From: an uncultured Desulfovibrionaceae bacterium
GTDB lineage: Bacteria; Desulfobacterota; Desulfovibrionia; Desulfovibrionales; Desulfovibrionaceae
Length of the DNA: 64,000 nt
Direction: 5' to 3'
Assembly: GCA_949299515.1 (NCBI GenBank)
Contig: CASGAP010000005.1
Coordinates: forward strand, 1 to 64,000
Shown: in pieces, positions 1-64,000 of the stretch
Position numbering within the stretch: the first letter of the stretch is position 1
How the letters are laid out: each line of letters begins with the position of its first letter
Notes under the pieces: model-generated
Databases searched by the model: none
Seen by the model: only the letters and a program-made list of their open reading frames with translations
Told to the model about the DNA's origin: nothing
Program-made: the position numbers and the translations under genes

Positions 1-18
1 TTCAGTCGCTCTTATTCA

Positions 19-108
19 CAGTATTTGCGGAACCGAAGCCGAAACTTTCGGCAAGGTTCCGCAAATACTGTGCAATGAGGGGGCTTGGGGGAAATCATTT
101 CCCCCAAG
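19..108 (+). repeat. Short form of dispersed repeat (copy A1), two perfect inverted repeats
   Basis: Positions 19-34 and 55-70 are perfect 16-bp inverted complements. The 20-base loop between them contains a second stem (GCCGAAA with TTTCGGC). A further 25-base palindrome lies at 84-108, built from CTTGGGGGAAAT and its complement around one central base. The order of elements (CAGTATTTGCGG, GCCGAA, TTCGGC, GCAATGAGGGGG) matches the start of the copy at 20000-20150. This is seen directly; the function is unknown. Confidence 0.75.
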
Positions 109-150
109 AAAAAAAGAAAAATAATTTGGAAACACACCCTAATTTTTTCT

Positions 151-311
151 GGGGAAATGATTGCGTTGCTGCCCGTTTGCGTAAAGTTCGCAAGCTCACT
201 GATGCAAACATTTATCGCCTTTTGGAGGGCTTTCCCTGTCCTCTTATTGCCGTTTGCCGTTATTTGCGGAGCCTTGCCGGATTTTTCGGCATCGGCTTCC
301 AGATAAGGGGG
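151..311 (-). repeat. Dispersed intergenic repeat, long copy A2
   Basis: The segment starting GGGGAAATGATTGCG at 151, with TTTGCGTAAAGTTCGCAA following, is nearly identical to the reverse complement of 20090-20150 and resembles 19178-19232. Its far end at about 250-297 again carries the TTTGCGGAGCC, TTGCCG, TTCGGC hairpin module, which also occurs in A1 at 19-70. TTTGCGT and ATGCAAA inside it can pair, and the equivalent pair in copy C is TTTGCGT with ACGCAAA, so pairing is kept despite a base change. Strand is given relative to copy C. Confidence 0.7.
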
Positions 312-469
312 ACTAACTACGATATAACAGTATGCTAATAAATTGGCTTTATAGATTGGTTATCTGTATTGTTAATTCGGAAATATACCCAGGAAATCTA
401 TTTTGGTACGGATAAATTTTAGAAAGTATTAAGTGGGAATTTTTTGTCTGCGTTTTGGCCGCAGGCAAT

Positions 470-500
470 AAAAAAACCGCAGAATCTGCGGTCTTTTTAT
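470..500 (-). terminator. Intrinsic terminator after secF
   Basis: The hairpin ACCGCAGA / TCTGCGGT (476-492) is preceded on the plus strand by an A-run and followed by a T-rich run, so on the minus strand it ends in a T-tract. It sits about 30 bases beyond the secF stop codon and closes the yajC-secD-secF operon. It could also work in the plus direction. Confidence 0.8.
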
Positions 501-524
501 TTTTTGCACAGTATGCAGGAACGT

Positions 525-1658
525 TTAAACTATGCCGTGGGCGCCGGGCTTTTCGTATTCTTCATGGCTGGCCTGCTGGCTGATATACAGGTCTATGTCG
601 CCGAAAGCCATAAGTATCGGGCTGGCTACGAAAATGGAAGAATAAGAGCCTACCAAAATGCCGATAAGCATGGTCAGGGCAAAGTCGTTGATAACGCTGC
701 CGCCCAAAAGATAGAGGCTGAGGCAGGCGACAAGGGTTGTCAATGAGGTCATCAAGGTACGGGCAAGGGTTTGGTTTGCGCTGAGGTTGATGATTTCGCC
801 CATAGTGGGTTTATGTTCCTGTTTGCTTACGGCGCTGATGTTTTCGCGTATGCGGTCGTAAACGATAATGGTATCGTTCAGGGAATAGCCCACAAGCGTC
901 AGCAGCGCCGCAATGACGTTCAGGTCGATTTCCTTGCCGAAAAGCGTCAGCAGGCCAAGGGTTACCACAACGTCATGTATCAGGGAAAGCAGAGCGCCCA
1001 GCGAGTAATTGAGCTTAACTTTCCAGGAGAGCACAAGCGTAACCAGCAGGGCTATGCATATGGCATACATTTTGTTGAAAATGACAATGCCGAAATGGGA
1101 AGCCAAAAAGTCCATGACAAAGATTACGCCCCACAAAAGCACGGCTATGCCCGCGGCGGTGAACCAGCAGTGTTCGAAACGGCTGGAAATGTAAACGGTA
1201 ATGAGCAGTATGGAATAAAATACCGCTTCAATGGCCATGTCGCGCAGTTCAGAACCGACTTTAGGGCCAACCATTTCCAAACGGGTAATGCTGGCTTCAT
1301 TGTCCGCAAAGCTTTGGGACAGTGCGTTGGTCAAATCCGCCCGCAGGTTTTTGTGTCCTTCTTCGGAAGCGCTGAAGCGTAGCAGATACACATGGCTGTC
1401 TTCGCCGATTTTCTGCACGGTAAGTCCGGGCATATCAATATCTTTTAAGGCGCTTTTTACTTCTTCGTCCTGTACGGGGTTTTTGAATTCAACCTGTACC
1501 ATGACGCCGCCGGCAAAATCCACGCCGTAGCTTAGGCCTTTGTTCATGATAATGGCGGCAAGCCCTATAAGGATAATCAGGGAAGTAAGGATATAGGCTA
1601 TTTTTCTGTAACCGACAAAGTCGATATTCACATTTTCTTTAATAAGCTGGATAGGCAT
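525..1658 (-). CDS. secF: Protein translocase subunit SecF
   Basis: SecF is the inner-membrane partner of SecD. The pair uses the proton gradient to help the SecYEG-SecA machine pull proteins across the membrane. The 377-residue product has one N-terminal membrane helix (about residues 20-38), a periplasmic region beginning with the SecD/F hallmark GVDFAGG, and about five C-terminal membrane helices that include the conserved segment GYSLNDTIIVYDRIREN. Length is slightly above the usual 300-320 because of a longer tail. It follows secD by 9 bases in the order yajC-secD-secF, so the three are probably co-transcribed and end at the hairpin at 470-500. Confidence 0.97.
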   Translation of the reverse strand: MPIQLIKENVNIDFVGYRKIAYILTSLIILIGLAAIIMNKGLSYGVDFAGGVMVQVEFKNPVQDEEVKSALKDIDMPGLTVQKIGEDSHVYLLRFSASEEGHKNLRADLTNALSQSFADNEASITRLEMVGPKVGSELRDMAIEAVFYSILLITVYISSRFEHCWFTAAGIAVLLWGVIFVMDFLASHFGIVIFNKMYAICIALLVTLVLSWKVKLNYSLGALLSLIHDVVVTLGLLTLFGKEIDLNVIAALLTLVGYSLNDTIIVYDRIRENISAVSKQEHKPTMGEIINLSANQTLARTLMTSLTTLVACLSLYLLGGSVINDFALTMLIGILVGSYSSIFVASPILMAFGDIDLYISQQASHEEYEKPGAHGIV

Positions 1659-1667
1659 ATGCTGCTC

Positions 1668-3248
1668 CTACACACTCAAGGTTTTGTCGGGGTTGCGTTC
1701 TGACCACCATTCAAAAATTGCGCGGCAGACAAAAACGGACGTAAACATTGAGGCGACAATACCGAGGCTCAGGGTTACGGCAAAACCGCGTATGGGGCCT
1801 GTGCCGAATTGGTACAGGATAATTGCCGCTATTATTGTGGTAAGGTTTGAGTCGATAATGGAAATGCTGGCGCGGCTGAAACCCGCATATATGGCTTCCG
1901 CGGTGCTCATGCCCAGACGCAGTTCTTCGCGTATGCGTTCAAAAATAAGTACGTTGGCGTCAACGGCCATGCCTATGGTCAGCACGACGCCGGCTATGCC
2001 CGGCAGCGTGAGCGTGGCGCCGAACATGGAAAGGCCCGCAAACATAAGGGCAAGGGTGCCGCAAAGCAGAAAATCCGCCACAAGGCCGGAAATGCCGTAG
2101 AAAAGCGGCATCATGGCAAGCACGAGCACGGCGCCGACAACGGAGGCAAGCACGCCGCTGTCAATGGATTCCTGTCCCAAAGACGGGCCGACCGTGCGTT
2201 CTTCCAAAATGGAAACAGGGGCAGGCAGGGAGCCTGCGCGCAGCACGACGGCAAGGTCGTTTGCTTCGTCAGTGGTGAAATCGCCGCTTATGCTGGCTTC
2301 GCCGCCGGCAATTCTGTCCTGAATGACGGGAGCGGAATATACTTCGCCGTCAAGTACGATAGCCAGGCGTTTTTTGATGTTTTCGCCGGTGATTTTTTCA
2401 AAGGCCACGGCGCCCTGCGGGCTGAATTTCAAAGAAACGTATGCAGAACCGAACTGGTCGAAGGAGGGGCGTGCGTTGGCAATGTCCGCACCGGTGAGCA
2501 GCACTTCGTTGTCAAGGATAATGGAAGACTGTCCGCCCTGTTTGTCCAGCATGGGGAAACGGGAAGTGCCTGCGGGAAGCACCATGCTGTTCGGGTTTAC
2601 GTCGTCACGCACCAAACGGAATTCCAAGTGTGCGGTTTGGCCGACAATTTGTATGGCGCGGTTTGTGTCGGTAAGGCCCGGCAGCTGAACCTGCACTTGG
2701 TTGTAGGACTGTTTGCGGATATCCGGTTCAGCCACGCCGAACTGGTCAATACGGTTTCTTATGGTGCGCACGACCTGGTCAAGGGTAAGGTTTTCCGCTT
2801 CTTTTCTGGCGGCGTCGGTCAGCACGTATTTTAAGCTGAGCCCTTCTGCAGACCCGGCATTATAAGCATTTTCGGAAACAAGCTGTAAATTGGGATACCA
2901 TTTTTGAATAATTTCTTTTATGGGAACGGCGTTTTCGCGTTTCGGCACGATAATTTCCAGCTGGCCGTCAGCCATGCGCGGCCGCAGAATGCTGTATCCT
3001 TCGGAAATAACGCGTTCGCGCACGCCCTGCCCCATAATGGAAAGGGTGTTTTCAATGGCTTTTTCCACGTCAACGCCGAGGGTCAGGTTCATGCCGCCTT
3101 TAAGGTCAAGGCCGAGATTGATGCGCTGGCTTGGAAGTATGCCCTGCAGAAAGCTGTTGCCTATGGCAGGAATGTTGGGCAGGGAATAATAAAGTCCTGC
3201 CAACAGCACGATAATTGACAGGAGTAAACGGAATTTTACTGATTTCAT
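1668..3248 (-). CDS. secD: Protein translocase subunit SecD
   Basis: SecD works with SecF in proton-driven late steps of Sec export. The protein has an N-terminal membrane helix, the motif LGLDLKGG, a large periplasmic domain, and a C-terminal six-helix membrane region containing GMAVDANVLIFERIREEL. I place the start at the ATG at 3248 (MKSVKFRLLLS), which gives 526 residues; an in-frame TTG at 3263 would add five residues but makes a poor N-terminus. A GGGGC run about 9 bases upstream is the only ribosome-binding-site candidate. It sits between yajC and secF. Confidence 0.96.
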   Translation of the reverse strand: MKSVKFRLLLSIIVLLAGLYYSLPNIPAIGNSFLQGILPSQRINLGLDLKGGMNLTLGVDVEKAIENTLSIMGQGVRERVISEGYSILRPRMADGQLEIIVPKRENAVPIKEIIQKWYPNLQLVSENAYNAGSAEGLSLKYVLTDAARKEAENLTLDQVVRTIRNRIDQFGVAEPDIRKQSYNQVQVQLPGLTDTNRAIQIVGQTAHLEFRLVRDDVNPNSMVLPAGTSRFPMLDKQGGQSSIILDNEVLLTGADIANARPSFDQFGSAYVSLKFSPQGAVAFEKITGENIKKRLAIVLDGEVYSAPVIQDRIAGGEASISGDFTTDEANDLAVVLRAGSLPAPVSILEERTVGPSLGQESIDSGVLASVVGAVLVLAMMPLFYGISGLVADFLLCGTLALMFAGLSMFGATLTLPGIAGVVLTIGMAVDANVLIFERIREELRLGMSTAEAIYAGFSRASISIIDSNLTTIIAAIILYQFGTGPIRGFAVTLSLGIVASMFTSVFVCRAIFEWWSERNPDKTLSV

Positions 3249-3292
3249 GGAATAATGCCCCAAATAGGAATTGGCGTTCTAAAACAAAGAAA

Positions 3293-3315
3293 CCTCTCCT
3301 ACAGGGTAGGAGAGG
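3293..3315 (-). terminator. Hairpin between yajC and secD
   Basis: A perfect 10-bp stem (CCTCTCCTAC with GTAGGAGAGG) and a 3-base loop are followed on the minus strand by a broken T-rich run. It may be a weak terminator or attenuator that lets yajC be made in excess over secDF. Alternatively it could be an mRNA-stability hairpin. The hairpin is seen; its role is inferred. Confidence 0.5.
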
Positions 3316-3328
3316 CGTTTTGTTTGTA

Positions 3329-3688
3329 TTATTTTTCCGGATTGTTTTCTTCAGAAACTTTGTCCAAGTGTTTAGGGTCGTATGTTCCGCTGACATAAGA
3401 ACGGGGAGTGCGCACTTTGGTTTCGCCGAGGTCAATGGTGAAAATGTCGCCGTCAACTTCCACAATGCGGCCGAGCAGACCGCCGGTTGTGATGACATAG
3501 TCGCCTTTTTTGAGGGCGCCGAGCATTTCTCTGTGCTGTTTTGCGCGTTTTTGCTGAGGACGGATCAGCAAAAAGTAGAATACGACAAACATCAGGATAA
3601 GCGGTACAAATGAAGCGAAAATTCCGCCTGCGTCAGCAGGAGCGGCACCTGGGTTACCGGCCGCAGCATAAGCAATAGAGGTAAGCAT
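3329..3688 (-). CDS. yajC: Sec translocase accessory protein YajC
   Basis: YajC is a small single-span inner-membrane protein of the SecDF-YajC complex. The 119-residue product has an Ala/Gly-rich N-terminus, one membrane helix (about residues 24-42), the typical FYFLLIRPQQKRAK junction and a C-terminal domain with GDYVITTGGLLGRI. A clear GGAGG lies upstream of the ATG. It is the first gene of the operon with secD and secF. Confidence 0.96.
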   Translation of the reverse strand: MLTSIAYAAAGNPGAAPADAGGIFASFVPLILMFVVFYFLLIRPQQKRAKQHREMLGALKKGDYVITTGGLLGRIVEVDGDIFTIDLGETKVRTPRSYVSGTYDPKHLDKVSEENNPEK

Positions 3689-3738
3689 TCAAGCCTCCAA
3701 ATGAGAATTTACCAAACGGTATGAATACAATAATCATC

Positions 3739-3761
3739 TTTGATATTTTGGCAATATCAAA
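3739..3761. promoter_or_regulatory. Perfect inverted repeat upstream of yajC
   Basis: Nine-base arms TTTGATATT and AATATCAAA flank a 5-base centre in the 135-bp gap between mnmE and yajC. The arm length and spacing are those of an operator for a dimeric regulator, about 50 bases upstream of the yajC start. No regulator is suggested by neighbouring genes. Confidence 0.35.
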
Positions 3762-3823
3762 ATAAAAGTATAGCTTAATTTTAAAATAATTGCACCAATT
3801 TATAGGCGAAAAAAAAATTTTTC

Positions 3824-5389
3824 CTATTTTCCTATGCAGAACTCTTCAAAAATGGCGTTGAACGTTTCGTCCACGCTGGACAATCCGGTTATGGCAGAAA
3901 GATACTGCGCGGCGCTTTCAAGGCGTACGGCAGTGATGTCCGGCGGCAGAATGTCGATTTCCGTATGCAGAACGGCCAGTTCGTCCCAGGCTTTCTGCAG
4001 GAGCAGGGCCTGGCGCCTGTTGGGGGCTATGTCGTTTTGCGTGCCGTCGCTTTTTACCAGCATGGCATAGGCTTTTTTTGCCAAATCGTCCACGGTCTGG
4101 CAGTAATATTCGCCTGCGTTTTTTTCGCGCACGCTCAGGCACACAAGGGGACAGCCGAGTTTTTCTTCCAGCTCCGCGGCCTGTTCTTTTGTAATCCGCG
4201 CAAGGTCGGTTTTGTTCCAAACGCAGATTGTTTTTGTATGGCTCGGCAGCAGGGAGCGTTCCGCCTGTATGTAGGCGGCGGCCTGTTCTATGTTTTGCCC
4301 GCATTTTTCCGTAATGGCGCTGCCGTCAAATACCAGGAATACGATGTCCGCTTTTTCCATAAGCGCCAAAGAACGGCAGATGCCTTCCGCTTCAATGGGA
4401 TTTATGGGCGTGTTTTGTCCGTGCAGGGCATTGTTTTTTACGGAAGCAATGATTTCTTTGCTGCGTTTTTCGTCAAAATAGCTGGAAGCGTTGGGATATT
4501 GTTCCAAAATCCAGGCCATTTCCCGAAGTCCAGCCGTATCGGTAAGGCGGACGGGAAGTCCTGCCAGGGAGCTGGCTTCTTCCAGATAATCGCGGGTGGT
4601 GCCCGCTTCGTCCGTGACAATGGCGCGTTCTCTGCCCAAAAGGGCGTTCATCAGACTGGATTTTCCCGCGTTGACCTGTCCGGCCAGAACGGCAAGCGCG
4701 CCCTCCTGCCACGGTTTGGCTCTGTCGTAGGCATTGATCAGGGATTGGATATTGTTCTGCAGGCTGTCCGTCAGGGCATGGAATTCGTCATGGGGCAGGC
4801 ATTCGCCTTCTTCTTCGGGAAAGTCTATGGCAAGGCACAGTCTGCGGCGTATGTATTCAATTTGGCTGCGCAGTTCTTCGATGCGTCTGCCGAGCTGCCC
4901 GTGCAGTTTTGCGGCGGCAAGGCGCAGTCCTTCCACGCTGGGGGCGGCAATGATTTCCGCCACGGCTTCCGCCTGGGACAAATCCATACGGCCGTTCATA
5001 AAGGCACGTTTGGTAAATTCGCCCGCTTCGGCCTGACGCACGCCGAGATTCAGAATATGTTCAAGCATGGCGTGCAGCAGTATGCTGCTGCCGTGGCCGT
5101 GGATTTCTGCCACGTCTTCGCCTGTATAAGAATGGGGGGCGGGAAAATACACTGCCAAAACTTCGTCCAGTATCTGTTCTTCCGTGTTGTTTTTCTGTGC
5201 CGCGCAGACAAAGGAGCCGTAGTGCATATAGCGCGGCCTGAATGTGAAGTTTTCCGTTTTTTTCGGGCGGAAAACCGCGGTGAGGATTTCCTTGGCCCTG
5301 GTGCCGGAAATGCGGATAACCCCAAGCCCGCCGGCAGAGGGGCCGGTGGCTATGGCGGCAATGGTGTCTTTATTGTTCATGCTGTCCAT
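3824..5389 (-). CDS. mnmE: tRNA uridine-5-carboxymethylaminomethyl GTPase MnmE
   Basis: MnmE, with MnmG, modifies U34 in the anticodon of certain tRNAs. Visible parts are the N-terminal folate-binding region (IATGPSAGGLGVIRISG), a helical domain interrupted by a Ras-like G domain (GQVNAGKSS, TT, DTAG, NKTD), and the C-terminal CIGK motif needed for catalysis. The start is placed at the ATG at 5389 (MDSMNN, 521 residues); another ATG lies 9 bases in, and neither has a good ribosome binding site. The frame is open further upstream but that overlaps the thioesterase gene. The usual length is about 450. Much of the excess is a block right after the DTAGLRE motif, encoded at roughly 4400-4525. The gene follows the thioesterase by 23 bases. 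Confidence 0.95.
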   Translation of the reverse strand: MDSMNNKDTIAAIATGPSAGGLGVIRISGTRAKEILTAVFRPKKTENFTFRPRYMHYGSFVCAAQKNNTEEQILDEVLAVYFPAPHSYTGEDVAEIHGHGSSILLHAMLEHILNLGVRQAEAGEFTKRAFMNGRMDLSQAEAVAEIIAAPSVEGLRLAAAKLHGQLGRRIEELRSQIEYIRRRLCLAIDFPEEEGECLPHDEFHALTDSLQNNIQSLINAYDRAKPWQEGALAVLAGQVNAGKSSLMNALLGRERAIVTDEAGTTRDYLEEASSLAGLPVRLTDTAGLREMAWILEQYPNASSYFDEKRSKEIIASVKNNALHGQNTPINPIEAEGICRSLALMEKADIVFLVFDGSAITEKCGQNIEQAAAYIQAERSLLPSHTKTICVWNKTDLARITKEQAAELEEKLGCPLVCLSVREKNAGEYYCQTVDDLAKKAYAMLVKSDGTQNDIAPNRRQALLLQKAWDELAVLHTEIDILPPDITAVRLESAAQYLSAITGLSSVDETFNAIFEEFCIGK

Positions 5390-5412
5390 GGTGGGATTGT
5401 CTTTTGTTTCGG

Positions 5413-5841
5413 TTAGCCGTTGTTTTTGGGAAGCAGTTCTTCTACCCCGCCGAGGCAGTAGCCGGTTATTTGTCCCTGCGCCACGACGGTTTTTTGGATA
5501 TCGGTTATGGTAACCTGATAAACGACCATTTTGGAGCCTGATTTCAAAAGTTCGGCTTTGGCATAGATTCTGTCGCCCACGCCTTTGTTCAGAAAGGAAA
5601 TTGACGTCTGGCTGTTGACGCAGAAGCGTCCTGCGGCATGACAGGCCGCTTCGAAGCACATATCCGCAAGGCTGAATATGGCGCCGCCGTGGGCAATGCC
5701 CAGGGGATTTTTGTGGTTAGGGGTAAGGGGCATGGAACATTCGGCGTGGCGGTCGTCAAAATTTTCCACGCGTATTTGAAAATATTTGCCGACAATGTCC
5801 TGGTCGCCCACGAGTTTCTGCAGTTCTTCTTTGCTTATCAT
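5413..5841 (-). CDS. PaaI-type hotdog thioesterase
   Basis: This is a 142-residue single-domain hotdog-fold protein of the PaaI/YbgC-like acyl-CoA thioesterase group. The motif NPLGIAHGGAIFSLAD (about residues 44-59) carries the usual catalytic and binding positions, and TSISFLNKGVGDRIYAKA follows as in family members. The substrate cannot be told from sequence; aromatic or small acyl-CoA thioesters are typical. It lies between tgt and mnmE on the same strand with short gaps, so it is probably co-transcribed with two tRNA-modification genes without an obvious functional link. Confidence 0.85.
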   Translation of the reverse strand: MISKEELQKLVGDQDIVGKYFQIRVENFDDRHAECSMPLTPNHKNPLGIAHGGAIFSLADMCFEAACHAAGRFCVNSQTSISFLNKGVGDRIYAKAELLKSGSKMVVYQVTITDIQKTVVAQGQITGYCLGGVEELLPKNNG

Positions 5842-5878
5842 ATGCTGTGTCCTTTAATGTTTTATGCTGCCGTGCCGC

Positions 5879-7075
5879 TTACTCGTCTGTCATTAAAAAC
5901 TTTTCGTTTTCATCGGCATAGGCTTTTTCAAAGTGTGCTTTGTATTCTTTGTAGCGGCCTTCAAAAATGGCTTGGCGTGCGCCGCGTACAAGGTCAAGGA
6001 AAAAGGTGAGGTTATGCAGGGAGTTGAGGCGGAAGGAAAGAATTTCCTGACTGGCGTACAGGTGGCGCAGGTACGCTTTGGAAAAGGTTCTGCAGGTGTA
6101 GCAGCCGCAGTGTTCGTCAAGAGGGCTTTCGTCCTCGGCGTATTCCCTGCGTTTGATGTTGACTTTGCCGTTATGGGTGTAAAGCGTGCCGTTGCGCGCG
6201 TTTCTTGTGGGCAGGACGCAGTCGAACATATCCACGCCGTTTTCTATGCCGTACAAAATGTCCAGAGGCGTGCCCACGCCCATAAGGTAGCGGGGTTTGG
6301 CGGCAGGCAGTATGGGATTGAGTCCGCTGATGATTTTGACCATTTTATGTTTGGGTTCGCCCACGGCAAGACCGCCTATGGCATAGCCTTCCATGCCGAT
6401 TTCCATGAGGGATTTTGCGCTCATTTCGCGCAGATGCGGATAGGTTTCGCCCTGTACTATGCCGAAAAGCAGGTTGCCGCGCGAATCCGCGCCGACGGCG
6501 TTTTCGCTTTTGGGCGCTGCGCAGACAAATTCGGCAGGATACGCTTCCCTGCAGCGTTTTGCCCAAGCCGTGCTGCGCTGTACGGCTTTGAGGGCGTCTT
6601 TTTCGTCGGCGCCGTAGCCTATGCATTCGTCAAGCTGCATCATGATGTCGGAATTTAAATTGCGCTGTATGGAAATGACTTTTTCCGGGGAAAAGATGTG
6701 TTTTGAACCGTCAAGATGCGAACGGAATTCCACGTGATCATCGGTCATTTTGCGCAGGGAGCTGAGGCTGAAGACCTGAAAGCCGCCGCTGTCCGTGAGA
6801 ATGGGCTTGTCCCATGCGATAAATTTGTGCAGGCCGCCGCGGCGCGCCACCAGTTCGTCGCCGGGGCGCAGATAAAGGTGGTAGGTATTGCCGAGTATGA
6901 TTTGGGCGCCTATGTTTTCCAGGTCGTCCGGAGCAATGGCTTTAACGCTGCCCACTGTTCCCACGGGCATAAAAATAGGGGTTTCTATGGTGCCGTGCGC
7001 CGTATGCAGAAGACCTGCCTTGGCATTGCCGTCGGCTGCCTGAAGCGTAAAGGTTCCTATTTGTTTTCTGTCCAT
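5879..7075 (-). CDS. tgt: tRNA-guanine transglycosylase
   Basis: This enzyme exchanges guanine-34 of tRNAs with GUN anticodons for preQ1 in queuosine synthesis. The 398-residue protein shows [10 protein letters not shown] with the active-site Asp, GGLAVGEP in the substrate pocket, the second Asp in [14 protein letters not shown], and the zinc site Cys323-x-Cys325-x2-Cys328 with a downstream His (NSLHNLTFF). Length is slightly above the usual 375. QueA, which acts next in the pathway, is encoded at 33887-35065. The gene leads the block tgt, thioesterase, mnmE. Confidence 0.97.
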
Positions 7076-7162
7076 TTTTTCTCAACTTTTTTATCGTGTT
7101 TGCTGGGCTGAGTTTATACCAAGGAGGCGGACTTGAAAAGCAAAACTTTTTGTCTTTAAAAT

Positions 7163-7194
7163 AAAAAAGGAAGCCCGGACGGACTTCCTTTTTT
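7163..7194. terminator. Bidirectional intrinsic terminator
   Basis: A stem of AAAAAAGGAAG with CTTCCTTTTTT closes a 10-base loop. It lies immediately beyond the stop codon of the minus-strand gene at 7211-7789 and insulates it from tgt. Confidence 0.85.
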
Positions 7195-7210
7195 ATGTTT
7201 GGAGAAAAAC

Positions 7211-7789
7211 TTACAGGCTGTAATCGCCGCGATTAAACTTGTAGGTTTCCGTTACTGCCATAATTTCCAAATCATTAATCATAGCATCCAATGAAGAATC
7301 CTGCTGAGAAAGACTTGCATAGTTTTGACGCAAACTGTCTACACTTTGGCTGAAAGCAAAAAGGCTCTGCCAGGCCTGCTTGAGGTCGCCGCCGGAGCGT
7401 ATGTTCTGCAGGCTTTTGGTGTATTCATCAAGTCCTGATAAAGAATCTTCAATTTCGGACATAAGGGAAAGAACATTGTATTCTTCCTCGTCGTCTTCGT
7501 CCCCGTCATCGTCGGAACCGGCTTTGCCCGCGCCGCCCATGGGTGCGGACCCCATGCTCTTTACGGCGTCTTTGCCGTCGGCCTGCGCTGTCTGCACAAA
7601 ATGGCCTTGACTTGAAAGTTCCTGCAATGAAGGGCTTTTTTCCTTATCAATGCTTGTTGCGTCTGCTTGTTGCAATGCTTGCTGGAAAACATCGTCAAAA
7701 GCAGCGGAGCTGTCTGTGCTCTTTTGCGCGGCCGTGCCGGCCTGCTGCTGAGCCCGAAGAATTCTTTCCAATTCTGAGTTAATCTTCAT
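7211..7789 (-). CDS. Unknown acidic protein, possibly motility-linked
   Basis: I do not recognise this 192-residue protein. It has no signal peptide or membrane helix. The N-terminal half is rich in Gln, Ala and Ser. Residues around 90-103 form an acidic run (GSDDDGDEDDEEEY), followed by a predicted helical C-terminal half ending NRGDYSL. An AAGGAG ribosome binding site precedes the ATG and a strong terminator follows, so it is a single-gene unit. The composition and the terminal helix recall small cytoplasmic flagellar or secretion accessory proteins, and a candidate RpoN promoter lies upstream. That functional link is an inference only. Confidence 0.7.
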   Translation of the reverse strand: MKINSELERILRAQQQAGTAAQKSTDSSAAFDDVFQQALQQADATSIDKEKSPSLQELSSQGHFVQTAQADGKDAVKSMGSAPMGGAGKAGSDDDGDEDDEEEYNVLSLMSEIEDSLSGLDEYTKSLQNIRSGGDLKQAWQSLFAFSQSVDSLRQNYASLSQQDSSLDAMINDLEIMAVTETYKFNRGDYSL

Positions 7790-7910
7790 ATTTCACTCCT
7801 TGGGATTTTGCCGTGCCGTGTGCGGGCAGGCTCCCATACGCAGTCCCTGAGTAAGCTATACGCCGAACCGGGCAAAAAGTATAGCCTTTATTCCGGGTTG
7901 CCTGTTCTTA

Positions 7911-7926
7911 TGCAAAAGCCTTGCCA
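7911..7926 (-). promoter_or_regulatory. Candidate sigma-54 (RpoN) promoter
   Basis: Read on the minus strand, the site is TGGCAAGGCTTTTGCA. It matches the -24/-12 consensus TGGCACG-N4-TTGCA at all but one position and has the required 10-base gap between GG and GC. A start near 7900 would leave a leader of about 110 bases before the gene at 7789. This is the promoter class used for many flagellar genes. Confidence 0.5.
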
Positions 7927-8056
7927 AAAAGTCTAGACTTTTTCTAACATATTTATTTAATATAGTTAAGCAATTAATGCTGTTGTGTGCTGCGGGATTT
8001 AAACCGTGTAATTTTTTCCTTAATAAAAATTTTTTTCGCAAAATCTTACAATTTGC

Positions 8057-8085
8057 TTGTGCATACGGAAAAAAATACCTATTAT
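8057..8085 (+). promoter_or_regulatory. Sigma-70-type promoter of the usp gene
   Basis: TTGTGC (8057-8062) and TATTAT (8080-8085) are separated by 17 bases, about 45 bases before the start codon. The hexamers are good but not perfect matches. Confidence 0.5.
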
Positions 8086-8131
8086 ACAGTTAAGAAGTTT
8101 TTATAATTTTAATTCTCGGAAGGAGATTTTT

Positions 8132-8575
8132 ATGGCATCTTTTAAGAAAATCGTATGTGCATTGGATTTGGCTGAACACAGCAAGGAAGTGGCTTCTTAC
8201 GCAACCATGCTTGCCAAACTTTCCGACGCGGCCGTCGTGGCTTTGTATGTTGCTCCTACCATGACCCAGTATACCGGCTTTCATGTGCCGCCCAATTCCA
8301 TTGACAGCTTTGTGAGCGAAATTGTCGACGGTGCCAAAGCAACCATGGAACAGTTTGTAAAAGAGAATTTTTCCGGCGTGAATGTAACGTCTGACATTGT
8401 GATCGGCTATGCCGCGGAAGAAATTCTTGCCTGCGCCGACAGGGAAAATGCAGACCTTATCATTATGGGCACCCACGGAAGAACCGGCATTGACCGTATG
8501 CTGTTCGGTTCCGTGGCCGAAAAAGTTGTTAAAAATTCTCCGATTCCGGTTTTGACCATCCGTCCGAAAGCTTAA
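8132..8575 (+). CDS. Universal stress protein, UspA family
   Basis: This is a 147-residue single-domain UspA protein. The start is the ATG at 8132 because GGAAGGAG lies 6 bases before it and the product begins MASFKKIVCALD, the typical first strand. The C-terminal motif GTHGRTGIDRMLFGS has the G-x2-G-x9-G-S spacing of ATP-binding members, and PIPVLTIRP closes the domain. Such proteins act in the cytoplasm in stress survival; the exact role is not predictable. It is monocistronic, with its own promoter and terminator. Confidence 0.93.
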   Translation: MASFKKIVCALDLAEHSKEVASYATMLAKLSDAAVVALYVAPTMTQYTGFHVPPNSIDSFVSEIVDGAKATMEQFVKENFSGVNVTSDIVIGYAAEEILACADRENADLIIMGTHGRTGIDRMLFGSVAEKVVKNSPIPVLTIRPKA

Positions 8576-8595
8576 TCCGACGCAACAAATTTTCC

Positions 8596-8624
8596 GAGGG
8601 CTTTGGCTTCTGCCAAAGCTCTCT
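8596..8624 (+). terminator. Intrinsic terminator after the usp gene
   Basis: GAGGGCTTTGGC pairs with GCCAAAGCTCTC around a 4-base loop and is followed by a T-rich run. It separates the usp gene from the HisC-Cmk gene, which starts 19 bases on. Confidence 0.75.
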
Positions 8625-8642
8625 TATTCTTTGGGGTTTTCC

Positions 8643-10475
8643 ATGTCTTTAGAGAGAAGTTTACTGCCTGTCTGCGAACATATCAAATCTTTCAAGCCCT
8701 ATGAACCGGGTTTGTCCATTGATGAAATTAAAGAAAAATACAAGCTTTCCCATGTTATTAAAATGGCGAGCAACGAAAACCCCTTCGGCTGTTCCGAACG
8801 TGCCGCCGAAAGCATAAAAGCGAATGCGGCAAATGCGTTCCGCTATCCGCAGTCCGGAAATCCCCGCCTGGTGCAGGCGATTTATTCCTATTACCGCAAA
8901 AAATACCCGTTTCTGACACAAAAACAGATTTTTGTCGGCAACGGCTCCGATGAAATCATTGATTTGCTTTTCCGTACCCTGACCGTGCCGGGCAGGCATA
9001 ATGCCGTGATGTTCAAACCCTGCTTCGGGCTGTATTCCACGCAGGCAAAAGTGCAGAACTGCGAAATACGCACCGTGCCGCTGAAAGAGGATTTTTCTTT
9101 TGATTTTGAAGGACTGCGTGCCTTGGTCGATGAAAATACCGCGCTTGTGTTTGTGACCAGTCCCGACAATCCCAGCGGCCGTCTTGCCGATAAAGGCGAG
9201 CTTGCCGCATTTGCCCGTTCCCTGCCCAAAACCTGTTTGCTGGTGGTTGACGAGGCATACATCGAATTTGCCGGAAGCACGGAAAATCATTCCGGAGAAA
9301 GTCATTCCGAAGAAAGTCTTTCTATGATGAGCGAGCTTGCCGATTTGGAAAATCTGGCGGTTATGCGGACATTTTCCAAAGTTTACGGTCTTGCCGGTAT
9401 GCGTATCGGGTATATTTTCCTGCCGGAAACCGTGGCAGATTATATGTGGCGCATACGTCTGCCGTTTTCCGTCAATATCCTTGCGCAGGAAGCTGCGGTC
9501 TGTGCCTTGGAAGACGAGGCGTTTAAGCAGATGACCGTAAGCCATACCGTCAGGGAAAGGGCAAAGCTGAGCGAAGCGCTGCGGGACATGGGCTGCCGCG
9601 TGTATCCTTCCCATTCCAATTTTATTATGTTTGAACCTGCAGGCATTGCCGCTAAGGATTTATGCCAAAAGCTTCTGGAGCGCGGCATAATTATCCGTGC
9701 GCTGTCCGGTTACGGACTGCCGCATCTTTTGCGTGTTTCCGTGGGCACGGAAGAAGAAAATGCCGAATTTTTGTCCGCCATGCAGGGGATTTGCGGCAAA
9801 GGCCGCCGCATTGTGACCGTGGACGGGCCGGCCGGCGTGGGCAAAAGCACGCTTGCCAAAAAACTTGCCAAGGAACTCGGCATAGCGTATCTGGACACGG
9901 GCGCCATGTACAGAAGTCTTGCCCTGCGCGTGGGCGCGGCCGTGGCGGATTTGCCCGAAAGCAAAATGCATGAGGAATTTGCAAAATATTCCTACTCTCT
10001 GCAAAAAGAAGGCGATGAATATGCGCTTTACTGCAACGGCGAAAAAATCGGTGATGAAATCCGCACGGAAAAGGCCAGCCGTCTTGCTTCCATCGTGGCA
10101 AAACTGCCGGAAGCCCGCAAAGCTCTGCAGAAATTTCAGCGGGAAATAGGCCGCAGTACGGCTTTGGTTGCCGAGGGCAGGGATATGGGGACCGTGGTTT
10201 TTCCTGACGCGGCAGTAAAATTCTTTTTGGACGCAAGGCCGGAAGTGCGTGCCAAGCGCCGTTTTGACGAGCTTGCTGCCAAGGGGCAGCATGAAAGCTA
10301 CGAAAGCATTTTGTCCGCCATTGCCGCCAGGGACGAACAGGACAGAAACCGTACGGTCGACCCGCTTGTTCCGCATAAGGACGCAGTGATTGTGGATACT
10401 TCCGATTTGGATATTGACGGTGTGTTTCGCGTTCTTCTTGAATATTGCCGTCAAAAAGGTTTTGCGGAAAAATAG
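8643..10475 (+). CDS. hisC-cmk: Fused histidinol-phosphate aminotransferase and cytidylate kinase
   Basis: One uninterrupted 610-residue frame encodes two enzymes. Residues 1 to about 380 are a PLP-dependent aminotransferase of histidine synthesis, with SNENPFG, SPDNPSGR, VVDEAYIEF, the PLP lysine (Lys246) in RTFSKVYGLAGMRIGY, and a C-terminal LLRVSVGTEEEN. From about residue 390 a complete cytidylate kinase follows, with the P-loop GPAGVGKST (about 394-402), LDTGAMYRSLAL and the late motif RDEQDRN. The junction is very short (GICGKGRR). The start is the ATG at 8643; an in-frame TTG at 8631 is less likely. Residues near 220-230 hold a Ser/Glu/His-rich repeat (HSGESHSEES). sfsA follows after 3 bases. 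Confidence 0.93.
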   Translation: MSLERSLLPVCEHIKSFKPYEPGLSIDEIKEKYKLSHVIKMASNENPFGCSERAAESIKANAANAFRYPQSGNPRLVQAIYSYYRKKYPFLTQKQIFVGNGSDEIIDLLFRTLTVPGRHNAVMFKPCFGLYSTQAKVQNCEIRTVPLKEDFSFDFEGLRALVDENTALVFVTSPDNPSGRLADKGELAAFARSLPKTCLLVVDEAYIEFAGSTENHSGESHSEESLSMMSELADLENLAVMRTFSKVYGLAGMRIGYIFLPETVADYMWRIRLPFSVNILAQEAAVCALEDEAFKQMTVSHTVRERAKLSEALRDMGCRVYPSHSNFIMFEPAGIAAKDLCQKLLERGIIIRALSGYGLPHLLRVSVGTEEENAEFLSAMQGICGKGRRIVTVDGPAGVGKSTLAKKLAKELGIAYLDTGAMYRSLALRVGAAVADLPESKMHEEFAKYSYSLQKEGDEYALYCNGEKIGDEIRTEKASRLASIVAKLPEARKALQKFQREIGRSTALVAEGRDMGTVVFPDAAVKFFLDARPEVRAKRRFDELAAKGQHESYESILSAIAARDEQDRNRTVDPLVPHKDAVIVDTSDLDIDGVFRVLLEYCRQKGFAEK

Positions 10476-10478
10476 TCC

Positions 10479-11270
10479 ATGCGCGTAAAAATTCTTTCTT
10501 ACGGTCAGGAGCTTACGGAAGCCAGGCTGATTCACAGGGAGCGGCGTTTTTTTATTAAATTTGCCGATAAGGGCGCGTCCTTGGAAGATATCGAAAAGGG
10601 CAGCTGTCCCGCGGATTTCGCCCATACCAACAATACTGGTTCCATGATGGGCGCAGTCCGTGCGGGGCGTCTTATTTTGCTTTCAAAATCCGCCAATCCC
10701 AAGCGTAAGCTTGCCTATACCCTGGAAGCCGTCAATCTGAACCGCGAGGGGGAAAAGCCGCTGTGGCTTGGCGTGAATACGTCTGTACCCAATCGTTTTT
10801 TGCAGGAAATGTTCAGTCTGAACAGCGCTTATGATTATGCGCTGCTGCCTTTTGCCAAAGGCTATGCGCGGATAAAAATGGAGGCCAAAAACGGGGAAAG
10901 CCGTTTAGATGCGTGCATTTTTAACGATGAGGACAAGCCTGCGCTGTGGGTGGAGTGCAAAAACGTGTCCATGGCGGAATACGGGGCGGCGTGTTTTCCC
11001 GATGCCGTGAGCGAGCGCGGGCAGAAGCATTTGGAAACCCTTATGCGTCTGAAACGGGAAGGCCACAGGGCAGCCATGTTTTACGTGGTGCAGAGAACCG
11101 ACGCTTCCTGCTTTATGCCTGCGGATTTCATTGATCCCGTGTATGCGGAAAAACTGCTGCAGGCCTACCGCCTGGGGGTGGAAGTTTATGCCGTGCTTGC
11201 CGACGTGCAGAAAGACGGAATTTATTTCGGCGGGTATCTTAATCTTGCGCCTTGTTATTTTAAAGGGTAA
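10479..11270 (+). CDS. sfsA: SfsA family protein
   Basis: This 263-residue SfsA homologue shows the family signatures: AHTNNTGSMMG, NTSVPNRF, a nuclease-like core with VECKNVSMAE, and FPDAVSERGQKHL. E. coli SfsA was described as a sugar-fermentation stimulator that binds DNA. The PD-(D/E)xK-like core suggests nuclease ancestry, but the biochemical role is unsettled. The first conserved Cys of AHCPNTGSM is replaced by Thr here. It starts 3 bases after hisC-cmk, so the two are probably co-translated. Confidence 0.92.
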   Translation: MRVKILSYGQELTEARLIHRERRFFIKFADKGASLEDIEKGSCPADFAHTNNTGSMMGAVRAGRLILLSKSANPKRKLAYTLEAVNLNREGEKPLWLGVNTSVPNRFLQEMFSLNSAYDYALLPFAKGYARIKMEAKNGESRLDACIFNDEDKPALWVECKNVSMAEYGAACFPDAVSERGQKHLETLMRLKREGHRAAMFYVVQRTDASCFMPADFIDPVYAEKLLQAYRLGVEVYAVLADVQKDGIYFGGYLNLAPCYFKG

Positions 11271-11303
11271 TATACACCGATATTTCAAGCAGCAGGATAT
11301 TTT

Positions 11304-12749
11304 GTGAAAAATACTTTCATTTTTTCGTTTGTATATTCAGCACTGTTTTCAGCCGCGTTTTTTTGTGCGGGGCTTTTTTGTTTTGCGGGAAACGGCATGG
11401 CGCACCCTTTGGATTTTACCGTTCTTCAGCTCGGCGGGTCTGCGGAAATTTCTCATGACGCTGCCGCAGACCGGGAAAACCCGCAAAAAACGGAACAGGA
11501 TAAGGAAAGCGTTCCGCATATGCTTATCATCGGCGGCATTCAGGGAGATGAGCCCGGCGGTTTTTCCGCGGCTGCTCTGTTGGGTACGCATTATGAATTT
11601 AAAAACGGTTATGTAACCATTATTCCCAATCTGAATTTTCTTTCCATAATCAACCGCAACCGCGGCTCGCACGGGGACATGAACCGCAAATTTGCCGAAA
11701 TCAGCAAAGACGATCCCGATTATCACGCAGTGAAGCGGGTGCAGGAGCTGATCCGTTCCCCTGAAGTGGATTTGATTTTGAATCTTCATGACGGCGGCGG
11801 TTTTTATCACCCTACTTATATCAATGAATGGCAAAATCCCAAGCGCTGGGGCAATTCCGTGATTATTGACCAGGAAGTGTGCGAAGATGCGGCCTTCGGC
11901 AATTTGGGCGAAATAGGCCGCAGGGTTGTTGCCAAGGTAAACGAACACTTGCTTGCGGACGGCCATTCCTATCATCTGAAAAATACGGAAACGGCCAAGG
12001 GCGATAAGGAAATGGAAAAATCCCTGACGTGGTTCGCCATTGGCCAGGGCAAGCCCGCTTTCGGCGTGGAGGCGACAAAAAATTTAAATGTTGCCGGCAG
12101 GGTTTATTATCATCTGCACGCCATAGAAGCGTTTTTGGACGAAGCGGGCATTTCGTACAGGCGTGATTTTGAACTGACCACCGAAGGCATAAGCAAGGCT
12201 TTGAATACCGATATTTATTTGGGGTTTATGAACAACAGGCTTGTGCTGCCGCTGGACGACATACGCCGTCCGCAGCCGGGTATTTATCCCATGCGGAAAG
12301 ACTGTGACGTCAAAGGAAACAGCCCTATTTTAACCGCAGTTGCGGATAAAGGCTCTATGCAGGTGCATTACGGCAACAACAGGGTGACGAATTTTAAAGT
12401 GGAATGGCTGGAGCTTGACACGTCCATTGACGGTATGTATGTGGAGCTGGACGGCGAGCGGCATTATGCCAAATTCGGGGATATGCTCTATGTGCGCGGG
12501 CACGTGGAGGTTGTTCCCAGAGAAGGTTACAGGCTGAACGCTATCGGCGCCGTTGTCGGGGAAGGACCCCGCGGTGACGAAAGCGGCATTAAAATTTATA
12601 AAAAAGATTTTCAGAAACGGTTTTCCGTTGATGAATTCGGCAGCCAGTATAGGCTGGAAGTGTACGGCAAAAAAGGCTATGCCGGAACTTTTATCCTGAA
12701 TTTTACCGAAAACCTGCCGGAACATCGTGTTTTTTCTCCAATATTATAA
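11304..12749 (+). CDS. Csd4/Pgp1-type D,L-carboxypeptidase (M99 family)
   Basis: This is a zinc carboxypeptidase expected to trim peptidoglycan tripeptides in the periplasm, as Csd4 of Helicobacter and Pgp1 of Campylobacter do in generating helical shape. The 481-residue protein has an N-terminal hydrophobic signal segment (about residues 1-33). It keeps the unusual zinc-binding set of the family: Gln80 and Glu83 in IGGIQGDEPGG, and His162 in NLHDGGGFY. The likely catalytic Glu is Glu256 in GVEATKN. The large C-terminal half fits the beta-sandwich extensions of Csd4. The start is GTG at 11304, with AGCAGGA about 8 bases before it. Its neighbours (sfsA, recR) are not cell-wall genes. Confidence 0.85.
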   Translation: MKNTFIFSFVYSALFSAAFFCAGLFCFAGNGMAHPLDFTVLQLGGSAEISHDAAADRENPQKTEQDKESVPHMLIIGGIQGDEPGGFSAAALLGTHYEFKNGYVTIIPNLNFLSIINRNRGSHGDMNRKFAEISKDDPDYHAVKRVQELIRSPEVDLILNLHDGGGFYHPTYINEWQNPKRWGNSVIIDQEVCEDAAFGNLGEIGRRVVAKVNEHLLADGHSYHLKNTETAKGDKEMEKSLTWFAIGQGKPAFGVEATKNLNVAGRVYYHLHAIEAFLDEAGISYRRDFELTTEGISKALNTDIYLGFMNNRLVLPLDDIRRPQPGIYPMRKDCDVKGNSPILTAVADKGSMQVHYGNNRVTNFKVEWLELDTSIDGMYVELDGERHYAKFGDMLYVRGHVEVVPREGYRLNAIGAVVGEGPRGDESGIKIYKKDFQKRFSVDEFGSQYRLEVYGKKGYAGTFILNFTENLPEHRVFSPIL

Positions 12750-12758
12750 AGGTATGCC

Positions 12759-13364
12759 ATGCAAAGAATTCCAGAACCGTTAAAAATACTTGTGGAGCAG
12801 ATTGCCCGTCTGCCCGGGCTTGGCCCCAAATCTGCCATGCGCGCAGCCATGACGCTGCTGAAGTGGCCGGAAGCGGAAACCATGCGGCTGGGCAAAAATA
12901 TTTATGACCTGCGCAGCAGTCTGCATTTATGTTCCGAGTGCGGTGCGCTTTCCGATACCGATCCCTGCCCCATATGTTCCGACCCGCTGCGCCTTGACGA
13001 AACGCTGTGTCTTGTTTCCGAGTGGGACAGTATGCTGACCCTGGAAGAAGGCGGATTTTTTAAGGGAAAATATTTTATTTTGGGCGGTCTGCTTTCGCCG
13101 CTTGATGCCCGTTCCGCCGAATATTTGGAAATGGACAGGCTTATGCAGCGCATTGGACAGGGCAGTGTGAAAGAGCTTATTCTTGCTCTCGGCGCCACGG
13201 CAGAGGCAGAGGCAACCGCAGTATATGTGCGGGAAAAAGTGCTGGCACGCTTTGCCCATGTGAAAGTAACCCGTCTTGCCCAAGGCATTCCCCTTGGTGC
13301 GGAAGTGAAATTTATGGATAAGGAAACGCTTCGTCAGTCCTTGCAGTACAGACAGGAATTGTAA
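12759..13364 (+). CDS. recR: Recombination mediator RecR
   Basis: RecR acts with RecF/RecO to load RecA at single-stranded gaps. The 201-residue protein has the N-terminal helix-hairpin-helix (LPGLGPKSAMR), a C4 zinc finger (Cys-x2-Cys ... Cys-x2-Cys in CSECGALSDTDPCPIC), a Toprim domain starting CLVSEWDS, and the C-terminal LAQGIPLGAEVKFMD. It is 9 bases after the carboxypeptidase and 1 base before the next gene, so it sits in a compact operon. Confidence 0.97.
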   Translation: MQRIPEPLKILVEQIARLPGLGPKSAMRAAMTLLKWPEAETMRLGKNIYDLRSSLHLCSECGALSDTDPCPICSDPLRLDETLCLVSEWDSMLTLEEGGFFKGKYFILGGLLSPLDARSAEYLEMDRLMQRIGQGSVKELILALGATAEAEATAVYVREKVLARFAHVKVTRLAQGIPLGAEVKFMDKETLRQSLQYRQEL

Positions 13365-13365
13365 T

Positions 13366-15540
13366 ATGCTCAGAAAATTTTCGCCGCTGGCTTTAATTGC
13401 CATGCTTTTTTTGTCGCACCTGGCATTGTTTTTTGTATTCCGCCTGGTATTGTTTTATTTTGTGTATCCGCAGATAACCGATCACGGCGCCATTGCCGAA
13501 GGCCTGTACATCGGGCTGAAGTTTGACGCCAGGTATGCGGTATTTTTAATTTTGCTTCCCTGCCTTTGTCTGATTTTTCCGCCGCTGGAGCGTCTGCTTG
13601 TGCACAGCCGCCTGTTCAGGTGGCTGATCTGTACTGTGCAGTCCTTTGTGTTTATGACTATGCTGCTTGTGTATGTAGTGGATTTCATAGTGTATTTTTA
13701 TTTAAATCAGCGCGTTGACCTGACCTTGCTTGATTTGACGAAGGAAGCGGATATCGGTTTTGCCATGGTGTGGCAGTCTTATCCCGTGGTGCGCATTGCT
13801 TTGGCGTTTTTGGTTATTTTTGTCGGATATTTTTATTTGTGGAATACCGTGTACGCGGCGCATAATCCTGTCCCTGTGCGCAGACGCAGACAGTCTGCGG
13901 GGCTTGGACAAAGCACTTCGCTTTCTTATGCCGTTGCATTGCGGTTTTGTCTGTTGTTTGCGCTGTTTATTTTGGGTTACGGCCAGATAAGCTCGAACTT
14001 TTTCCCGCTGCGCTGGAGCAATGCCTATTTCAGCGTGGATAAAAATATTGCGCTCATTGCCACAAATCCCATGCAGAATCTGTATGATACCCGCAAATCC
14101 GTGGAATTTGTCATTCCCGACGAAAAATATGCGTATGAAGCTTTTGACCGCATGAAAAATTATCTGAATATTCCGCAGGAAAATCAGGCTGTGGATTTTT
14201 CGCGGTACAGTGCGGGGCAAAAAACGGACAAACCGCTGAACGTGGTGATTGTTATGATGGAATCATGGACAACGCCGAAAGCCAGCCTGCCGCACGGCAC
14301 AGGTTCAAAACAGGGTTTTGAAGACCATACGGCATATCCTCCTGGATATGATATCGACCCTACGCCCTTTGCCGAAGACCTGATGAAAACATCGCTGTAT
14401 TATCCTAATTTTTATGCCAATGCCCGCACGACGGCACGGGGCATTTTGTCCACGCTTACGGGCATTGCGGATGTAAACTTTTTGGCTTCCACCACTTCGC
14501 GCAATCCCAAAATGGTGGATCAGCACATTATTTTCAACGAGTTTGACGGGTACGAGCGTTATTACATGATAGGCGGCAATGCCAACTGGGCGAATATCCG
14601 CGGTATTTTCCAGAATAATATCAACGACCTGCAGCTTTTGGAAGAGAATTTTTGGAAGGCACCCAATGTTGATGTGTGGGGCGTTTCCGACCTGGCGCTG
14701 TTTGAAGAAAGCGTTGATGTGCTGAGTTCAAGCAAAAAGCCCTTTATTGCGTTTATTCAAACGGCAGGCTATCACAGACCCTTTACCATACCCGCAGAAA
14801 ACGGCGGATTTGAGCCTGCGCCCGTTCCGAGCAAGGAAGTGCTGGACACATGGGGTTTTGTCAGCGCGGACGAATATCAGGCTCTGCGTTTTGCGGATCA
14901 TGCTCTGAAGCGTTTCTTTGATAAGGCCAAACAGACGGACTGGTACGAAAATACCGTGTTCATTCTTTTCGGCGACCACGGCACCACGGAATACAACGGC
15001 ACCATGACCAAATCCTATCTTGCCGCGCGTTCGCAGTTTTGGCATACCCCGTTTTTTATCCATTGTCCCAAGCATATTCCCGCAGGCGTAAATCCCGCCC
15101 TGCATTCTCAGGCGGATATTTTTCCTACTGCCGCGCAGATTGCGGGTATTCCGTATCTGAATACGACACTGGGCAGTCCCATGCTGCAAAGGCTGTCGGG
15201 TGATATTTTTATTCCGCGGGAATTTGCGCCTGCCGAGGAAAACGGGCGCACCGTGTACCGTTACAGCAGGGAATTGGATGAGGCTTTCGGCAATTATGTG
15301 TATATTGCTGAAAGCGAAGGGGCGAATATTCTGCTTAAAGATAATTTTGCCTATTGTTCTTTAATTCCCGACCCTGACGGAAAACTGGCCGCTTTATACG
15401 ATATAACACAAGATACTGCGGAAAACCTGATTGCCCGGTATCCGGAAATTGCCCGGCAGATGCGGCAGATTTCCGAGGATTATTATTATACCTGCAAATA
15501 CCTTTTGCTGCACAATCAAAAAAGCAGATACAAGCAATAG
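13366..15540 (+). CDS. LTA synthase-like membrane phosphotransferase (sulfatase fold)
   Basis: This 724-residue inner-membrane protein has about five N-terminal helices (residues 1-215) followed by a periplasmic alkaline-phosphatase-superfamily domain. Visible landmarks are NVVIVMMESW at the first metal site, NARTTARGILSTLTG with the candidate Thr nucleophile, YHRPFTIP, and ILFGDHGTTEYNG at the second metal site. The family (COG1368) includes lipoteichoic acid synthases and the MdoB-type phosphoglycerol transferases of Gram-negative bacteria. In a diderm, the likely role is adding a phospho-substituent to a glycan or lipid; the substrate is unknown. It follows recR by 1 base. Confidence 0.88.
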   Translation: MLRKFSPLALIAMLFLSHLALFFVFRLVLFYFVYPQITDHGAIAEGLYIGLKFDARYAVFLILLPCLCLIFPPLERLLVHSRLFRWLICTVQSFVFMTMLLVYVVDFIVYFYLNQRVDLTLLDLTKEADIGFAMVWQSYPVVRIALAFLVIFVGYFYLWNTVYAAHNPVPVRRRRQSAGLGQSTSLSYAVALRFCLLFALFILGYGQISSNFFPLRWSNAYFSVDKNIALIATNPMQNLYDTRKSVEFVIPDEKYAYEAFDRMKNYLNIPQENQAVDFSRYSAGQKTDKPLNVVIVMMESWTTPKASLPHGTGSKQGFEDHTAYPPGYDIDPTPFAEDLMKTSLYYPNFYANARTTARGILSTLTGIADVNFLASTTSRNPKMVDQHIIFNEFDGYERYYMIGGNANWANIRGIFQNNINDLQLLEENFWKAPNVDVWGVSDLALFEESVDVLSSSKKPFIAFIQTAGYHRPFTIPAENGGFEPAPVPSKEVLDTWGFVSADEYQALRFADHALKRFFDKAKQTDWYENTVFILFGDHGTTEYNGTMTKSYLAARSQFWHTPFFIHCPKHIPAGVNPALHSQADIFPTAAQIAGIPYLNTTLGSPMLQRLSGDIFIPREFAPAEENGRTVYRYSRELDEAFGNYVYIAESEGANILLKDNFAYCSLIPDPDGKLAALYDITQDTAENLIARYPEIARQMRQISEDYYYTCKYLLLHNQKSRYKQ

Positions 15541-15542
15541 TT

Positions 15543-15565
15543 AAAAGGGGATATTCCCCTTTTTT
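15543..15565 (+). terminator. Intrinsic terminator
   Basis: AAAAGGGGA pairs with TCCCCTTTT around three bases, with a T-run on the right. It starts two bases after the stop codon of the LTA-synthase-like gene and ends the hisC-cmk to phosphotransferase run. Confidence 0.8.
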
Positions 15566-15672
15566 CTGCGGGTACCGCAAGAATGGACAAAACATAAAAA
15601 AAACGGTAAACTTGTTTAAAGCAGTTATGTGCTTATAACTGTACACCCTCGGTGTTTCCGAATGAGGAGTTT

Positions 15673-17565
15673 ATGTATAAAATTGTATTAATGGGGCGTC
15701 CCAATGTGGGCAAATCAACCCTTTTCAATAGACTTATCCGCAGCAACCGCGCCATAACCCACGACAGGGCGGGGATTACCCGCGACCGTATGGAAGGCAC
15801 GGTAAAAAGCAAATATCACCGTCCCTTTATTTTGGTGGATACGGGCGGCATTACCCTTGACAGCCATCATCAGGTTGCCGACGGGCCCGACGGCATACGC
15901 GGTTTTGAAAAAGAAATTCTGCGTCAGGCGGAAGAGGCCATGCAGGAAGCCTGCGCCGTATGCCTGGTTGTGGACGGCAGGGACGGGCTTATGCCTTTTG
16001 ACGAGCACATTGCGGCATATATCCGCAAGCTTGGCAAACCGACGCTGCTTGTGGTCAATAAAGTTGACGGCATGGAGAAAGAAGATTTGCTGTGCGCCGA
16101 TTTTCATGTGCTCGGTTTTCCGTTGGTGGCGGTTTCCGCAGAGCACGGCAATCAAATCCGGTATCTGGAAAGCCTGATGACGGATTTGCTTCCGGAAATT
16201 CCCGATTACGACGAAGAAGAAATTATGCACGGCCTGCAGGAAGAAGATGAAGCCATAGCGCGTAAAAAAGCCCAAAAAGCCCTGCGCCGTGCCCAAAAGC
16301 AGGAACTGGACAATGCCGCGGAGGCGGAAAATGCCGAAATTCCTGCGGACGAAGCCGATGATTTTGAGGAATTGAACCCCGAAGAATATCTTGTCGATTT
16401 TGACGAGGCCGAACAATTGGCGGCTGTATCCGTCGAATCGGAACACCACAGAGGCGACGAAGTTGCCCTGGATTTTGACGCGGAAAAAGCCAGTCAGGAA
16501 TTTCCTGTTTTTCAGCGTGAAAAAGTGCTGAAAAGCGGGCCGCTGAAAATTTGCTTGCTGGGCAGGCCCAATGCGGGAAAATCTTCCATTCTGAATGCCT
16601 TTGTGGGCAAAGAGCGCATGATAGTCAGCGATCTTGCGGGAACTACGCGCGACAGCGTGGACGTGCCGCTTGTCTGGAACGACAAAACCTATGTTTTTGT
16701 CGATACCGCGGGTATACGCCGCCGTTCCAAAATTTCCGACACCGTGGAGCGTTTTTCGGTTAACTCTTCCCTGAAAAGCACGACTAAGGCCGATGTAACT
16801 TTTTTGGTGATTGACGCCCTGCAGGGACTGACCGCGCAGGATAAACGGCTTGTGGAGCTTTTGGACGAGCGCAAGACGCCGTTTTTGATTATTTTAAATA
16901 AAATGGATTTGGTACCGGCACCGGAACGCAAAAAACTGCAGAAACAGTTTTCCGAAACGTTGGCTTTTTGCCAGCACGTGCCCGTTATGCCCACATCCGC
17001 AAAAAACCGTTATGGTCTGAAAATGCTATTGCCCATGGCAGAACAGATAAAAGAGGAATGTTTTGTGCGTATCGGCACGGGGCAGCTGAACAGAGCCATG
17101 GATTTGGTGCTGACCCGTCATCAGCCGCCCGTTGTGCGCAGGGTACGCCCGAAATTTTATTATCTTACGCAGGCGGAAAGCGAACCGCCGACTTTTGTGT
17201 TCTTTGTCAATGATGCGGACAGGGTAGGAGAATCCTATCTGCGTTATTTGGAAAAATCCCTGCGCCGTTTGTTTGCCATTGAGCACGCTCCCATGCGTGT
17301 GCATCTGCGTTCTTCCCATACCAAGAACAGCGACAGACGCGCGCCGAAAAAGAAAGGTGAAATGCCGGAGATAAAAGAAGTATCTCAGTATATCGAACAA
17401 AAACCTGCAGAAGAAAAAGCGGAGAAAGCAGAGAAAAAGCCCGCAGCGGGCAAAGCCAAGGCAAAGCCGAGTACCAGAACCACGCTGAAGGCGGCACTGC
17501 GCAATCCGAATTCTCCGCAAAGCCGTTCGCTGAAAAAAGCTTTGCGCAAGAAAAAATCATCATAA
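15673..17565 (+). CDS. der: Ribosome-assembly GTPase Der (EngA), enlarged
   Basis: Der has two consecutive GTPase domains and a KH-like domain and acts in 50S subunit maturation. The first domain shows GRPNVGKST, DTGG and NKVDG; the second shows GRPNAGKSS, DTAGIRRRSK and NKMD. The start is the ATG at 15673, with GAGGAG three bases upstream; an in-frame GTG at 15652 is unlikely. The product is 630 residues against the usual 440-490. One cause is an acidic, Ala/Glu-rich linker of roughly 110 residues between the G domains (DNA about 16200-16540). The other is a Lys-rich C-terminal tail of about 80 residues. yedF follows after 10 bases. Confidence 0.96.
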   Translation: MYKIVLMGRPNVGKSTLFNRLIRSNRAITHDRAGITRDRMEGTVKSKYHRPFILVDTGGITLDSHHQVADGPDGIRGFEKEILRQAEEAMQEACAVCLVVDGRDGLMPFDEHIAAYIRKLGKPTLLVVNKVDGMEKEDLLCADFHVLGFPLVAVSAEHGNQIRYLESLMTDLLPEIPDYDEEEIMHGLQEEDEAIARKKAQKALRRAQKQELDNAAEAENAEIPADEADDFEELNPEEYLVDFDEAEQLAAVSVESEHHRGDEVALDFDAEKASQEFPVFQREKVLKSGPLKICLLGRPNAGKSSILNAFVGKERMIVSDLAGTTRDSVDVPLVWNDKTYVFVDTAGIRRRSKISDTVERFSVNSSLKSTTKADVTFLVIDALQGLTAQDKRLVELLDERKTPFLIILNKMDLVPAPERKKLQKQFSETLAFCQHVPVMPTSAKNRYGLKMLLPMAEQIKEECFVRIGTGQLNRAMDLVLTRHQPPVVRRVRPKFYYLTQAESEPPTFVFFVNDADRVGESYLRYLEKSLRRLFAIEHAPMRVHLRSSHTKNSDRRAPKKKGEMPEIKEVSQYIEQKPAEEKAEKAEKKPAAGKAKAKPSTRTTLKAALRNPNSPQSRSLKKALRKKKSS

Positions 17566-17575
17566 GGGGAATAGT

Positions 17576-18262
17576 ATGCTTACATTGGACTGCCGCGGGC
17601 TTGCCTGCCCGGAACCCGTGCTGAAAAGTAGGGAAGCGATTGAAACCAAAAAGCCGGAACAATTTGCCGTAATTGTGGATAATCAGCCTGCTGTGGAAAA
17701 CATAACCAGATATACGGAAAATAACGGGTACAAAGTTGCCGGTGTCGAAAATGGCACTGACGGCAGCTTTACGCTGACCATATGCCGTGCACAGGACGGT
17801 GACGCCGCTCAGCAGGAAATTCCCGGCTTTGAAAAAACACACTTTTTGAAAAATACCGAAATATTTAATAAAAATCCTATGTTTTTGAAAGACGGCGAAA
17901 ATTACGCCGATTATCTTGCCTATCATCAAAAATGCAAAACAGTGCTGTTTCTTTCTACCAATACCCTGGGACACGGCGATGACGAACTGGGCGCCAAACT
18001 TATGGAAAATTTCCTTGCTACCTTGCCCGAAATGAATTTGTGGCAGGTTATTATGGTTAACGGCGGGGTAAAACTTGCCACAACCGAAGGAAAAAATCTT
18101 GAAAGTCTGAAAAAATTGGCGGAACAGGGCGTTAAAATCAGCGTATGCGGCACCTGCCTGAATTTCTTCGGTTTGCTCGAGGAAAAGAAAATCGGCGAAA
18201 CAACCAATATGCTGGATATCGTAACGGCTCTTGATTTGGCGGATAAGGTAATCCGTCCGTAA
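17576..18262 (+). CDS. yedF: YedF-type sulfurtransferase-like selenium metabolism protein
   Basis: The 228-residue protein joins an N-terminal TusA domain (DCRGLACPEPVLKSREAI, with the sulfur-accepting Cys of CPxP) to a C-terminal DsrE-like domain (VLFLSTNTLGHGDDELG, VCGTCLNFFGL). This two-domain form is widely annotated as YedF and tracks with selenium use in anaerobes; a direct enzymatic role has not been settled. AAGGGGA precedes the ATG. It ends the der transcript and is convergent with a TSUP-type transporter gene often associated with sulfur compounds. Confidence 0.9.
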   Translation: MLTLDCRGLACPEPVLKSREAIETKKPEQFAVIVDNQPAVENITRYTENNGYKVAGVENGTDGSFTLTICRAQDGDAAQQEIPGFEKTHFLKNTEIFNKNPMFLKDGENYADYLAYHQKCKTVLFLSTNTLGHGDDELGAKLMENFLATLPEMNLWQVIMVNGGVKLATTEGKNLESLKKLAEQGVKISVCGTCLNFFGLLEEKKIGETTNMLDIVTALDLADKVIRP

Positions 18263-18285
18263 TGCCGTAATTTGTTTTTCTGTAT

Positions 18286-18315
18286 AAAAAAGGTTTCCCT
18301 CGGGAAACCTTTTTT
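18286..18315. terminator. Bidirectional intrinsic terminator
   Basis: A 14-bp perfect stem (AAAAAAGGTTTCCC with its complement) and a 2-base centre separate the convergent yedF and TSUP genes. T-tracts are present on both strands. Confidence 0.9.
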
Positions 18316-18320
18316 TTGAT

Positions 18321-19063
18321 TTATGCCAGCATTGCTTTGATACAGCCAACGGCGGAAATAACAATCAGCAGCATGATGACAAAACGCTTGAACGTGCGTT
18401 CGTCGATTTTGTGAAAGAGTTTGCTGCCAATCCATATGCCGAGCGCCAAAACAGGGATATAGCACAGGGCGGTTATCACAATCTGCATTCCCATCATTCC
18501 CTGAGAGGCAAAAATGGCAGAAGCAAAGACATCGCTAAAAAGAAAATAGGCTATCAGTGAAGCACGGCCCACGGCGGCACCCGCAGGGCTTGAAAAAAAG
18601 AGCAGAATAACCGGCGGCCCGCCGTTGGCGGAAGCTCCGTTGATTATTCCGGAAACTGTGCCGGTTCCCACAACTTCAAGGGGCGTTAAATTCCGCTTAA
18701 GCGTTACGCCGCGCAGCATCACAATACTTAAGGCGATTACGGTTAAGTTGATGATAATTGTCATAGGAGCGGGCGGAATAACAATAAGGGAAAGAACGCC
18801 GAGAGGCGTGCCGATAACGCAGCCGAGGCAAAGCCATTTCAGAGCTTTCCAGTCCACCTGTTTCCAAACAAAAGGCAAGTGCAGAATGCTGGCGGAAATT
18901 TCCCAAATGAAAATCAGGGCAGTGGCTTCTGCCGGGGGAAGGAAAAATGTCAGGGTCACGACAAGGGTCAGCGAAAAACCGAAACCGCTTATGCCGCGCA
19001 GCACGCCCCGAACAAAACCGCTGCGGCGATAAAGGCGTACAAAAAAGGTGTCAATGTTTCCAT
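18321..19063 (-). pseudogene. TSUP (DUF81) permease with a frameshift near its N-terminus
   Basis: The TSUP family comprises inner-membrane exporters or importers often handling sulfite, sulfoacetate or related anions. An intact ATG at 19063 with a consensus AGGAGG starts METLTPFLYAFIAAAVLFG and then hits a stop. The rest (RGISGFGFSLTLVVTL onward, 227 residues, about seven membrane helices, with NGASANGGPP in the repeat) is in another frame from about 19004. One extra base at the C4 run at 19006-19009 would join them as LFGGVLRGISGFG, the expected family sequence and length (about 247 residues). So the gene is either broken, phase-variable at the homopolymer, or affected by a sequence error. 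A GTG start at 19004 would give a shortened product with no ribosome binding site. Confidence 0.75.
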
Positions 19064-19464
19064 ATGCCCTCCTGAAAGCTGTGCTAACAGCGAATGGGAC
19101 TTTTGTCCAGGATTTGTGTTTTTTTCTAAATTATATTGTATTGTTAATATTTTTGGGTGTTTTTTAGTGTTTTTCGTGGGGAATGATTGTGCTGCTGTTC
19201 TTGTGCGTAAAGTTCGCTAGCCTACTGAATGCTGGGAAAGTGTCAGAAAGTTTTGCGGTTAATTTTTTTGGGGTATTATCGTATAATATGTAGAAGATAT
19301 ATCGTGCTTTTGAATAAAATAACATGTAAAAAGAATTATAGGTAAATATAGCAGTAATATATCTGTACTCAAAAAATAAATTTTATTTTTAGATAAAATT
19401 ACTGGCTTTTTTATTTGAAATACTATAAAAAAATAAAAAATGACATAGACCATACGGAGGACCT
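19064..19464. other. AT-rich intergenic region
   Basis: These 401 bases contain a partial copy of the dispersed repeat (19178-19232) and very AT-rich DNA from about 19255 to 19450. Apart from a CGGAGG just before the next start codon, I see no gene, RNA gene or clear promoter in it. Confidence 0.6.
19178..19232 (-). repeat. Dispersed intergenic repeat, partial copy B
   Basis: GGGGAATGATTGTGCTGCTG followed by GTGCGTAAAGTTCGC aligns with the first 55 bases of copy A2 and with the reverse complement of copy C. The hairpin-rich far half is absent or too diverged to see. Strand is given relative to copy C. Confidence 0.65.
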
Positions 19465-19896
19465 ATGCATACAAAGAAATATCTGGAAGCAATGAAAAAA
19501 TGTAAAGAGTGCTTAGATCCCTTGGAAGAATATAAATTGCTGGCGGCAGCAATTGCCTATTTGGTAAAGGAAGCTGATTTCTTTGAAAAATATATCGGCA
19601 AGGAGCAGCACTGCGACAACCATTTTAAAAATCATTTTAAGGAATTTCTTGAAAGTCCTTTTGAGGAAATAACCTATGAAGACTGCATTGCTCTGTATGA
19701 AGATGTTGCCATGCTTTTTAGGGAAAAACAGCTCAGGCTTGGCCTTTCCTGCCTTGACGGCATTGAAATAGAATTTTTAAAAGATTTTGAAAAGCGTACA
19801 ACCGATACGCAAAGTTTGGCGTATCAGTGGTATTTTGAAAAACTGCCGCTGAAAGTGGTGCGCGAAGTATCGGAAGTTGTGGTACACAAATATTAG
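19465..19896 (+). CDS. Unknown 143-residue protein
   Basis: I recognise no family. The protein is small, soluble and predicted largely helical, rich in Lys, Glu, Phe and Tyr, with four Cys residues spread through it and no signal peptide. CGGAGG precedes the ATG at a good distance, so it is probably translated. It stands alone, flanked by AT-rich DNA and by two copies of the dispersed repeat in the gaps on either side, a setting that suggests an inserted or lineage-specific gene. Its base composition is lower in GC than its neighbours by eye. Confidence 0.65.
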   Translation: MHTKKYLEAMKKCKECLDPLEEYKLLAAAIAYLVKEADFFEKYIGKEQHCDNHFKNHFKEFLESPFEEITYEDCIALYEDVAMLFREKQLRLGLSCLDGIEIEFLKDFEKRTTDTQSLAYQWYFEKLPLKVVREVSEVVVHKY

Positions 19897-19999
19897 AATA
19901 TCTTTTTGAATTAACAGTATTAATTATAATTGTGATAAAACTGTTATAAAAAATTGTTTGTTTAATTGTGAACGATGACTGTTCTGACATTTTTATCCG

Positions 20000-20150
20000 C
20001 AGCATTTGCGGAGCTCCAGCCGAAGAAATCGGCAAAAAGTTCCGAAATGCCGCGCAATGAGGGGGAGTCACCCAAAGAGCGGCAAGTCGTTTGCGTTAGG
20101 GAGTTTGCGAACTTTACGCAAATGGACAGCAGCGCAATCATTTCCCGGAG
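20000..20150 (+). repeat. Dispersed intergenic repeat, copy C
   Basis: This is the most complete copy. It begins CAGCATTTGCGG, contains the GCCGAAGAAATCGGC hairpin and GCAATGAGGGGG module shared with copy A1, and continues into TTTGCGTTA ... TACGCAAA and CAGCGCAATCATTTCCC shared with copies A2 and B. It lies in the gap between the 143-residue gene and lolA and does not encode a plausible protein. Confidence 0.75.
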
Positions 20151-20169
20151 AATGATTTATTAAAATACT

Positions 20170-20196
20170 AAAAAAAGGGCTTAGCGCCCTTTTTTT
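20170..20196. terminator. Bidirectional intrinsic terminator at the lolA stop
   Basis: AAAAAAAGGGC pairs with GCCCTTTTTTT around a 5-base loop. Its edge overlaps the lolA stop codon. It serves lolA on the minus strand and possibly the plus-strand unknown gene. Confidence 0.85.
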
Positions 20197-20848
20197 ACTT
20201 TTTGCCGAAATGGTCTTCTATTTCCACATTGTCCGGCAGTTCAAGATAAAAATGTTTTTTGTCCAGGTTTGTGTTTGCTTTGAAGGCGGTAAATTCAATG
20301 GTATTGAGATTGCCGAAGAAATCCAGCACAACAATTTTTTGAATGCGTTTTTCCTTGGTATTTACGGTTAAGGTAATTTCCACCATCTGCGGATTGGATT
20401 CCAAAGGATAGAGGGTGAATTCCTGCAAGACGTTGCTGTCGTCTTTGGACAGAAATTCCACTTCAAAGCTGTCTTCGAGTTTGGCCTGGCCTGTAATGAC
20501 GCTGAGCACGGCATGGGAAGTATCCAAAACTTCCGGGGAATAATGGTAGGCAAGGTCTTCGTCGGGCAGGTAATTCCAAACTTCTTTTTTGTTGCTGACT
20601 ATAATTTCGCGGTCAGGTGCGTTTGTCTGCCAGTAGATAAACGCAGGCGGCATAAACTCTATGGAGCCTGTGCGTTTTTGTGTGGTATTGCTTTCGCGGT
20701 GAAAAAGTTCCTGGGTAAACTCCGCACGGAAATTTTTCATGCTCTGATAGCTTTTTTCCACTTCGCGCAGAACGGAGAGTTCTTCCGCACGGGCAGGCAG
20801 AACGGCGGCGAGGCAGAATACAAGGCAGGCTGTTAAAAATTTTTTCAT
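20195..20848 (-). CDS. lolA: Outer-membrane lipoprotein carrier LolA
   Basis: LolA ferries lipoproteins across the periplasm to the outer membrane. The start is the ATG at 20848, with AAGGAAG before it, giving 217 residues that begin with a signal peptide (MKKFLTACLVFCLAAVLPARA). The mature part shows the LolA pattern of SMKNFRAEFTQE, GSIEFMPPAFIYW, IIVSNKKEVWNYLPDEDL and a C-terminal LPDNVEIED. It follows eno with a hairpin between them. Confidence 0.92.
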   Translation of the reverse strand: MKKFLTACLVFCLAAVLPARAEELSVLREVEKSYQSMKNFRAEFTQELFHRESNTTQKRTGSIEFMPPAFIYWQTNAPDREIIVSNKKEVWNYLPDEDLAYHYSPEVLDTSHAVLSVITGQAKLEDSFEVEFLSKDDSNVLQEFTLYPLESNPQMVEITLTVNTKEKRIQKIVVLDFFGNLNTIEFTAFKANTNLDKKHFYLELPDNVEIEDHFGKK

Positions 20849-20865
20849 AGACTTCCTTAAAAAAG

Positions 20866-20887
20866 AAGGCTGTCTGACGACAGCCTT
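20866..20887 (-). terminator. Intrinsic terminator after eno
   Basis: AAGGCTGTC / GACAGCCTT forms a 9-bp stem with a 4-base loop, and the minus strand continues into CTTCTTTTTT. It lies between eno and lolA; some read-through into lolA is possible because no clear promoter is visible there. Confidence 0.75.
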
Positions 20888-20894
20888 GCTGAAA

Positions 20895-22247
<1,353 letters not shown>

Positions 22248-23027
22248 TTATGCCAAAAGCGCACAAGACGCAAGCCGTAAGCCTTCTAAAATTAAATCTT
22301 GATGTACTTTGTTTATTTTATTGCTTAATTTTGCAAGGTCTTCTGCGTAGCCGCCGGTTGCCAAAATGGTCAGGGGCTTTGGCAGCTGTTCTTCGAGTTT
22401 TTGGCACAGGCCGTCGGTCATGGCGGCAAAGCCGAAAACAAAACCGTGGTTCATGCTGGTTACGGTGTTTTTGCCGATAAGCGGTGCGGACCGGTCGAAA
22501 TGCAGGGTTATGTGCGGCAGTTTTGCGGTGCCCTGCGCCAGGGCGTTGTGTGCGGAAAAAAGTCCGGGGCAGATAAGACCGCCCAGATAATCCATGTCGC
22601 ATACGCAGTCAAAGGTTGTGGCTGTGCCGTAGTCAATGCAGATAATGCTTTTGCTTTCGGGATAAAGCATACGTGCCGCATATGCTCCCATAAGGCGGTC
22701 TGCGCCCACTTCCTGCGGGTTTGCGTATAAATTGTTGAGGGGGATTTGGAAATCCTGCGGAAAAACGGCAGGCGTCAGGGAAAGGTATTTTTGGCAGGCC
22801 CTGTAAAAGGTTTTGCCAAGTTCCGGCACCACGGAGCAAAGGGAAACAAAGCCGATATGTTCAATTTGCTGCAGGGAAAGCATTTGCAGCAGGTTCAGTC
22901 CCAGACTGTCCGCCGTGTACGGGGCTTTGGTGGGAAAACTGAAACTGCAGCGGATTTTGCCGGAATCGGCAATACCGAACTTTATGGTGGTATTGCCGAT
23001 ATCTGCAAGTAAACCTATGGTGTTCAT
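22248..23027 (-). CDS. coaX: Type III pantothenate kinase
   Basis: CoaX phosphorylates pantothenate in the first committed step of coenzyme A synthesis. The 259-residue protein has the family motifs: ADIGNTTIKFG at the phosphate-binding loop, YANPQEVGADRLMGA, IDYGTATTFD and GGLICPG. CoaBC, which acts two steps later, is encoded two genes upstream on the same strand (24943-26196), so the block groups coenzyme A genes. Confidence 0.95.
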   Translation of the reverse strand: MNTIGLLADIGNTTIKFGIADSGKIRCSFSFPTKAPYTADSLGLNLLQMLSLQQIEHIGFVSLCSVVPELGKTFYRACQKYLSLTPAVFPQDFQIPLNNLYANPQEVGADRLMGAYAARMLYPESKSIICIDYGTATTFDCVCDMDYLGGLICPGLFSAHNALAQGTAKLPHITLHFDRSAPLIGKNTVTSMNHGFVFGFAAMTDGLCQKLEEQLPKPLTILATGGYAEDLAKLSNKINKVHQDLILEGLRLASCALLA

Positions 23028-23045
23028 GATAAAAGTATGCTGTGT

Positions 23046-23888
23046 TTATTCTTCGGGCAGAACGCTGTGGTTTATTTTTTTGGCGGAAATTTTATGGATT
23101 TGCTTTGTGTCGGCTTCGATAACGGTAAATTCCCATTCGCCAATGGCAAAGCTTTCGTTTACCGCCGGAACGTGGCCAGCCTGCAGGCTCAGGTAGCCGC
23201 CTATGGTGTCCACTTCTTCGGATTCTATATTAATGCCGATTTCGGTTAAATCTTCAAGAAAGGTGCGGCCGTGCAGAATGTATTCGTCGTCATTGATTTT
23301 CTGCACGTCTTCCTCGCGCGGGGCATCGTATTCGTCTTCGATGTCGCCTACGATAACTTCCAGCAGGTCTTCAATGGTAATAAGGCCGCTTGTTCCGCCG
23401 TATTCGTCCACAACAATGGCAATATGGTTTTTTCTGACGCGGAACTCCTGCAAAAGTTCTGCGGAACTTTTGGTTTCGGGGATAAAATACGGCTGGCGCA
23501 TGATTTTATCCACATGGTCGGCTTTAACGTCAAGGCTGCCGTCAATAAGGTAGCTGAGCAGGTCTTTTGCGTAAATAATGCCTATGATGTTGTCTTTGGT
23601 TTCTTTGTAAACAGGGATTCTGGAATGGCCGTTGGTTTGTATGCACTGCGCCGCTTCCTGAATTGTCGCATCATGGGTAAGGCAGGCAATGTCCGTTCTT
23701 GGGGTCATAATTTCCTGAACTTGGGTTTCGCCGAGTTCCAGAACCGATAAAAGCATATTGCTTTCTTCGGCTTCCACATCGCCTTCGTCACGTGCTTCCA
23801 TAATAACTTGTTCCAAATTGTCTTCGGATTTTCCGCCGAAAAGGTGGGTTATCCTGCTCCAAACGGAACGCTGCGAATCACCGTCCAA
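23046..23888 (-). CDS. CorC/HlyC-type protein with paired CBS domains
   Basis: This 280-residue cytoplasmic protein has two CBS domains (about residues 60-175, with VQEIMTPRTDI, IYAKDLLSYL and VVDEYGGTSGLITIEDLLEVIVG) and a C-terminal CorC/HlyC transporter-associated domain (DDEYILHGRTFLEDL). It lacks the DUF21 membrane part of larger relatives. The family is tied to magnesium or cobalt efflux regulation and in some bacteria to ribosome-related functions. The start is a TTG at 23888, supported by AAGGAG eight bases upstream; no ATG is suitably placed. Confidence 0.9.
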   Translation of the reverse strand: MDGDSQRSVWSRITHLFGGKSEDNLEQVIMEARDEGDVEAEESNMLLSVLELGETQVQEIMTPRTDIACLTHDATIQEAAQCIQTNGHSRIPVYKETKDNIIGIIYAKDLLSYLIDGSLDVKADHVDKIMRQPYFIPETKSSAELLQEFRVRKNHIAIVVDEYGGTSGLITIEDLLEVIVGDIEDEYDAPREEDVQKINDDEYILHGRTFLEDLTEIGINIESEEVDTIGGYLSLQAGHVPAVNESFAIGEWEFTVIEADTKQIHKISAKKINHSVLPEE

Positions 23889-24016
23889 AATAAACTCCTT
23901 TGCTGTGGTTCAAAAAAAGCTGCCTGGCAGCGGCATTCCCCTGTGGAATGCTTTGTTATAGTAGTAGCGTATTTTTTTTTTCATGTCCAGCCCTGCGGCA
24001 GATTGCAAAAAAATAT

Positions 24017-24931
24017 TTACGCTAAAATTTTTAAATTTGCGGAAAGGAAATTCATCATAATTTCGTTTTCCTTGGGATTGTCGGCATAGACCATAATGGA
24101 ATCCAGCGCATAAACGGTTACGGGCATGAGCGTATGCTTTTGCGTGGGCAGAAGCGGCGGCAGGTTGAGTTCCTGAATGCACTGTTCTCCGAAAACGACC
24201 AGAACGCGCGGCCGAATAAAATCAATTGCCGACCAAAAGAACGAATATTCCGTGCCTTCGAAAACCGTTTTTGCCGTTTCGGGTCTGCCTTCGGCATTTA
24301 TAATGCGGCTGGGCAGAAAAATGTGCGTGCCTTTTGGCAGGGAAAGGGTTTTTATGATCTGCGCCAAAAGCTGCCGGCGTTTGTCGCTGGGGCTGTCCGT
24401 GAACAAATCGTATTCCAGGCCGGCATACGTCCATACTATTTGTCTGGAAAGGTTCTGCGGCCTTTGGGCAGGAAGATTGCAGCGCTTGTGGATATGTTTC
24501 CAGGCAGGCGGCCAGGCACTGAACGGCAGTACAGGCTGACGGAGCCGGTTTTCTGTATTGTGCTCGGGCTGAAGATTTCTTGCGGGCTGTTTCGGTTCAG
24601 TCTGCAGCGGCGGATGCCGATAAGAACTTGGGGTTGCCTGCCGCGGCTGTGCCGCTGCCGGTGCTGCGGGGCGGTTCTGTACGGAGGAAGGCTTGGCTGA
24701 GCCAGGTTGAACAGTGCCGGACTGTGCCGCGGCCGGCTGAGCCTGCTGCGCAGAAGGCGGCCGTGCCGTGTTTTGCAGGCCGCGGGGGGCCTGGCTGTAC
24801 GGTGCTTTTGCCGCAGTCGGCGCTGTCTGCTCCTGCAGAGTGCTGCAGGTTTTTTTCTGCTCCGCGGTTTTGAAAAGCAGATAATGCAGACCTTGGGCGC
24901 TGAGGGTTTTCAGGGTGAATGCATTGTGCAT
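24017..24931 (-). CDS. Unknown protein with a Pro/Ala/Gln-rich linker
   Basis: I cannot name this 304-residue protein. After a short N-terminal segment (residues 1-30), residues 31-130 are low-complexity, rich in Ala, Gln and Pro, and probably disordered. The folded C-terminal half (about 155-304) has TLSLPKGTHIFLPSR, RPRVLVVFGEQCIQEL and a final VYALDSIMVYADNPKENE. The 'RPRVLVVFG' strand resembles the central strand of the uracil-DNA glycosylase superfamily, but the usual catalytic motifs are not evident, so this is a weak guess. It starts 11 bases after coaBC and is probably co-transcribed with it. Confidence 0.7.
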   Translation of the reverse strand: MHNAFTLKTLSAQGLHYLLFKTAEQKKTCSTLQEQTAPTAAKAPYSQAPRGLQNTARPPSAQQAQPAAAQSGTVQPGSAKPSSVQNRPAAPAAAQPRQATPSSYRHPPLQTEPKQPARNLQPEHNTENRLRQPVLPFSAWPPAWKHIHKRCNLPAQRPQNLSRQIVWTYAGLEYDLFTDSPSDKRRQLLAQIIKTLSLPKGTHIFLPSRIINAEGRPETAKTVFEGTEYSFFWSAIDFIRPRVLVVFGEQCIQELNLPPLLPTQKHTLMPVTVYALDSIMVYADNPKENEIMMNFLSANLKILA

Positions 24932-24942
24932 ATGCGTACCGT

Positions 24943-26196
24943 TTACAGACTTTCCAGATAGGAGAGCAGTTCCCAGGACAAATCCGCTTTGCTCATGGTC
25001 GGCCAGGCTTCTTCGATGCCGTTTTTATCGGCCACGTAAACGCGGTTTGTCTTTGCGCCCATGGCTTCGCTGATGAAGTTGCCGACTATGATGTCGCAGT
25101 TTTTGCCGACAAGCTTGCGTTTGACTGCCTGCGCCAGTTCGTCCGTGTTTGAACCGGATTCCGCGCTGAAGCCCATAAGCTTTTGGTGCGGTTTTTTTAT
25201 TTCGCCGATACTTTTCAGAATATCGGGATTGGCGCCGAAGCGCACGGCAAAGCCGTCCGCATGGTTTTCTTTTTTGAATTTTACGCTGTGGAAAACAGGG
25301 GTTTCTTCGTTTTCCGCCACTCCCGGCAGCGGTTTGAAGTCTGCCACGGCCGCGGTAAAAATGCCGTAGTCCATGGCATTCCACAGTTCGTGGCATTTAT
25401 CATACATTTGCATGGCGCTTTGCACCGGGAAACAGTGTATTCTGTCGTCCTGCGGGATATATTGGGTATTGGGGCCTGCCACGGCATACACTTCCGCTCC
25501 GCGCAACCAGGCCGTTATTGCAAGCGCCGTTCCCATGCTGCCCGTGGAATTGTTTGTCCATACGCGCACGGCATCCCATTTTTCCGCGGTGGGGCCGAGG
25601 GTAACGAGAATTTTTTTTCCGTAAAGATCCTGTTCCGTGAGCAGGGCCAGGCTGTCATAGTAGATTTTTTCGATTGCCGCCAGTCTGCCCTGGCCTTCGT
25701 CCTTGCAGGCCATAATCCCGTTTTCGGGTTCTGTCATAAAAAAGCCGCGTTCGAGCAGGGTTTCGATATTGGCCGCCGTGGCGGGGTTTGTCCACATTTT
25801 GGGGTTCATGGCGGGTGCTATCAGTATCGGCCCGTCAAAAGCCAGAGCCTGGCAGGCAAGCATTTCGTCCCCCATGCCGTGCGCCAGCCGCGCCAATGTT
25901 GCCGCACTTGCCGGAGCAATGACCATGGCGTCTGCAATGTGGCCCGGTTCCAGGTGATCAAAGGGCATTTCCCCGCTGAAGAGCTGTCCGTATACCTTGG
26001 AGGCGCCCAAAGCTTCAAAGCTGAGCGGCTGGATAAATTTTTGGGCGGAAGGGGTAAGGGTAACGCTTACGTGGATATTGCATTTTAAAAATGCACGCAT
26101 CAGTTCAAGGCTTTTATACGCCGCAACCGAACCGCATACTCCGAGATGGAGGTGTTTTTTTGCGTGTTTTTTATAGCGCAGCAATTCGCAGGACAT
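24943..26196 (-). CDS. coaBC: Bifunctional phosphopantothenoylcysteine decarboxylase/synthetase
   Basis: CoaBC joins cysteine to 4'-phosphopantothenate and decarboxylates the product in coenzyme A synthesis. The N-terminal flavin-dependent CoaC half shows GVCGSVAAYKSLELMR, the active-site His in PGHIADAMVIAPASA, PAMNPKMW, and the Cys-containing loop IMACKDEGQGRLA. The C-terminal CoaB half begins near residue 190 with KKILVTLGPTAEKWDAVR and includes NNSTGSMG, FTAAVADFKP and FSAESGS. Length (417) is normal. The short gap to the preceding lipoprotein gene suggests one transcript. Confidence 0.96.
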   Translation of the reverse strand: MSCELLRYKKHAKKHLHLGVCGSVAAYKSLELMRAFLKCNIHVSVTLTPSAQKFIQPLSFEALGASKVYGQLFSGEMPFDHLEPGHIADAMVIAPASAATLARLAHGMGDEMLACQALAFDGPILIAPAMNPKMWTNPATAANIETLLERGFFMTEPENGIMACKDEGQGRLAAIEKIYYDSLALLTEQDLYGKKILVTLGPTAEKWDAVRVWTNNSTGSMGTALAITAWLRGAEVYAVAGPNTQYIPQDDRIHCFPVQSAMQMYDKCHELWNAMDYGIFTAAVADFKPLPGVAENEETPVFHSVKFKKENHADGFAVRFGANPDILKSIGEIKKPHQKLMGFSAESGSNTDELAQAVKRKLVGKNCDIIVGNFISEAMGAKTNRVYVADKNGIEEAWPTMSKADLSWELLSYLESL

Positions 26197-26211
26197 ACTG
26201 TATCCTTATGG

Positions 26212-26745
26212 TTAGAAAACGGAATCTGACCCGAAGTCGTTGAAATTGTCGTCAATGGGTGCGGAGTTGAAAGCCGGGGTATTGCCGAAATTGAACGGAT
26301 CGCTGTTTTGGTTCGGCAGGGCAAAGTTGTCGATATGGTTGACTACCCATATTTCCATTTTTGTGCTGAAGCTGCCTGCTTCGATGATGACGGCAAGGTA
26401 GCGTGTGTCTTTATGGAAAAGCTGCAGGGTTTTTTCGCCGTTCATGGAACCTACGAGCGTCCAGTTTTGGGAGGTGAGGTTCTGCACCATATGGGCGGCA
26501 AGATTGCTTGCTTCCATATTGCCGCTGAAGTTTTCGCGTCCGAGTTTTTCGCCTGCGGAATTGACTGTTGTCAGAGAATTTTTGACGTCCGCTTTCATGA
26601 ACATGGGAATCGGCACGTCGGGAAACTGGCTTGTATATACGTTGCTGACAGTACTGCTGGCAGGGGTTTCGGGAGAAGAAGAGTCAAAACCGGAAAAGCA
26701 GGCGGTAAGCAAGAGGAAGCTGGAAAGAAGAATGATTTTTTTCAT
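26212..26745 (-). CDS. Putative lipoprotein, unknown function
   Basis: The start at 26745 is set by AAGGAG and gives a 177-residue protein with a lipoprotein signal peptide ending LLLTAC (lipid-modified Cys near residue 18). The mature part starts with a Ser/Pro/Thr-rich tether, then a domain of about 110 residues with VPIPMFMKADVKNSLTT and LQLFHKDTRYLAVIIEAG. It ends in an Asn/Asp/Phe-rich tail. The central pattern resembles lipoproteins of sulfate reducers and relatives that I cannot assign a role. It sits between trkH and coaBC on the same strand. Confidence 0.75.
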   Translation of the reverse strand: MKKIILLSSFLLLTACFSGFDSSSPETPASSTVSNVYTSQFPDVPIPMFMKADVKNSLTTVNSAGEKLGRENFSGNMEASNLAAHMVQNLTSQNWTLVGSMNGEKTLQLFHKDTRYLAVIIEAGSFSTKMEIWVVNHIDNFALPNQNSDPFNFGNTPAFNSAPIDDNFNDFGSDSVF

Positions 26746-26804
26746 AGAAAACTCCTTGTTTTTTCTAAAATAGCCTGTTTTGTGCAAAGGCGCAATACAA
26801 ATAA

Positions 26805-28289
26805 TCAGCGCCAGAATTTCGGCATAAACAGCAGCAATATCGTGAAAATTTCCAAACGGCCGTAAAGCATGAAAAAGGACAGGACAAAGAGGTCAAAATC
26901 GTTCAGTATGCTGAAATTTTCGGAAGGGCCCAATGCGCCGAAAGCAGGCCCTACGTTGGAAATGCAGCTGATTGTTGCGGAAAAGGAGGTTTCCAGGTCG
27001 AGGTCTTGGGTGCTGAGGGTCAGGGTGCCGAGCAGAATGCTGACAATATAGATAGTGAAAAAAATAAGCACGCCTTTCAGGGCAACGTCGTCAATGGGCA
27101 AGCCGTTAATTTTTATGCGTTCAACGGCGCGCGGGTGGCTCAGTCTGTTGAGTTCGTTGCGTATGAGTTTGAAAATTATCAGGGCGCGCATAAATTTCAG
27201 GCCGCCTGCCGTGGAGCCTGCGCAGCCGCCCGTAATCATGTACAAAAGCAGGAGGATTTGCGTAGATATAGGCCAGTTCAGATAGTCGGCGGTGGCAAAG
27301 CCCGTTGATGTTGTGAGGGAGACGAGCTGGAATGCCGCATCGCGCAGGGCGCGTTCCGCGGTGTAGGGGATTTTTTCGTCGCTCATCAGGTATTGGGCCT
27401 GGGCATGGCCGAAATACAGGCTGGAGGCGATGATGGCTATGCCTGCAGCAAGAAACAGCGTGTAATAAACGCATTCTTCGTTTTGCAGGTATTTTTTGAA
27501 CCCGCCGTGCAGGAAAAGAAAATGCAGGGAAAAGTTGATGCTGCCCAAAAACATAAACAGGGTAATGGTCCACTGCGTCAGGGGGCTGAACGCGGCCACG
27601 GAATTGTTTTTGGTGGAAAAGCCGCCCGTGGAAAGCGTGGACATGGCATGGGTCAGGGCGTCAAAAAGATTGAGTCCCTGCGCATAGAGTATGCAGACCA
27701 GCATTGCGGTCAGAAAGACGTATATGCCCCATAGGGAACGTGCGGTATCTATCATTTTGGGCGCAACTTTGTCTTTGCTTACGCCGGAAGCTTCTGCTTT
27801 GTACAGCTGCATACCGCCCGCGCCGATAAAGGGGAGCAGGGCAAGGGAGAAAACAATGATGCCCAGGCCGCCGAACCATTGGGTGAAGCTGCGCCAAAAC
27901 AATATGCCTTTGGGCAGTATTTCCACATCGGTATAAATGCTGCCGCCTGTGGTGCTGAGGCCCGACGCCGATTCGAACATACCTTTGGAAAACGATACGT
28001 CGGTTATGAAAATATAAGGCATGGCGCAGATAAATGTTGCCAAAATCCAGCACAGGCCGACTATGGCTACGCCGTCGCGCGGGGTCAGCTGGATTTTTTC
28101 GCCCTTGGGCGGTTTGGCGGCAAATGCCAAAACAATGCCGCCAACGAGCGTGCCCGCAAAACACAGCAAAAAGCCTTCGAGGGTTTCATACTCTTCATAA
28201 AGCAGTGAAACTGCGCTCGGAAAAAGGATCAGCATGGCAAGACAGCAGGCCAGCAGTCCTAAAATGAAAAGTATGTTTTTCAGTTGCAT
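26805..28289 (-). CDS. trkH: Potassium uptake transporter TrkH
   Basis: TrkH is the membrane subunit of the Trk/Ktr potassium system. The 494-residue protein has about ten membrane helices and four selectivity-filter-like loops: ASGLSTTGGSIY, MSTLSTGGFSTKN, LTTSTGFATADY and CISNVGPAFGALG. Each carries the Gly that lines the pore. No TrkA regulatory subunit is adjacent. The ATG lies one base after the stop of the TPR gene in the ccm cluster, so it appears translationally coupled to cytochrome c maturation genes. Confidence 0.95.
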   Translation of the reverse strand: MQLKNILFILGLLACCLAMLILFPSAVSLLYEEYETLEGFLLCFAGTLVGGIVLAFAAKPPKGEKIQLTPRDGVAIVGLCWILATFICAMPYIFITDVSFSKGMFESASGLSTTGGSIYTDVEILPKGILFWRSFTQWFGGLGIIVFSLALLPFIGAGGMQLYKAEASGVSKDKVAPKMIDTARSLWGIYVFLTAMLVCILYAQGLNLFDALTHAMSTLSTGGFSTKNNSVAAFSPLTQWTITLFMFLGSINFSLHFLFLHGGFKKYLQNEECVYYTLFLAAGIAIIASSLYFGHAQAQYLMSDEKIPYTAERALRDAAFQLVSLTTSTGFATADYLNWPISTQILLLLYMITGGCAGSTAGGLKFMRALIIFKLIRNELNRLSHPRAVERIKINGLPIDDVALKGVLIFFTIYIVSILLGTLTLSTQDLDLETSFSATISCISNVGPAFGALGPSENFSILNDFDLFVLSFFMLYGRLEIFTILLLFMPKFWR

Positions 28290-28290
28290 C

Positions 28291-29181
28291 TTATTTTTCT
28301 AATTCCAGTTTTAAATGATCGGCAAGGGCAGGGTCATGCGCGGGCAGTTGGCTTGCTTTTTGAAAATGCATTTTTGCTTTTTCCGTATTCATGAGCTTAT
28401 AGCGGTAAAGCATTCCGAGGGAATAGCGTACTTCCGCGGAATCCTGTAGGGTCAGTGCGCGCTCCCATTGTTCGGCGGCTTTTTCAAACTGCATATCCTG
28501 TGCAAGTGCCTGTCCGTAAAGATAGGGCAAAACGGCATTGGTCGGTGCCGCCACTATGCCTTTCTGCAGAATAATTGCGGCGGCTTTTGTTTCGTTGTGG
28601 GCGATAAAAGTGTCCGCAAGGAAAATAACCGTATCGGTATTGCTGGGATTTTGGAATATTTCCGCAAGCCCGTTTTTAATCTTTTGGGTTTGCGCTTGGT
28701 CTGCGTGACTTTCGATGTGCGCTACCGCGGCGCTGACGGCATCATCTTGCGGGTTTTGGGCAGACTGCTGCTTATTTTGGGCTTCAAGAGCCTTGAGCAT
28801 TTCTTCGGGGAATGCCGTATTGCTTCCCATTCCTTTCGGCGCCGTGCCCATAGCGTTTCCGCCGTTCTGCTGTTTGCCGCCCATACCTGTTTTCTGCAGG
28901 TCTTCAATGCTGAGTCCCTGCTTTTTCATGGCTTCCAGCATTGCAGGCGGAATATTTTCCGGAAGCATGGCATTGGGGGCTATGCTCGGGGCTTGGGCCT
29001 GCGGTGCCTGACCGGGATTGAATGCGGTTTTTTCTTCGCTGCCCGCCGCGGCGCTCTGCATTTGGCTTACGGAAAGGGGGTGGTTATGTTTATTTCTTTC
29101 AATATAAAAGTTTACGCTGGTAAAAAGCATGGCAAGCACGCCCAGACCGCAGATTGCCAAAATAAGTTTTTTGATTCCCAT
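28291..29181 (-). CDS. Membrane-anchored TPR protein of the ccm cluster
   Basis: The 296-residue protein has one N-terminal membrane helix (about residues 5-25) and a long Gln/Met/Gly/Pro-rich linker. At the C-terminus are tetratricopeptide repeats (from about residue 170, such as AVLPYLYGQALAQDMQFEKAAEQWERAL and the repeat after it). Its place directly after ccmD and its TPR domain suggest a CcmI/NrfG-like role in handling apocytochromes, but this is inferred from context. A CGGAGA ribosome binding site precedes the ATG. Confidence 0.8.
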   Translation of the reverse strand: MGIKKLILAICGLGVLAMLFTSVNFYIERNKHNHPLSVSQMQSAAAGSEEKTAFNPGQAPQAQAPSIAPNAMLPENIPPAMLEAMKKQGLSIEDLQKTGMGGKQQNGGNAMGTAPKGMGSNTAFPEEMLKALEAQNKQQSAQNPQDDAVSAAVAHIESHADQAQTQKIKNGLAEIFQNPSNTDTVIFLADTFIAHNETKAAAIILQKGIVAAPTNAVLPYLYGQALAQDMQFEKAAEQWERALTLQDSAEVRYSLGMLYRYKLMNTEKAKMHFQKASQLPAHDPALADHLKLELEK

Positions 29182-29192
29182 AACGTCTCCGA

Positions 29193-29336
29193 TTAATTTT
29201 CCGTATCAAGCTGCTGTGACAATGCCTGCAGCTGTTTTTCGATTTTTTGCTGTTTTTTTGACAGTAAAAGGAAATAGGCGGCAAAACCCAGCCAAAGGGC
29301 GATGTTTGCGGCAACCAGTGAATAGACTGCGTTCAT
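29193..29336 (-). CDS. ccmD: CcmD-like heme exporter small subunit
   Basis: This is a 47-residue protein, MNAVYSLVAANIALW at its start, with one membrane helix followed by a Lys/Gln-rich cytoplasmic tail. That is the standard CcmD layout, and it lies directly after ccmC. CcmD stabilises CcmE with the CcmABC complex and helps release heme-loaded CcmE. The gap to ccmC is 12 bases. Confidence 0.85.
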   Translation of the reverse strand: MNAVYSLVAANIALWLGFAAYFLLLSKKQQKIEKQLQALSQQLDTEN

Positions 29337-29348
29337 ACTGTGTTCCTA

Positions 29349-30056
29349 TTAATGTTGTTCGTTAAGTTCTTCGCGGTAAAGCAGGTGCGTGCGCAGGGCG
29401 CCGAGTCCGTGTTCCTGCCGCATCTGCGTTATTCTGTATACAATCATCCATGCCCAAAGAAAAACAAAAGAAAGCACGCAGAAGATAATAGTATGCACCA
29501 TTTCCGGTTCCAGTCCGCCGCCTTCCGAATGGAAAATCGCGGGATGAATGGAGCGCCAGAGCCTGGTTGCGAAAAAGACCAGGGGCACGTCCAAAAATCC
29601 GATGACTGCAATAACGGCAGAAATGCTTCCCTTTTGTTCCTGCGGCAAAGGCATGGTGCGTACGACCAGATAAGCGGCAAAAATAAACCATAAAACCAGT
29701 GCCGTGGTCAGTTTTGGGTCCCATGTCCACCATACGCCCCAGGAGTGTCTGCCCCAAATGCTGCCGGTGACAAGCGTGAGCGTTGCCAGCAGGAAACCGA
29801 CTTCCGCGCAGGCATGGCTGGCAATATCGCAGGATATGCGTTTTTTTAAAAGGTAGCCGATGCCGAATACGGCGGACAGGAAAAAGCTGGCAAGAGCCCA
29901 CCAGGCAACGGGAAGGTGATAGTAAAAGATTTTTTGGGCATAACCCAAAACTTGTTCCACAGGCGCATAAAAATATATCAGATACTGTGAAATTGCCGCG
30001 CTTGCCGCCGCGCCCGCAGCCAAAATAAAGGAAAGTTTTTTGTTCATGTCATTCAC
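29349..30056 (-). CDS. ccmC: Heme handling membrane protein CcmC
   Basis: CcmC presents heme to CcmE on the periplasmic side. The 235-residue protein has six membrane helices and the tryptophan-rich heme-binding motif SWGVWWTWDPKLT, with heme-ligand His candidates in the flanking loops (KIFYYHLPVAWW and WRSIHPAIFH). A GTG start at 30056 overlaps ccmB by 8 bases; an ATG at 30047 is an alternative that begins 1 base after the ccmB stop. Confidence 0.95.
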   Translation of the reverse strand: MNDMNKKLSFILAAGAAASAAISQYLIYFYAPVEQVLGYAQKIFYYHLPVAWWALASFFLSAVFGIGYLLKKRISCDIASHACAEVGFLLATLTLVTGSIWGRHSWGVWWTWDPKLTTALVLWFIFAAYLVVRTMPLPQEQKGSISAVIAVIGFLDVPLVFFATRLWRSIHPAIFHSEGGGLEPEMVHTIIFCVLSFVFLWAWMIVYRITQMRQEHGLGALRTHLLYREELNEQH

Positions 30057-30738
30057 CGTGGTACAGATAAGGGAAAAGGATTAAGCTTGCTGAGCAAAAC
30101 AGCATATCAAAAGCAAGGGCAATGCCGAGCCATTGGAAAATCTGCGCCGTTTCGGCAGTATAGCCGCTGATGTCTAGCAGACCTGCCGAAGTCAGGGAAA
30201 TTGCGGAAAGCAGAAGCGGTATCAGCAGGGGGAAAAGAATAATGCTGAGCAGCGATTCTCTGCCGGACTGGCCTACGCACAGGGCGCCGAGCAGGCTGCC
30301 GCAGGTGCATATGCCCAAGTCGGTGATAATTATGCCGAGCAGGGCATAGGGGTATGCGGGACCCAGGTTTTGGGAAAGAAATACGAATACGGCAGGGATA
30401 AACAGAATTTGCGCCACGCACAGCAGGGCAAGTCCAGCGAAAAATTTTCCGAGCCATACGGCCTGTACCGGACAGGGCAGCAGCTGCAGGCCCGTTTTGG
30501 CGCTGTTTTGTTCTTCAAGGGCGTAAAGCATTTGAAAAATCAGCACCTGACAGAATACGGAGGCAAGCCAAAACATGGTGGAAGCCGCATGGGGCGAAAG
30601 CCGTTCGCCGGCCTGCAGGGAAAGGCTGAACAGAAAAATGAGCAGCAGGCCGAGCAAAAGCGCCTGGCACAGTCCCGCACTGCGGCCGAGGATTATGGTC
30701 AGATCTTTGCGGGCGAGAAGCAGAGCCGTCTTAATCAT
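30049..30738 (-). CDS. ccmB: Heme exporter membrane subunit CcmB
   Basis: CcmB is the permease subunit paired with the CcmA ATPase. The 229-residue protein has six membrane helices and a typical CcmB N-terminus (LLLARKDLTIILGRSAGL). The complex uses ATP to release holo-CcmE rather than simply pump heme. The start overlaps the end of ccmA by 8 bases. Confidence 0.93.
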   Translation of the reverse strand: MIKTALLLARKDLTIILGRSAGLCQALLLGLLLIFLFSLSLQAGERLSPHAASTMFWLASVFCQVLIFQMLYALEEQNSAKTGLQLLPCPVQAVWLGKFFAGLALLCVAQILFIPAVFVFLSQNLGPAYPYALLGIIITDLGICTCGSLLGALCVGQSGRESLLSIILFPLLIPLLLSAISLTSAGLLDISGYTAETAQIFQWLGIALAFDMLFCSASLILFPYLYHGE

Positions 30739-31426
30739 GCCGTTCCTCCCAGGTGTTTGCGGCAGTATTCTCGGATACTGCGTCAGTCTGAACCGTTTCG
30801 GACGGCATTAGCGTTATGCGCTGTTTTTCGATATGCAGGATATGGTCGGCATAGGGCAGATCTTCCGCGGGGCTGTGGCTTACCCATAGGATACAGGCAT
30901 TTTTGGCCTGAAATTCCCGTATTACGCCGTAAAAAAGTTCTTTGGATTCTTTGTCGAGGCCCGTGGCGGGTTCGTCCAGCAGCAGAATTTTGGGATTTTG
31001 CAGGATAATGCGGGCTATATTCAGGCGCTGTGCCATGCCGCGCGAAAAAATGCCTGCGCCGTCGTGGGCGAATTTGTCCAAAAAAACTTTTTTCAGAACG
31101 GCATGGATTTCAGTTTCGCCCACGGAAAAATTACCCGCGGCTTTTGTCCAGAAACGCAGGTTTTCAAAAGCGGACAAATGCGGGTAAATAAATGTTTGGT
31201 GGCCGAGATAGCCGAGTTCTTCACCTGAGGCGGTGCAGGTGATTGTTCCTTCCGTCGGAGGAGTCAGACCTGCAAGCATTTTTAACAGCGTGGATTTTCC
31301 GGAACCGTTTTTTCCCGTAATCAGTACGGTCTGTTTCGGATATAAGCAAAAACTTACGTTTTTGTACAATAAACGCAAGTCGTACATTTTGCTTATATTG
31401 CTGAAGGTTATAACGGGATTATCCAT
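30731..31426 (-). CDS. ccmA: Cytochrome c biogenesis ATP-binding protein CcmA
   Basis: This is the ABC ATPase of the CcmABCD complex. The 231-residue protein shows Walker A (ITGKNGSGKSTLLKML), a Q-loop, the signature FSRGMAQRLNIAR, which is the GMxQR form typical of CcmA, Walker B (ILLLDEPATGLD) and a switch His in VSHSP. It overlaps ccmF upstream and ccmB downstream by 8 bases each, indicating tight translational coupling. Confidence 0.95.
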   Translation of the reverse strand: MDNPVITFSNISKMYDLRLLYKNVSFCLYPKQTVLITGKNGSGKSTLLKMLAGLTPPTEGTITCTASGEELGYLGHQTFIYPHLSAFENLRFWTKAAGNFSVGETEIHAVLKKVFLDKFAHDGAGIFSRGMAQRLNIARIILQNPKILLLDEPATGLDKESKELFYGVIREFQAKNACILWVSHSPAEDLPYADHILHIEKQRITLMPSETVQTDAVSENTAANTWEERHD

Positions 31427-33341
31427 TCTGTGCTTCTTGGCTGTTTTCGTTTCTGCGCCGCTTCATGGCGTAAATGGTGATAAACGGTGCCAGGCTCATA
31501 ATTGTTCCGCCTATCCACAGCCAGTTGACAAGGGGGTGTACGGAAATGCGCACCACGGCTCTGGTTTTTTCGTCAAGGCCGAGGAATGTGGCGTAAAATT
31601 CCTTGCCCAGCGAGAAAATTGTGCTGGCTTCGGCATAGGCGTTTTGCGGGAAGCTGGCGTAAATTCTGCGCTGCGCCTGGGCAATGCCGACTTTTTGGCC
31701 GTTTTCGTCCGTTACCAGAAGTTCGGCTTCCAAAAATTCGTAGCGTCCTGTTCTGTCCCTGCCTTCGTAAAGTTCCAGCAGTTTAACCCTGAACGTGTCA
31801 ATGGCAATTTCTTCGCCGCGGGCCAGAACAACTTCCTGTTCTGTTTTGTAGGGGCCTGAAAACGCTACGCCCAGTCCCATAACCGCGAGGCTGATATGCA
31901 CAAGCACGGGAGAGAGCTTTGCAATAGGGAATTTAAGGGCAAAAAAGTATAGGGTCCAGCTGACCATGCAGGCGCAGGATATGCTTGCGGCAATAAGCGC
32001 CAGGGGCAGTTTTACGGAAAAAACCGTCCAAAATACGCCCATGAACACAATAAAGCACAGCAGTACGGCCAAAAAGTATTTGCCGTGGGTCAGCCCCTGT
32101 TTCCAGGAAAGCCACGGGCAGAACGTCAAAAGTGCGATGATTACGGTCAGCAGCGGCAAGATGACGCTGTTGTAAAAACCTGCCTGCAGGCCCACGGAGT
32201 TTTCCGTCCAGAGTTTGCTGATAACGGGCCAGAGCGTGGCAAAGCCGATAATAATGCTGATGGTGATAAGCACAATGCTCGTGGAGAGCAAAAAGCCTTC
32301 CTTGGTTTCCAGGCCGTTAAAAGGAGAACCCTTGGCCGGCATTTGGAAAACAACCGCAAAAACGAGCACGGCGGCGGCAATGACAAAAGTCAGCAGAATG
32401 GGGCCTACCCCGCCTGAACCGAAAGCGTGCACGGATTCGACCACGTTGCCGCGCACGAGCCAGGTTGCGAAAAATGCGGAAACGCAGGTAAGCGCCATAA
32501 ACAGGGTATGGAAGCGGTGCGCCTTGTTTCTGTACTGTTCGATAAAGCCGAAGTGCAGAGCGGCAGTGCCGAAGAACCAGGGAATGGTGGAGGCGTTTTC
32601 AACGGGGTCCCATGCCCAGTATCCGCCCCAGCCGAGTTCCATGTAAGCCCACCAGCCGCCGAGGACTATGCCTGCGGTCAGGAGCAGCCATGCTACGAGG
32701 ATAAGGGGTTTTGTGCAGATATGCCAGGGCGTTTCGCTGTCTTTTTTGCCCGAAAGCGCCTGTGCCAGCGCAAGACAGGCCGGTATGGTGAAGCCGCCGT
32801 ATCCGAGCAGAAGCAGGGGCGGATGGAAAATCATGCCCGGGTTCTGCAGCAGCGGGTTGAGGCCGCGGCCGTTGGCAGGTGCGGGACTGAGCACTTCGAA
32901 GGGGCTGTTGTAGGTGGTCAGCAGTACCCCGAAAAAGGCCAGCATTGTAAAATAAAAGAGCAGATACCATGTTCTGGTTTCCTGGCTCAGGCTTTTATAG
33001 GTTTCGGTGCTTTGAAAATACGCACCGCAAAGAACCAGGCACAGCGCCCAAAAAAGCAGGGATCCTGCCTGTCCGCCCCAAAATGCGGTAAGGCGGTAGA
33101 AAAGGGGAAGCGAAAGGTCGCTGTAGTCGTGTACGTATTTTATGCTGAAGTCGTAGCTCCAAAATCCGAAAAACAGGATACAGGAAGCAATTATGTAGCA
33201 AAAGGTAATGGCCAGGTTTGCTTTTTCCAAAAGGCCGGCGGAAAAGGTTTTGGCTCTGCTGAGCTGCATGATGCAGTGCAGGGTTCCCAAAACGGCAACA
33301 GCCAGGGAAAGCATCATCAGTAAATGGGCTGCTTGTGTCAT
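31419..33341 (-). CDS. ccmF: Cytochrome c heme lyase subunit CcmF
   Basis: CcmF takes heme from CcmE and attaches it to apocytochrome c. The 640-residue protein has about 15 membrane helices and the WWD motif WGGYWAWDPVENASTIPW, with conserved His in the surrounding loops (GMIFHPPLLLLGYGG). The C-terminal periplasmic domain shows LARGEEIAIDTFRVKLLELYEGRD. It follows ccmE by 21 bases. Confidence 0.96.
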   Translation of the reverse strand: MTQAAHLLMMLSLAVAVLGTLHCIMQLSRAKTFSAGLLEKANLAITFCYIIASCILFFGFWSYDFSIKYVHDYSDLSLPLFYRLTAFWGGQAGSLLFWALCLVLCGAYFQSTETYKSLSQETRTWYLLFYFTMLAFFGVLLTTYNSPFEVLSPAPANGRGLNPLLQNPGMIFHPPLLLLGYGGFTIPACLALAQALSGKKDSETPWHICTKPLILVAWLLLTAGIVLGGWWAYMELGWGGYWAWDPVENASTIPWFFGTAALHFGFIEQYRNKAHRFHTLFMALTCVSAFFATWLVRGNVVESVHAFGSGGVGPILLTFVIAAAVLVFAVVFQMPAKGSPFNGLETKEGFLLSTSIVLITISIIIGFATLWPVISKLWTENSVGLQAGFYNSVILPLLTVIIALLTFCPWLSWKQGLTHGKYFLAVLLCFIVFMGVFWTVFSVKLPLALIAASISCACMVSWTLYFFALKFPIAKLSPVLVHISLAVMGLGVAFSGPYKTEQEVVLARGEEIAIDTFRVKLLELYEGRDRTGRYEFLEAELLVTDENGQKVGIAQAQRRIYASFPQNAYAEASTIFSLGKEFYATFLGLDEKTRAVVRISVHPLVNWLWIGGTIMSLAPFITIYAMKRRRNENSQEAQNG

Positions 33342-33362
33342 AAAAATCCGTAATGCAAGAGG

Positions 33363-33779
33363 TTAAGCGTTTTTTTCTCTGTTTTCTTTTTGGTATTTTG
33401 AGGGGCATTTGGTCATCAGGGTTTTTGCCATAAAGACATTGTTCTGCATGGAACCTTCGATGATGACTTCGGAGCCGACGTCAAAAGTGTCCGGCACAAC
33501 GCCTTTATACTGAACCTGAATGGTTTGGGTCTTGTTTTCGGCATCTTCAAGGGCAAAGCTGACCCCAAGCCCGTCTTCCGGGTGCACAATGGTATTGGGC
33601 GCAACGGTTCCGAAAAGGCGTGCGGACAGCAGCGGCTGTTTTTTTTCCTGGGCAATTGCCTCGGAAACATTTAAAAAGTAGACGCTGTTTTGGGAAATTC
33701 CCGAAAAAATCATATAGCCGATGGCTGCCACAAAAAAAATAAAGCTGACAATGTAAACGGAGCGTAATTTTTTTGTCAT
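33363..33779 (-). CDS. ccmE: Heme chaperone CcmE, Cys-x3-Tyr variant
   Basis: CcmE carries heme covalently in the periplasm. The start at 33779 (MTKKLRSVYIVS, AGAGGT upstream) gives 138 residues with one N-terminal membrane anchor and an OB-fold domain (VHPEDGLGVSFALEDAEN, VGSEVIIEG). The heme-attaching residue, His in the common form, is Cys125 here, followed by Tyr129 (CPSKY). This is the form known from Desulfovibrio and archaea, called System I*, which lacks CcmG and CcmH; neither is encoded nearby. It is the first gene of the ccm run. Confidence 0.94.
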   Translation of the reverse strand: MTKKLRSVYIVSFIFFVAAIGYMIFSGISQNSVYFLNVSEAIAQEKKQPLLSARLFGTVAPNTIVHPEDGLGVSFALEDAENKTQTIQVQYKGVVPDTFDVGSEVIIEGSMQNNVFMAKTLMTKCPSKYQKENREKNA

Positions 33780-33886
33780 GGTAACCTCTTTTGGAAAAAT
33801 TCTCTGCTTCGCTGTAAAGAGTATATCCATTATAGAGCGAAATGTTTTTTTTTGCAAGTAGGAATTATTCCTGATTAGAAAAAATT

Positions 33887-35065
33887 TTAATAAATAAACA
33901 TGGCGTCGCCATAGGAGAAAAAGCGGTATTCCCGTTCCACGGCATGGGCATAGGCTTTCATGGTGTTGTCATAGCCGGCAAAAGCGGAAACAAGCATGAT
34001 AAGCGAGGATTTTGGCAGGTGGAAATTGGTGATGAGTCCGTCCACCACCCGAAACTGTTTGCCCGGATATAAAAAAATGTCCGTATGGCCGAAACAGCCG
34101 TGCTCGGGCAAACAGGTATTTTGGGCAAGGTCTGCATCGTCATTGCAGAAAAAAGCGGAATGAGGCTGCTGCTTGGCCAGCGCAAAAGCCTGTGCCATGC
34201 CCTCTGCACTGCGCGTGCTGGTTGTGCCCACGGCAATTATCGGGCGTTTTTCGGCTTTTGCAGCATTGACTGCGGAGGCTGTTTCCGCGGAAATTTCGAC
34301 ATATTCTGAGTGCATGGCGTGTTCGCGGATATCTTCGCTGCGCACGGGGCTGAACGTACCGTACCCCACGTGCAGGGTCACTTCCTGCCACGTACAGCCC
34401 TTTTTCTGCAGTTTTTTCTGTATTTCTTTCGTAAAATGCAGGCCTGCCGTGGGTGCGGCAATGGAACCGATGTGGTTTTCCTTGGCGTAAACGGTTTGGT
34501 AGCGGGCGAAATCTTCTTCTTGAACGCCGTGTTCGCGTTTAATGTAGGGCGGCAGGGGCAGGGAACCGTGTTTTTTCAGAATGGGGATAAGGCTGCCGCT
34601 GTATTCGGCTCGTATAAGATGTTTGCCGAAATCGCGCTTTTCCAGCACGGTAACGGCTATTTCCGGAAATTCCAGGGTTTCGTTGATTTTTACGCGCTTG
34701 GCGCCTTTGAGCAGAACTTCGGTGACTGCGCTGTGCATTGTGCCGTTTGCCGCGGCTTTTTTGTCGATAAGCGGCGCAGGCTCCAGAAAAAGCAGTTCGA
34801 TCCGGCTTCCTGTCGGGCGGTTTCCCAGGATTCTGGCAGGAATAACTTTGGAGTTGTTGGCAAGAATGAGAGCGTCGGAAGGAATGAGGGAAACAATGTC
34901 CGCAAAGTGCAGATCCGTGCATTTGCCGCTTTGTCTGTCCAAATGCAGCAGGCGGGAATTCTGCCTTTTGTCCGCAGGGCTCTGGGCAATGCGGCTTTCC
35001 GGCAGGAAGTAGTCGTAACTTTCTAAAAGAAAAAGGTTTTTTTCATTCATAACATTAAAAAACAT
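33887..35065 (-). CDS. queA: S-adenosylmethionine:tRNA ribosyltransferase-isomerase QueA
   Basis: QueA builds the cyclopentenyl ring of epoxyqueuosine on preQ1-tRNA, the step after Tgt. Family landmarks are YFLPESRIAQSPADKR, LLHLDRQSGKCTDLHF, the GSLPLPPYIKR segment, SIAAPTAGLHFT, LHVGYGTFSPVR and GLITNFHLPKSSLIMLVSAF. The ATG at 35065 has AAGGA upstream and overlaps the end of the DUF554 gene by 11 bases (392 residues). The ATG at 35050 is an alternative just past that stop. Confidence 0.95.
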   Translation of the reverse strand: MFFNVMNEKNLFLLESYDYFLPESRIAQSPADKRQNSRLLHLDRQSGKCTDLHFADIVSLIPSDALILANNSKVIPARILGNRPTGSRIELLFLEPAPLIDKKAAANGTMHSAVTEVLLKGAKRVKINETLEFPEIAVTVLEKRDFGKHLIRAEYSGSLIPILKKHGSLPLPPYIKREHGVQEEDFARYQTVYAKENHIGSIAAPTAGLHFTKEIQKKLQKKGCTWQEVTLHVGYGTFSPVRSEDIREHAMHSEYVEISAETASAVNAAKAEKRPIIAVGTTSTRSAEGMAQAFALAKQQPHSAFFCNDDADLAQNTCLPEHGCFGHTDIFLYPGKQFRVVDGLITNFHLPKSSLIMLVSAFAGYDNTMKAYAHAVEREYRFFSYGDAMFIY

Positions 35066-35735
35066 AATCCTTAAAAAGGAAGAAAATAACGGGAACAAGC
35101 AGGGAAGGCAGCAGGTTGAGGGTCTTGCAGTCTTTTATCTGCAGAATGCCGAGACCCGAACCTGCAATGAGTATGCCGCCGATAACGGAAAGTTCCGTAA
35201 GCAGATCACCCTGCAGAAAACCGGAAAGGCTTACGGCTCCGAGATAAATGCCGCCCTGCCAGACAAAGAGCACGGCGGCGGACAGCATGATGCCGTAGCC
35301 GTAGGCCGATGCCAGTACGATTGATGTGATAAAATCAAGAGTGGCGTTGGTATATAAAAACGTATTGTTGCCTTTAAGGGCGCTTTCAATGGGACCCAAA
35401 ATGGAAAGCGTACCGATGCAGAACAGCAGTATGGCCGTGGAAAGACCTTTGCCTAAATGGCTTTTGCCGCATTTTGCCGCAAATCCGTGGAAATTTTCGT
35501 CAATATTCAGCAGGGTTCCGATACAGCTGCCAATAGCCAGGCTGATGATGAAAAGTACAGGATATGCGGAATTGGGCATATTGTGCACCATAGTATTGAT
35601 GCCGATAAAAAGCGCCACAAGTCCCATGGCCAAAAAAAGTCCGTTCTGCACTTTTTCCGGCAAAGCCTGTTTTACGGTTCCCCCGATGAGCGAGCCTGCA
35701 ATAATGGCTCCTACGTTCGCAATGGTTCCGAGCAT
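35055..35735 (-). CDS. DUF554 family membrane protein
   Basis: This 226-residue protein has about seven membrane helices and begins MLGTIANVGAIIAGSLIGG, with the NIDENF and GPIESAL segments characteristic of DUF554 (YdfK-like). Function is unknown; transport has been suggested for the family. The start at 35735 is chosen because AGAGG lies 8 bases before it. Its stop codon lies inside the queA start region, so the two genes are translationally linked. Confidence 0.88.
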   Translation of the reverse strand: MLGTIANVGAIIAGSLIGGTVKQALPEKVQNGLFLAMGLVALFIGINTMVHNMPNSAYPVLFIISLAIGSCIGTLLNIDENFHGFAAKCGKSHLGKGLSTAILLFCIGTLSILGPIESALKGNNTFLYTNATLDFITSIVLASAYGYGIMLSAAVLFVWQGGIYLGAVSLSGFLQGDLLTELSVIGGILIAGSGLGILQIKDCKTLNLLPSLLVPVIFFLFKDYVF

Positions 35736-35933
35736 AATAAACCTCTGTAAATCCTCTCTGATACCGGAAAAGAGTAGAAAAAAAACAGGCAAAAAGCAAG
35801 TATTAAACGCAGACGGTACGGAATGCGGGGTTTAGGGCAGTTTGAACGTATGGGGAAGCGGAATTTTTTGAACGGTTAATTCATTGAAACAACAGGGAAA
35901 GATTTGCGGAATTCAGGAAGTGCGGAAAAAGAA

Positions 35934-36758
35934 TCAGCCGCGTTTTCTGTTGGCCATAACTTGGAAAACCCAGTTGACAAGGGGCGGTATGCCGTTGTCG
36001 TCGGGAATGCTGTTCCATGTGCTGTAGTTTTCCAAATATGCCCAGCGGATAAAACGTATGCCCATGGAAAACCATTCGGGAGAATTGGCATTTTTGGTGA
36101 AGCGCCGCACTGTGGCGAGCATGGAAAGGCACAGCGGCGCTTTGTTGGTATACGGGAAAATGCCGGTCAAAAGAATTTTGGAATTTTCTTTGATTTGTCT
36201 GGAAACGGGAATAAATGCGTCAATAAGAAACAAAATGCCGCCCGCGGAAATATCGACAATGTCAAATTCGTTTTCCTGTACGGCAACCCACTGCAGCTGT
36301 TCGCTTTCGTCGGTTTTGCTTTCCACCCAAAGCTTAAGATTCGGTATTTCCGCTTTGGTTATGGGAATGCGCACACAGTTGCGGCGCTGGGTGTGTCCGA
36401 TATAGCTTGGTACGGCAATATCAATAAAAAACAGTCCCTTATGTATAAAGCTGTTTTTGATGACGCTTATGAAGTTGCAGGGAACCTGTTTTTCTGCTTC
36501 CTGAATATAGAAAAAAGCCGAAACTTCTGCGTTTTGCGGAAGCTTTATTGCTTGCTTTGTTTGGATGAAAAGCCTGATAATGGATTTGTTATGGTCAATA
36601 CAGTAGGCGCGAACTTGGTGTATGGTTTTCCCTTCGCTTATGATGTCGATGAAGATTTCAATCTTATGCGCTTTGGCATAGCTCAGCGTGCCGTGAATTG
36701 CCTTGGCATTCTGCACCGTGTTGGAGGCGATAAGATTTCCGAAGATTGATTGTACCAT
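35934..36758 (-). CDS. PilZ-domain protein, probable c-di-GMP receptor
   Basis: The 274-residue protein has an N-terminal YcgR-like domain (residues about 1-135) and a C-terminal PilZ domain. The PilZ domain carries the RxxxR motif in QRRNCVRIP and the DISAGG motif that together bind cyclic di-GMP. YcgR proteins slow flagellar motors; others act on surface structures. The start ATG at 36758 has no ribosome binding site, and a strong promoter places the transcript start at that very A, so this is probably a leaderless mRNA. It lies downstream of the PHP gene on the same strand but has its own promoter. Confidence 0.85.
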   Translation of the reverse strand: MVQSIFGNLIASNTVQNAKAIHGTLSYAKAHKIEIFIDIISEGKTIHQVRAYCIDHNKSIIRLFIQTKQAIKLPQNAEVSAFFYIQEAEKQVPCNFISVIKNSFIHKGLFFIDIAVPSYIGHTQRRNCVRIPITKAEIPNLKLWVESKTDESEQLQWVAVQENEFDIVDISAGGILFLIDAFIPVSRQIKENSKILLTGIFPYTNKAPLCLSMLATVRRFTKNANSPEWFSMGIRFIRWAYLENYSTWNSIPDDNGIPPLVNWVFQVMANRKRG

Positions 36759-36764
36759 AATAAT

Positions 36765-36793
36765 ACTATAAAATCCTGTGGGCAGTTTGTCAA
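36765..36793 (-). promoter_or_regulatory. Sigma-70 promoter for a leaderless PilZ mRNA
   Basis: On the minus strand TTGACA (36788-36793) and TATAGT (36765-36770) are 17 bases apart. The seventh base after the -10 hexamer is the A of the PilZ start codon at 36758. This is seen directly; the transcript start is inferred from spacing. Confidence 0.7.
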
Positions 36794-36810
36794 TTACGTT
36801 AAAAAAATAA

Positions 36811-38049
36811 CTAAAAAATGCGTATTGTTCCGTATTCGCCGTCAAAGCCGGGTATTTTCCGTACTTTGTTTGTGCGCATATGCATAACTGCTTCGGCCAG
36901 TTTTGCGTCTTGTTCCGCAATAGAGGGTATCGGCACATTTTGCAAAATCTCAAGCTCCGGCCCCAATAATTTTATTAAATTCTCGTATATTCGGTGTACT
37001 TTCTTGCTTTTTGCGCCAACGCCGCAGCATTCGGCAAGCAGTTCTTTCAGCGGTATGCAGTATTCTGTCTGTTCTTTTGCCGGCAGAGGCGTTTTTCTGT
37101 CTGCCAACTGCGCGGTTCTGTAGTGTACGCCCACGGTAAGCGCTTTGCCGCAGACCGGGCATATGCCGCCGTGCCGTGCCGTTTCTTCCGGGTTTAGGCA
37201 GACATTGCAGGTTCTGTGTCCGTCCGCGAAATATTTGCCTTCTTCCGGATAAAATTCTACGGTTCCGTAAAACAGGGAATTTTTTCTGCGCAGGGCGTCA
37301 AAAAGTGCGGCATACGAGAGGGCGGAATGGAAAATGTTTACTTCCCGTCCGAGGTTGTCGCCGGAATGGGCGTCGGAATTGGAGATAAGGGTGTATCTGT
37401 CCAGAGCAGACCAGCACCTGTTCATGGCCGGGTCGGAAGAAAGACCCGTTTCCAGGGCAAACAGTTCGCCCGTCAGGTCGCCGAAACATTCTTCGAGGCT
37501 GTCAAAGCCGGATTTGGAACCGAATACGGAAAACCACGGCGTCCAGATATGGGCGGGGATCAGATGGCAGTTTTTTTCTTCCAGTATCCATGCCAGCAAA
37601 GTGCGGGCGTCAAGGCCGAGCATGGGCCGTCCGTCCGCAGTCAGGCTGCCGACCCGGGAGAGTTTTGCGTTGAATTTTTTTGCCGTTTCGAAATCGGGCA
37701 TATAAACAAGCTGGTGATTTTTGCACACGCCGCCGTTTTTGCGGTATATGCAGCTTATTTCCCCCTGCAGGACAAACAGCGGCTGAAACGGGACGCTCTG
37801 CGCATCAATATTGGCATAATGGGCGATGTCCTGCGGGGTCAGGGGATTTTTCAGGCGGTAAAATCCCGTGGCTTCGTCGCGGCACAGCTCGTCTTCCAGT
37901 TCCTGCAGCCACAGGGGGTGGGTGCAGTCGCCCGTGCCGAGCAGATGAATGCCTTTTACGGCGGCAAAAGCCGCAAGGCAGCGCACGGTAAGATTTTTTG
38001 ACGTGGCGCGCGAATAGCGGGAATGGATATGCAGATCGGCTCGAAACAT
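36811..38049 (-). CDS. PHP-domain protein resembling endonuclease Q
   Basis: The 412-residue protein starts with a PHP metal-dependent hydrolase domain: FRADLHIHSRYSRA with His7 and His9, GTGDCTHP, LQGEISCIY, LIPAHIWTPWFSVFG and SNSDAHS. A C4 zinc-finger-like segment follows (CNVCLNPEETARHGGICPVC), then a helical C-terminal region. This order matches the endonuclease Q family, which cuts DNA 5' of uracil, hypoxanthine and other deaminated bases in archaea and a few bacteria. The assignment rests on domain order and motifs, not on a search. Confidence 0.75.
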   Translation of the reverse strand: MFRADLHIHSRYSRATSKNLTVRCLAAFAAVKGIHLLGTGDCTHPLWLQELEDELCRDEATGFYRLKNPLTPQDIAHYANIDAQSVPFQPLFVLQGEISCIYRKNGGVCKNHQLVYMPDFETAKKFNAKLSRVGSLTADGRPMLGLDARTLLAWILEEKNCHLIPAHIWTPWFSVFGSKSGFDSLEECFGDLTGELFALETGLSSDPAMNRCWSALDRYTLISNSDAHSGDNLGREVNIFHSALSYAALFDALRRKNSLFYGTVEFYPEEGKYFADGHRTCNVCLNPEETARHGGICPVCGKALTVGVHYRTAQLADRKTPLPAKEQTEYCIPLKELLAECCGVGAKSKKVHRIYENLIKLLGPELEILQNVPIPSIAEQDAKLAEAVMHMRTNKVRKIPGFDGEYGTIRIF

Positions 38050-38156
38050 AGGCAGTCCATTAATGTTCGGTTTATGTTCAATAAATTAATTTGCATTAGT
38101 ATAAAGAGCTAAGTATACTTTGGCAACACTTAATACGGATTATATTTTGGAGCGCT

Positions 38157-38924
38157 ATGGATTTTTTTCAGCCCGAAGGCAGTTACAGGTTCAGTTCGGA
38201 CGCCGTGTGCGCCGCGCGCTACGCCTGCGCGCGGATACTCGAACATATGCAGAAACGCAAAGCCGTACAGGATTTTCTTCTTCTTGATGTCGGCTGCGGC
38301 TGCGGGGTTATCGGTATGCTTGTTCTGCAGTTTTTTAAAGAAGTGTATCCTGAACTGTATCCGCACCTCTTTGTGATCGGGGTCGAAAAGGAAGAAGAGC
38401 TGTATCTTGCCGCCAAATACAATGCCAAGTTTTTTGAGCATTCCGGCAATTATTTTGCTTTGCAGGCGGATATACGCGACAGGGACAGCGTGGCCAAAGT
38501 GCAGAAATTCGCCCTTGAAACGGTTTTGCTGCACAAAATGCCGGATCTGCTCGGCAAAGACGGCGGCACGTTGAAAAACCCGCGCATTTTTGACATGGTG
38601 ATAACCAATCCTCCCTGGTACAAAGCGGAAAGCAAGCTGCACAGCGTGTCCGCCCTGCGCAATGCCGCACTGTTCGGCGGCGAAGATGTTTTGGCGATGT
38701 TTTTTTCCTTTGGGGAAAAATTTCTGAAAAACGGCGCATCGCTGATTACTGTTGCCAAAACAGCCTGTTATATGGAATTTGTGCAGGCCATGCCCAAAGA
38801 TGTGCGGCTTGTTGCCATGCAGGCGGTGCACAAAAGCCTGCAGGACAAGGCCGTGTTTTTTATTTTGCAGGGCAAATACAAAAGCCGGGCCGTTTTTGAA
38901 ATTATGCCCCCTGCCGGTTTGTAG
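38157..38924 (+). CDS. TrmN6-like class I methyltransferase
   Basis: The 255-residue protein begins MDFFQPEGSYRFSSDAV, close to the QPKxGYRFSxDAxLL start of tRNA1(Val) adenine-37 N6-methyltransferases. It has a SAM-binding loop (LLDVGCGCGVIGM) and the catalytic NPPW motif (ITNPPWYKAES) of enzymes that methylate exocyclic amino groups. The tRNA target is inferred from the N-terminal match. GGAG precedes the ATG. It opens a plus-strand run of three closely spaced genes. Confidence 0.85.
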   Translation: MDFFQPEGSYRFSSDAVCAARYACARILEHMQKRKAVQDFLLLDVGCGCGVIGMLVLQFFKEVYPELYPHLFVIGVEKEEELYLAAKYNAKFFEHSGNYFALQADIRDRDSVAKVQKFALETVLLHKMPDLLGKDGGTLKNPRIFDMVITNPPWYKAESKLHSVSALRNAALFGGEDVLAMFFSFGEKFLKNGASLITVAKTACYMEFVQAMPKDVRLVAMQAVHKSLQDKAVFFILQGKYKSRAVFEIMPPAGL

Positions 38925-38958
38925 GGATATGGTGACGGAAAAGATTTTCGGAGGATAT

Positions 38959-39717
38959 ATGTGCGAACAGTTCAGGCTGCTTGCGGCAGTGCCCAGAATG
39001 CACGAAGAATTTGCCGCGGGGCAGAATGTTTTACTGCTTGACCCCACAGGGCAGAATGCGGCGGCATTTACGCCGCAGCCGCCTTTTGTGTGGACGGCTC
39101 CCTATGCGCGGCAGTTTTTGGCGGATTTGCAGGAAAATACCCGCCAACTGGCTAAAGATAAAGTCCAGAATGCCTATGACCTGCTTAATTATCAGCAGTC
39201 TGTCCTGCCGGCAATGGGCAGTGAAGAAAGTGCCGCTTTGCGCCGTTTTGCGGGGCAAAGCGGGTTTGATGCGGCCGACGGCGGTACGGAACGGGAAATT
39301 CTTCTTGCGGCGCAGCGTATGCTGCTTGTCGCGTATCACAATGAAAGCCTGTATTTGGAGCTTTGCCGCGTCAACGAGGCTTTTGCCGCGCAGCAGAAAG
39401 CTTTGAAAAGTCTGCTGGACGAAAACGAAAATACGGCGCAGGCGGATTTTTCCCCTGCGGATATGCTCACGCTCTGGCATAGGGTTCTGCCTGCTTTTTT
39501 GGTATTCTGCGGGCAGGCTGATGCGTTTTTTGTCAATGACGGCGTGATGGCCGCGGAGCTGCCCGATTTGGCGGAACGGTCCGCCGAGCATGACGACTGT
39601 ACGGAATACGCCGTGCCCCGCGCAAAGCTGCTGCGGTATGTGCCGGAACGGTTCAGAGCCCTGTGCGCAAAGGAAACATATTATTTTTGTATCGGAAAAC
39701 TGGAGAACGGGATATAA
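38959..39717 (+). CDS. Unknown 252-residue protein
   Basis: I recognise no family. The start ATG at 38959 is set by CGGAGG six bases upstream. The protein is soluble and mostly helical (for example NTRQLAKDKVQNAYDLLNY and REILLAAQRMLLVAYHNE) with no signal peptide. It sits between the TrmN6-like gene and a HAD hydrolase, with its stop overlapping the start of the latter (TAATG), so the three probably form an operon. The position and lack of relatives I can name suggest a lineage-specific protein. Confidence 0.75.
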   Translation: MCEQFRLLAAVPRMHEEFAAGQNVLLLDPTGQNAAAFTPQPPFVWTAPYARQFLADLQENTRQLAKDKVQNAYDLLNYQQSVLPAMGSEESAALRRFAGQSGFDAADGGTEREILLAAQRMLLVAYHNESLYLELCRVNEAFAAQQKALKSLLDENENTAQADFSPADMLTLWHRVLPAFLVFCGQADAFFVNDGVMAAELPDLAERSAEHDDCTEYAVPRAKLLRYVPERFRALCAKETYYFCIGKLENGI

Positions 39718-40421
39718 TGGAACAACAATGTCTGGAAACGGCGCTGCTTATGGAGTTTATCGAGGAAAACTGCCACGGTGCGCCCAAAGGGGTTATTTTT
39801 GACTGTGACGGCGTGCTTATTGACTCTGTGGAGGCAAATATGCTTTTTTACAATACGGTGCGCAAAAAGCTGGGACTGCCCGAACTCAATGCCGAACAGC
39901 GCGAATACTGCCAGATGAGTACGGCCGCGCAGGCGCTTGAATACATTACGCCTCCTGCCCTGCGTTCCGCCATGGGCGATGTGGTGCGCAAAATGTCCTA
40001 TGCCAGGGACATTGAACCCATGATACAGGCTTCCGAACATATCATAACCTTGCTGAAGGCGCTGAAAGGCAAATTTTTTCTCGGCGTGCACACCAACAGG
40101 ACGGGGCCGCTGGATTATATGTTTAATCGCCTTGAAATGAGCGGATATTTTGATCCCGTAATGACTGTCATGTACTGCGAGCCCAAGCCCTCTCCCGACG
40201 GTGCGCGGAAAATTCTGCAGCAGTGGGGGATAGCGCCGCATGAAGCGCTTTTTATAGGCGACAGCCTTATGGATATGCAGGCTGCCAAGGCGGCGGGCAT
40301 TCCTTTTCTTTCCTACCGCAACGACAAAATAATGGAAAAAGGCACCTGCTGCGACTTTTCCAAGCTTGAGAAAGCATTGCTGGCATTAAGGCAGGAAAAT
40401 AAACATTGTGAATTAAAATAA
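39717..40421 (+). CDS. HAD-superfamily phosphatase (PGP/Gph-like)
   Basis: The 234-residue protein has the HAD motifs GVIFDCDGVLIDS (nucleophile Asp), the Thr of VHTNRTG, a Lys in EPKPSPDG, and GDSLMDMQAAKAAG, with an alpha-helical cap as in phosphoglycolate phosphatase and beta-phosphoglucomutase relatives. The substrate is unknown. The ATG overlaps the stop of the preceding gene by one base, indicating coupled translation. Confidence 0.85.
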   Translation: MEQQCLETALLMEFIEENCHGAPKGVIFDCDGVLIDSVEANMLFYNTVRKKLGLPELNAEQREYCQMSTAAQALEYITPPALRSAMGDVVRKMSYARDIEPMIQASEHIITLLKALKGKFFLGVHTNRTGPLDYMFNRLEMSGYFDPVMTVMYCEPKPSPDGARKILQQWGIAPHEALFIGDSLMDMQAAKAAGIPFLSYRNDKIMEKGTCCDFSKLEKALLALRQENKHCELK

Positions 40422-40506
40422 CTTTTTCCTTTACAAAGTTAAAAAAATCGCGTAAATCAGGCTAAATTTTAGATGTCGAAACAGTTCATAGCGCCGCAGG
40501 GCGGTT

Positions 40507-40884
40507 ATGATGGGAGGAAACTTGACACCTGATGATTTAGAATTTTTTAAAAAACTGCTTGACCAAATGCTTGTGGAAGCCCAGCAAAACGGAGATTCCA
40601 CCTTGGAAGACCTGACAGAAAGCCCAAGCAGCTACGCCGATCCGACAGACAGAGCCTCTGTGGAATCCGACCGTTCCTTTACCTTGCGCATACGCGACAG
40701 GGAACGCCGTCTTATCCATAAAATATATGAAGCCCAACAGCGCATTGAAAGCGGTACTTACGGTATCTGCGAAGAATGCGGAGAAGAAATCGGCGTGGCG
40801 CGCCTGAAAGCCCGCCCGGTGACAACGCTTTGCGTAGACTGCAAGGCACGCCAGGAAGAAGGCGAGGACATTCAAGGCAGCTAA
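40507..40884 (+). CDS. dksA: DksA/TraR-family zinc-finger transcription factor
   Basis: This 125-residue DksA-like protein should bind RNA polymerase through its secondary channel and adjust promoters with ppGpp. It has a coiled-coil of moderate length and a C4 zinc finger (CEECGEEIGVARLKARP with a second Cys-x2-Cys in TLCVDCK). The start is unsettled. An ATG pair opens at 40507, but GGGAGG lies within it and points to a TTG at 40522 (giving MTPDDLEFF). A 19-codon out-of-frame stretch beginning MSKQFIAPQGG overlaps the start region and ends there; it may be meaningless. Confidence 0.93.
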   Translation: MMGGNLTPDDLEFFKKLLDQMLVEAQQNGDSTLEDLTESPSSYADPTDRASVESDRSFTLRIRDRERRLIHKIYEAQQRIESGTYGICEECGEEIGVARLKARPVTTLCVDCKARQEEGEDIQGS

Positions 40885-40894
40885 TTTCGGGAAT

Positions 40895-40929
40895 TGCTCT
40901 TTTATCAAAGTAAAAGAGCATTTTTTTTT
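40895..40929 (+). terminator. Intrinsic terminator after dksA
   Basis: TGCTCTTTTA pairs with TAAAAGAGCA and is followed by nine T bases. It separates dksA from the NFACT gene. Confidence 0.9.
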
Positions 40930-40942
40930 ATAGGCGGGTATT

Positions 40943-42859
40943 ATGGACGCACATCTTTTTCGCCGTGTCTGCGAGGATATTGTTCCTGCGCTTGTGGGTT
41001 GCAGGATAGAAAAAATTTATCAGCCTGCTGACGGGGTTATCACCTTTTCTCTCTACGGGCTGGGGAATATTCAGCGCCGCTTTGAGGAACGGGCGTATGC
41101 TTTTTCTTCCCGGAAATACTATCTTTCCTATAAGGGCGGAAAAGACGCGTTTCTTTTTTTGAGTCACAGCAGGGCTGCCGGCAGTGCAGAACCGCCTGCC
41201 TTTATCATGCGTCTGCGCAAATATTTGGCCGGCCGTCATATCAAAAGCGCTGCCGCCGACTGGATACGGCGGAAAATTATTTTGGAGGTGCAGGACGCCT
41301 GGCTCAGTCTGGATTTAAAGAACGGGCCGGAACTGCATTTTTCCTGTCCGTTCGGTGCGCTGTGTTCGCCGGGAAACGGGGAGCGGGAAAACGCCGCAAG
41401 CTGCGAAGAACAGGAAATTTTCTCTGCGCTTGGCGAAAATTTTGGTGAAAGTTCGGGCGAAGATTTTGGCGAAAGTGCGCGGCAGTATTTGGATTTTGAT
41501 CAGTCGTACCGTATTGAGCCTGCTTTGTCCGATACGCAATTTTCTGCGTATTGGGCTGATTTTTCCGAGCTTGGCAGAAGCGAAGACAGTACGCTGTGGA
41601 AACAGTTTCCCACGCTTACGCCGCTTCTGCGCAAAACCCTGCCGTTTTTGTGTCCTGAGGAACAGGCTGCTTTGTATGCCGATCTGCAGTTCGGCGGCGG
41701 CGATGTTTTTGTGTATACCGAAAACGTGCGCGCTTTGAAAATCAATCAGTCCGTTGAAAATAATCCGCTGCAGTTTTCCGGGGCAGGGGACAGGTTTTTT
41801 GTGAGTCCGTGGAAGCTTCCTGCGGAGGTTCTGCAGGGCATGGGCTTTAGCCGCGGCGCAAAGGAGCTGATTTTTGAAAACAGCGTGGACGCTCTGCTTT
41901 TTGTCGGTGATATGGTGCTGGCAAAATTCTGCAGGCAGTCCGCGGGCAATACCCGCAGGCAGCTGCAGGCGCAGCTGAAAAAACTTGTCCGTCTGGGGCT
42001 GAAGCTGGAAGAAGAGGAAACGCGGCTGAACCGCCTTGTTTCCATGAAAGAAGACGCGCTTTTGCTGCAGGCAAATTTATATTTGTTTAAAGCAGACGAA
42101 CGCAGGGAAGAAGCTTCCGTTTTCGGCAGTGACGGGCAGAAGCGGCTGATTAAGCTGGACAAAGCCAAAACAGTGCGCGAAAACATGGAAAATTATTTTC
42201 ATGCCGCGGCCCGCGGCGCGCGCGGATTGGAACATTTGCAGAGGCGCAGGCAGGAATTGGAAGTTGAAAAACAGGCCGTGCTGAATAAAATGTGGGAAGA
42301 GGAAGCCGGTGCGGGCATAAAAGAACCGAAGCGGAAAAGTTCCCCCAAGGAAGAAGTTCATTACGGTTTGCTCGGGAAAATCGGGAATGTCAACAATAAG
42401 GGCAAGTTTGCGCCGCAGGCTGCCGCTGCGGGCAAAAAACGCGGCGGCGGAAACGAAAAAGCGGGCGGCAAATATCCCAAAGAAGTTCAGGTGTTCAGAA
42501 GTTCCGACGGCTTTATGATTTTGCGCGGCAGGGATACCAAGGGCAACGGTCTGGTTTTAAAAATGGCTTCCGCTTATGATATTTGGGTGCATATAGCCGA
42601 AGGCGCTTCTGCCCATGTGATTATCAAGCGCGACCATGCCAGGCAGGAAATACCGCCGCAGACCATGCAGGAGGCAGGAACGCTTGCTTTGCTGAAAAGC
42701 CGGGCAAAAGAGCAGAAAAGCGGGCTTGTTCAGTTCAGTTACGCCAAATATATCCGGCCGATGAAAAATGCCGGGCAGGGCATGGTGCACGTGGACAAAA
42801 GCGAAGGAACGTTCAGTGCGGCCGTTGTTCCGGAGCTCGAAGAAAGGCTGAAAATATAA
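40943..42859 (+). CDS. NFACT-family protein, RqcH-like
   Basis: The 638-residue protein matches the NFACT architecture of bacterial RqcH and fibronectin-binding relatives. An N-terminal NFACT-N domain begins MDAHLFRRVCEDIVPALVGC. A long coiled-coil middle lies at about residues 340-440. The C-terminal NFACT-R domain has DGFMILRGRDTKGN and YDIWVHIAEGASAHVI. RqcH proteins add C-terminal alanine tails to nascent chains on stalled 50S subunits. Residues near 160-178 contain a small duplication (GENFGESS, GEDFGESA). Whether the catalytic residues for tailing are kept cannot be judged without an alignment. Confidence 0.88.
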   Translation: MDAHLFRRVCEDIVPALVGCRIEKIYQPADGVITFSLYGLGNIQRRFEERAYAFSSRKYYLSYKGGKDAFLFLSHSRAAGSAEPPAFIMRLRKYLAGRHIKSAAADWIRRKIILEVQDAWLSLDLKNGPELHFSCPFGALCSPGNGERENAASCEEQEIFSALGENFGESSGEDFGESARQYLDFDQSYRIEPALSDTQFSAYWADFSELGRSEDSTLWKQFPTLTPLLRKTLPFLCPEEQAALYADLQFGGGDVFVYTENVRALKINQSVENNPLQFSGAGDRFFVSPWKLPAEVLQGMGFSRGAKELIFENSVDALLFVGDMVLAKFCRQSAGNTRRQLQAQLKKLVRLGLKLEEEETRLNRLVSMKEDALLLQANLYLFKADERREEASVFGSDGQKRLIKLDKAKTVRENMENYFHAAARGARGLEHLQRRRQELEVEKQAVLNKMWEEEAGAGIKEPKRKSSPKEEVHYGLLGKIGNVNNKGKFAPQAAAAGKKRGGGNEKAGGKYPKEVQVFRSSDGFMILRGRDTKGNGLVLKMASAYDIWVHIAEGASAHVIIKRDHARQEIPPQTMQEAGTLALLKSRAKEQKSGLVQFSYAKYIRPMKNAGQGMVHVDKSEGTFSAAVVPELEERLKI

Positions 42860-42885
42860 AAGCACGGATTTGTTCCGTGCTTTTT
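42858..42885 (+). terminator. Intrinsic terminator after the NFACT gene
   Basis: AAAAGCACGGA pairs with TCCGTGCTTTT across a 5-base loop, then a T-run. It begins at the stop codon and lies between the convergent NFACT and cheW genes, so it may serve both. Confidence 0.85.
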
Positions 42886-42906
42886 CCTGAAAATTGCCGG
42901 TTTCCG

Positions 42907-43422
42907 TTATTGTACGGAAGGCATATTGATAGTTTCCTGCATTTCGGAATTGGCGAACAAAAAGCCCATGTTCAGGAGAATGAGCAGTCTGTCGTCCAGT
43001 TTTCCTACGCCTTTGATATATTCGGCGCCGACACCCGCAACCACGGGCGGTGCGTTTTCTACGGTATTAGCGGGAATGCGCAGAACTTCGGATACGGAGT
43101 CGACCAAGAAGCCCACAAGCTGGTTTTCCCACATCATGACGATAATACGGGTTTGATCGGTTTGTTCCACTTCGGGCATATGGAAGCGTTTTCTGAGTCC
43201 TACCACGGGAAGAACGCGGCCGCGCAGGTTGATGACGCCTTCGATGAAATGGGGCGCATGGGGCACGGGCGTAATCTGTACCAAGCGGATAATTTCGCTT
43301 ACAATCAAAATGTCCACGGCAAATTCTTCATCGCCGAGCTTAAAAGAAACAAGCTGCAATATGGTATTGTCTATGTCTTCAGCGGTTAATGGACTGATAT
43401 TTGTCGGATGTGCTTGGCTCAT
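42907..43422 (-). CDS. cheW: Chemotaxis coupling protein CheW
   Basis: CheW links chemoreceptors to the CheA kinase. The start ATG at 43422 has AAGGGGAT before it and gives 171 residues. The SH3-like fold is clear from LVSFKLGDEEFAVDI, EIIRLVQITPVPHAPHFIEG and GVINLRGRVLPVVGLRKRF. A sigma-28-like promoter lies upstream and the same promoter type occurs before the MCP genes, so cheW and the receptors are probably co-regulated. It follows rnj but appears to have its own promoter. Confidence 0.96.
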   Translation of the reverse strand: MSQAHPTNISPLTAEDIDNTILQLVSFKLGDEEFAVDILIVSEIIRLVQITPVPHAPHFIEGVINLRGRVLPVVGLRKRFHMPEVEQTDQTRIIVMMWENQLVGFLVDSVSEVLRIPANTVENAPPVVAGVGAEYIKGVGKLDDRLLILLNMGFLFANSEMQETINMPSVQ

Positions 43423-43465
43423 AAATATCCCCTTTGAAGAAATTGCATAATTCAAGCTACCCTAT

Positions 43466-43492
43466 ACATCGGCACTTCTGCATAAAAGTATA
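43466..43492 (-). promoter_or_regulatory. Sigma-28 (FliA)-type promoter of cheW
   Basis: On the minus strand TATACTTT, 11 bases, then GCCGATGT match TAAAGTTT-N11-GCCGATAA closely. The site lies about 45 bases before the cheW start codon. It is nested in an inverted repeat (CCCTATAC at 43460-43467, GTATAGGG at 43488-43495). Confidence 0.65.
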
Positions 43493-43589
43493 GGGAAAGA
43501 GAAAAATAAAATTTTCTTCTTTGCCCAGTGTATCAAAAACATACCGCGCGTCAAGGGGCTGAATGCCGAAAGCTTGCTGCCGCCGAAAT

Positions 43590-45254
43590 TCATATGAAAT
43601 GGATAAGGTTTTCGATAATGGGTTCGCGTCCCAGAACGTCGCGGAAAAACCTGCGTATGGCTATGCGCACCATTTCGGGCAGCCTGTCCAGATTTTTTCC
43701 CTGCAGAAGTTCAAGCTGTTCCAAAATAAGGCACTGCGCTTCCTGCAGATAATGGTTGAACTGCTGTTCAAAAACAAAACCGTGGGAAGTGACGTGCGGC
43801 CCTGTCAGCACTGTGCCCGTTTCTTTGTCGATGATCAAGGAAACAATGACTATGCCCTCATTGGAAAGCGTACGGCGTTCCTTGAGCACGAGCCGCCCCA
43901 CGTCGCCGACGCCTTTGCCGTCCACCAGTACGAATTCTATGGGTTCGCTGCTTTCCCGTTCGCAGCTGCCGTCTTCGTAAAAGCATATGGGCTGGCCGTC
44001 TTCCAGCAAATGGCAGTTCTGCACGCCCATGGTCTGCGCCAGTTCCGCGTGCTGTGCCAGGTGGCGGTATTCGCCGTGCAGGGGAATAAAATGTTCGGGC
44101 TTGGAAAGTTCGAGAATGCGCTGCAGCTCTTCGTAACAGGCATGGCCGGTGGCATGGATCACAAATCTGCTGTCGTGGTAAACTTTTGCCCCTTGTCTGT
44201 ACATTTGGTTGATCATGCGCGATACGGCCCTGGCATTGCCCGGAATGGTGCGCGAAGACATGATTACGGTGTCCCCTTCCTGCAGGGCAAGGCGCTTATG
44301 GTCGCCCGAGGAAATGCGGGTCAGGGCGGAGAGCGCTTCGCCCTGGGTGCCTGTGGCAAGAACTACGGTGTTTTCTCTGGTAAGTTCCGTAATGGTTTCG
44401 TCGGTTTCCTGGTAATACTGCACGGTTTCCAAAAGTCCCAGTTCCCGCGCTATGCCGATGTTGGTGGCAAGGCTTCTGCCGCTTATGATGACATGGCGCC
44501 CGTGTTTTGCCGCAAGTTCGAAAACCGTGCGTATGCGCTGGATATGGCTTGCAAAAAGTGCAATGACAATACGGCCTTTGGTTTGGGTGAAAATTTGGTG
44601 CAGTCCGTCCTTTACCATGCTTTCGGACGCGGAATGGTTTCTGTTTTCTATGTTGGTGGAATCGGAAAGAAGCAGCTTTATGCCGCCTTTGGCAAAGTCC
44701 TGCAGGTCGTTCTGCAGGGCGCAGCTGCTTTCCAGCGGGTATTCGTGGGAATTGTCGTCCAGTTTGAAATCACCCGTATAGACGATTTTGCCTATGGGAC
44801 TTTCGATAAAATAGGCATAGCCTCCGGGTATGGAATGGCAGACCGGTATGGCCTGGAATGTCAGGGAGCCTAATTTTATGGTGTCGTAGGTTTCCACAAG
44901 GATAAGGTTTGCCCTGTCCATAAGGCCGCGTTCCGTGAGTTTGTGGCGCACAAGGGCAAGCGTGAAGGCAGAGCCGTATATGTTGATGTTGCGGACTATG
45001 CGCAGAAGCCAGGGCAGAGCGCCTATATGGTCTTCGTGGCCGTGGGTCAGCACAACGCCGAGAAAATTTTCCCTGTCCCCGAGCAGGGATTCGAAAGACG
45101 GAATGACCGCGTCTATGCCGTAGTGGCTGTCATCGGGAAACATGAGCCCGCAGTCCAGCAGAAACGTGCCTTCGGGACATTCCCATTTTTGGCAGTTCAG
45201 CCCTATCTCTCCCAGTCCGCCAAGGGGACTTATGCGTAAAAATGCTTTGCCCAT
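43590..45254 (-). CDS. rnj: Ribonuclease J
   Basis: RNase J is a metallo-beta-lactamase-fold nuclease with endonuclease and 5'-exonuclease activity in mRNA decay and rRNA maturation. The 554-residue protein shows ISPLGGLGEIGLNC, the metal motif THGHEDHIG, PVCHSIPGG, YTGDFKLDD, a beta-CASP domain with GTQGEALSAL, HATGHA, and FIPLHGEYRHL. The C-terminal domain is present and length is typical. Its upstream neighbour pgsA is divergent. Confidence 0.96.
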   Translation of the reverse strand: MGKAFLRISPLGGLGEIGLNCQKWECPEGTFLLDCGLMFPDDSHYGIDAVIPSFESLLGDRENFLGVVLTHGHEDHIGALPWLLRIVRNINIYGSAFTLALVRHKLTERGLMDRANLILVETYDTIKLGSLTFQAIPVCHSIPGGYAYFIESPIGKIVYTGDFKLDDNSHEYPLESSCALQNDLQDFAKGGIKLLLSDSTNIENRNHSASESMVKDGLHQIFTQTKGRIVIALFASHIQRIRTVFELAAKHGRHVIISGRSLATNIGIARELGLLETVQYYQETDETITELTRENTVVLATGTQGEALSALTRISSGDHKRLALQEGDTVIMSSRTIPGNARAVSRMINQMYRQGAKVYHDSRFVIHATGHACYEELQRILELSKPEHFIPLHGEYRHLAQHAELAQTMGVQNCHLLEDGQPICFYEDGSCERESSEPIEFVLVDGKGVGDVGRLVLKERRTLSNEGIVIVSLIIDKETGTVLTGPHVTSHGFVFEQQFNHYLQEAQCLILEQLELLQGKNLDRLPEMVRIAIRRFFRDVLGREPIIENLIHFI

Positions 45255-45425
45255 AGTGTCTCCTTTCTGTTTGTATACAGCAGTTTTGCAAAAAAGACAA
45301 AACCTTTTTCGGGCATTTTCCCCTTGTTGTGCACAGTAAAAATAATGCCTTTTTTATTCTTGCCATAGCTGTCAATATATGTTAAAAAAAATAAAATTAA
45401 TTAGGGTTGATAGTGAGTTTTTCCC

Positions 45426-46025
45426 ATGCTTAAACAAAAAAAAGAAGGTTTTCTGCTTTTTCTTGACGCCGTAAAGAACCTTAATCTTGCCACAAAAATT
45501 ACCGTTCTGCGCATTGTTGTCATTATTCCTATTTTAATGCTTCTTTCGTTGGGAACCAAGGCGGCCTGCTTTTTTTCCTGTCTGCTTTTTGTGGTGGCGG
45601 CGCTGAGCGATTTTGTGGACGGCTACATAGCGCGCAACTACGGCCAGGTTACCACTTTGGGAAAATTTCTTGACCCGCTTGCGGACAAACTGCTTATCTG
45701 CACGATTTTGATTGAATTGACTGCGCTGGACTGGATACCCGCGTGGACCGTTCATGTTGTGGTTATCCGTGAGCTTGCCATTACCGGGCTCAGGGCTGTC
45801 GCCGCCGATCACGGGGTCGTGCTTGCGGCGGATACCTACGGCAAATGGAAAACCACGTTTCAGATTTTGGCGCTTATTCCTTTGATGCTGCATTTTTCTT
45901 ACCTCGGCATAAGCCTGCATCAGCTTGGCATGATTTTGCTGTATGTGGCGGTATTTTTCACCGTGCTGTCCGGATATAATTATTTTTATACGTTCTGTAC
46001 CGATATGAACAACAGGGAATTGTAA
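45426..46025 (+). CDS. pgsA: CDP-diacylglycerol-glycerol-3-phosphate 3-phosphatidyltransferase
   Basis: PgsA makes phosphatidylglycerol phosphate at the inner membrane. The 199-residue protein has about five membrane helices and the CDP-alcohol phosphotransferase signature SDFVDGYIARNYG with the following GKFLDPLADK (D-G-x2-A-R-x8-G-x3-D-x3-D pattern). An N-terminal Lys-rich stretch of about 18 residues precedes the family start at NLATKITVLRI. It leads a plus-strand run with ftsB and a TPR gene. Confidence 0.95.
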   Translation: MLKQKKEGFLLFLDAVKNLNLATKITVLRIVVIIPILMLLSLGTKAACFFSCLLFVVAALSDFVDGYIARNYGQVTTLGKFLDPLADKLLICTILIELTALDWIPAWTVHVVVIRELAITGLRAVAADHGVVLAADTYGKWKTTFQILALIPLMLHFSYLGISLHQLGMILLYVAVFFTVLSGYNYFYTFCTDMNNREL

Positions 46026-46034
46026 GAGAAGCTT

Positions 46035-46391
46035 ATGAGAAATGCCGTTTCGTTATCGTTTTTTTGGCGTACGCTGTTTTTATGTTCTGCGCTGCTTTTG
46101 AACGTTACTTTGGGATACCGGCTGCTTTTCAGCGAACAGAGCATTTTTGCCTGGCAGGACGTACAGCTCCATTATGCGCAGATGCAGAAACAGTTGGAAG
46201 ACATTCGGCACAGGCAGGCCGCTCTGAGTGAAGAAATCCGTCTTTTGCAGAGCAACGGCGACTATATAGAGCGTGCCGTGCGCGAGCGCCTGAATTATGT
46301 GCGCGAAAACGAAATCCTGTATGTTTTTGAAAAAAAACAGCAGGTGCATTCGATTTGGACCGAAACGGAAGAAGATTTGCTTGCGGAATGA
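46035..46391 (+). CDS. ftsB: Septum formation protein, FtsB/DivIC family
   Basis: This 118-residue bitopic protein has an N-terminal membrane helix (about residues 8-30) followed by a coiled coil (YAQMQKQLEDIRHRQAALSE) and the family tail LLQSNGDYIERAVRERLNYVRENEILYVF. It belongs to the divisome subcomplex with FtsL and FtsQ. It follows pgsA by 9 bases. Confidence 0.88.
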   Translation: MRNAVSLSFFWRTLFLCSALLLNVTLGYRLLFSEQSIFAWQDVQLHYAQMQKQLEDIRHRQAALSEEIRLLQSNGDYIERAVRERLNYVRENEILYVFEKKQQVHSIWTETEEDLLAE

Positions 46392-46441
46392 TTTTGTGAT
46401 AGACAGGTTGTGTCCGGGATACGAAAAGAAAAGGTATGCAT

Positions 46442-48214
46442 ATGTCGCAGGATGATAAAACAGTAAAACTCGCTAAGCTGGAATGGTACAGGGAAGTCCT
46501 TGCCCTTGAGCCCAACTCAAAGCTGTTTCTGCCGCTTGCCCGCTTGCTGGCGCGGCTCGGTTCCGAAGAAAACAATGCGGAATATCTGAATGAGGCTTTC
46601 AGTGTGCTGCGCCGCGGTCTTGATATTCATCCCGATTTCATGGAAGCGCGTCTTTTTCTTATAGAGCTTTTGAATATGTGCGGGTGCAAAGCCCAGTGCG
46701 GAGCGGAAGTTGCCCGTCTTGCCTCATTGTTTTTGAGTTATCCCGATTTTTGGGACGCATGGCGCGAATATGCCATTACCGAAAACGAAAGTTCCGACTT
46801 TACGGCGGCGCTCGGTTTTATGAGCGCCATTATGCGCAATAAGTCCCTGAGCATTGTCCAGGTTTTGGAAGCGGGTCTGAATGCCCTGAAAACAGGCTCT
46901 GCACCTGTTTTTTCCGCGGATACGCTGAATATTGCCAAAAATATCGAAAAAAGCGGCATTGCAAAAATGCCTGCCGAAAGCGTGTCCGGTATTGAAAATT
47001 GTCTGAATACGGTGATTAAGGCCGAAAGCGCAGAGCACGGCGGCTTGGCAGACAGTGGTTCTGCCGCTGAATACCGCGGAGAAGAACCTGATGAAGCAAA
47101 AGCCGCGGTTTCGGAACATTCTGCGGCTGAATATGCCGAAACCTCCGATCCCGAAAGCACCACAGACGAAGAATTGGCGGAAATGCTTCCGAAATCGCAT
47201 ATCGAAAATTATACCAGTTTTGCGCAGCAGCAAAAAATTCTGCAGCAAAAAACAAAAAGCACCAAGGAAACGCTGGCAGAACTTATCAAAGACGCCAATA
47301 TTACCGTTGAACCCATGGACAGTTCGCCTTTCAGAACCAGAAGCATGGCGGATCTGCTTGCGGAACAGGGCGATTACAAAGGCGCTTTGGAAATTTATCA
47401 GGAACTTCTGCATAAAGGATACGGCAATAAGGCAGAACTGGAAGAACGCATAGCCGATATCAAAATGCTTGCGCCTGAACTGGATGAGGAAATCGACAAA
47501 TCCAAACTGCTGGCTATAGACGATATGGTGGACACTTCTTTCGGACTGCTGGCAAAATCCCCGTCAACGTTTGAAAGTGCCGCCGCGAAAAATGTTTCGG
47601 CAGAAGCTCTTGGATTGGAAGTAAAAGATTATGTCCAAAATGCCGCAGAAATGTCTTTGCAGGACGAAGATAAGGAAGAATTTGAGGCAGAAGCCGAGGC
47701 GGAAGAACCGGAATTTCCCGCAGTAAGCGGAGAACTTGCGGAAACGGAGGAATCCGGCGGTACTGCGCAGGCTGACAGCCAGGTTTTGGAAAGCTCTGCA
47801 GACGGAAATGCCGCCGAAAATGCGGTGCTGCCTGAAAGCGTCGCGGCAGAAGCTGATATGCCTGCAGAAGAAACGATGCTGCCTGGCGAGCTGTCCGGCG
47901 ATGATATGCTGTTTATGGATACTATGCCGTCTGCAGAAGCCAAACAGGCAAAAGAGGACAGTTTTGCGCAGGACGGCGGAACAGCCGTACAGTCCGCGGA
48001 TACCGAAGTGCATATTGCCGCGGAACAGGAAGAGTCAGAGGCGGATTTCGACAGACAGGGCGGACAGGCGTCCGATACGGCCGATTTTTCGCCTGAAACG
48101 GACAATATCGGAGATGAACAGGATAATACCGCGTCTGCAGGCACAAAAGCGCATACAGACGTGGCGCAGCTGCTGACAAAACTTGCAGAGCGTTTGGAAA
48201 TACGAGCAAACTAG
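46442..48214 (+). CDS. Large acidic TPR-like protein
   Basis: The 590-residue protein opens with TPR-like helices (LEWYREVLALEPNSKLFLPLA, and LRRGLDIHPDFMEARLFL), has another pair at about residues 295-320 (MADLLAEQGDYKGALEIYQELL), and a long low-complexity tail rich in Ala, Glu, Ser and Asp. There is no signal peptide. The final helix (VAQLLTKLAERLEIRAN) may be an interaction motif. I assign the start to the ATG at 46442, since AAAAGG is better spaced for it than for the ATG at 46436. The function is unknown; the context (ftsB upstream, a PDC-type lipoprotein downstream) suggests an envelope role only weakly. Confidence 0.75.
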   Translation: MSQDDKTVKLAKLEWYREVLALEPNSKLFLPLARLLARLGSEENNAEYLNEAFSVLRRGLDIHPDFMEARLFLIELLNMCGCKAQCGAEVARLASLFLSYPDFWDAWREYAITENESSDFTAALGFMSAIMRNKSLSIVQVLEAGLNALKTGSAPVFSADTLNIAKNIEKSGIAKMPAESVSGIENCLNTVIKAESAEHGGLADSGSAAEYRGEEPDEAKAAVSEHSAAEYAETSDPESTTDEELAEMLPKSHIENYTSFAQQQKILQQKTKSTKETLAELIKDANITVEPMDSSPFRTRSMADLLAEQGDYKGALEIYQELLHKGYGNKAELEERIADIKMLAPELDEEIDKSKLLAIDDMVDTSFGLLAKSPSTFESAAAKNVSAEALGLEVKDYVQNAAEMSLQDEDKEEFEAEAEAEEPEFPAVSGELAETEESGGTAQADSQVLESSADGNAAENAVLPESVAAEADMPAEETMLPGELSGDDMLFMDTMPSAEAKQAKEDSFAQDGGTAVQSADTEVHIAAEQEESEADFDRQGGQASDTADFSPETDNIGDEQDNTASAGTKAHTDVAQLLTKLAERLEIRAN

Positions 48215-48223
48215 GAGTTTTTT

Positions 48224-48985
48224 TTGAAAACAAAAGGCACGCTTTTATTATGTTTGGCCCTTGCATGTTCTGCCTGTGCCACAGTTAAAGATTCTGAAAC
48301 ATTTAAAGATACGCGCAGATTTTATTATACCCACATAAACAAGCCTGCAGTGGTGGATTTTGCCGACGTTGCTGAAATTTCCGATTTGGACAGCCGTCTG
48401 ACCAAAGCGTTTGCGCAGTTAGACGGACAGCTTACCAAACTGCAGCGTGAAATGGACAGTATTTTGGTTATTTCCAATGTGGAGGCCATTGCCGCTTTAT
48501 TTACAAAATTTCCGTGGATTTCCCATATTTACGCATTGGATTCCGCAGGTCAGATTATGGGAGCCATGCCGTCCTATATCCCTGAATATGCGGATTTTTC
48601 CTATGTAACCGACAGGGAAGTCAAAACGCGCGAAGTGTATGCCGATGTCAGGGAAGTGCCGAACGGGCATGAAATCGCAGTGTTGCGCCCCTATATGACA
48701 AGCGGTGAAATCCAGGGATATCTTGTGGTTACGTTTGATCCGAAATCCCTTTTGCCGTTTGTCGGGGACCCATCGGAAATTGTTTTCCTTTCCGATACGG
48801 CGGTATTTTGGACAGGCAATCATATGTATGACGATACGCCCTTTGCCCTTGACTGGACTGACGAGCTGAAAACAAAATCCTATGACACCGTCGGCAACGA
48901 TATGTTCAGGGGAGCTTGGATAGCCCGGTATTTCGGCGGAACGCGCCTTATTTACGGCATAATGGAAGAAAAAGGGCAGGAATAA
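48224..48985 (+). CDS. Putative lipoprotein with a PDC/Cache-like sensor domain
   Basis: A TTG start at 48224 with AGGAG six bases upstream gives 253 residues. The N-terminus is a lipoprotein-like signal ending near ALACSAC. The mature part starts with a helix, then a PDC/Cache-like fold (ISHIYALDSAGQIMGAMP, HEIAVLRPYMTSGEIQGYLVV) of the kind found in the periplasmic parts of chemoreceptors, but here without membrane helices or a signalling domain. A free ligand-binding lipoprotein is the simplest reading. It is 9 bases after the TPR gene and has a terminator after it. Confidence 0.75.
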   Translation: MKTKGTLLLCLALACSACATVKDSETFKDTRRFYYTHINKPAVVDFADVAEISDLDSRLTKAFAQLDGQLTKLQREMDSILVISNVEAIAALFTKFPWISHIYALDSAGQIMGAMPSYIPEYADFSYVTDREVKTREVYADVREVPNGHEIAVLRPYMTSGEIQGYLVVTFDPKSLLPFVGDPSEIVFLSDTAVFWTGNHMYDDTPFALDWTDELKTKSYDTVGNDMFRGAWIARYFGGTRLIYGIMEEKGQE

Positions 48986-48991
48986 AAATTG

Positions 48992-49012
48992 AGCCCAGCA
49001 ATGGGCTTTTTT
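48992..49012 (+). terminator. Intrinsic terminator
   Basis: AGCCCA pairs with TGGGCT around GCAA and is followed by a T-run. It lies between the lipoprotein and fbp, close enough to the fbp start that a downstream promoter or read-through is needed for fbp. Confidence 0.75.
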
Positions 49013-49025
49013 ATTGAGGTATAGT

Positions 49026-50000
49026 ATGGCAGAAATAAGCGTAATAGAACATATTCATTCCATGCAGCTCAAATGGTCGCCGACTGCCACAGGGCAGTTT
49101 ACGTCTTTGCTTCATGATTTGATTTTGTCCGCAAAAATTATTTCCCGCAGCGTGACTAAAGCCGGTCTGGTAGATATTCTCGGCGGTACGGGCAATATAA
49201 ACGTGCAGGGCGAACAGGTGCAGAAACTCGATGATTTTGCCAACAGCGTTATGATTTACCGTATGAAAAACTGCGGGGTTGTCTGCGCGCTGGGTTCCGA
49301 GGAAGAAGAAGAACTTGTCGTGGTCGGCAGTCCCAAAGAACGCGGAAATTATGTGATTTTTTTCGATCCGCTGGACGGCTCTTCCAATATTGACGCCAAC
49401 GTAAGCATAGGCACGATTTTCTCCATTTACCGTGTGGAAGACGATACGGAACTGACTAAAGAAAATGTTCTGCGCAAAGGCGCCGAGCAGGCCGCGGCAG
49501 GGTATTTCCTGTACGGGCCTTCGACCATTATGGTTTACTCTACGGGCCACGGCGTGTACGGGTTTACGCTTGACCCCAGTGTCGGCGAATTTTTGCTTTC
49601 CCATGACAATATAAAAATTCCGGAAAACGGCAAATACTTTTCCGCTAACCTTGCCAATTACGGCAAATGGTCGGAACAGGATCAAAAAGCGGCGGACAGT
49701 TTTGTGCAGGGAGGCTATTCTTTGCGTTACGTTGGTTCGCTGGTGGCGGATTTTCACCGCACCCTGCTGTACGGCGGCATTTTCAGTTATCCGGCCGACA
49801 GTAAAAATGCCAAGGGTAAACTGCGACTTTTGTACGAAGCCAATCCGCTGTCATTTTTAATGGAACAGGCAGGCGGTCTTGCCCTCAACGGCAGCGGCGA
49901 CCGCGTCTTGGAAATCGTTCCGGAGCATATTCATACCAGAACGGCATTTTTGTTCGGGTCAAAAAACGACGTGGAAAAATACCGCAGTGTTTTTGAGTAG
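49026..50000 (+). CDS. fbp: Fructose-1,6-bisphosphatase, class I
   Basis: This enzyme removes the 1-phosphate of fructose-1,6-bisphosphate in gluconeogenesis. The start at 49026 (MAEISVIEHIHSMQ) has GAGG upstream and gives 324 residues. Class I markers are VCALGSEEEEELV, the metal site FFDPLDGSSNID, the YSTGHGVYGFTLDP segment and the active-site region GKLRLLYEANPLSFLMEQAGG. tsaD follows after 8 bases. Confidence 0.96.
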   Translation: MAEISVIEHIHSMQLKWSPTATGQFTSLLHDLILSAKIISRSVTKAGLVDILGGTGNINVQGEQVQKLDDFANSVMIYRMKNCGVVCALGSEEEEELVVVGSPKERGNYVIFFDPLDGSSNIDANVSIGTIFSIYRVEDDTELTKENVLRKGAEQAAAGYFLYGPSTIMVYSTGHGVYGFTLDPSVGEFLLSHDNIKIPENGKYFSANLANYGKWSEQDQKAADSFVQGGYSLRYVGSLVADFHRTLLYGGIFSYPADSKNAKGKLRLLYEANPLSFLMEQAGGLALNGSGDRVLEIVPEHIHTRTAFLFGSKNDVEKYRSVFE

Positions 50001-50008
50001 GGTTGTCT

Positions 50009-51085
50009 ATGCTTGTTTTGGGAATTGAAACTTCCTGCGACGACACCGGCCTTGCTTTGGTGGACGATACCGGCCTTATCGCTTCGGTTATGGCGTCGCA
50101 GGTACCTGTCCATGCGCTTTTCGGCGGCGTGGTGCCTGAACTGGCTTCCCGCGAGCACGCCAGACTCATTGGGCCGCTTTTGGACAAACTGCTGGCGGAC
50201 AGCGGCAAAAAACTGCAGGATATTGACCGCATAGCCGTTACCCGCGGCCCCGGTTTGCTGGGCAGCCTTCTCGTGGGCGTGGCATTTGCCAAAACCTTGG
50301 CACTTGCGGCGGATATTCCGCTTATAGGCATTAATCATCTTCATGCGCATCTGCTTGTTGCGGGATTGGAAAATCCTTTGGAGTTTCCTGCTCTCGGCAT
50401 ATTGGTTTCGGGCGGGCATACCCATTTGATAAAAATGAACAGTCCGCTGGATATGCAGGTTCTCGGAAAAACTTTGGACGATGCCGCAGGCGAAGCCTGC
50501 GACAAGTTCGGCAAAATGCTCGGGCTTCCGTATCCGGGCGGTATGTATTTGGATAAACTCGGACAGCTCGGTACGGCAGATCCGAAACTTTTTCCAAGGC
50601 CCTATGCCAAGAACGATAATTTGGATTTCAGTTTCAGCGGTATGAAGACGGCCGCGGCGCTGTGGCTTGAACAGAATCCCGAGGCAAGGCTTCCCATGCT
50701 TGGTCTCGGCGAAAAATATACGGACGAATTTTTTGCCTGCGCTGACAGCAAAGCCAAGAACGGCGCGGCATCATATCTGTATGCCGTGGCAGATACGCTT
50801 GTGATAAAAGCCAAACGGGCGGCGCAGACGTTTCGTCCCCGCTGCGTTGTGGTGGCAGGAGGCGTTGCGGCAAACAGTTTTGTACGCCGGCAGACGGCGG
50901 AATTTGCCAGGGACTTGGGCGTGCCGATTTATATTCCGAAAAACGCGTTTTGTTCCGACAACGGAATTATGGCGGCCTATGCCGGATATCTGCTGGCGAA
51001 GATGGGGCTTTGTCACGGCAATAATTTAACCGCAATAGCGCGCGGAAAACCTATCCCTAATGATTATAAAGTGTTAAGTGTTTAA
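50009..51085 (+). CDS. tsaD: tRNA threonylcarbamoyladenosine transferase TsaD
   Basis: TsaD transfers threonylcarbamoyl to A37 of ANN-decoding tRNAs. The start ATG at 50009 gives 358 residues: GIETSCDDTG, the metal motif NHLHAHL, SGGHTHL, KTLDDAAGEACDKFGKMLGL and VVAGGVAANSFVR. All are standard. It is probably co-transcribed with fbp. Confidence 0.97.
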   Translation: MLVLGIETSCDDTGLALVDDTGLIASVMASQVPVHALFGGVVPELASREHARLIGPLLDKLLADSGKKLQDIDRIAVTRGPGLLGSLLVGVAFAKTLALAADIPLIGINHLHAHLLVAGLENPLEFPALGILVSGGHTHLIKMNSPLDMQVLGKTLDDAAGEACDKFGKMLGLPYPGGMYLDKLGQLGTADPKLFPRPYAKNDNLDFSFSGMKTAAALWLEQNPEARLPMLGLGEKYTDEFFACADSKAKNGAASYLYAVADTLVIKAKRAAQTFRPRCVVVAGGVAANSFVRRQTAEFARDLGVPIYIPKNAFCSDNGIMAAYAGYLLAKMGLCHGNNLTAIARGKPIPNDYKVLSV

Positions 51086-51113
51086 AATGTGTTTGTTTCC
51101 TGCCGGTTGGCGG

Positions 51114-51142
51114 TTGACAGAAAAAGACTTTAACCTTAAAGT
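51114..51142 (+). promoter_or_regulatory. Sigma-70 promoter of the trxA operon
   Basis: A perfect TTGACA (51114-51119), a 17-base spacer and TAAAGT (51137-51142) lie about 50 bases before trxA. Confidence 0.6.
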
Positions 51143-51191
51143 GTCAGTATTGAAAATTACAAGCTTACTCTGTGAGTAAAGGAGAAAGAAT

Positions 51192-51509
51192 ATGGCTATT
51201 GAAGTTAATGACGCAAATTTTGATGCAATGGTTTTGAAAAACGAACTTCCAGTATTAGTTGACTTTTGGGCTCCTTGGTGTGGTCCGTGCCGTGCAGTTG
51301 CTCCTATTATTGATGAAATTTCCAAAGAATTTGACGGCAAAGTTGCCGTGTGCAAAGTGAATGTTGACGAAGCCCAGGCTGCGCCCAGCCGTTTCGGTAT
51401 CCGTGCCATTCCTACTCTGATTATGTTTAAAGACGGCGAAGTTGTCGACCAGGTAACCGGTGCGGTGGCAAAAGACAATATTGTTCAAATGATTAATAAG
51501 GCTTTGTAA
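51192..51509 (+). CDS. trxA: Thioredoxin
   Basis: Thioredoxin is the general cytoplasmic disulfide reductant. The 105-residue protein carries the classic active site FWAPWCGPC and the cis-Pro loop GIRAIPTLIMF. AAAGGAG precedes the ATG. The reductase gene starts 2 bases after its stop. Confidence 0.97.
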   Translation: MAIEVNDANFDAMVLKNELPVLVDFWAPWCGPCRAVAPIIDEISKEFDGKVAVCKVNVDEAQAAPSRFGIRAIPTLIMFKDGEVVDQVTGAVAKDNIVQMINKAL

Positions 51510-51511
51510 TT

Positions 51512-52450
51512 ATGTTGGCTTTTGATGCAGTTGTCATCGGTGCGGGGCCTGCCGGGCTTAATGCTGCGCTGTATTTGGTGCGTGCGGGAATGCGCACTGC
51601 GCTGATTGAAAAAAACAGTCCCGGCGGTCAGGTGCTCAGCACTTCCGAAATAGAAAACTATCTTGGCTTTCCCAAGGGCATAAAAGGCTGGGAGCTTGCA
51701 GATTTGTTTTCCGCGCACGTGGACGTTTATTCCGTGGAAAGAATACGCGGTGACGTGCAGTCTATGGAAAGTACGGAAGAAAACGGAAAAATGCATATCC
51801 TGCATATGGCGGAAGGCGAAGATATCAAGGCTCGTGCCGTAGTTATCGCCACCGGTGCAGGCAATCGGCCTTTAGGCATTAAAGAAGAAGAAATCTATAA
51901 AGGCAAGGGTGTTTCTTACTGCGCCCTGTGCGACGGCAATTTTTATCGCGGTTTGGACGTGGCGGTTGTGGGCGGCGGCGATGCGGCTTTGGAAGAAGCG
52001 CTGTACCTTTCCCGCATTGTGAACAAAGTTTATATCATTCATCGCCGCGAAGGTTTCAGAGGTACGCAGATTTATCTTGATAAAATCCGTTCCATGCCGG
52101 AAAAAATAGAACTTGTCACAAGTTCCGTTGTTGACAGTCTTGAAGGTGAGCCCACGCTGAAAAAAGTTATTGTCCGTCATGTGGAAACCAACGAAAAGCG
52201 CGAACTTTCCGCAGAAGGTTTGTTTGTCTACATCGGACATATTCCCAATGCCGGTTTTGCTCCTGCCGGGCTTGAGCGCAGCGAGCAGGGCTTTTTGATA
52301 ACCGACCAGGAAATGCAGACCAATATTCCCGGCATTTTTGCCGCGGGCGACATACGCGCGAAACTGTGCCGTCAGGTCTGCACTGCCGTAGGTGACGGTG
52401 CCGTGGCTGCAAGTTCGGCTATCCGTTATTTGGAGCATTTGAATGCGTAA
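51512..52450 (+). CDS. trxB: Thioredoxin reductase
   Basis: This flavoenzyme reduces thioredoxin with NAD(P)H. The 312-residue protein shows the FAD-binding VIGAGPAGLNAALYL, the redox pair Cys-Ala-Leu-Cys in SYCALCDGNFYRG, the second nucleotide-binding VVGGGDAALEEALYLS, and the C-terminal IFAAGDIRAKLCRQV. The pyridine-nucleotide loop reads IIHRREGFRGTQ. It is coupled with trxA and overlaps bamD by 8 bases. Confidence 0.97.
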   Translation: MLAFDAVVIGAGPAGLNAALYLVRAGMRTALIEKNSPGGQVLSTSEIENYLGFPKGIKGWELADLFSAHVDVYSVERIRGDVQSMESTEENGKMHILHMAEGEDIKARAVVIATGAGNRPLGIKEEEIYKGKGVSYCALCDGNFYRGLDVAVVGGGDAALEEALYLSRIVNKVYIIHRREGFRGTQIYLDKIRSMPEKIELVTSSVVDSLEGEPTLKKVIVRHVETNEKRELSAEGLFVYIGHIPNAGFAPAGLERSEQGFLITDQEMQTNIPGIFAAGDIRAKLCRQVCTAVGDGAVAASSAIRYLEHLNA

Positions 52451-53165
52451 TATTGTTCTTTCTTTAATACTGTGTTTTTCACTGACCGGCTGCGGGGGGC
52501 TTATCGACAGCTATTTTATGGAAGCTCCTACAGATACGGTTCAGGAAAAATTTGAAGTTGCGGTGGAACATATGCAGATGAAAGAATATGGAAAAGCTGC
52601 AACCCTTTTTACCGATATTAAAGACAATTATCCGTTCAGCCCCTATGTGGTGGAATCAGAATTGGGTTTGGCTGATGCGCTGTATCTGAACGAAGACTAT
52701 TTAGATGCGGCCGATGCGTACCGTGATTTTGAAAATCTGCACCCCAGACATGAGGCCATTCCCTATGTGCTGCTGCAGGCGGCCCGTTCTTTGCGGCTTA
52801 GCTACTGTTCCATTGACAGAGCGTCCACTAACGTAAAAATAGCCGAAGAATACGCCAGCCGCGTTGTAAACGAATATCCGGATACGGAGTATGCGGAGCT
52901 TGCCCGCCAGGAACTGAAAACCTGCCGGGAACTGCTTGCGGAACGGGAAATTTTTATAAGCAACGTGTACTGGAATATGGGCAACTATGAAGCGGCCTAT
53001 AACCGCTATACCCGTATTATGGAGCAGTATCCCGATGTTGAGCACGTTTACGAATATGCCAAAAAACAGGCCGATGCTTCGTATCTGCGGTTTAGGGAAG
53101 GTGCTTCCGAAAAAGAACGCGAAGAAAAAGAAGGTTCGTGGAAAAACTGGTTAAAATGGCTGTAA
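52443..53165 (+). CDS. bamD: Outer-membrane assembly lipoprotein BamD
   Basis: BamD is an essential partner of BamA in outer-membrane protein insertion. The 240-residue protein has a lipoprotein signal ending SLTGC (Cys near residue 17) and TPR-like repeats (EKFEVAVEHMQMKEYGKAATLF, YLNEDYLDAADAYRDF) with the signature ENLHPRHEAIPYVLLQAARS. The Lys/Glu-rich C-terminus is typical. It overlaps trxB by 8 bases, an unusual pairing that links redox and outer-membrane genes in one transcript. Confidence 0.92.
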   Translation: MRNIVLSLILCFSLTGCGGLIDSYFMEAPTDTVQEKFEVAVEHMQMKEYGKAATLFTDIKDNYPFSPYVVESELGLADALYLNEDYLDAADAYRDFENLHPRHEAIPYVLLQAARSLRLSYCSIDRASTNVKIAEEYASRVVNEYPDTEYAELARQELKTCRELLAEREIFISNVYWNMGNYEAAYNRYTRIMEQYPDVEHVYEYAKKQADASYLRFREGASEKEREEKEGSWKNWLKWL

Positions 53166-53175
53166 GCCAAGCTAT

Positions 53176-53203
53176 AAAAATCCCGGCATATGCCGGGATT
53201 TTT
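53176..53203. terminator. Bidirectional intrinsic terminator
   Basis: A fully palindromic stem AAAAATCCCGGCAT / ATGCCGGGATTTTT separates the convergent bamD and glmU genes. Confidence 0.9.
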
Positions 53204-53254
53204 GCTGTGCGGGGTTCGGTGTTTTTGGGACAAAAACCGAACTGGCCGCGGGGA

Positions 53255-54682
53255 TCAGCGTTTAATATTAACCTGGCGGGAACGTGCCACGGCCAGGCAG
53301 TTTTCTTCCGTATCTTTGGTAATGACGGAACCTGCGGCTACCAGTGTGTTTTTGGCAATGGTGACAGGGGCCACAAAGGCACAGTTTGAACCCAAAAACG
53401 CATTGTCTTCGATAACGGTCTGGTATTTGTTTTTTCCGTCGTAATTGCAGGTAATGCAGCCTGCGCCTACATTGACGCCGCTTCCTACCGTACTGTCGCC
53501 TATATAGGAAAGATGGTTGACCTTGGAGCCGTTTCCTATTGTGCTTTTTTTGATTTCCACAAAATTGCCTAAATGCACATTGTCGGCAAGCACGGCTTGG
53601 GGCCGCAGCCGCGCATAGGGACCGAGCTTGACGGAATTGCCTGTGCGGGCATCTTCAAAATGGCAAAAACTTTTTACTTCGCAGTATTCTCCTATAACGG
53701 TATTTTTCAGGACGCAGTGGGATTCTATGACGGAATAGGCGCCGATTCTGCAGTGCCCGTACAGTTCGCAGGGACCGTAAATTTCGGTGCCGGGAGCGAT
53801 TTCCGCAAAGGGGCTGATGCGTATTGTTTCGGGGTTATGCAGGACTGTGCCGTTCTGCATCAGTTTTGTGTTGATTTCCTGCTGCAGAATTTTTTCGGCT
53901 TCGTTCAGTTCCGCGGGGGTATTGACGCCGAGCAGGGCTTCGGCATTGCCGCAGCAGACGGCTTCCAGCGCAGTGCCTTTGCTTTTGGCAAGGCCGATAA
54001 TGTCCGTAAGATAATATTCGCCGCCGGCATTGGTACTGGAAAGCTGAGGAAGAAATTCAAGAAGCAGGCCGGCATCTGCCAGATATATGCCTGAATTGAC
54101 CTCAAAAATTTCACTGCCGGGATAGGCAAGGCGGAAATCTTTTGCTTCGGTGATTCGGGAAACTGCTCCGCAGTTTTGCTCATGCTGCAGTACGGGGCCT
54201 TGCTTCACTGCAGTTAAAAAGCCTTCGCGGACGACGCGGCCGTAGCTTTTGGGAGCGTCAAGCTTTATGCTCATAAATGCCAGCGGATACGGATTTGCCT
54301 GCGTGATGAAATTTTCGAGTATGTCTGCGGAAATAAGCGGTACGTCGGCGTTCAGGATAAGGATTTTTGTTCCGCGCAGATCCGTGCGTTTTTGGATTTC
54401 ATCTATGGCGCAGCGCACGGCATGGCCGGTACCGAGCTGTTCCTGCTGCAGAACGCAGGCATCGGCGGCGTTGTCCCCGAATTCTTTGCGCAGGTGCTGC
54501 TGCACCATTTCGGCTTTATGGCCGATAACGGTCCACACTGCAGAACTGACGGCAGAAGCGGCGGCGTAAACATGAGAAAGCATGGCTTCGCCCAGCACGG
54601 TCTGCAGGGCTTTGGGTTTGGAGGAGGGCATACGCGTGCCTTTGCCGGCGGCAAGAATAATCGTTATAATATGCTGGTGCAT
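53255..54682 (-). CDS. glmU: Bifunctional N-acetylglucosamine-1-phosphate uridyltransferase/acetyltransferase GlmU
   Basis: GlmU makes UDP-GlcNAc for peptidoglycan and LPS. The N-terminal pyrophosphorylase half shows LAAGKGTRMPSSKPKALQ, QLGTGHAV, NADVPLI and EVNSGIYL. The C-terminal left-handed beta-helix acetyltransferase shows GPYARLRP, GNFVEIKKSTIG, VNHLSYIGDSTVG and VGAGCITCNYDGKNK. Length is normal (475). AAGGAG precedes the ATG. Confidence 0.97.
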   Translation of the reverse strand: MHQHIITIILAAGKGTRMPSSKPKALQTVLGEAMLSHVYAAASAVSSAVWTVIGHKAEMVQQHLRKEFGDNAADACVLQQEQLGTGHAVRCAIDEIQKRTDLRGTKILILNADVPLISADILENFITQANPYPLAFMSIKLDAPKSYGRVVREGFLTAVKQGPVLQHEQNCGAVSRITEAKDFRLAYPGSEIFEVNSGIYLADAGLLLEFLPQLSSTNAGGEYYLTDIIGLAKSKGTALEAVCCGNAEALLGVNTPAELNEAEKILQQEINTKLMQNGTVLHNPETIRISPFAEIAPGTEIYGPCELYGHCRIGAYSVIESHCVLKNTVIGEYCEVKSFCHFEDARTGNSVKLGPYARLRPQAVLADNVHLGNFVEIKKSTIGNGSKVNHLSYIGDSTVGSGVNVGAGCITCNYDGKNKYQTVIEDNAFLGSNCAFVAPVTIAKNTLVAAGSVITKDTEENCLAVARSRQVNIKR

Positions 54683-54691
54683 AAATACTCC

Positions 54692-54889
54692 TTAAGGCCG
54701 GGCCAGCCAAATGAAAAAAACGCCCAAAAACAGCAGAAAAAAACCGTAATACCGCAGATGTTCGGGGTTGACGGCAGAAAGCTGCAGCAGAAAATCCCTC
54801 ATTTTATGCGGGCTGATAAGCCAGGGCAGCGCTTCAAAAAAACAGGCGAAGCCAAGTCCCGTCACAAGATACAGAAAAAAATCGTTCAT
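54692..54889 (-). CDS. DUF2065 (YjeT-like) small membrane protein
   Basis: This 65-residue protein has two membrane helices and the family look of GLGFACFFEALPWLISPHKM and a terminal FFLLFLGVFFIWLARP. Its function is unknown. Its start codon overlaps the stop of the alcohol dehydrogenase by one base (TAATG), and glmU follows by 9 bases, so three genes appear coupled. Confidence 0.88.
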   Translation of the reverse strand: MNDFFLYLVTGLGFACFFEALPWLISPHKMRDFLLQLSAVNPEHLRYYGFFLLFLGVFFIWLARP

Positions 54890-55989
54890 TACTGCAGTGT
54901 ATATCCTTTTTTCAGAATATCGAGCACATCCTGCTTGGACAGGGTGAGCGTAAAGGTTCCTGCCCGTTCGGGGGTAAACATTTCGTCAATTTTGCTCTGC
55001 GCTTCTTCGGCACTGCAGTATTTGCGGATAAGCACGTAGGGTTTGTAGCGGGTAAGGAATTCGTGCATGGTGTTGACAAATTCCTCTTCCAAAGGAAGCA
55101 TGAAAGCGTTTTTTTGTATGACAAGCTCCAAAATGGGCAGCAGAAAAGCGGAACACGCCAAACCGTGCGGCACATGATAATGCAGGGTCAGCGGATAGGA
55201 AACAGAATGGGCTATGGAGCTGTGGTTTTGGCTGATGGCAACGCCGGCAAGCATGGCCGCTTCCTGCAGGCGGTAGCGGTTTTTCATGTCGTAGGAATCA
55301 TGTTCGATGTAGTGCAGGGAATTCATGACCATTTGCAGGGCTCGTTTGGCATAAAAGAGGCTTATGGGTGTGGCGTGCTTGTTCCACAGGGTTTCAAGGC
55401 CGTGCGAAAAGGTGTCCAGAGCGCTGTAAACTGTTTGCTTCCAAGGCAGAGTTTTTGTAAAAAACGGGTCAAGCAGGGCTGCTTTCGGATAGCAGACTTT
55501 GGCGGAAAGGGAGCATTTTTTCATGTTTTGTTTGTCCCAAACGGTGGCAAAGCTGGTAACTTCCGAGCCTGTGCCCGCTGTTGTCGGTATGGCGACAAGA
55601 GGCAAAGTCTGCGCGGGCAGTTCGCATTTGTCCCTAAGCCATGCCTGCAGAGGTTTTTCGTGTTCCGTCTGTTTAAAAGCGCAGGAAAGCGCTTTGGCGC
55701 TGTCTATGACGGAACCGCCGCCGAGAGCTATGACAGCTTGATAGGTTTTATGTTTATTTTCAGCATAGAATGAGTCCAGTTTATCCAAGTCAGGTTCCGG
55801 CTGGGCAAGAAAAATATCATGGGGCAGGGGGACATATTCGGTGAATTCTGCAAGCTGTCCTCTCTCCTGCATTCCCTTGGTGCTGACAATTAAAACAGTG
55901 CCTTCCTGCGGGAGAAAGCGGGCAATTTCCTTACGGCAGTCCAGTCCGGCGTGTATTTCCACGGGGTTATAATGCGTCCAACCAATCAT
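54889..55989 (-). CDS. Iron-containing alcohol dehydrogenase
   Basis: The 366-residue group III (Fe-dependent) dehydrogenase starts at 55989 (MIGWTHYNPVEIHAG, GAGAGGTG upstream). It shows the NAD(P) loop ALGGGSVIDSAKAL, IPTTAGTGSEVTSFA, and metal ligands in DTFSHGLE, IAHSVSYPLT and HVPHGLAC. The NPV-I-H-x-G opening resembles phosphonoacetaldehyde reductases; sulfoacetaldehyde reductases of taurine-degrading Desulfovibrionaceae are also in this superfamily. The substrate is not determinable here, and no taurine or phosphonate genes lie nearby. Confidence 0.88.
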   Translation of the reverse strand: MIGWTHYNPVEIHAGLDCRKEIARFLPQEGTVLIVSTKGMQERGQLAEFTEYVPLPHDIFLAQPEPDLDKLDSFYAENKHKTYQAVIALGGGSVIDSAKALSCAFKQTEHEKPLQAWLRDKCELPAQTLPLVAIPTTAGTGSEVTSFATVWDKQNMKKCSLSAKVCYPKAALLDPFFTKTLPWKQTVYSALDTFSHGLETLWNKHATPISLFYAKRALQMVMNSLHYIEHDSYDMKNRYRLQEAAMLAGVAISQNHSSIAHSVSYPLTLHYHVPHGLACSAFLLPILELVIQKNAFMLPLEEEFVNTMHEFLTRYKPYVLIRKYCSAEEAQSKIDEMFTPERAGTFTLTLSKQDVLDILKKGYTLQ

Positions 55990-56026
55990 AAACACCTCTC
56001 GGCAGTAAGAATATGTTTGATAATAC

Positions 56027-56058
56027 AAAAAAAAAGGAGAAAAGCAAAGCTTCTCTCC
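56027..56058 (-). terminator. Intrinsic terminator after trpB
   Basis: On the minus strand GGAGAGAAGC pairs with GCTTTTCTCC around TTT, followed by nine T bases. It ends the trpB transcript, so trpB is a single-gene unit. Confidence 0.9.
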
Positions 56059-56085
56059 CGGGAAAATTTCCGTTTAGCGCACGGC

Positions 56086-57306
56086 TTACGGCATTTGGAT
56101 TTTATTTTCTTTCAGCATGGCGGCTATTTGATCCACATCTTTGTCGCCCCTGCCGGAAAGACATACTAGGATTTTTTTGCCTTTCATGGCCGGTGCGGTT
56201 TTTATGGCATGGGCCAGGGCATGGGCAGATTCCAAAGCGGGGATTATGCCTTGGGTTATTGATAGGGTAAAGAATGCGTCAATGGCTTCTTTGTCGCTTA
56301 CCGCCACGTAGCTGGCTCTGCCTATGTCTTTGAGGTGAGCGTGTTCGGGGCTTACGGAAGGATAGTCCAGACCGGCGGAAATGGAATATACCGGGGCAAC
56401 TTCGCCTTGTTCGTCAAGGCAGACGTAACTTTTAAAGCCGTGCAGTACGGCTTCTTTTCCGTATACCAGGCTTGCTGCGTGCTGACCTGTTTTGTCCCCA
56501 ATGCCGCCCGGCTCCGCGCCGACAAGGGCAACGTTTTCATCGCCGATGAAGTTGGCGAACATTCCGATGGCGTTGGAACCTCCGCCAACGCACGCCACCA
56601 CCATATCGGGCAGAGCGCCCGTCATGTCAAGGAACTGTTCCCGTGCTTCAAAACTGATTACGGATTGGAAATGGCGTACGATTTCCGGATACGGATACGG
56701 GCCCACGGCGGAACCTAAAACATAAAAGCTGTTTTTATCTTTGATATAGGCGTCAAGGGCTTCGTCAACGGCTTCCTTCAGGGTGCGCTGGCCGCTGGTT
56801 GCGGCAATGACTTCCGCGCCCATCATGCGCATTCTCAATACGTTGAGTTCCTGGCGTCTGATGTCTTCTTCGCCCATGTAAACAGTGCATTTGCAGCCGA
56901 AAAGGGCTGCTGTTGCGGCAGTTGCCACGCCGTGCTGGCCGGCGCCCGTTTCTGCGATGATATGGGTTTTGCCCATGCGTTTGGCAAGCAGCATCTGGCC
57001 CAAGGCATTGTTGAGTTTATGGGCGCCCAAGTGGTTCAGGTCTTCGCGTTTGAGGTATATGTCCGCGCCGCCGAGTTGTTTTGATAAATTTTCACAGTAA
57101 AAAATAGGAGTGGGGCGGCCGCTAAAATGCTTGTAAAGAGTGTTTAATTCGGCTAAAAAATCTTTGTCGTTCTTGTAGGTGTTGAAACAGTCGGCAACTT
57201 CGTTGAGCCGGATTTTTATTTCTTCCGGAACAAATTGTCCGCCGTGGCGGCCGTAAAAGCCGAGGGAGTTTTCCTGAGAGGGGGTGCCGTGGGCTTGAGT
57301 AGACAT
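56086..57306 (-). CDS. trpB: Tryptophan synthase beta chain
   Basis: TrpB condenses indole with serine to form tryptophan using PLP. The 406-residue protein shows NSLGFYGRHGGQFVPEE, GRPTPIFYCENL, the PLP lysine (Lys97) in LNHLGAHKLNN, the catalytic Glu119 in AETGAGQHG, GSAVGPYPYPEIVR, CVGGGSNAIG and LSGRGDKD. The Thr usual after LNH is Leu here. It is the TrpB1 type that normally works with TrpA, yet no trpA or other trp gene is adjacent. AAGGAG precedes the ATG. It has a dedicated promoter, leader peptide and attenuator upstream (57345-57503). Confidence 0.96.
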   Translation of the reverse strand: MSTQAHGTPSQENSLGFYGRHGGQFVPEEIKIRLNEVADCFNTYKNDKDFLAELNTLYKHFSGRPTPIFYCENLSKQLGGADIYLKREDLNHLGAHKLNNALGQMLLAKRMGKTHIIAETGAGQHGVATAATAALFGCKCTVYMGEEDIRRQELNVLRMRMMGAEVIAATSGQRTLKEAVDEALDAYIKDKNSFYVLGSAVGPYPYPEIVRHFQSVISFEAREQFLDMTGALPDMVVACVGGGSNAIGMFANFIGDENVALVGAEPGGIGDKTGQHAASLVYGKEAVLHGFKSYVCLDEQGEVAPVYSISAGLDYPSVSPEHAHLKDIGRASYVAVSDKEAIDAFFTLSITQGIIPALESAHALAHAIKTAPAMKGKKILVCLSGRGDKDVDQIAAMLKENKIQMP

Positions 57307-57344
57307 AGTTTTCTCCTTTTTTCCGAACTATGCCTATCAGGGAT

Positions 57345-57371
57345 AAAAAAACGACCGGCAAGTTCGGTCGT
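57345..57371 (-). terminator. Trp attenuator (intrinsic terminator in the trpB leader)
   Basis: On the minus strand ACGACCG (57365-57371) pairs with CGGTCGT (57351-57357) and is followed by seven T bases, some 40 bases before the trpB start. An upstream GGTCG (57404-57408) can pair with the CGACC of the first arm and would block the terminator. This is the geometry of transcription attenuation controlled by the leader peptide at 57414-57467. Confidence 0.8.
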
Positions 57372-57413
57372 AATTTTTATTAGAAATTTGGCTGCAAAAA
57401 ATCCGACCCGTTG

Positions 57414-57467
57414 TTATACGAGCCACCACCAAGAAATATATGAGTGTTGTATTTTTTGCATATTCAT
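57414..57467 (-). CDS. trpL: Trp leader peptide
   Basis: A 17-codon frame encodes MNMQKIQHSYISWWWLV and stops 43 bases before the attenuator stem. Three consecutive TGG codons (57423-57431) are the sensor: charged tRNA-Trp lets the ribosome run through and the terminator forms; starvation stalls it and frees trpB expression. No ribosome binding site is visible and the expected transcript start is at or next to the A of the first ATG, so translation is probably leaderless. An internal ATG at 57461 is an alternative start. Confidence 0.85.
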   Translation of the reverse strand: MNMQKIQHSYISWWWLV

Positions 57468-57474
57468 ACGTACA

Positions 57475-57503
57475 TATATATTTGAAAAATAATCCGCTGT
57501 CAA
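57475..57503 (-). promoter_or_regulatory. Consensus promoter of the trpL-trpB unit
   Basis: On the minus strand TTGACA (57498-57503), a 17-base spacer and TATATA (57475-57480) form one of the best sigma-70 promoters in the window. Its upstream edge lies within 25 bases of the start codon of the divergent tatD gene, so the two transcription units share very little space. Confidence 0.8.
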
Positions 57504-57523
57504 GTGAAAAAGGAGAAAACAGC

Positions 57524-58360
57524 ATGGGACATAAAAAGAAAGTGTATATTGATCCGAAAACTCTCGGTCTGCCGCTCGTTGGCTGTGACAGCCACGCCCA
57601 TATCGTAACGCAGCCGCTTTGGGAAGACAGGGACGCGGTTATAGCCCGTGCCGCCGAGGCCGGGGTAAAAACCATAGGGGAAGTGCTGCTGGGGCACAGG
57701 CAGTATGCGGAGCACGCCGAGTATTTTTACGGAAAAGACAATGTTTTTCTGATATACGGCATACATCCCACGGATTTGCTGGAAATTTCGCCTGACGAGC
57801 CGGAACAGGTGCAGGCGGATATTTTGCAGGACAGGCAAGGCAGGCAGAAAATCAAGGCAGTGGGCGAAATAGGTTTGGATTATTATTGGAAAGGCGTTCC
57901 GCAGGATCTGCAGCAGGAATATTTCAGAAAAATGCTGGCTGTTGCCAAAACGTGCGGTCTGCCCGTTGTTATTCACAGCCGCGATGCGTTTGACGATACG
58001 GTAAAAATTCTTTTGGAAGAGGGATTTCGCGGGTATCCGCTGCTGTGGCACTGCTTTGACCGTGACAGGGAATGCGCGCGGACTGTGCTTTCCCACGGCT
58101 GGCACATTTCCATACCCGGTTCCGTAACGTATAAAGCCAATGCCCATGTGCGCGAAGCCCTGCACTGCATTGACAGGGACAGGCTGCTTGTGGAAACGGA
58201 CTGCCCGTACCTTGCGCCCGAACCGTGGCGGGGAAAACCCAACGAACCCGCATTTACGGTATTTACCGCCCAATGCGTTGCTGCCGAGCTTGGCATGGAA
58301 ACCGCCGAGCTGTGGGAACAATGCGGCAATAATGCCAGGAGATTTTTTGGCGCCGAATAA
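57524..58360 (+). CDS. TatD-family metal-dependent DNase
   Basis: The 278-residue TIM-barrel hydrolase starts at 57524 (AAGGAG upstream). Motifs of the family are CDSHAHI, VGEIGLDYYW, VIHSRDAFDD, LWHCFDRD and LVETDCPYLAPEPWRGKPNEP. TatD proteins show 3'-5' exonuclease and DNase activity linked to DNA repair and quality control. An N-terminal extension of about 20 residues precedes the usual start. It is divergent from the trp leader. Confidence 0.93.
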   Translation: MGHKKKVYIDPKTLGLPLVGCDSHAHIVTQPLWEDRDAVIARAAEAGVKTIGEVLLGHRQYAEHAEYFYGKDNVFLIYGIHPTDLLEISPDEPEQVQADILQDRQGRQKIKAVGEIGLDYYWKGVPQDLQQEYFRKMLAVAKTCGLPVVIHSRDAFDDTVKILLEEGFRGYPLLWHCFDRDRECARTVLSHGWHISIPGSVTYKANAHVREALHCIDRDRLLVETDCPYLAPEPWRGKPNEPAFTVFTAQCVAAELGMETAELWEQCGNNARRFFGAE

Positions 58361-58379
58361 AAAAAAATCAAAAATTGTC

Positions 58380-58406
58380 TAAAATTAACTATGTTTTGGC
58401 CGAAAA
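58380..58406 (+). promoter_or_regulatory. Sigma-28 (FliA)-type promoter of the first MCP
   Basis: TAAAATTA, 11 bases, then GCCGAAAA matches TAAAGTTT-N11-GCCGATAA well. It lies about 48 bases before the start codon, as expected for a late flagellar/chemotaxis gene. Confidence 0.7.
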
Positions 58407-58453
58407 ATAGGATAGATAGTAGATAACTGCCAAATAAAGAAATTGAGGCTGTA

Positions 58454-60439
58454 ATGAAATTTACTTTTCTCAGAAAAATGATCATTCTTGTGCTGTTTCC
58501 GGTTATGCTGATCCTTGTGATTATGTCCGGATTTATCTATTTGAAATCTAATATGATTTTACGGTCAACCATAAGCGAGGAAATGGCGCTGCTCGCAAAA
58601 ACGCAGGGTGAGGCTCTGCGGGCAGCCATTGCGGCTTATAAAGATATGGTTACGGAACTTGCTCATGCGTCGGCCGTAGTCAATGTTGCGGACTGCATTG
58701 CTGCAGGAAGAACACAGGATCTGCCGCTGTATGAAAATGAGGTTGCAGCCAAAATAAAGCGGATAGAAGCCATGTCCGAAGCCTATTTCGGCGTCGGCAT
58801 GACGGACGGCAGCGGCAAAATCGTTTTACATTCCAAGGAAACGCGCATAGGTGAAGATTTTTCAGGCTATGCTTTTGTAAAAAGTGCCCTGCAGGGTCTT
58901 GGCGGTTCGGAAATAGTCAGTCTTGCCGAACACAGGAAAGGTCTTGCGCTTGCCGAGCCCGTGCGCAGCGGCAATACTGTTGTCGGTACGGTTTATATAG
59001 TTCTGGATTTGAATTCCATTGCCGAAGAAACAATTGATCATGTCAGTTTTGCCAACAGCGGCGCCATCGGCGTGCACGACTCAAACGGCGTGCAGATTAT
59101 GCATAAGCACCGTGATTTTATTGATTTGGAAGAAAAGGATACCGAACAGTTCCGGCAGATGTCCGGCAAAAGCACCGGTATTGTTTATTTTACCGACGGC
59201 GGTGCGGACCGTGTTTGGTATTTTTACAATGTTTCGGGCCTGAACTGGTATGTGACGGCTACGGCGGAACGCAGTGATTTGGATAACGGGGTGCGTGAGC
59301 TGTTTTGGGCAAGCACGTTTATTTCCGTAGCCTCCATTGCCGTTCTTTTGGCCATTATTTTCTTTTTCTCCAATCAAACTTCAAAAGCGCTTAAAGGCAT
59401 TGAACGCATTTCCTGCGATGTCAGCGCGGGCAAGCTGAATCTTTCCGACGAAGAACATTTTATTCTTGATACTCTTGGCAAGCGCACCGACGAAATAGGG
59501 GGTATGGCCGTCAGCTTTAAGCAAATGATAGTTGCTCTTATCGAAACTATAAAAGAGGCCAAATCCGCTTACGGCAACGGCATGGCCGAGGCAGCCAAAA
59601 AATTGGAAAAAATCGTAGAGTCAAGTTCCACTGCCACGCAGGAACTTTCTGCTCAAATTCAGGAAAGCAGCAACGGCGCCGAAATGCAGGCCGATAAAAT
59701 CGCCGCAGCCGTAACCGCGGTGGAAGAAATGAACGCAACGATTTTGGAAGTTACGCAAAATACCGTGCAGACGGCAAAAATAGCCAATGATACCAAGGTG
59801 CGCGCGGAAGAAAGCGAAGTTGTGGTTGACAGTTTTATGCAGTCCATGCGTAAAGTGGAAAAAAGTACCGGCACGTTGAAAGAAGACATGACACAGCTTT
59901 CCGATCATGTACAGGATATTAATCAGATTATGGGCGTTATTTCCGATCTTGCCGATCAAACCAATCTGCTGGCTTTGAACGCTGCTATCGAGGCTGCCAG
60001 GGCCGGTGAGTTCGGCCGCGGCTTTGCCGTGGTTGCGGACGAAGTGCGCAAGCTTGCCGAAAAAACCATGGCTTCCACTGTGCGTGTCAGCGATGCCGTT
60101 ATTGCGATTAAAAGCAGTACGGAATCCAGTATGCGTCAGGTTGACGATACCGTGGTTCTTGTCAGTTCCGCCATTGAGCTTGCGGCCAAATGCCACCACG
60201 CTCTTGAAGAGATTATGCATATGGCTGCCGAAAGCGCGGAACGCATAGGTTCCATTGCCGTTGCCAGCGAAGAACAGTCTGCGACCAGTGAAGAAATTAC
60301 GCGCAGGATAGGAGAAATAAACGGTATCGTTTCCCAGACAAGCGATACCATGCGCGAGGCAAATATCGCAATTATGGAACTTGCCAAGCAGGCCGAAGGG
60401 CTTTCTGCTATGGTCGAATCCATGAAAACCGGGTCTTAA
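58454..60439 (+). CDS. Methyl-accepting chemotaxis protein 1
   Basis: This 661-residue transmembrane chemoreceptor has two membrane helices (about residues 9-31 and 283-308) around a periplasmic double-Cache-type sensor domain ([37 protein letters not shown]). A HAMP-like linker and a cytoplasmic signalling domain follow, the latter with the conserved hairpin tip [19 protein letters not shown] and [16 protein letters not shown]. Methylation helices carry [17 protein letters not shown]. No C-terminal CheR-binding pentapeptide is present. It probably couples through the CheW at 42907-43422. The ligand is unknown. Confidence 0.95.
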
Positions 60440-60469
60440 TGGCCGAACAGTTACAGGGTTGGAGAGTAT

Positions 60470-62452
60470 ATGCAGTTAACATTTTTCAAAAAAATGAGCT
60501 TGTTGATTTTGGCTCCTATTATCGTTGTAATGATAGCAATGTCTGTTTTTACCTATATTCAGGCTAAAAATGCACTGCACGGGACGCTGCAGGAACAGTT
60601 GTCCGCATTGGTGACAACGCAGGGAGAAAGTTTCAGCGCGCTGGCTCTTGCATACAGAAACAGCGTTAAAGAGCTGGCTGAAGATAATGTTGTGGAAGAA
60701 GTGACCAATGCTTTTGCTACCGACAATACGGACTGGATTTCCTTGTATAAAGCCGATGTCGATGATAGAATAGCCCGCGTGGCGGAGGCTTTTGAAAGCA
60801 TTTATGCCGCCGGCATAGTGGACGGCAGCGGCAAAATCATCATGGCTTCCAAGGAAGAGCTTATCGGCCGTGATTTTATGGGGTACAAAGCGGTAAGCTC
60901 CGCTCTTGCGGGCAGCTGTTCACCCTCTGTGCTGAAACTCGGCGAACATTCCATGGGCCTTATTCTTGCTCATGCCATTCATAATTTTGAAGAAAAAACC
61001 GTGGGCGGCGCATTTCTTATTTTGGATTTAAACGTGCTTGCCACGCGTACCATTGACTATGTTTCGTTCGCAAAATCGGGCGCTGCCGGCGTGCATGATG
61101 CCGAGGGCGTGCAGATTATGCATAAAAATCGCGAGTATGTAGGGTTGGAAGAAGCAGACTCCGCGCAGTTTAAAGGTATGGAAGGCAAGCGTTCCGGCGT
61201 GGTGTATTATGATTTTGAAGGTGACAGGAAAATCTGCTATTTTTACTTTATTCCGTGGCTGAACTGGTATCTTTCCCTGCCTGTTTTGGAAAGCGATTTG
61301 TACGCAAGCGTTACCGATCTTTTGTACGGAACAATAATTATTGCATTTATTGTTATCAACTTCTTCGGTATTCTTATTCTTTTGTTCGCGCGGTCCACTT
61401 CCAAAGCTCTCGGCGGCATTGAAACCATTTCCGAAGAAGTGAGCGGCGGCAAACATAATATGACCGAACAGGAATTTGCCCTGCTTGACAGCATTGCCCG
61501 CCGTTCCGACGAAATCGGCGGCTTGGCAAAAAGTTTCAAAACAATGATACAGGAACTTGTGGAAACCATCAAGGCCGCAAAAGAAGCCCACAGAAACGGA
61601 ATGCACGAGGCGGCGTATCAGCTTGAAGGCGTGGTAAATTCCACTTCGGCGGCAACTCAGGAGCTTTCCGCGCAAATCCAGGAAAGCAGCAACGGCGCTC
61701 AGCTGCAGGCGGACAGAATTGCCGCGGCCGTAACCGCAGTGGAAGAAATGAACGCAACCATTATGGAAGTTTCCCAAAATACGCTGCAAACGGCGCAGAT
61801 AGCCAATGATACCAGAGTAAAGGCAGAAGAGAGCGAAGTTGTGGTTACGGACTTTATGGGTGCTATCAGCAAGGTGGACAAGAGTACGGCCGTGCTGAAA
61901 AACGATATGGGCAAACTTTCCGAACACGTACAGAACATCAATCAGATAATGGGCGTTATTTCCGACCTTGCGGATCAAACGAATCTGCTGGCGCTTAACG
62001 CTGCCATTGAAGCCGCCAGGGCTGGCGAAGCAGGCAAAGGCTTTGCCGTTGTTGCGGACGAAGTGCGCAAGCTTGCCGAAAAGACCATGGCTTCCACGGT
62101 GCGGGTAAACGATGCGGTTATTTCCATTCAGGGAAGCGCCCGGTCAAGCCTGCATCAGGTGGCGGATACCGTGGAGCAGGTAAACAATGCCATTGCTCTT
62201 GCGGAAAAATGTCAGCAGGCGCTTAACGAAATTATGCATATGGCAAGCGAAAGCGCAGAACGTATAGGTTCCATTGCCGTAGCCAGCGAACAGCAGTCCG
62301 CAACAAGCGAAGAAATCACCAAAACCATAAGTGAAATCAATGAAATCGTTTCCCGGACTTCCGTAACCATGAACGAGGCAAATACGGCAATTATGGAAGT
62401 GGCAAGGCAGTCCGAACAGCTTTCGGCCATGGTAACGAGAATGAAATCATAA
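60470..62452 (+). CDS. Methyl-accepting chemotaxis protein 2
   Basis: This is a paralogue of the preceding receptor with the same order: membrane helix (about 9-31), double-Cache sensor ([37 protein letters not shown]), second helix near residues 280-305, and a signalling domain almost identical to MCP1 over its C-terminal half. The sensor parts are more diverged, so the two probably recognise different ligands. The gap to MCP1 is 30 bases with GGAGAG before the ATG; it is likely co-transcribed with it. Confidence 0.95.
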
Positions 62453-62458
62453 AACGGC

Positions 62459-62485
62459 TAATGATTTTTAAATATAAGCCGATAT
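62459..62485 (+). promoter_or_regulatory. Sigma-28 (FliA)-type promoter of the yjfB-MCP3 pair
   Basis: TAAT(GATT), 15 bases from TAAT to the -10, then GCCGATAT fits the FliA pattern. It begins just after the MCP2 stop codon and lies about 30 bases before the small gene at 62516. Confidence 0.6.
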
Positions 62486-62515
62486 GGGGGTATATAGAAA
62501 AAATGGGAGGCGATT

Positions 62516-62695
62516 ATGGAAATTGACGGCAATTCTTTAAATACGGTTCAGGGCCAGTTTGCTTTGGGCATGGCTCAAAAAAGTATGGATGTTACGGCGG
62601 ATCTTGCCAACAAGCTGATGCAGGGTTCTTTGGAATCCACAGAGAATCTTCGTGCAGAGGACGGTATCGGCACAAAAGTTAATTTAACCGTGTAA
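62516..62695 (+). CDS. YjfB-like putative motility protein
   Basis: This is a 59-residue protein starting MEIDGNSLNTVQGQFALGMA with a short helix-forming core (AQKSMDVTADLANKLMQGS). The size, the N-terminal M-[DE]-I motif and the A-x-x-K-S-M-D helix resemble the YjfB putative motility family. GGGAGG precedes the ATG, and a FliA-type promoter and a chemoreceptor flank it, which supports a motility role. The family assignment is moderate. Confidence 0.65.
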   Translation: MEIDGNSLNTVQGQFALGMAQKSMDVTADLANKLMQGSLESTENLRAEDGIGTKVNLTV

Positions 62696-62716
62696 TGTGC
62701 TGTAAGTGAGAAAGAT

Positions 62717-64000
62717 ATGAAATTTTCATTTTCCAAAAAAATGGCGGCATTTATTTTACTGCCCGTAGTCGTTGTTCTTGTTGTAATGACATTTTTTTCT
62801 TACACAAAAGCAAGAGGCACGCTTTCGGAAACCATTGACAGTCAGCTTACCAACATGGTTAAAATCCAGGGCGAGGCCATTTACTCAAATATGCTTATTT
62901 ACCGTGCGCTGACGGAGGAAACTTCTCAGGATTACGGTGTTGTTAATTTTTTAATGGCTTATGCTGCCGGTGATGAAGAGCGCAAACAGCAGTATCTGCC
63001 CATTGTCAATGCGCGCATGGACCGCTTGGTGGAAAATTTCAGCGGCATTGACGAAGTGGTTGTGCTGAATATGCAGGGCGTTGCTTTGGCGGATTCTACC
63101 GACAGCAATATCGGTAAGGATTTCAGCAAAACAGATTTCGTTAAAGGTGCCATGAACGGCGAAGAAGGGCACAGAATTATTCCGGCAGGCAGCAAGCGGG
63201 TAAACTTTGCCATTTGTTATCCTGTGCGCGACCCGAACGGCTCTAAAGTTATCGGGTATATTTTTACCAGTATTAATCTTGATCATATTACCAAGAGAAC
63301 CCTTGACAACGTTAATTTTTCTGCCACGGGAACGGCTGTTGTTTTCAATGATCAGGGCTATATCGTCATGCATAAAAACCGTGACATTGTCGGCGAAAAC
63401 AGAAGCGATACCAAGGAATATCAGGAAGTCAGCCGCGTGAAAACCGGTTTTATCGAGTATGAATATCAGGGCAGGCTGCGCGTTGCGTACGTGTATGAAC
63501 TTAAATGGCTGAACTGGTATCTGTCATTCCCGGTATGGGAAGACGATATTTTTGCGGGCGTGTATGAATTATACAGCAACAGCCTGGTAATCTGCGCCGT
63601 ATCATTGTTCGTTCTTTTGCTTATCATTATTGTTTTTGCAAAAAGCATTGCTGCGGCTCTCGGCAAAATCGACAAAGTTTCCGCCAAAGTTGCCGGCGGC
63701 GATATGAACTTGTCCGAGCAGGAAAACGACGATTTGCAGAAACTTTCGGGCCGTACCGATGAAATAGGCAGTCTTGCCGACAGTTTCAGCAAAATGATAG
63801 TTGCGCTGCTGCAGACCATACAGGAAGCGAAAAACGCCTATAAAGTCGGCATGAACGAAGCAGCGGAAAAGCTGCAGGATGTTGTGGAAGCCACAAGCGC
63901 CGCAACGCACGAACTGTCCGCGCAGATACAGGAAAGCAGCAACGGTGCGGATATGCAGGCTCAGCGTATATCCGAAACGGTTACCGCGGTTGAAGAAATG
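62717..64000 (+). CDS. Methyl-accepting chemotaxis protein 3 (cut by the window end)
   Basis: The third receptor starts at 62717 (MKFSFSKKMAAFILLP) and runs off the window after 428 codons. It shows the first membrane helix, a double-Cache sensor (LNMQGVALADSTDSNIGKDF, GTAVVFNDQGYIVMHKN), the second helix near residues 290-315 and the start of the signalling domain ([22 protein letters not shown]). The sensor is clearly different from MCP1 and MCP2. It follows the YjfB-like gene by 21 bases. Confidence 0.95.
   Translation, partial: MKFSFSKKMAAFILLPVVVVLVVMTFFSYTKARGTLSETIDSQLTNMVKIQGEAIYSNMLIYRALTEETSQDYGVVNFLMAYAAGDEERKQQYLPIVNARMDRLVENFSGIDEVVVLNMQGVALADSTDSNIGKDFSKTDFVKGAMNGEEGHRIIPAGSKRVNFAICYPVRDPNGSKVIGYIFTSINLDHITKRTLDNVNFSATGTAVVFNDQGYIVMHKNRDIVGENRSDTKEYQEVSRVKTGFIEYEYQGRLRVAYVYELKWLNWYLSFPVWEDDIFAGVYELYSNSLVICAVSLFVLLLIIIVFAKSIAAALGKIDKVSAKVAGGDMNLSEQENDDLQKLSGRTDEIGSLADSFSKMIVALLQTIQEAKNAYKVGMNEAAEKLQDVVEATSAATHELSAQIQESSNGADMQAQRISETVTAVEEM

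Follow-up and report, generated by a model that had tools for sequence, protein, structure and literature searches.

A predicted leaderless trp-type attenuator in front of a stand-alone trpB in Desulfovibrionales

The stretch of DNA analysed here (the window, 64,000 nucleotides) very probably contains a ribosome-mediated, trp-type transcription attenuator that has a leaderless leader peptide and switches a stand-alone trpB, most likely for indole salvage. What we read from the sequence is the anatomy of this element, its conservation in relatives, the concerted changes of its pairing arms, the signature of a leaderless start and the identity of the target gene.

Anatomy of the attenuator block

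The elements of the block and of the gene behind it are as follows.

57503-57344, minus strand: attenuator block, read directly, with promoter, leader ORF, 1:2 hairpin, terminator and 2:3 antiterminator
57498-57503, minus strand: -35 box TTGACA (from sequence and relatives)
57475-57480, minus strand: -10 box TATATA, after a 17-nt spacer, beginning at -13 relative to the ATG
57467, minus strand: predicted transcription start, the A of the leader ATG (from promoter spacing, the pyrimidine at -1 and the lack of a Shine-Dalgarno sequence)
57414-57467, minus strand: trpL-like leader ORF of 17 codons, MNMQKIQHSYISWWWLV and stop, ending WWWLV (from sequence; WWW/WWR at the same place in relatives)
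57423-57431, minus strand: three tandem Trp codons, UGG UGG UGG (from sequence)
57404-57425, minus strand: 1:2 hairpin, arm 1 at 57425-57418 and arm 2 at 57411-57404, -9.0 kcal/mol
57365-57408, minus strand: 2:3 antiterminator, GGUCG (57408-57404) with CGACC, lengthened by U/A tracts
57344-57371, minus strand: 3:4 intrinsic terminator, ACGACCG-loop-CGGUCGU (hairpin 57371-57351) plus T tract
57393-57460, minus strand: outer stem that lengthens the 1:2 structure by pairing early codons of the leader (GCAAAAAA) with UUUUUUGC, which lies downstream of arm 2
57311-57317, minus strand: Shine-Dalgarno sequence AGGAGAA of trpB (from sequence and relatives)
56086-57306, minus strand: stand-alone trpB, tryptophan synthase beta subunit, 406 aa (TIGR00263)
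56035-56059, minus strand: strong terminator 3' of trpB (from a terminator scan)

Read along the minus strand, TTGACA is followed by 17 nt, TATATA, seven nt and then the leader ATG, and the ORF runs ATG AAT ATG CAA AAA ATA CAA CAC TCA TAT ATT TCT TGG TGG TGG CTC GTA TAA. A preliminary description of this DNA had reported a consensus promoter, a 17-codon peptide ending WWWLV, an intrinsic terminator with a T tract, a segment at 57404-57408 able to pair with the first terminator arm, and a single trpB closed by its own strong terminator. The promoter boxes lie where it placed them, the peptide agrees base for base, the T tract follows the terminator hairpin, GGTCG is complementary to CGACC, and trpB is shut off by the terminator at 56059-56035.

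The 1:2 hairpin covers the last Trp codons and the stop codon of the leader ORF, the stop sitting in its loop. When arm 1 is masked, as by a ribosome, and the transcript ends 3' at arm 3, folding predicts the antiterminator (-9.9 kcal/mol). In the window sequence the 3:4 structure is more stable than 2:3, and antitermination must therefore depend on which arm is made first, as it does in other attenuators. The leader as a whole folds to -32.4 kcal/mol (z = -2.5). Since that fold beats 196 of 200 shuffles, TGGTGGTGGCTC occurs only once in the window's genome and the element is kept in about 90 genomes, these features are far beyond chance. A simple sigma-70 scan omits the leader promoter, as its rule demands T as the sixth base of the -10 box; support for the promoter is consequently comparative.

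A TatD-family nuclease gene (tatD, 57524-58360, plus strand) starts divergently, 20 nt from the leader -35 box, and to judge from this arrangement its own promoter must overlap the trpB leader region. Three large methyl-accepting chemotaxis-like genes follow one another in tandem at 58454-64000 (plus strand).

Our inferences on how the element regulates, in what kinetic order its arms pair and how it serves indole salvage are as follows. Transcription would begin at the A of the leader ATG, leaving a bare 5' AUG onto which a ribosome would load. With charged tRNA-Trp in ample supply, the ribosome would reach the stop codon in the 1:2 loop and cover arm 2, whereupon the 3:4 terminator would form and trpB would be off; with no translation, the 1:2 hairpin and the outer stem would form and transcription would again terminate. 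With charged tRNA-Trp scarce, the ribosome would stall on the UGG run and mask arm 1; arm 2 would pair with arm 3 ahead of the synthesis of arm 4, and transcription would run on into trpB. The TrpB switched on in this way would make tryptophan from indole and serine.

Conservation and concerted change of the arms

A covariance model of the attenuator block (R1), built from 17 relatives and run on 348 genomes of the order Desulfovibrionales, returned 90 strong copies in 88 of those genomes, which span many genera and at least three families. All but two of the strong copies (88/90) precede the same clade of stand-alone TrpB: 87 stand before a protein 60-100% identical to the window TrpB by an automatic test, and one more (L011) does so by direct reading. 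The remaining two (L202 and L207) precede another gene, discussed below. Two more copies (L210 and L211), weak in R1 score, plainly belong to this type and likewise stand before TrpB. Similarly, 18 of the 20 trpB loci that come closest to the window TrpB in a sample of 59 genomes have the block of promoter, leader, hairpin and terminator upstream; at L012 (G012) and L021 (G008) the stand-alone trpB is kept with no WW leader. Among the matches listed in a genome-contig search for related loci, one record came from the order (L045).

A leader containing WW is present in 89 of the 90 copies, with WWW or WWR in nearly all; the exception, L180, reads WRRL. Relatives keep the frame of the ORF and, at arm 1, the WWW/WWR run; elsewhere the peptide drifts, and the leader peptides have in common just the W run and loose ends. 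The alignment of trpB upstream regions that the preliminary description called for thus finds Trp codons and hairpins conserved in close and distant relatives alike, and the loss of both in close relatives, which it had named as the result that would count against it, was not seen. Its proposed search for other WWW leaders gave a narrower answer: the pattern TTGAC-N-ATG-N-TGGTGG retrieves mostly chance matches inside coding sequence, and the trpB leader is the one credible match in the window's genome.

The pairing arms themselves vary. On the model-based alignment 83% of cells are paired, against 37-53% when the partner is slid, and we counted 115 changes on both sides of a pair against 51 +/- 5 in shuffles, both counts including related sequences. 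Arm 2 is misaligned in family f4 in alignment A4, which makes the 1:2 figures conservative. The 1:2 stems differ widely and stay complementary (GGCUCUU/AAGAGCC, GCGGCAUG/CAUGCCGU, UGGCACAC/GUGUGCCG and GGCGCU/AGCGCC). Arms 2 and 3 co-vary as well, as GCCGYGG:CCGCGGC in most leaders, GUCGCGG:CCGCGAC in genus g8 and GGUCGGAUUUUUU:AAAAAUUACGACC in the window's genus, where arm 2 has a pairing energy of -9.7 kcal/mol with the arm 3 native to it and of -5 to -7 kcal/mol with that of other lineages. For the outer stem, own pairing gives -13.5 kcal/mol against -9.2 across sequences (90 leaders). The arms, then, change in concert between lineages as far as these alignments show, and the E. coli-type layout named in the preliminary description is upheld by alternative pairings and Trp codons kept in relatives near and far. 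An arm 1:arm 3 pairing proposed by RNAalifold on a MAFFT alignment (A2) had no covariation and was dropped; MAFFT misaligns arm 2.

The start of the leader and competing readings

Automatic placement finds TTGAC(A/G/T) 35-39 nt ahead of the ATG in 89 of the 90 leaders, and in the ninetieth (L180) TTGACA was found before the leader by eye; this distance puts the predicted transcription start on or beside the A. The best -10 candidate begins at -12 or -13 in 61 of the 90. Position -1 is a pyrimidine in 98% of leaders (C 70%, T 28%), and a pyrimidine followed by a purine is a typical transcription start. A Shine-Dalgarno-like motif precedes 5 of the 90 leaders as against 74 of 87 trpB genes, and in the window no ribosome binding site is found before the leader ORF. 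Taken together, these features suggest that translation of the leader peptide begins at the very 5' end of the transcript and that this leaderless start is conserved. The preliminary description had predicted a start on the first leader ATG with no ribosome binding site, with which spacing and relatives agree. It had also called such a start unusual for a ribosome-controlled attenuator; unusual it is, but not without precedent, leaderless Trp leader peptides being known from trpL of Sinorhizobium meliloti (PMC7298713) and from trpL1 and trpL2 of Streptomyces lividans, which stand before monocistronic trpE and trpS (PMC8079986).

It could be held that the attenuator is the same but not leaderless, with a promoter farther upstream, a 5' UTR bound by the ribosome and an incidental TTGACA; with tatD starting divergently at 57524, there are other promoters in the vicinity. 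The constant distance of TTGAC from the ATG in the strong relatives, the -10-like box in most of them, the C or T at -1 and the rarity of Shine-Dalgarno-like motifs all speak against this, and we think it improbable. Still harder to credit is a riboswitch-like RNA, with a ligand or protein as its binding partner, or a terminator that is fixed and gives constant partial read-through, the Trp codons being incidental in either case: their frame, run and position at arm 1 are kept while the peptide around them drifts. A "trpB motif" of Firmicutes and Fusobacteria, with two hairpins and an antiterminator, is listed as a riboswitch candidate (RF04312; PMC11109978), and the window (57340-57459) matches it over its full length, but at 19 bits against a cut-off of 59; the relatives tested match RF04312 at neither threshold, and the window leader has no significant match to any other Rfam cis-element. 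Finally, the terminated leader RNA or the peptide might also act in trans, like rnTrpL/peTrpL of S. meliloti, whose leaderless architecture is the one predicted here (PMC7298713). The leader peptides have too little in common beyond the W run to favor such a function, and we regard it as unlikely. A ribosome-mediated attenuator with a leaderless start accounts best for what is conserved.

It is worthwhile to set this attenuator beside known systems. Like E. coli trpL, it has a short ORF whose tandem Trp codons lie at arm 1, alternative pairings (1:2, 2:3 and 3:4) that exclude one another and an intrinsic terminator before a Trp gene, the likeness resting on layout; unlike E. coli trpL, it has no Shine-Dalgarno sequence, an ATG at the predicted +1, three UGG codons where E. 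coli has two, a stop codon in the 1:2 loop, an outer stem to the early codons and one stand-alone trpB under its control. With S. meliloti trpL/rnTrpL it shares a Trp-rich leader ORF at the (here predicted) transcript start and the lack of a Shine-Dalgarno sequence, whereas the S. meliloti leader belongs to Alphaproteobacteria, controls trpE(G) and gives a terminated RNA that acts in trans. S. lividans trpL1 (MFAHSTRNWWWTAHPAAH) and trpL2 are Trp-codon ORFs of the leaderless kind predicted here, each before a monocistronic Trp gene and with WWW in trpL1, but they belong to Actinomycetota, have trpE and trpS as targets and are unrelated in sequence. RF04312 resembles the window in having two hairpins, the second a terminator, with the antiterminator on the right side of the first, and it sometimes stands before trpB; it differs in occurring in other phyla, mostly before ABC transporter genes, and the window falls below its cut-off. 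The T-box (RF00230) also senses tRNA charging through a choice of terminator or antiterminator, but it binds tRNA directly, with no translating ribosome, and an Rfam scan found no RF00230 match at the trpB leader. Rfam membership of the trpB leader was set aside, no family reaching its gathering threshold on the window.

Every feature of the trpB attenuator has a precedent, and leaderless Trp attenuators are already known. To go by the literature searched, which covered few subscription papers, four things seem not to have been described before: the target gene, the range of taxa, the outer stem and the setting in salvage. That literature held no description of a Trp leader peptide or trpB attenuation in Desulfovibrio or delta-proteobacteria. 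A reconstruction of metal-reducing delta-proteobacteria (PMC545781) does not mention tryptophan, and a survey of premature terminators (PMC2965389) mentions neither Desulfovibrio nor trpB.

Probable indole salvage and the rest of the pathway

The window TrpB matches TIGR00263 trpB with 557 bits against a cut-off of 392. In a tree that includes related sequences, the sampled stand-alone TrpB proteins lie on one side of a fully supported branch, apart from the operon TrpB of the order. Neither trpA nor trpC was detected in the congeners G001-G005, of which G003 is complete (2.17 Mb); G001, G002, G003 and G005 keep leader and trpB, and G004 is without either. The same two genes were undetected in G013 and G016, from other genera, which keep leader and trpB. 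A trpB without trpA and the upstream pathway is accordingly found in G001, G002, G003, G005, G013 and G016, and not in the window's own genome (G000). No trpA match was found in 14 leader-bearing genomes, six of them judged by absence among the listed matches; eight of the 14 are at least 90% complete, and absence in the incomplete genomes may be missing data. Because many carriers have lost trpA, a salvage role is the most likely one: the leader probably controls recovery of tryptophan from indole, which would best explain a lone TrpB regulated by Trp-tRNA.

The window's genome (1.76 Mb, 91% complete, from a gut sulfidogen) needs separate consideration. The preliminary description had called its trpB an orphan. 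No trpA is nearby, but the genome search that it proposed did find one, on another contig (G000:C10), in a complete trpEGDCFBA operon with a second trpB. This trp operon (L041 11647-5163, minus strand) stands behind a T-box leader (11662-12021), which before trpE matches RF00230 with 76 bits (E 9e-17), below the Rfam cut-off of 93, and has a 135-nt insert. The operon TrpB groups with Bacillota, Olsenella and Alistipes and not with the order, and operon and T-box regulator alike were apparently acquired horizontally, to go by this grouping. With a complete trp operon present, the stand-alone trpB of this genome is not obligatorily a salvage enzyme.

The stand-alone TrpB might instead be a second beta subunit for a normal TrpAB complex, raised under Trp limitation. 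That trpA is present in most leader-bearing genomes, the window's included, fits such a role, whereas the eight leader-bearing genomes at least 90% complete in which trpA is undetected would have no TrpAB complex to serve; we consider this alternative possible, though rather unlikely, and indole salvage the better account.

A wider role for the leader can be proposed from its other targets. In genus g9 a second leader copy (L202:1651-1786, minus strand; L207:207-338, plus strand) precedes a PaaK-like phenylacetate/aryl-acid CoA ligase. One of the two g9 carriers is G013, where an indolepyruvate oxidoreductase alpha subunit scores above its cut-off, and a route from indoleacetate to Trp is conceivable there. 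Outside the order, four weaker R1 leaders with WWW, hairpin and terminator (L219-L222, near base 1501) occur in other families of the phylum, some of them near-leaderless; from their translations, the genes behind them look like trpS, an aminotransferase, a TrpB2-type gene and trpD. Our tentative suggestion, about which we have more doubt than confidence, is that the leaderless Trp attenuator is the control of a Desulfovibrionales salvage regulon, in which a lone TrpB would convert indole to Trp where de novo synthesis is lost and the g9 duplicate would control an aryl-acid CoA ligase that could feed indoleacetate back to Trp via indolepyruvate oxidoreductase.

With this element, Desulfovibrionales and, via the weaker matches, other families of the phylum would join the groups with leaderless amino-acid attenuators. 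Its roughly 90 natural variants with co-changing arms are good material on how a ribosome that starts on a bare 5' AUG keeps step with RNA polymerase. A single cell with the window's genome would sense the charging of Trp-tRNA by two unrelated devices, its native attenuator and a T-box that was apparently imported. For sulfidogens without tryptophan synthesis, the attenuator offers a hypothesis of regulated indole salvage, which bears on indole cross-feeding in the gut.
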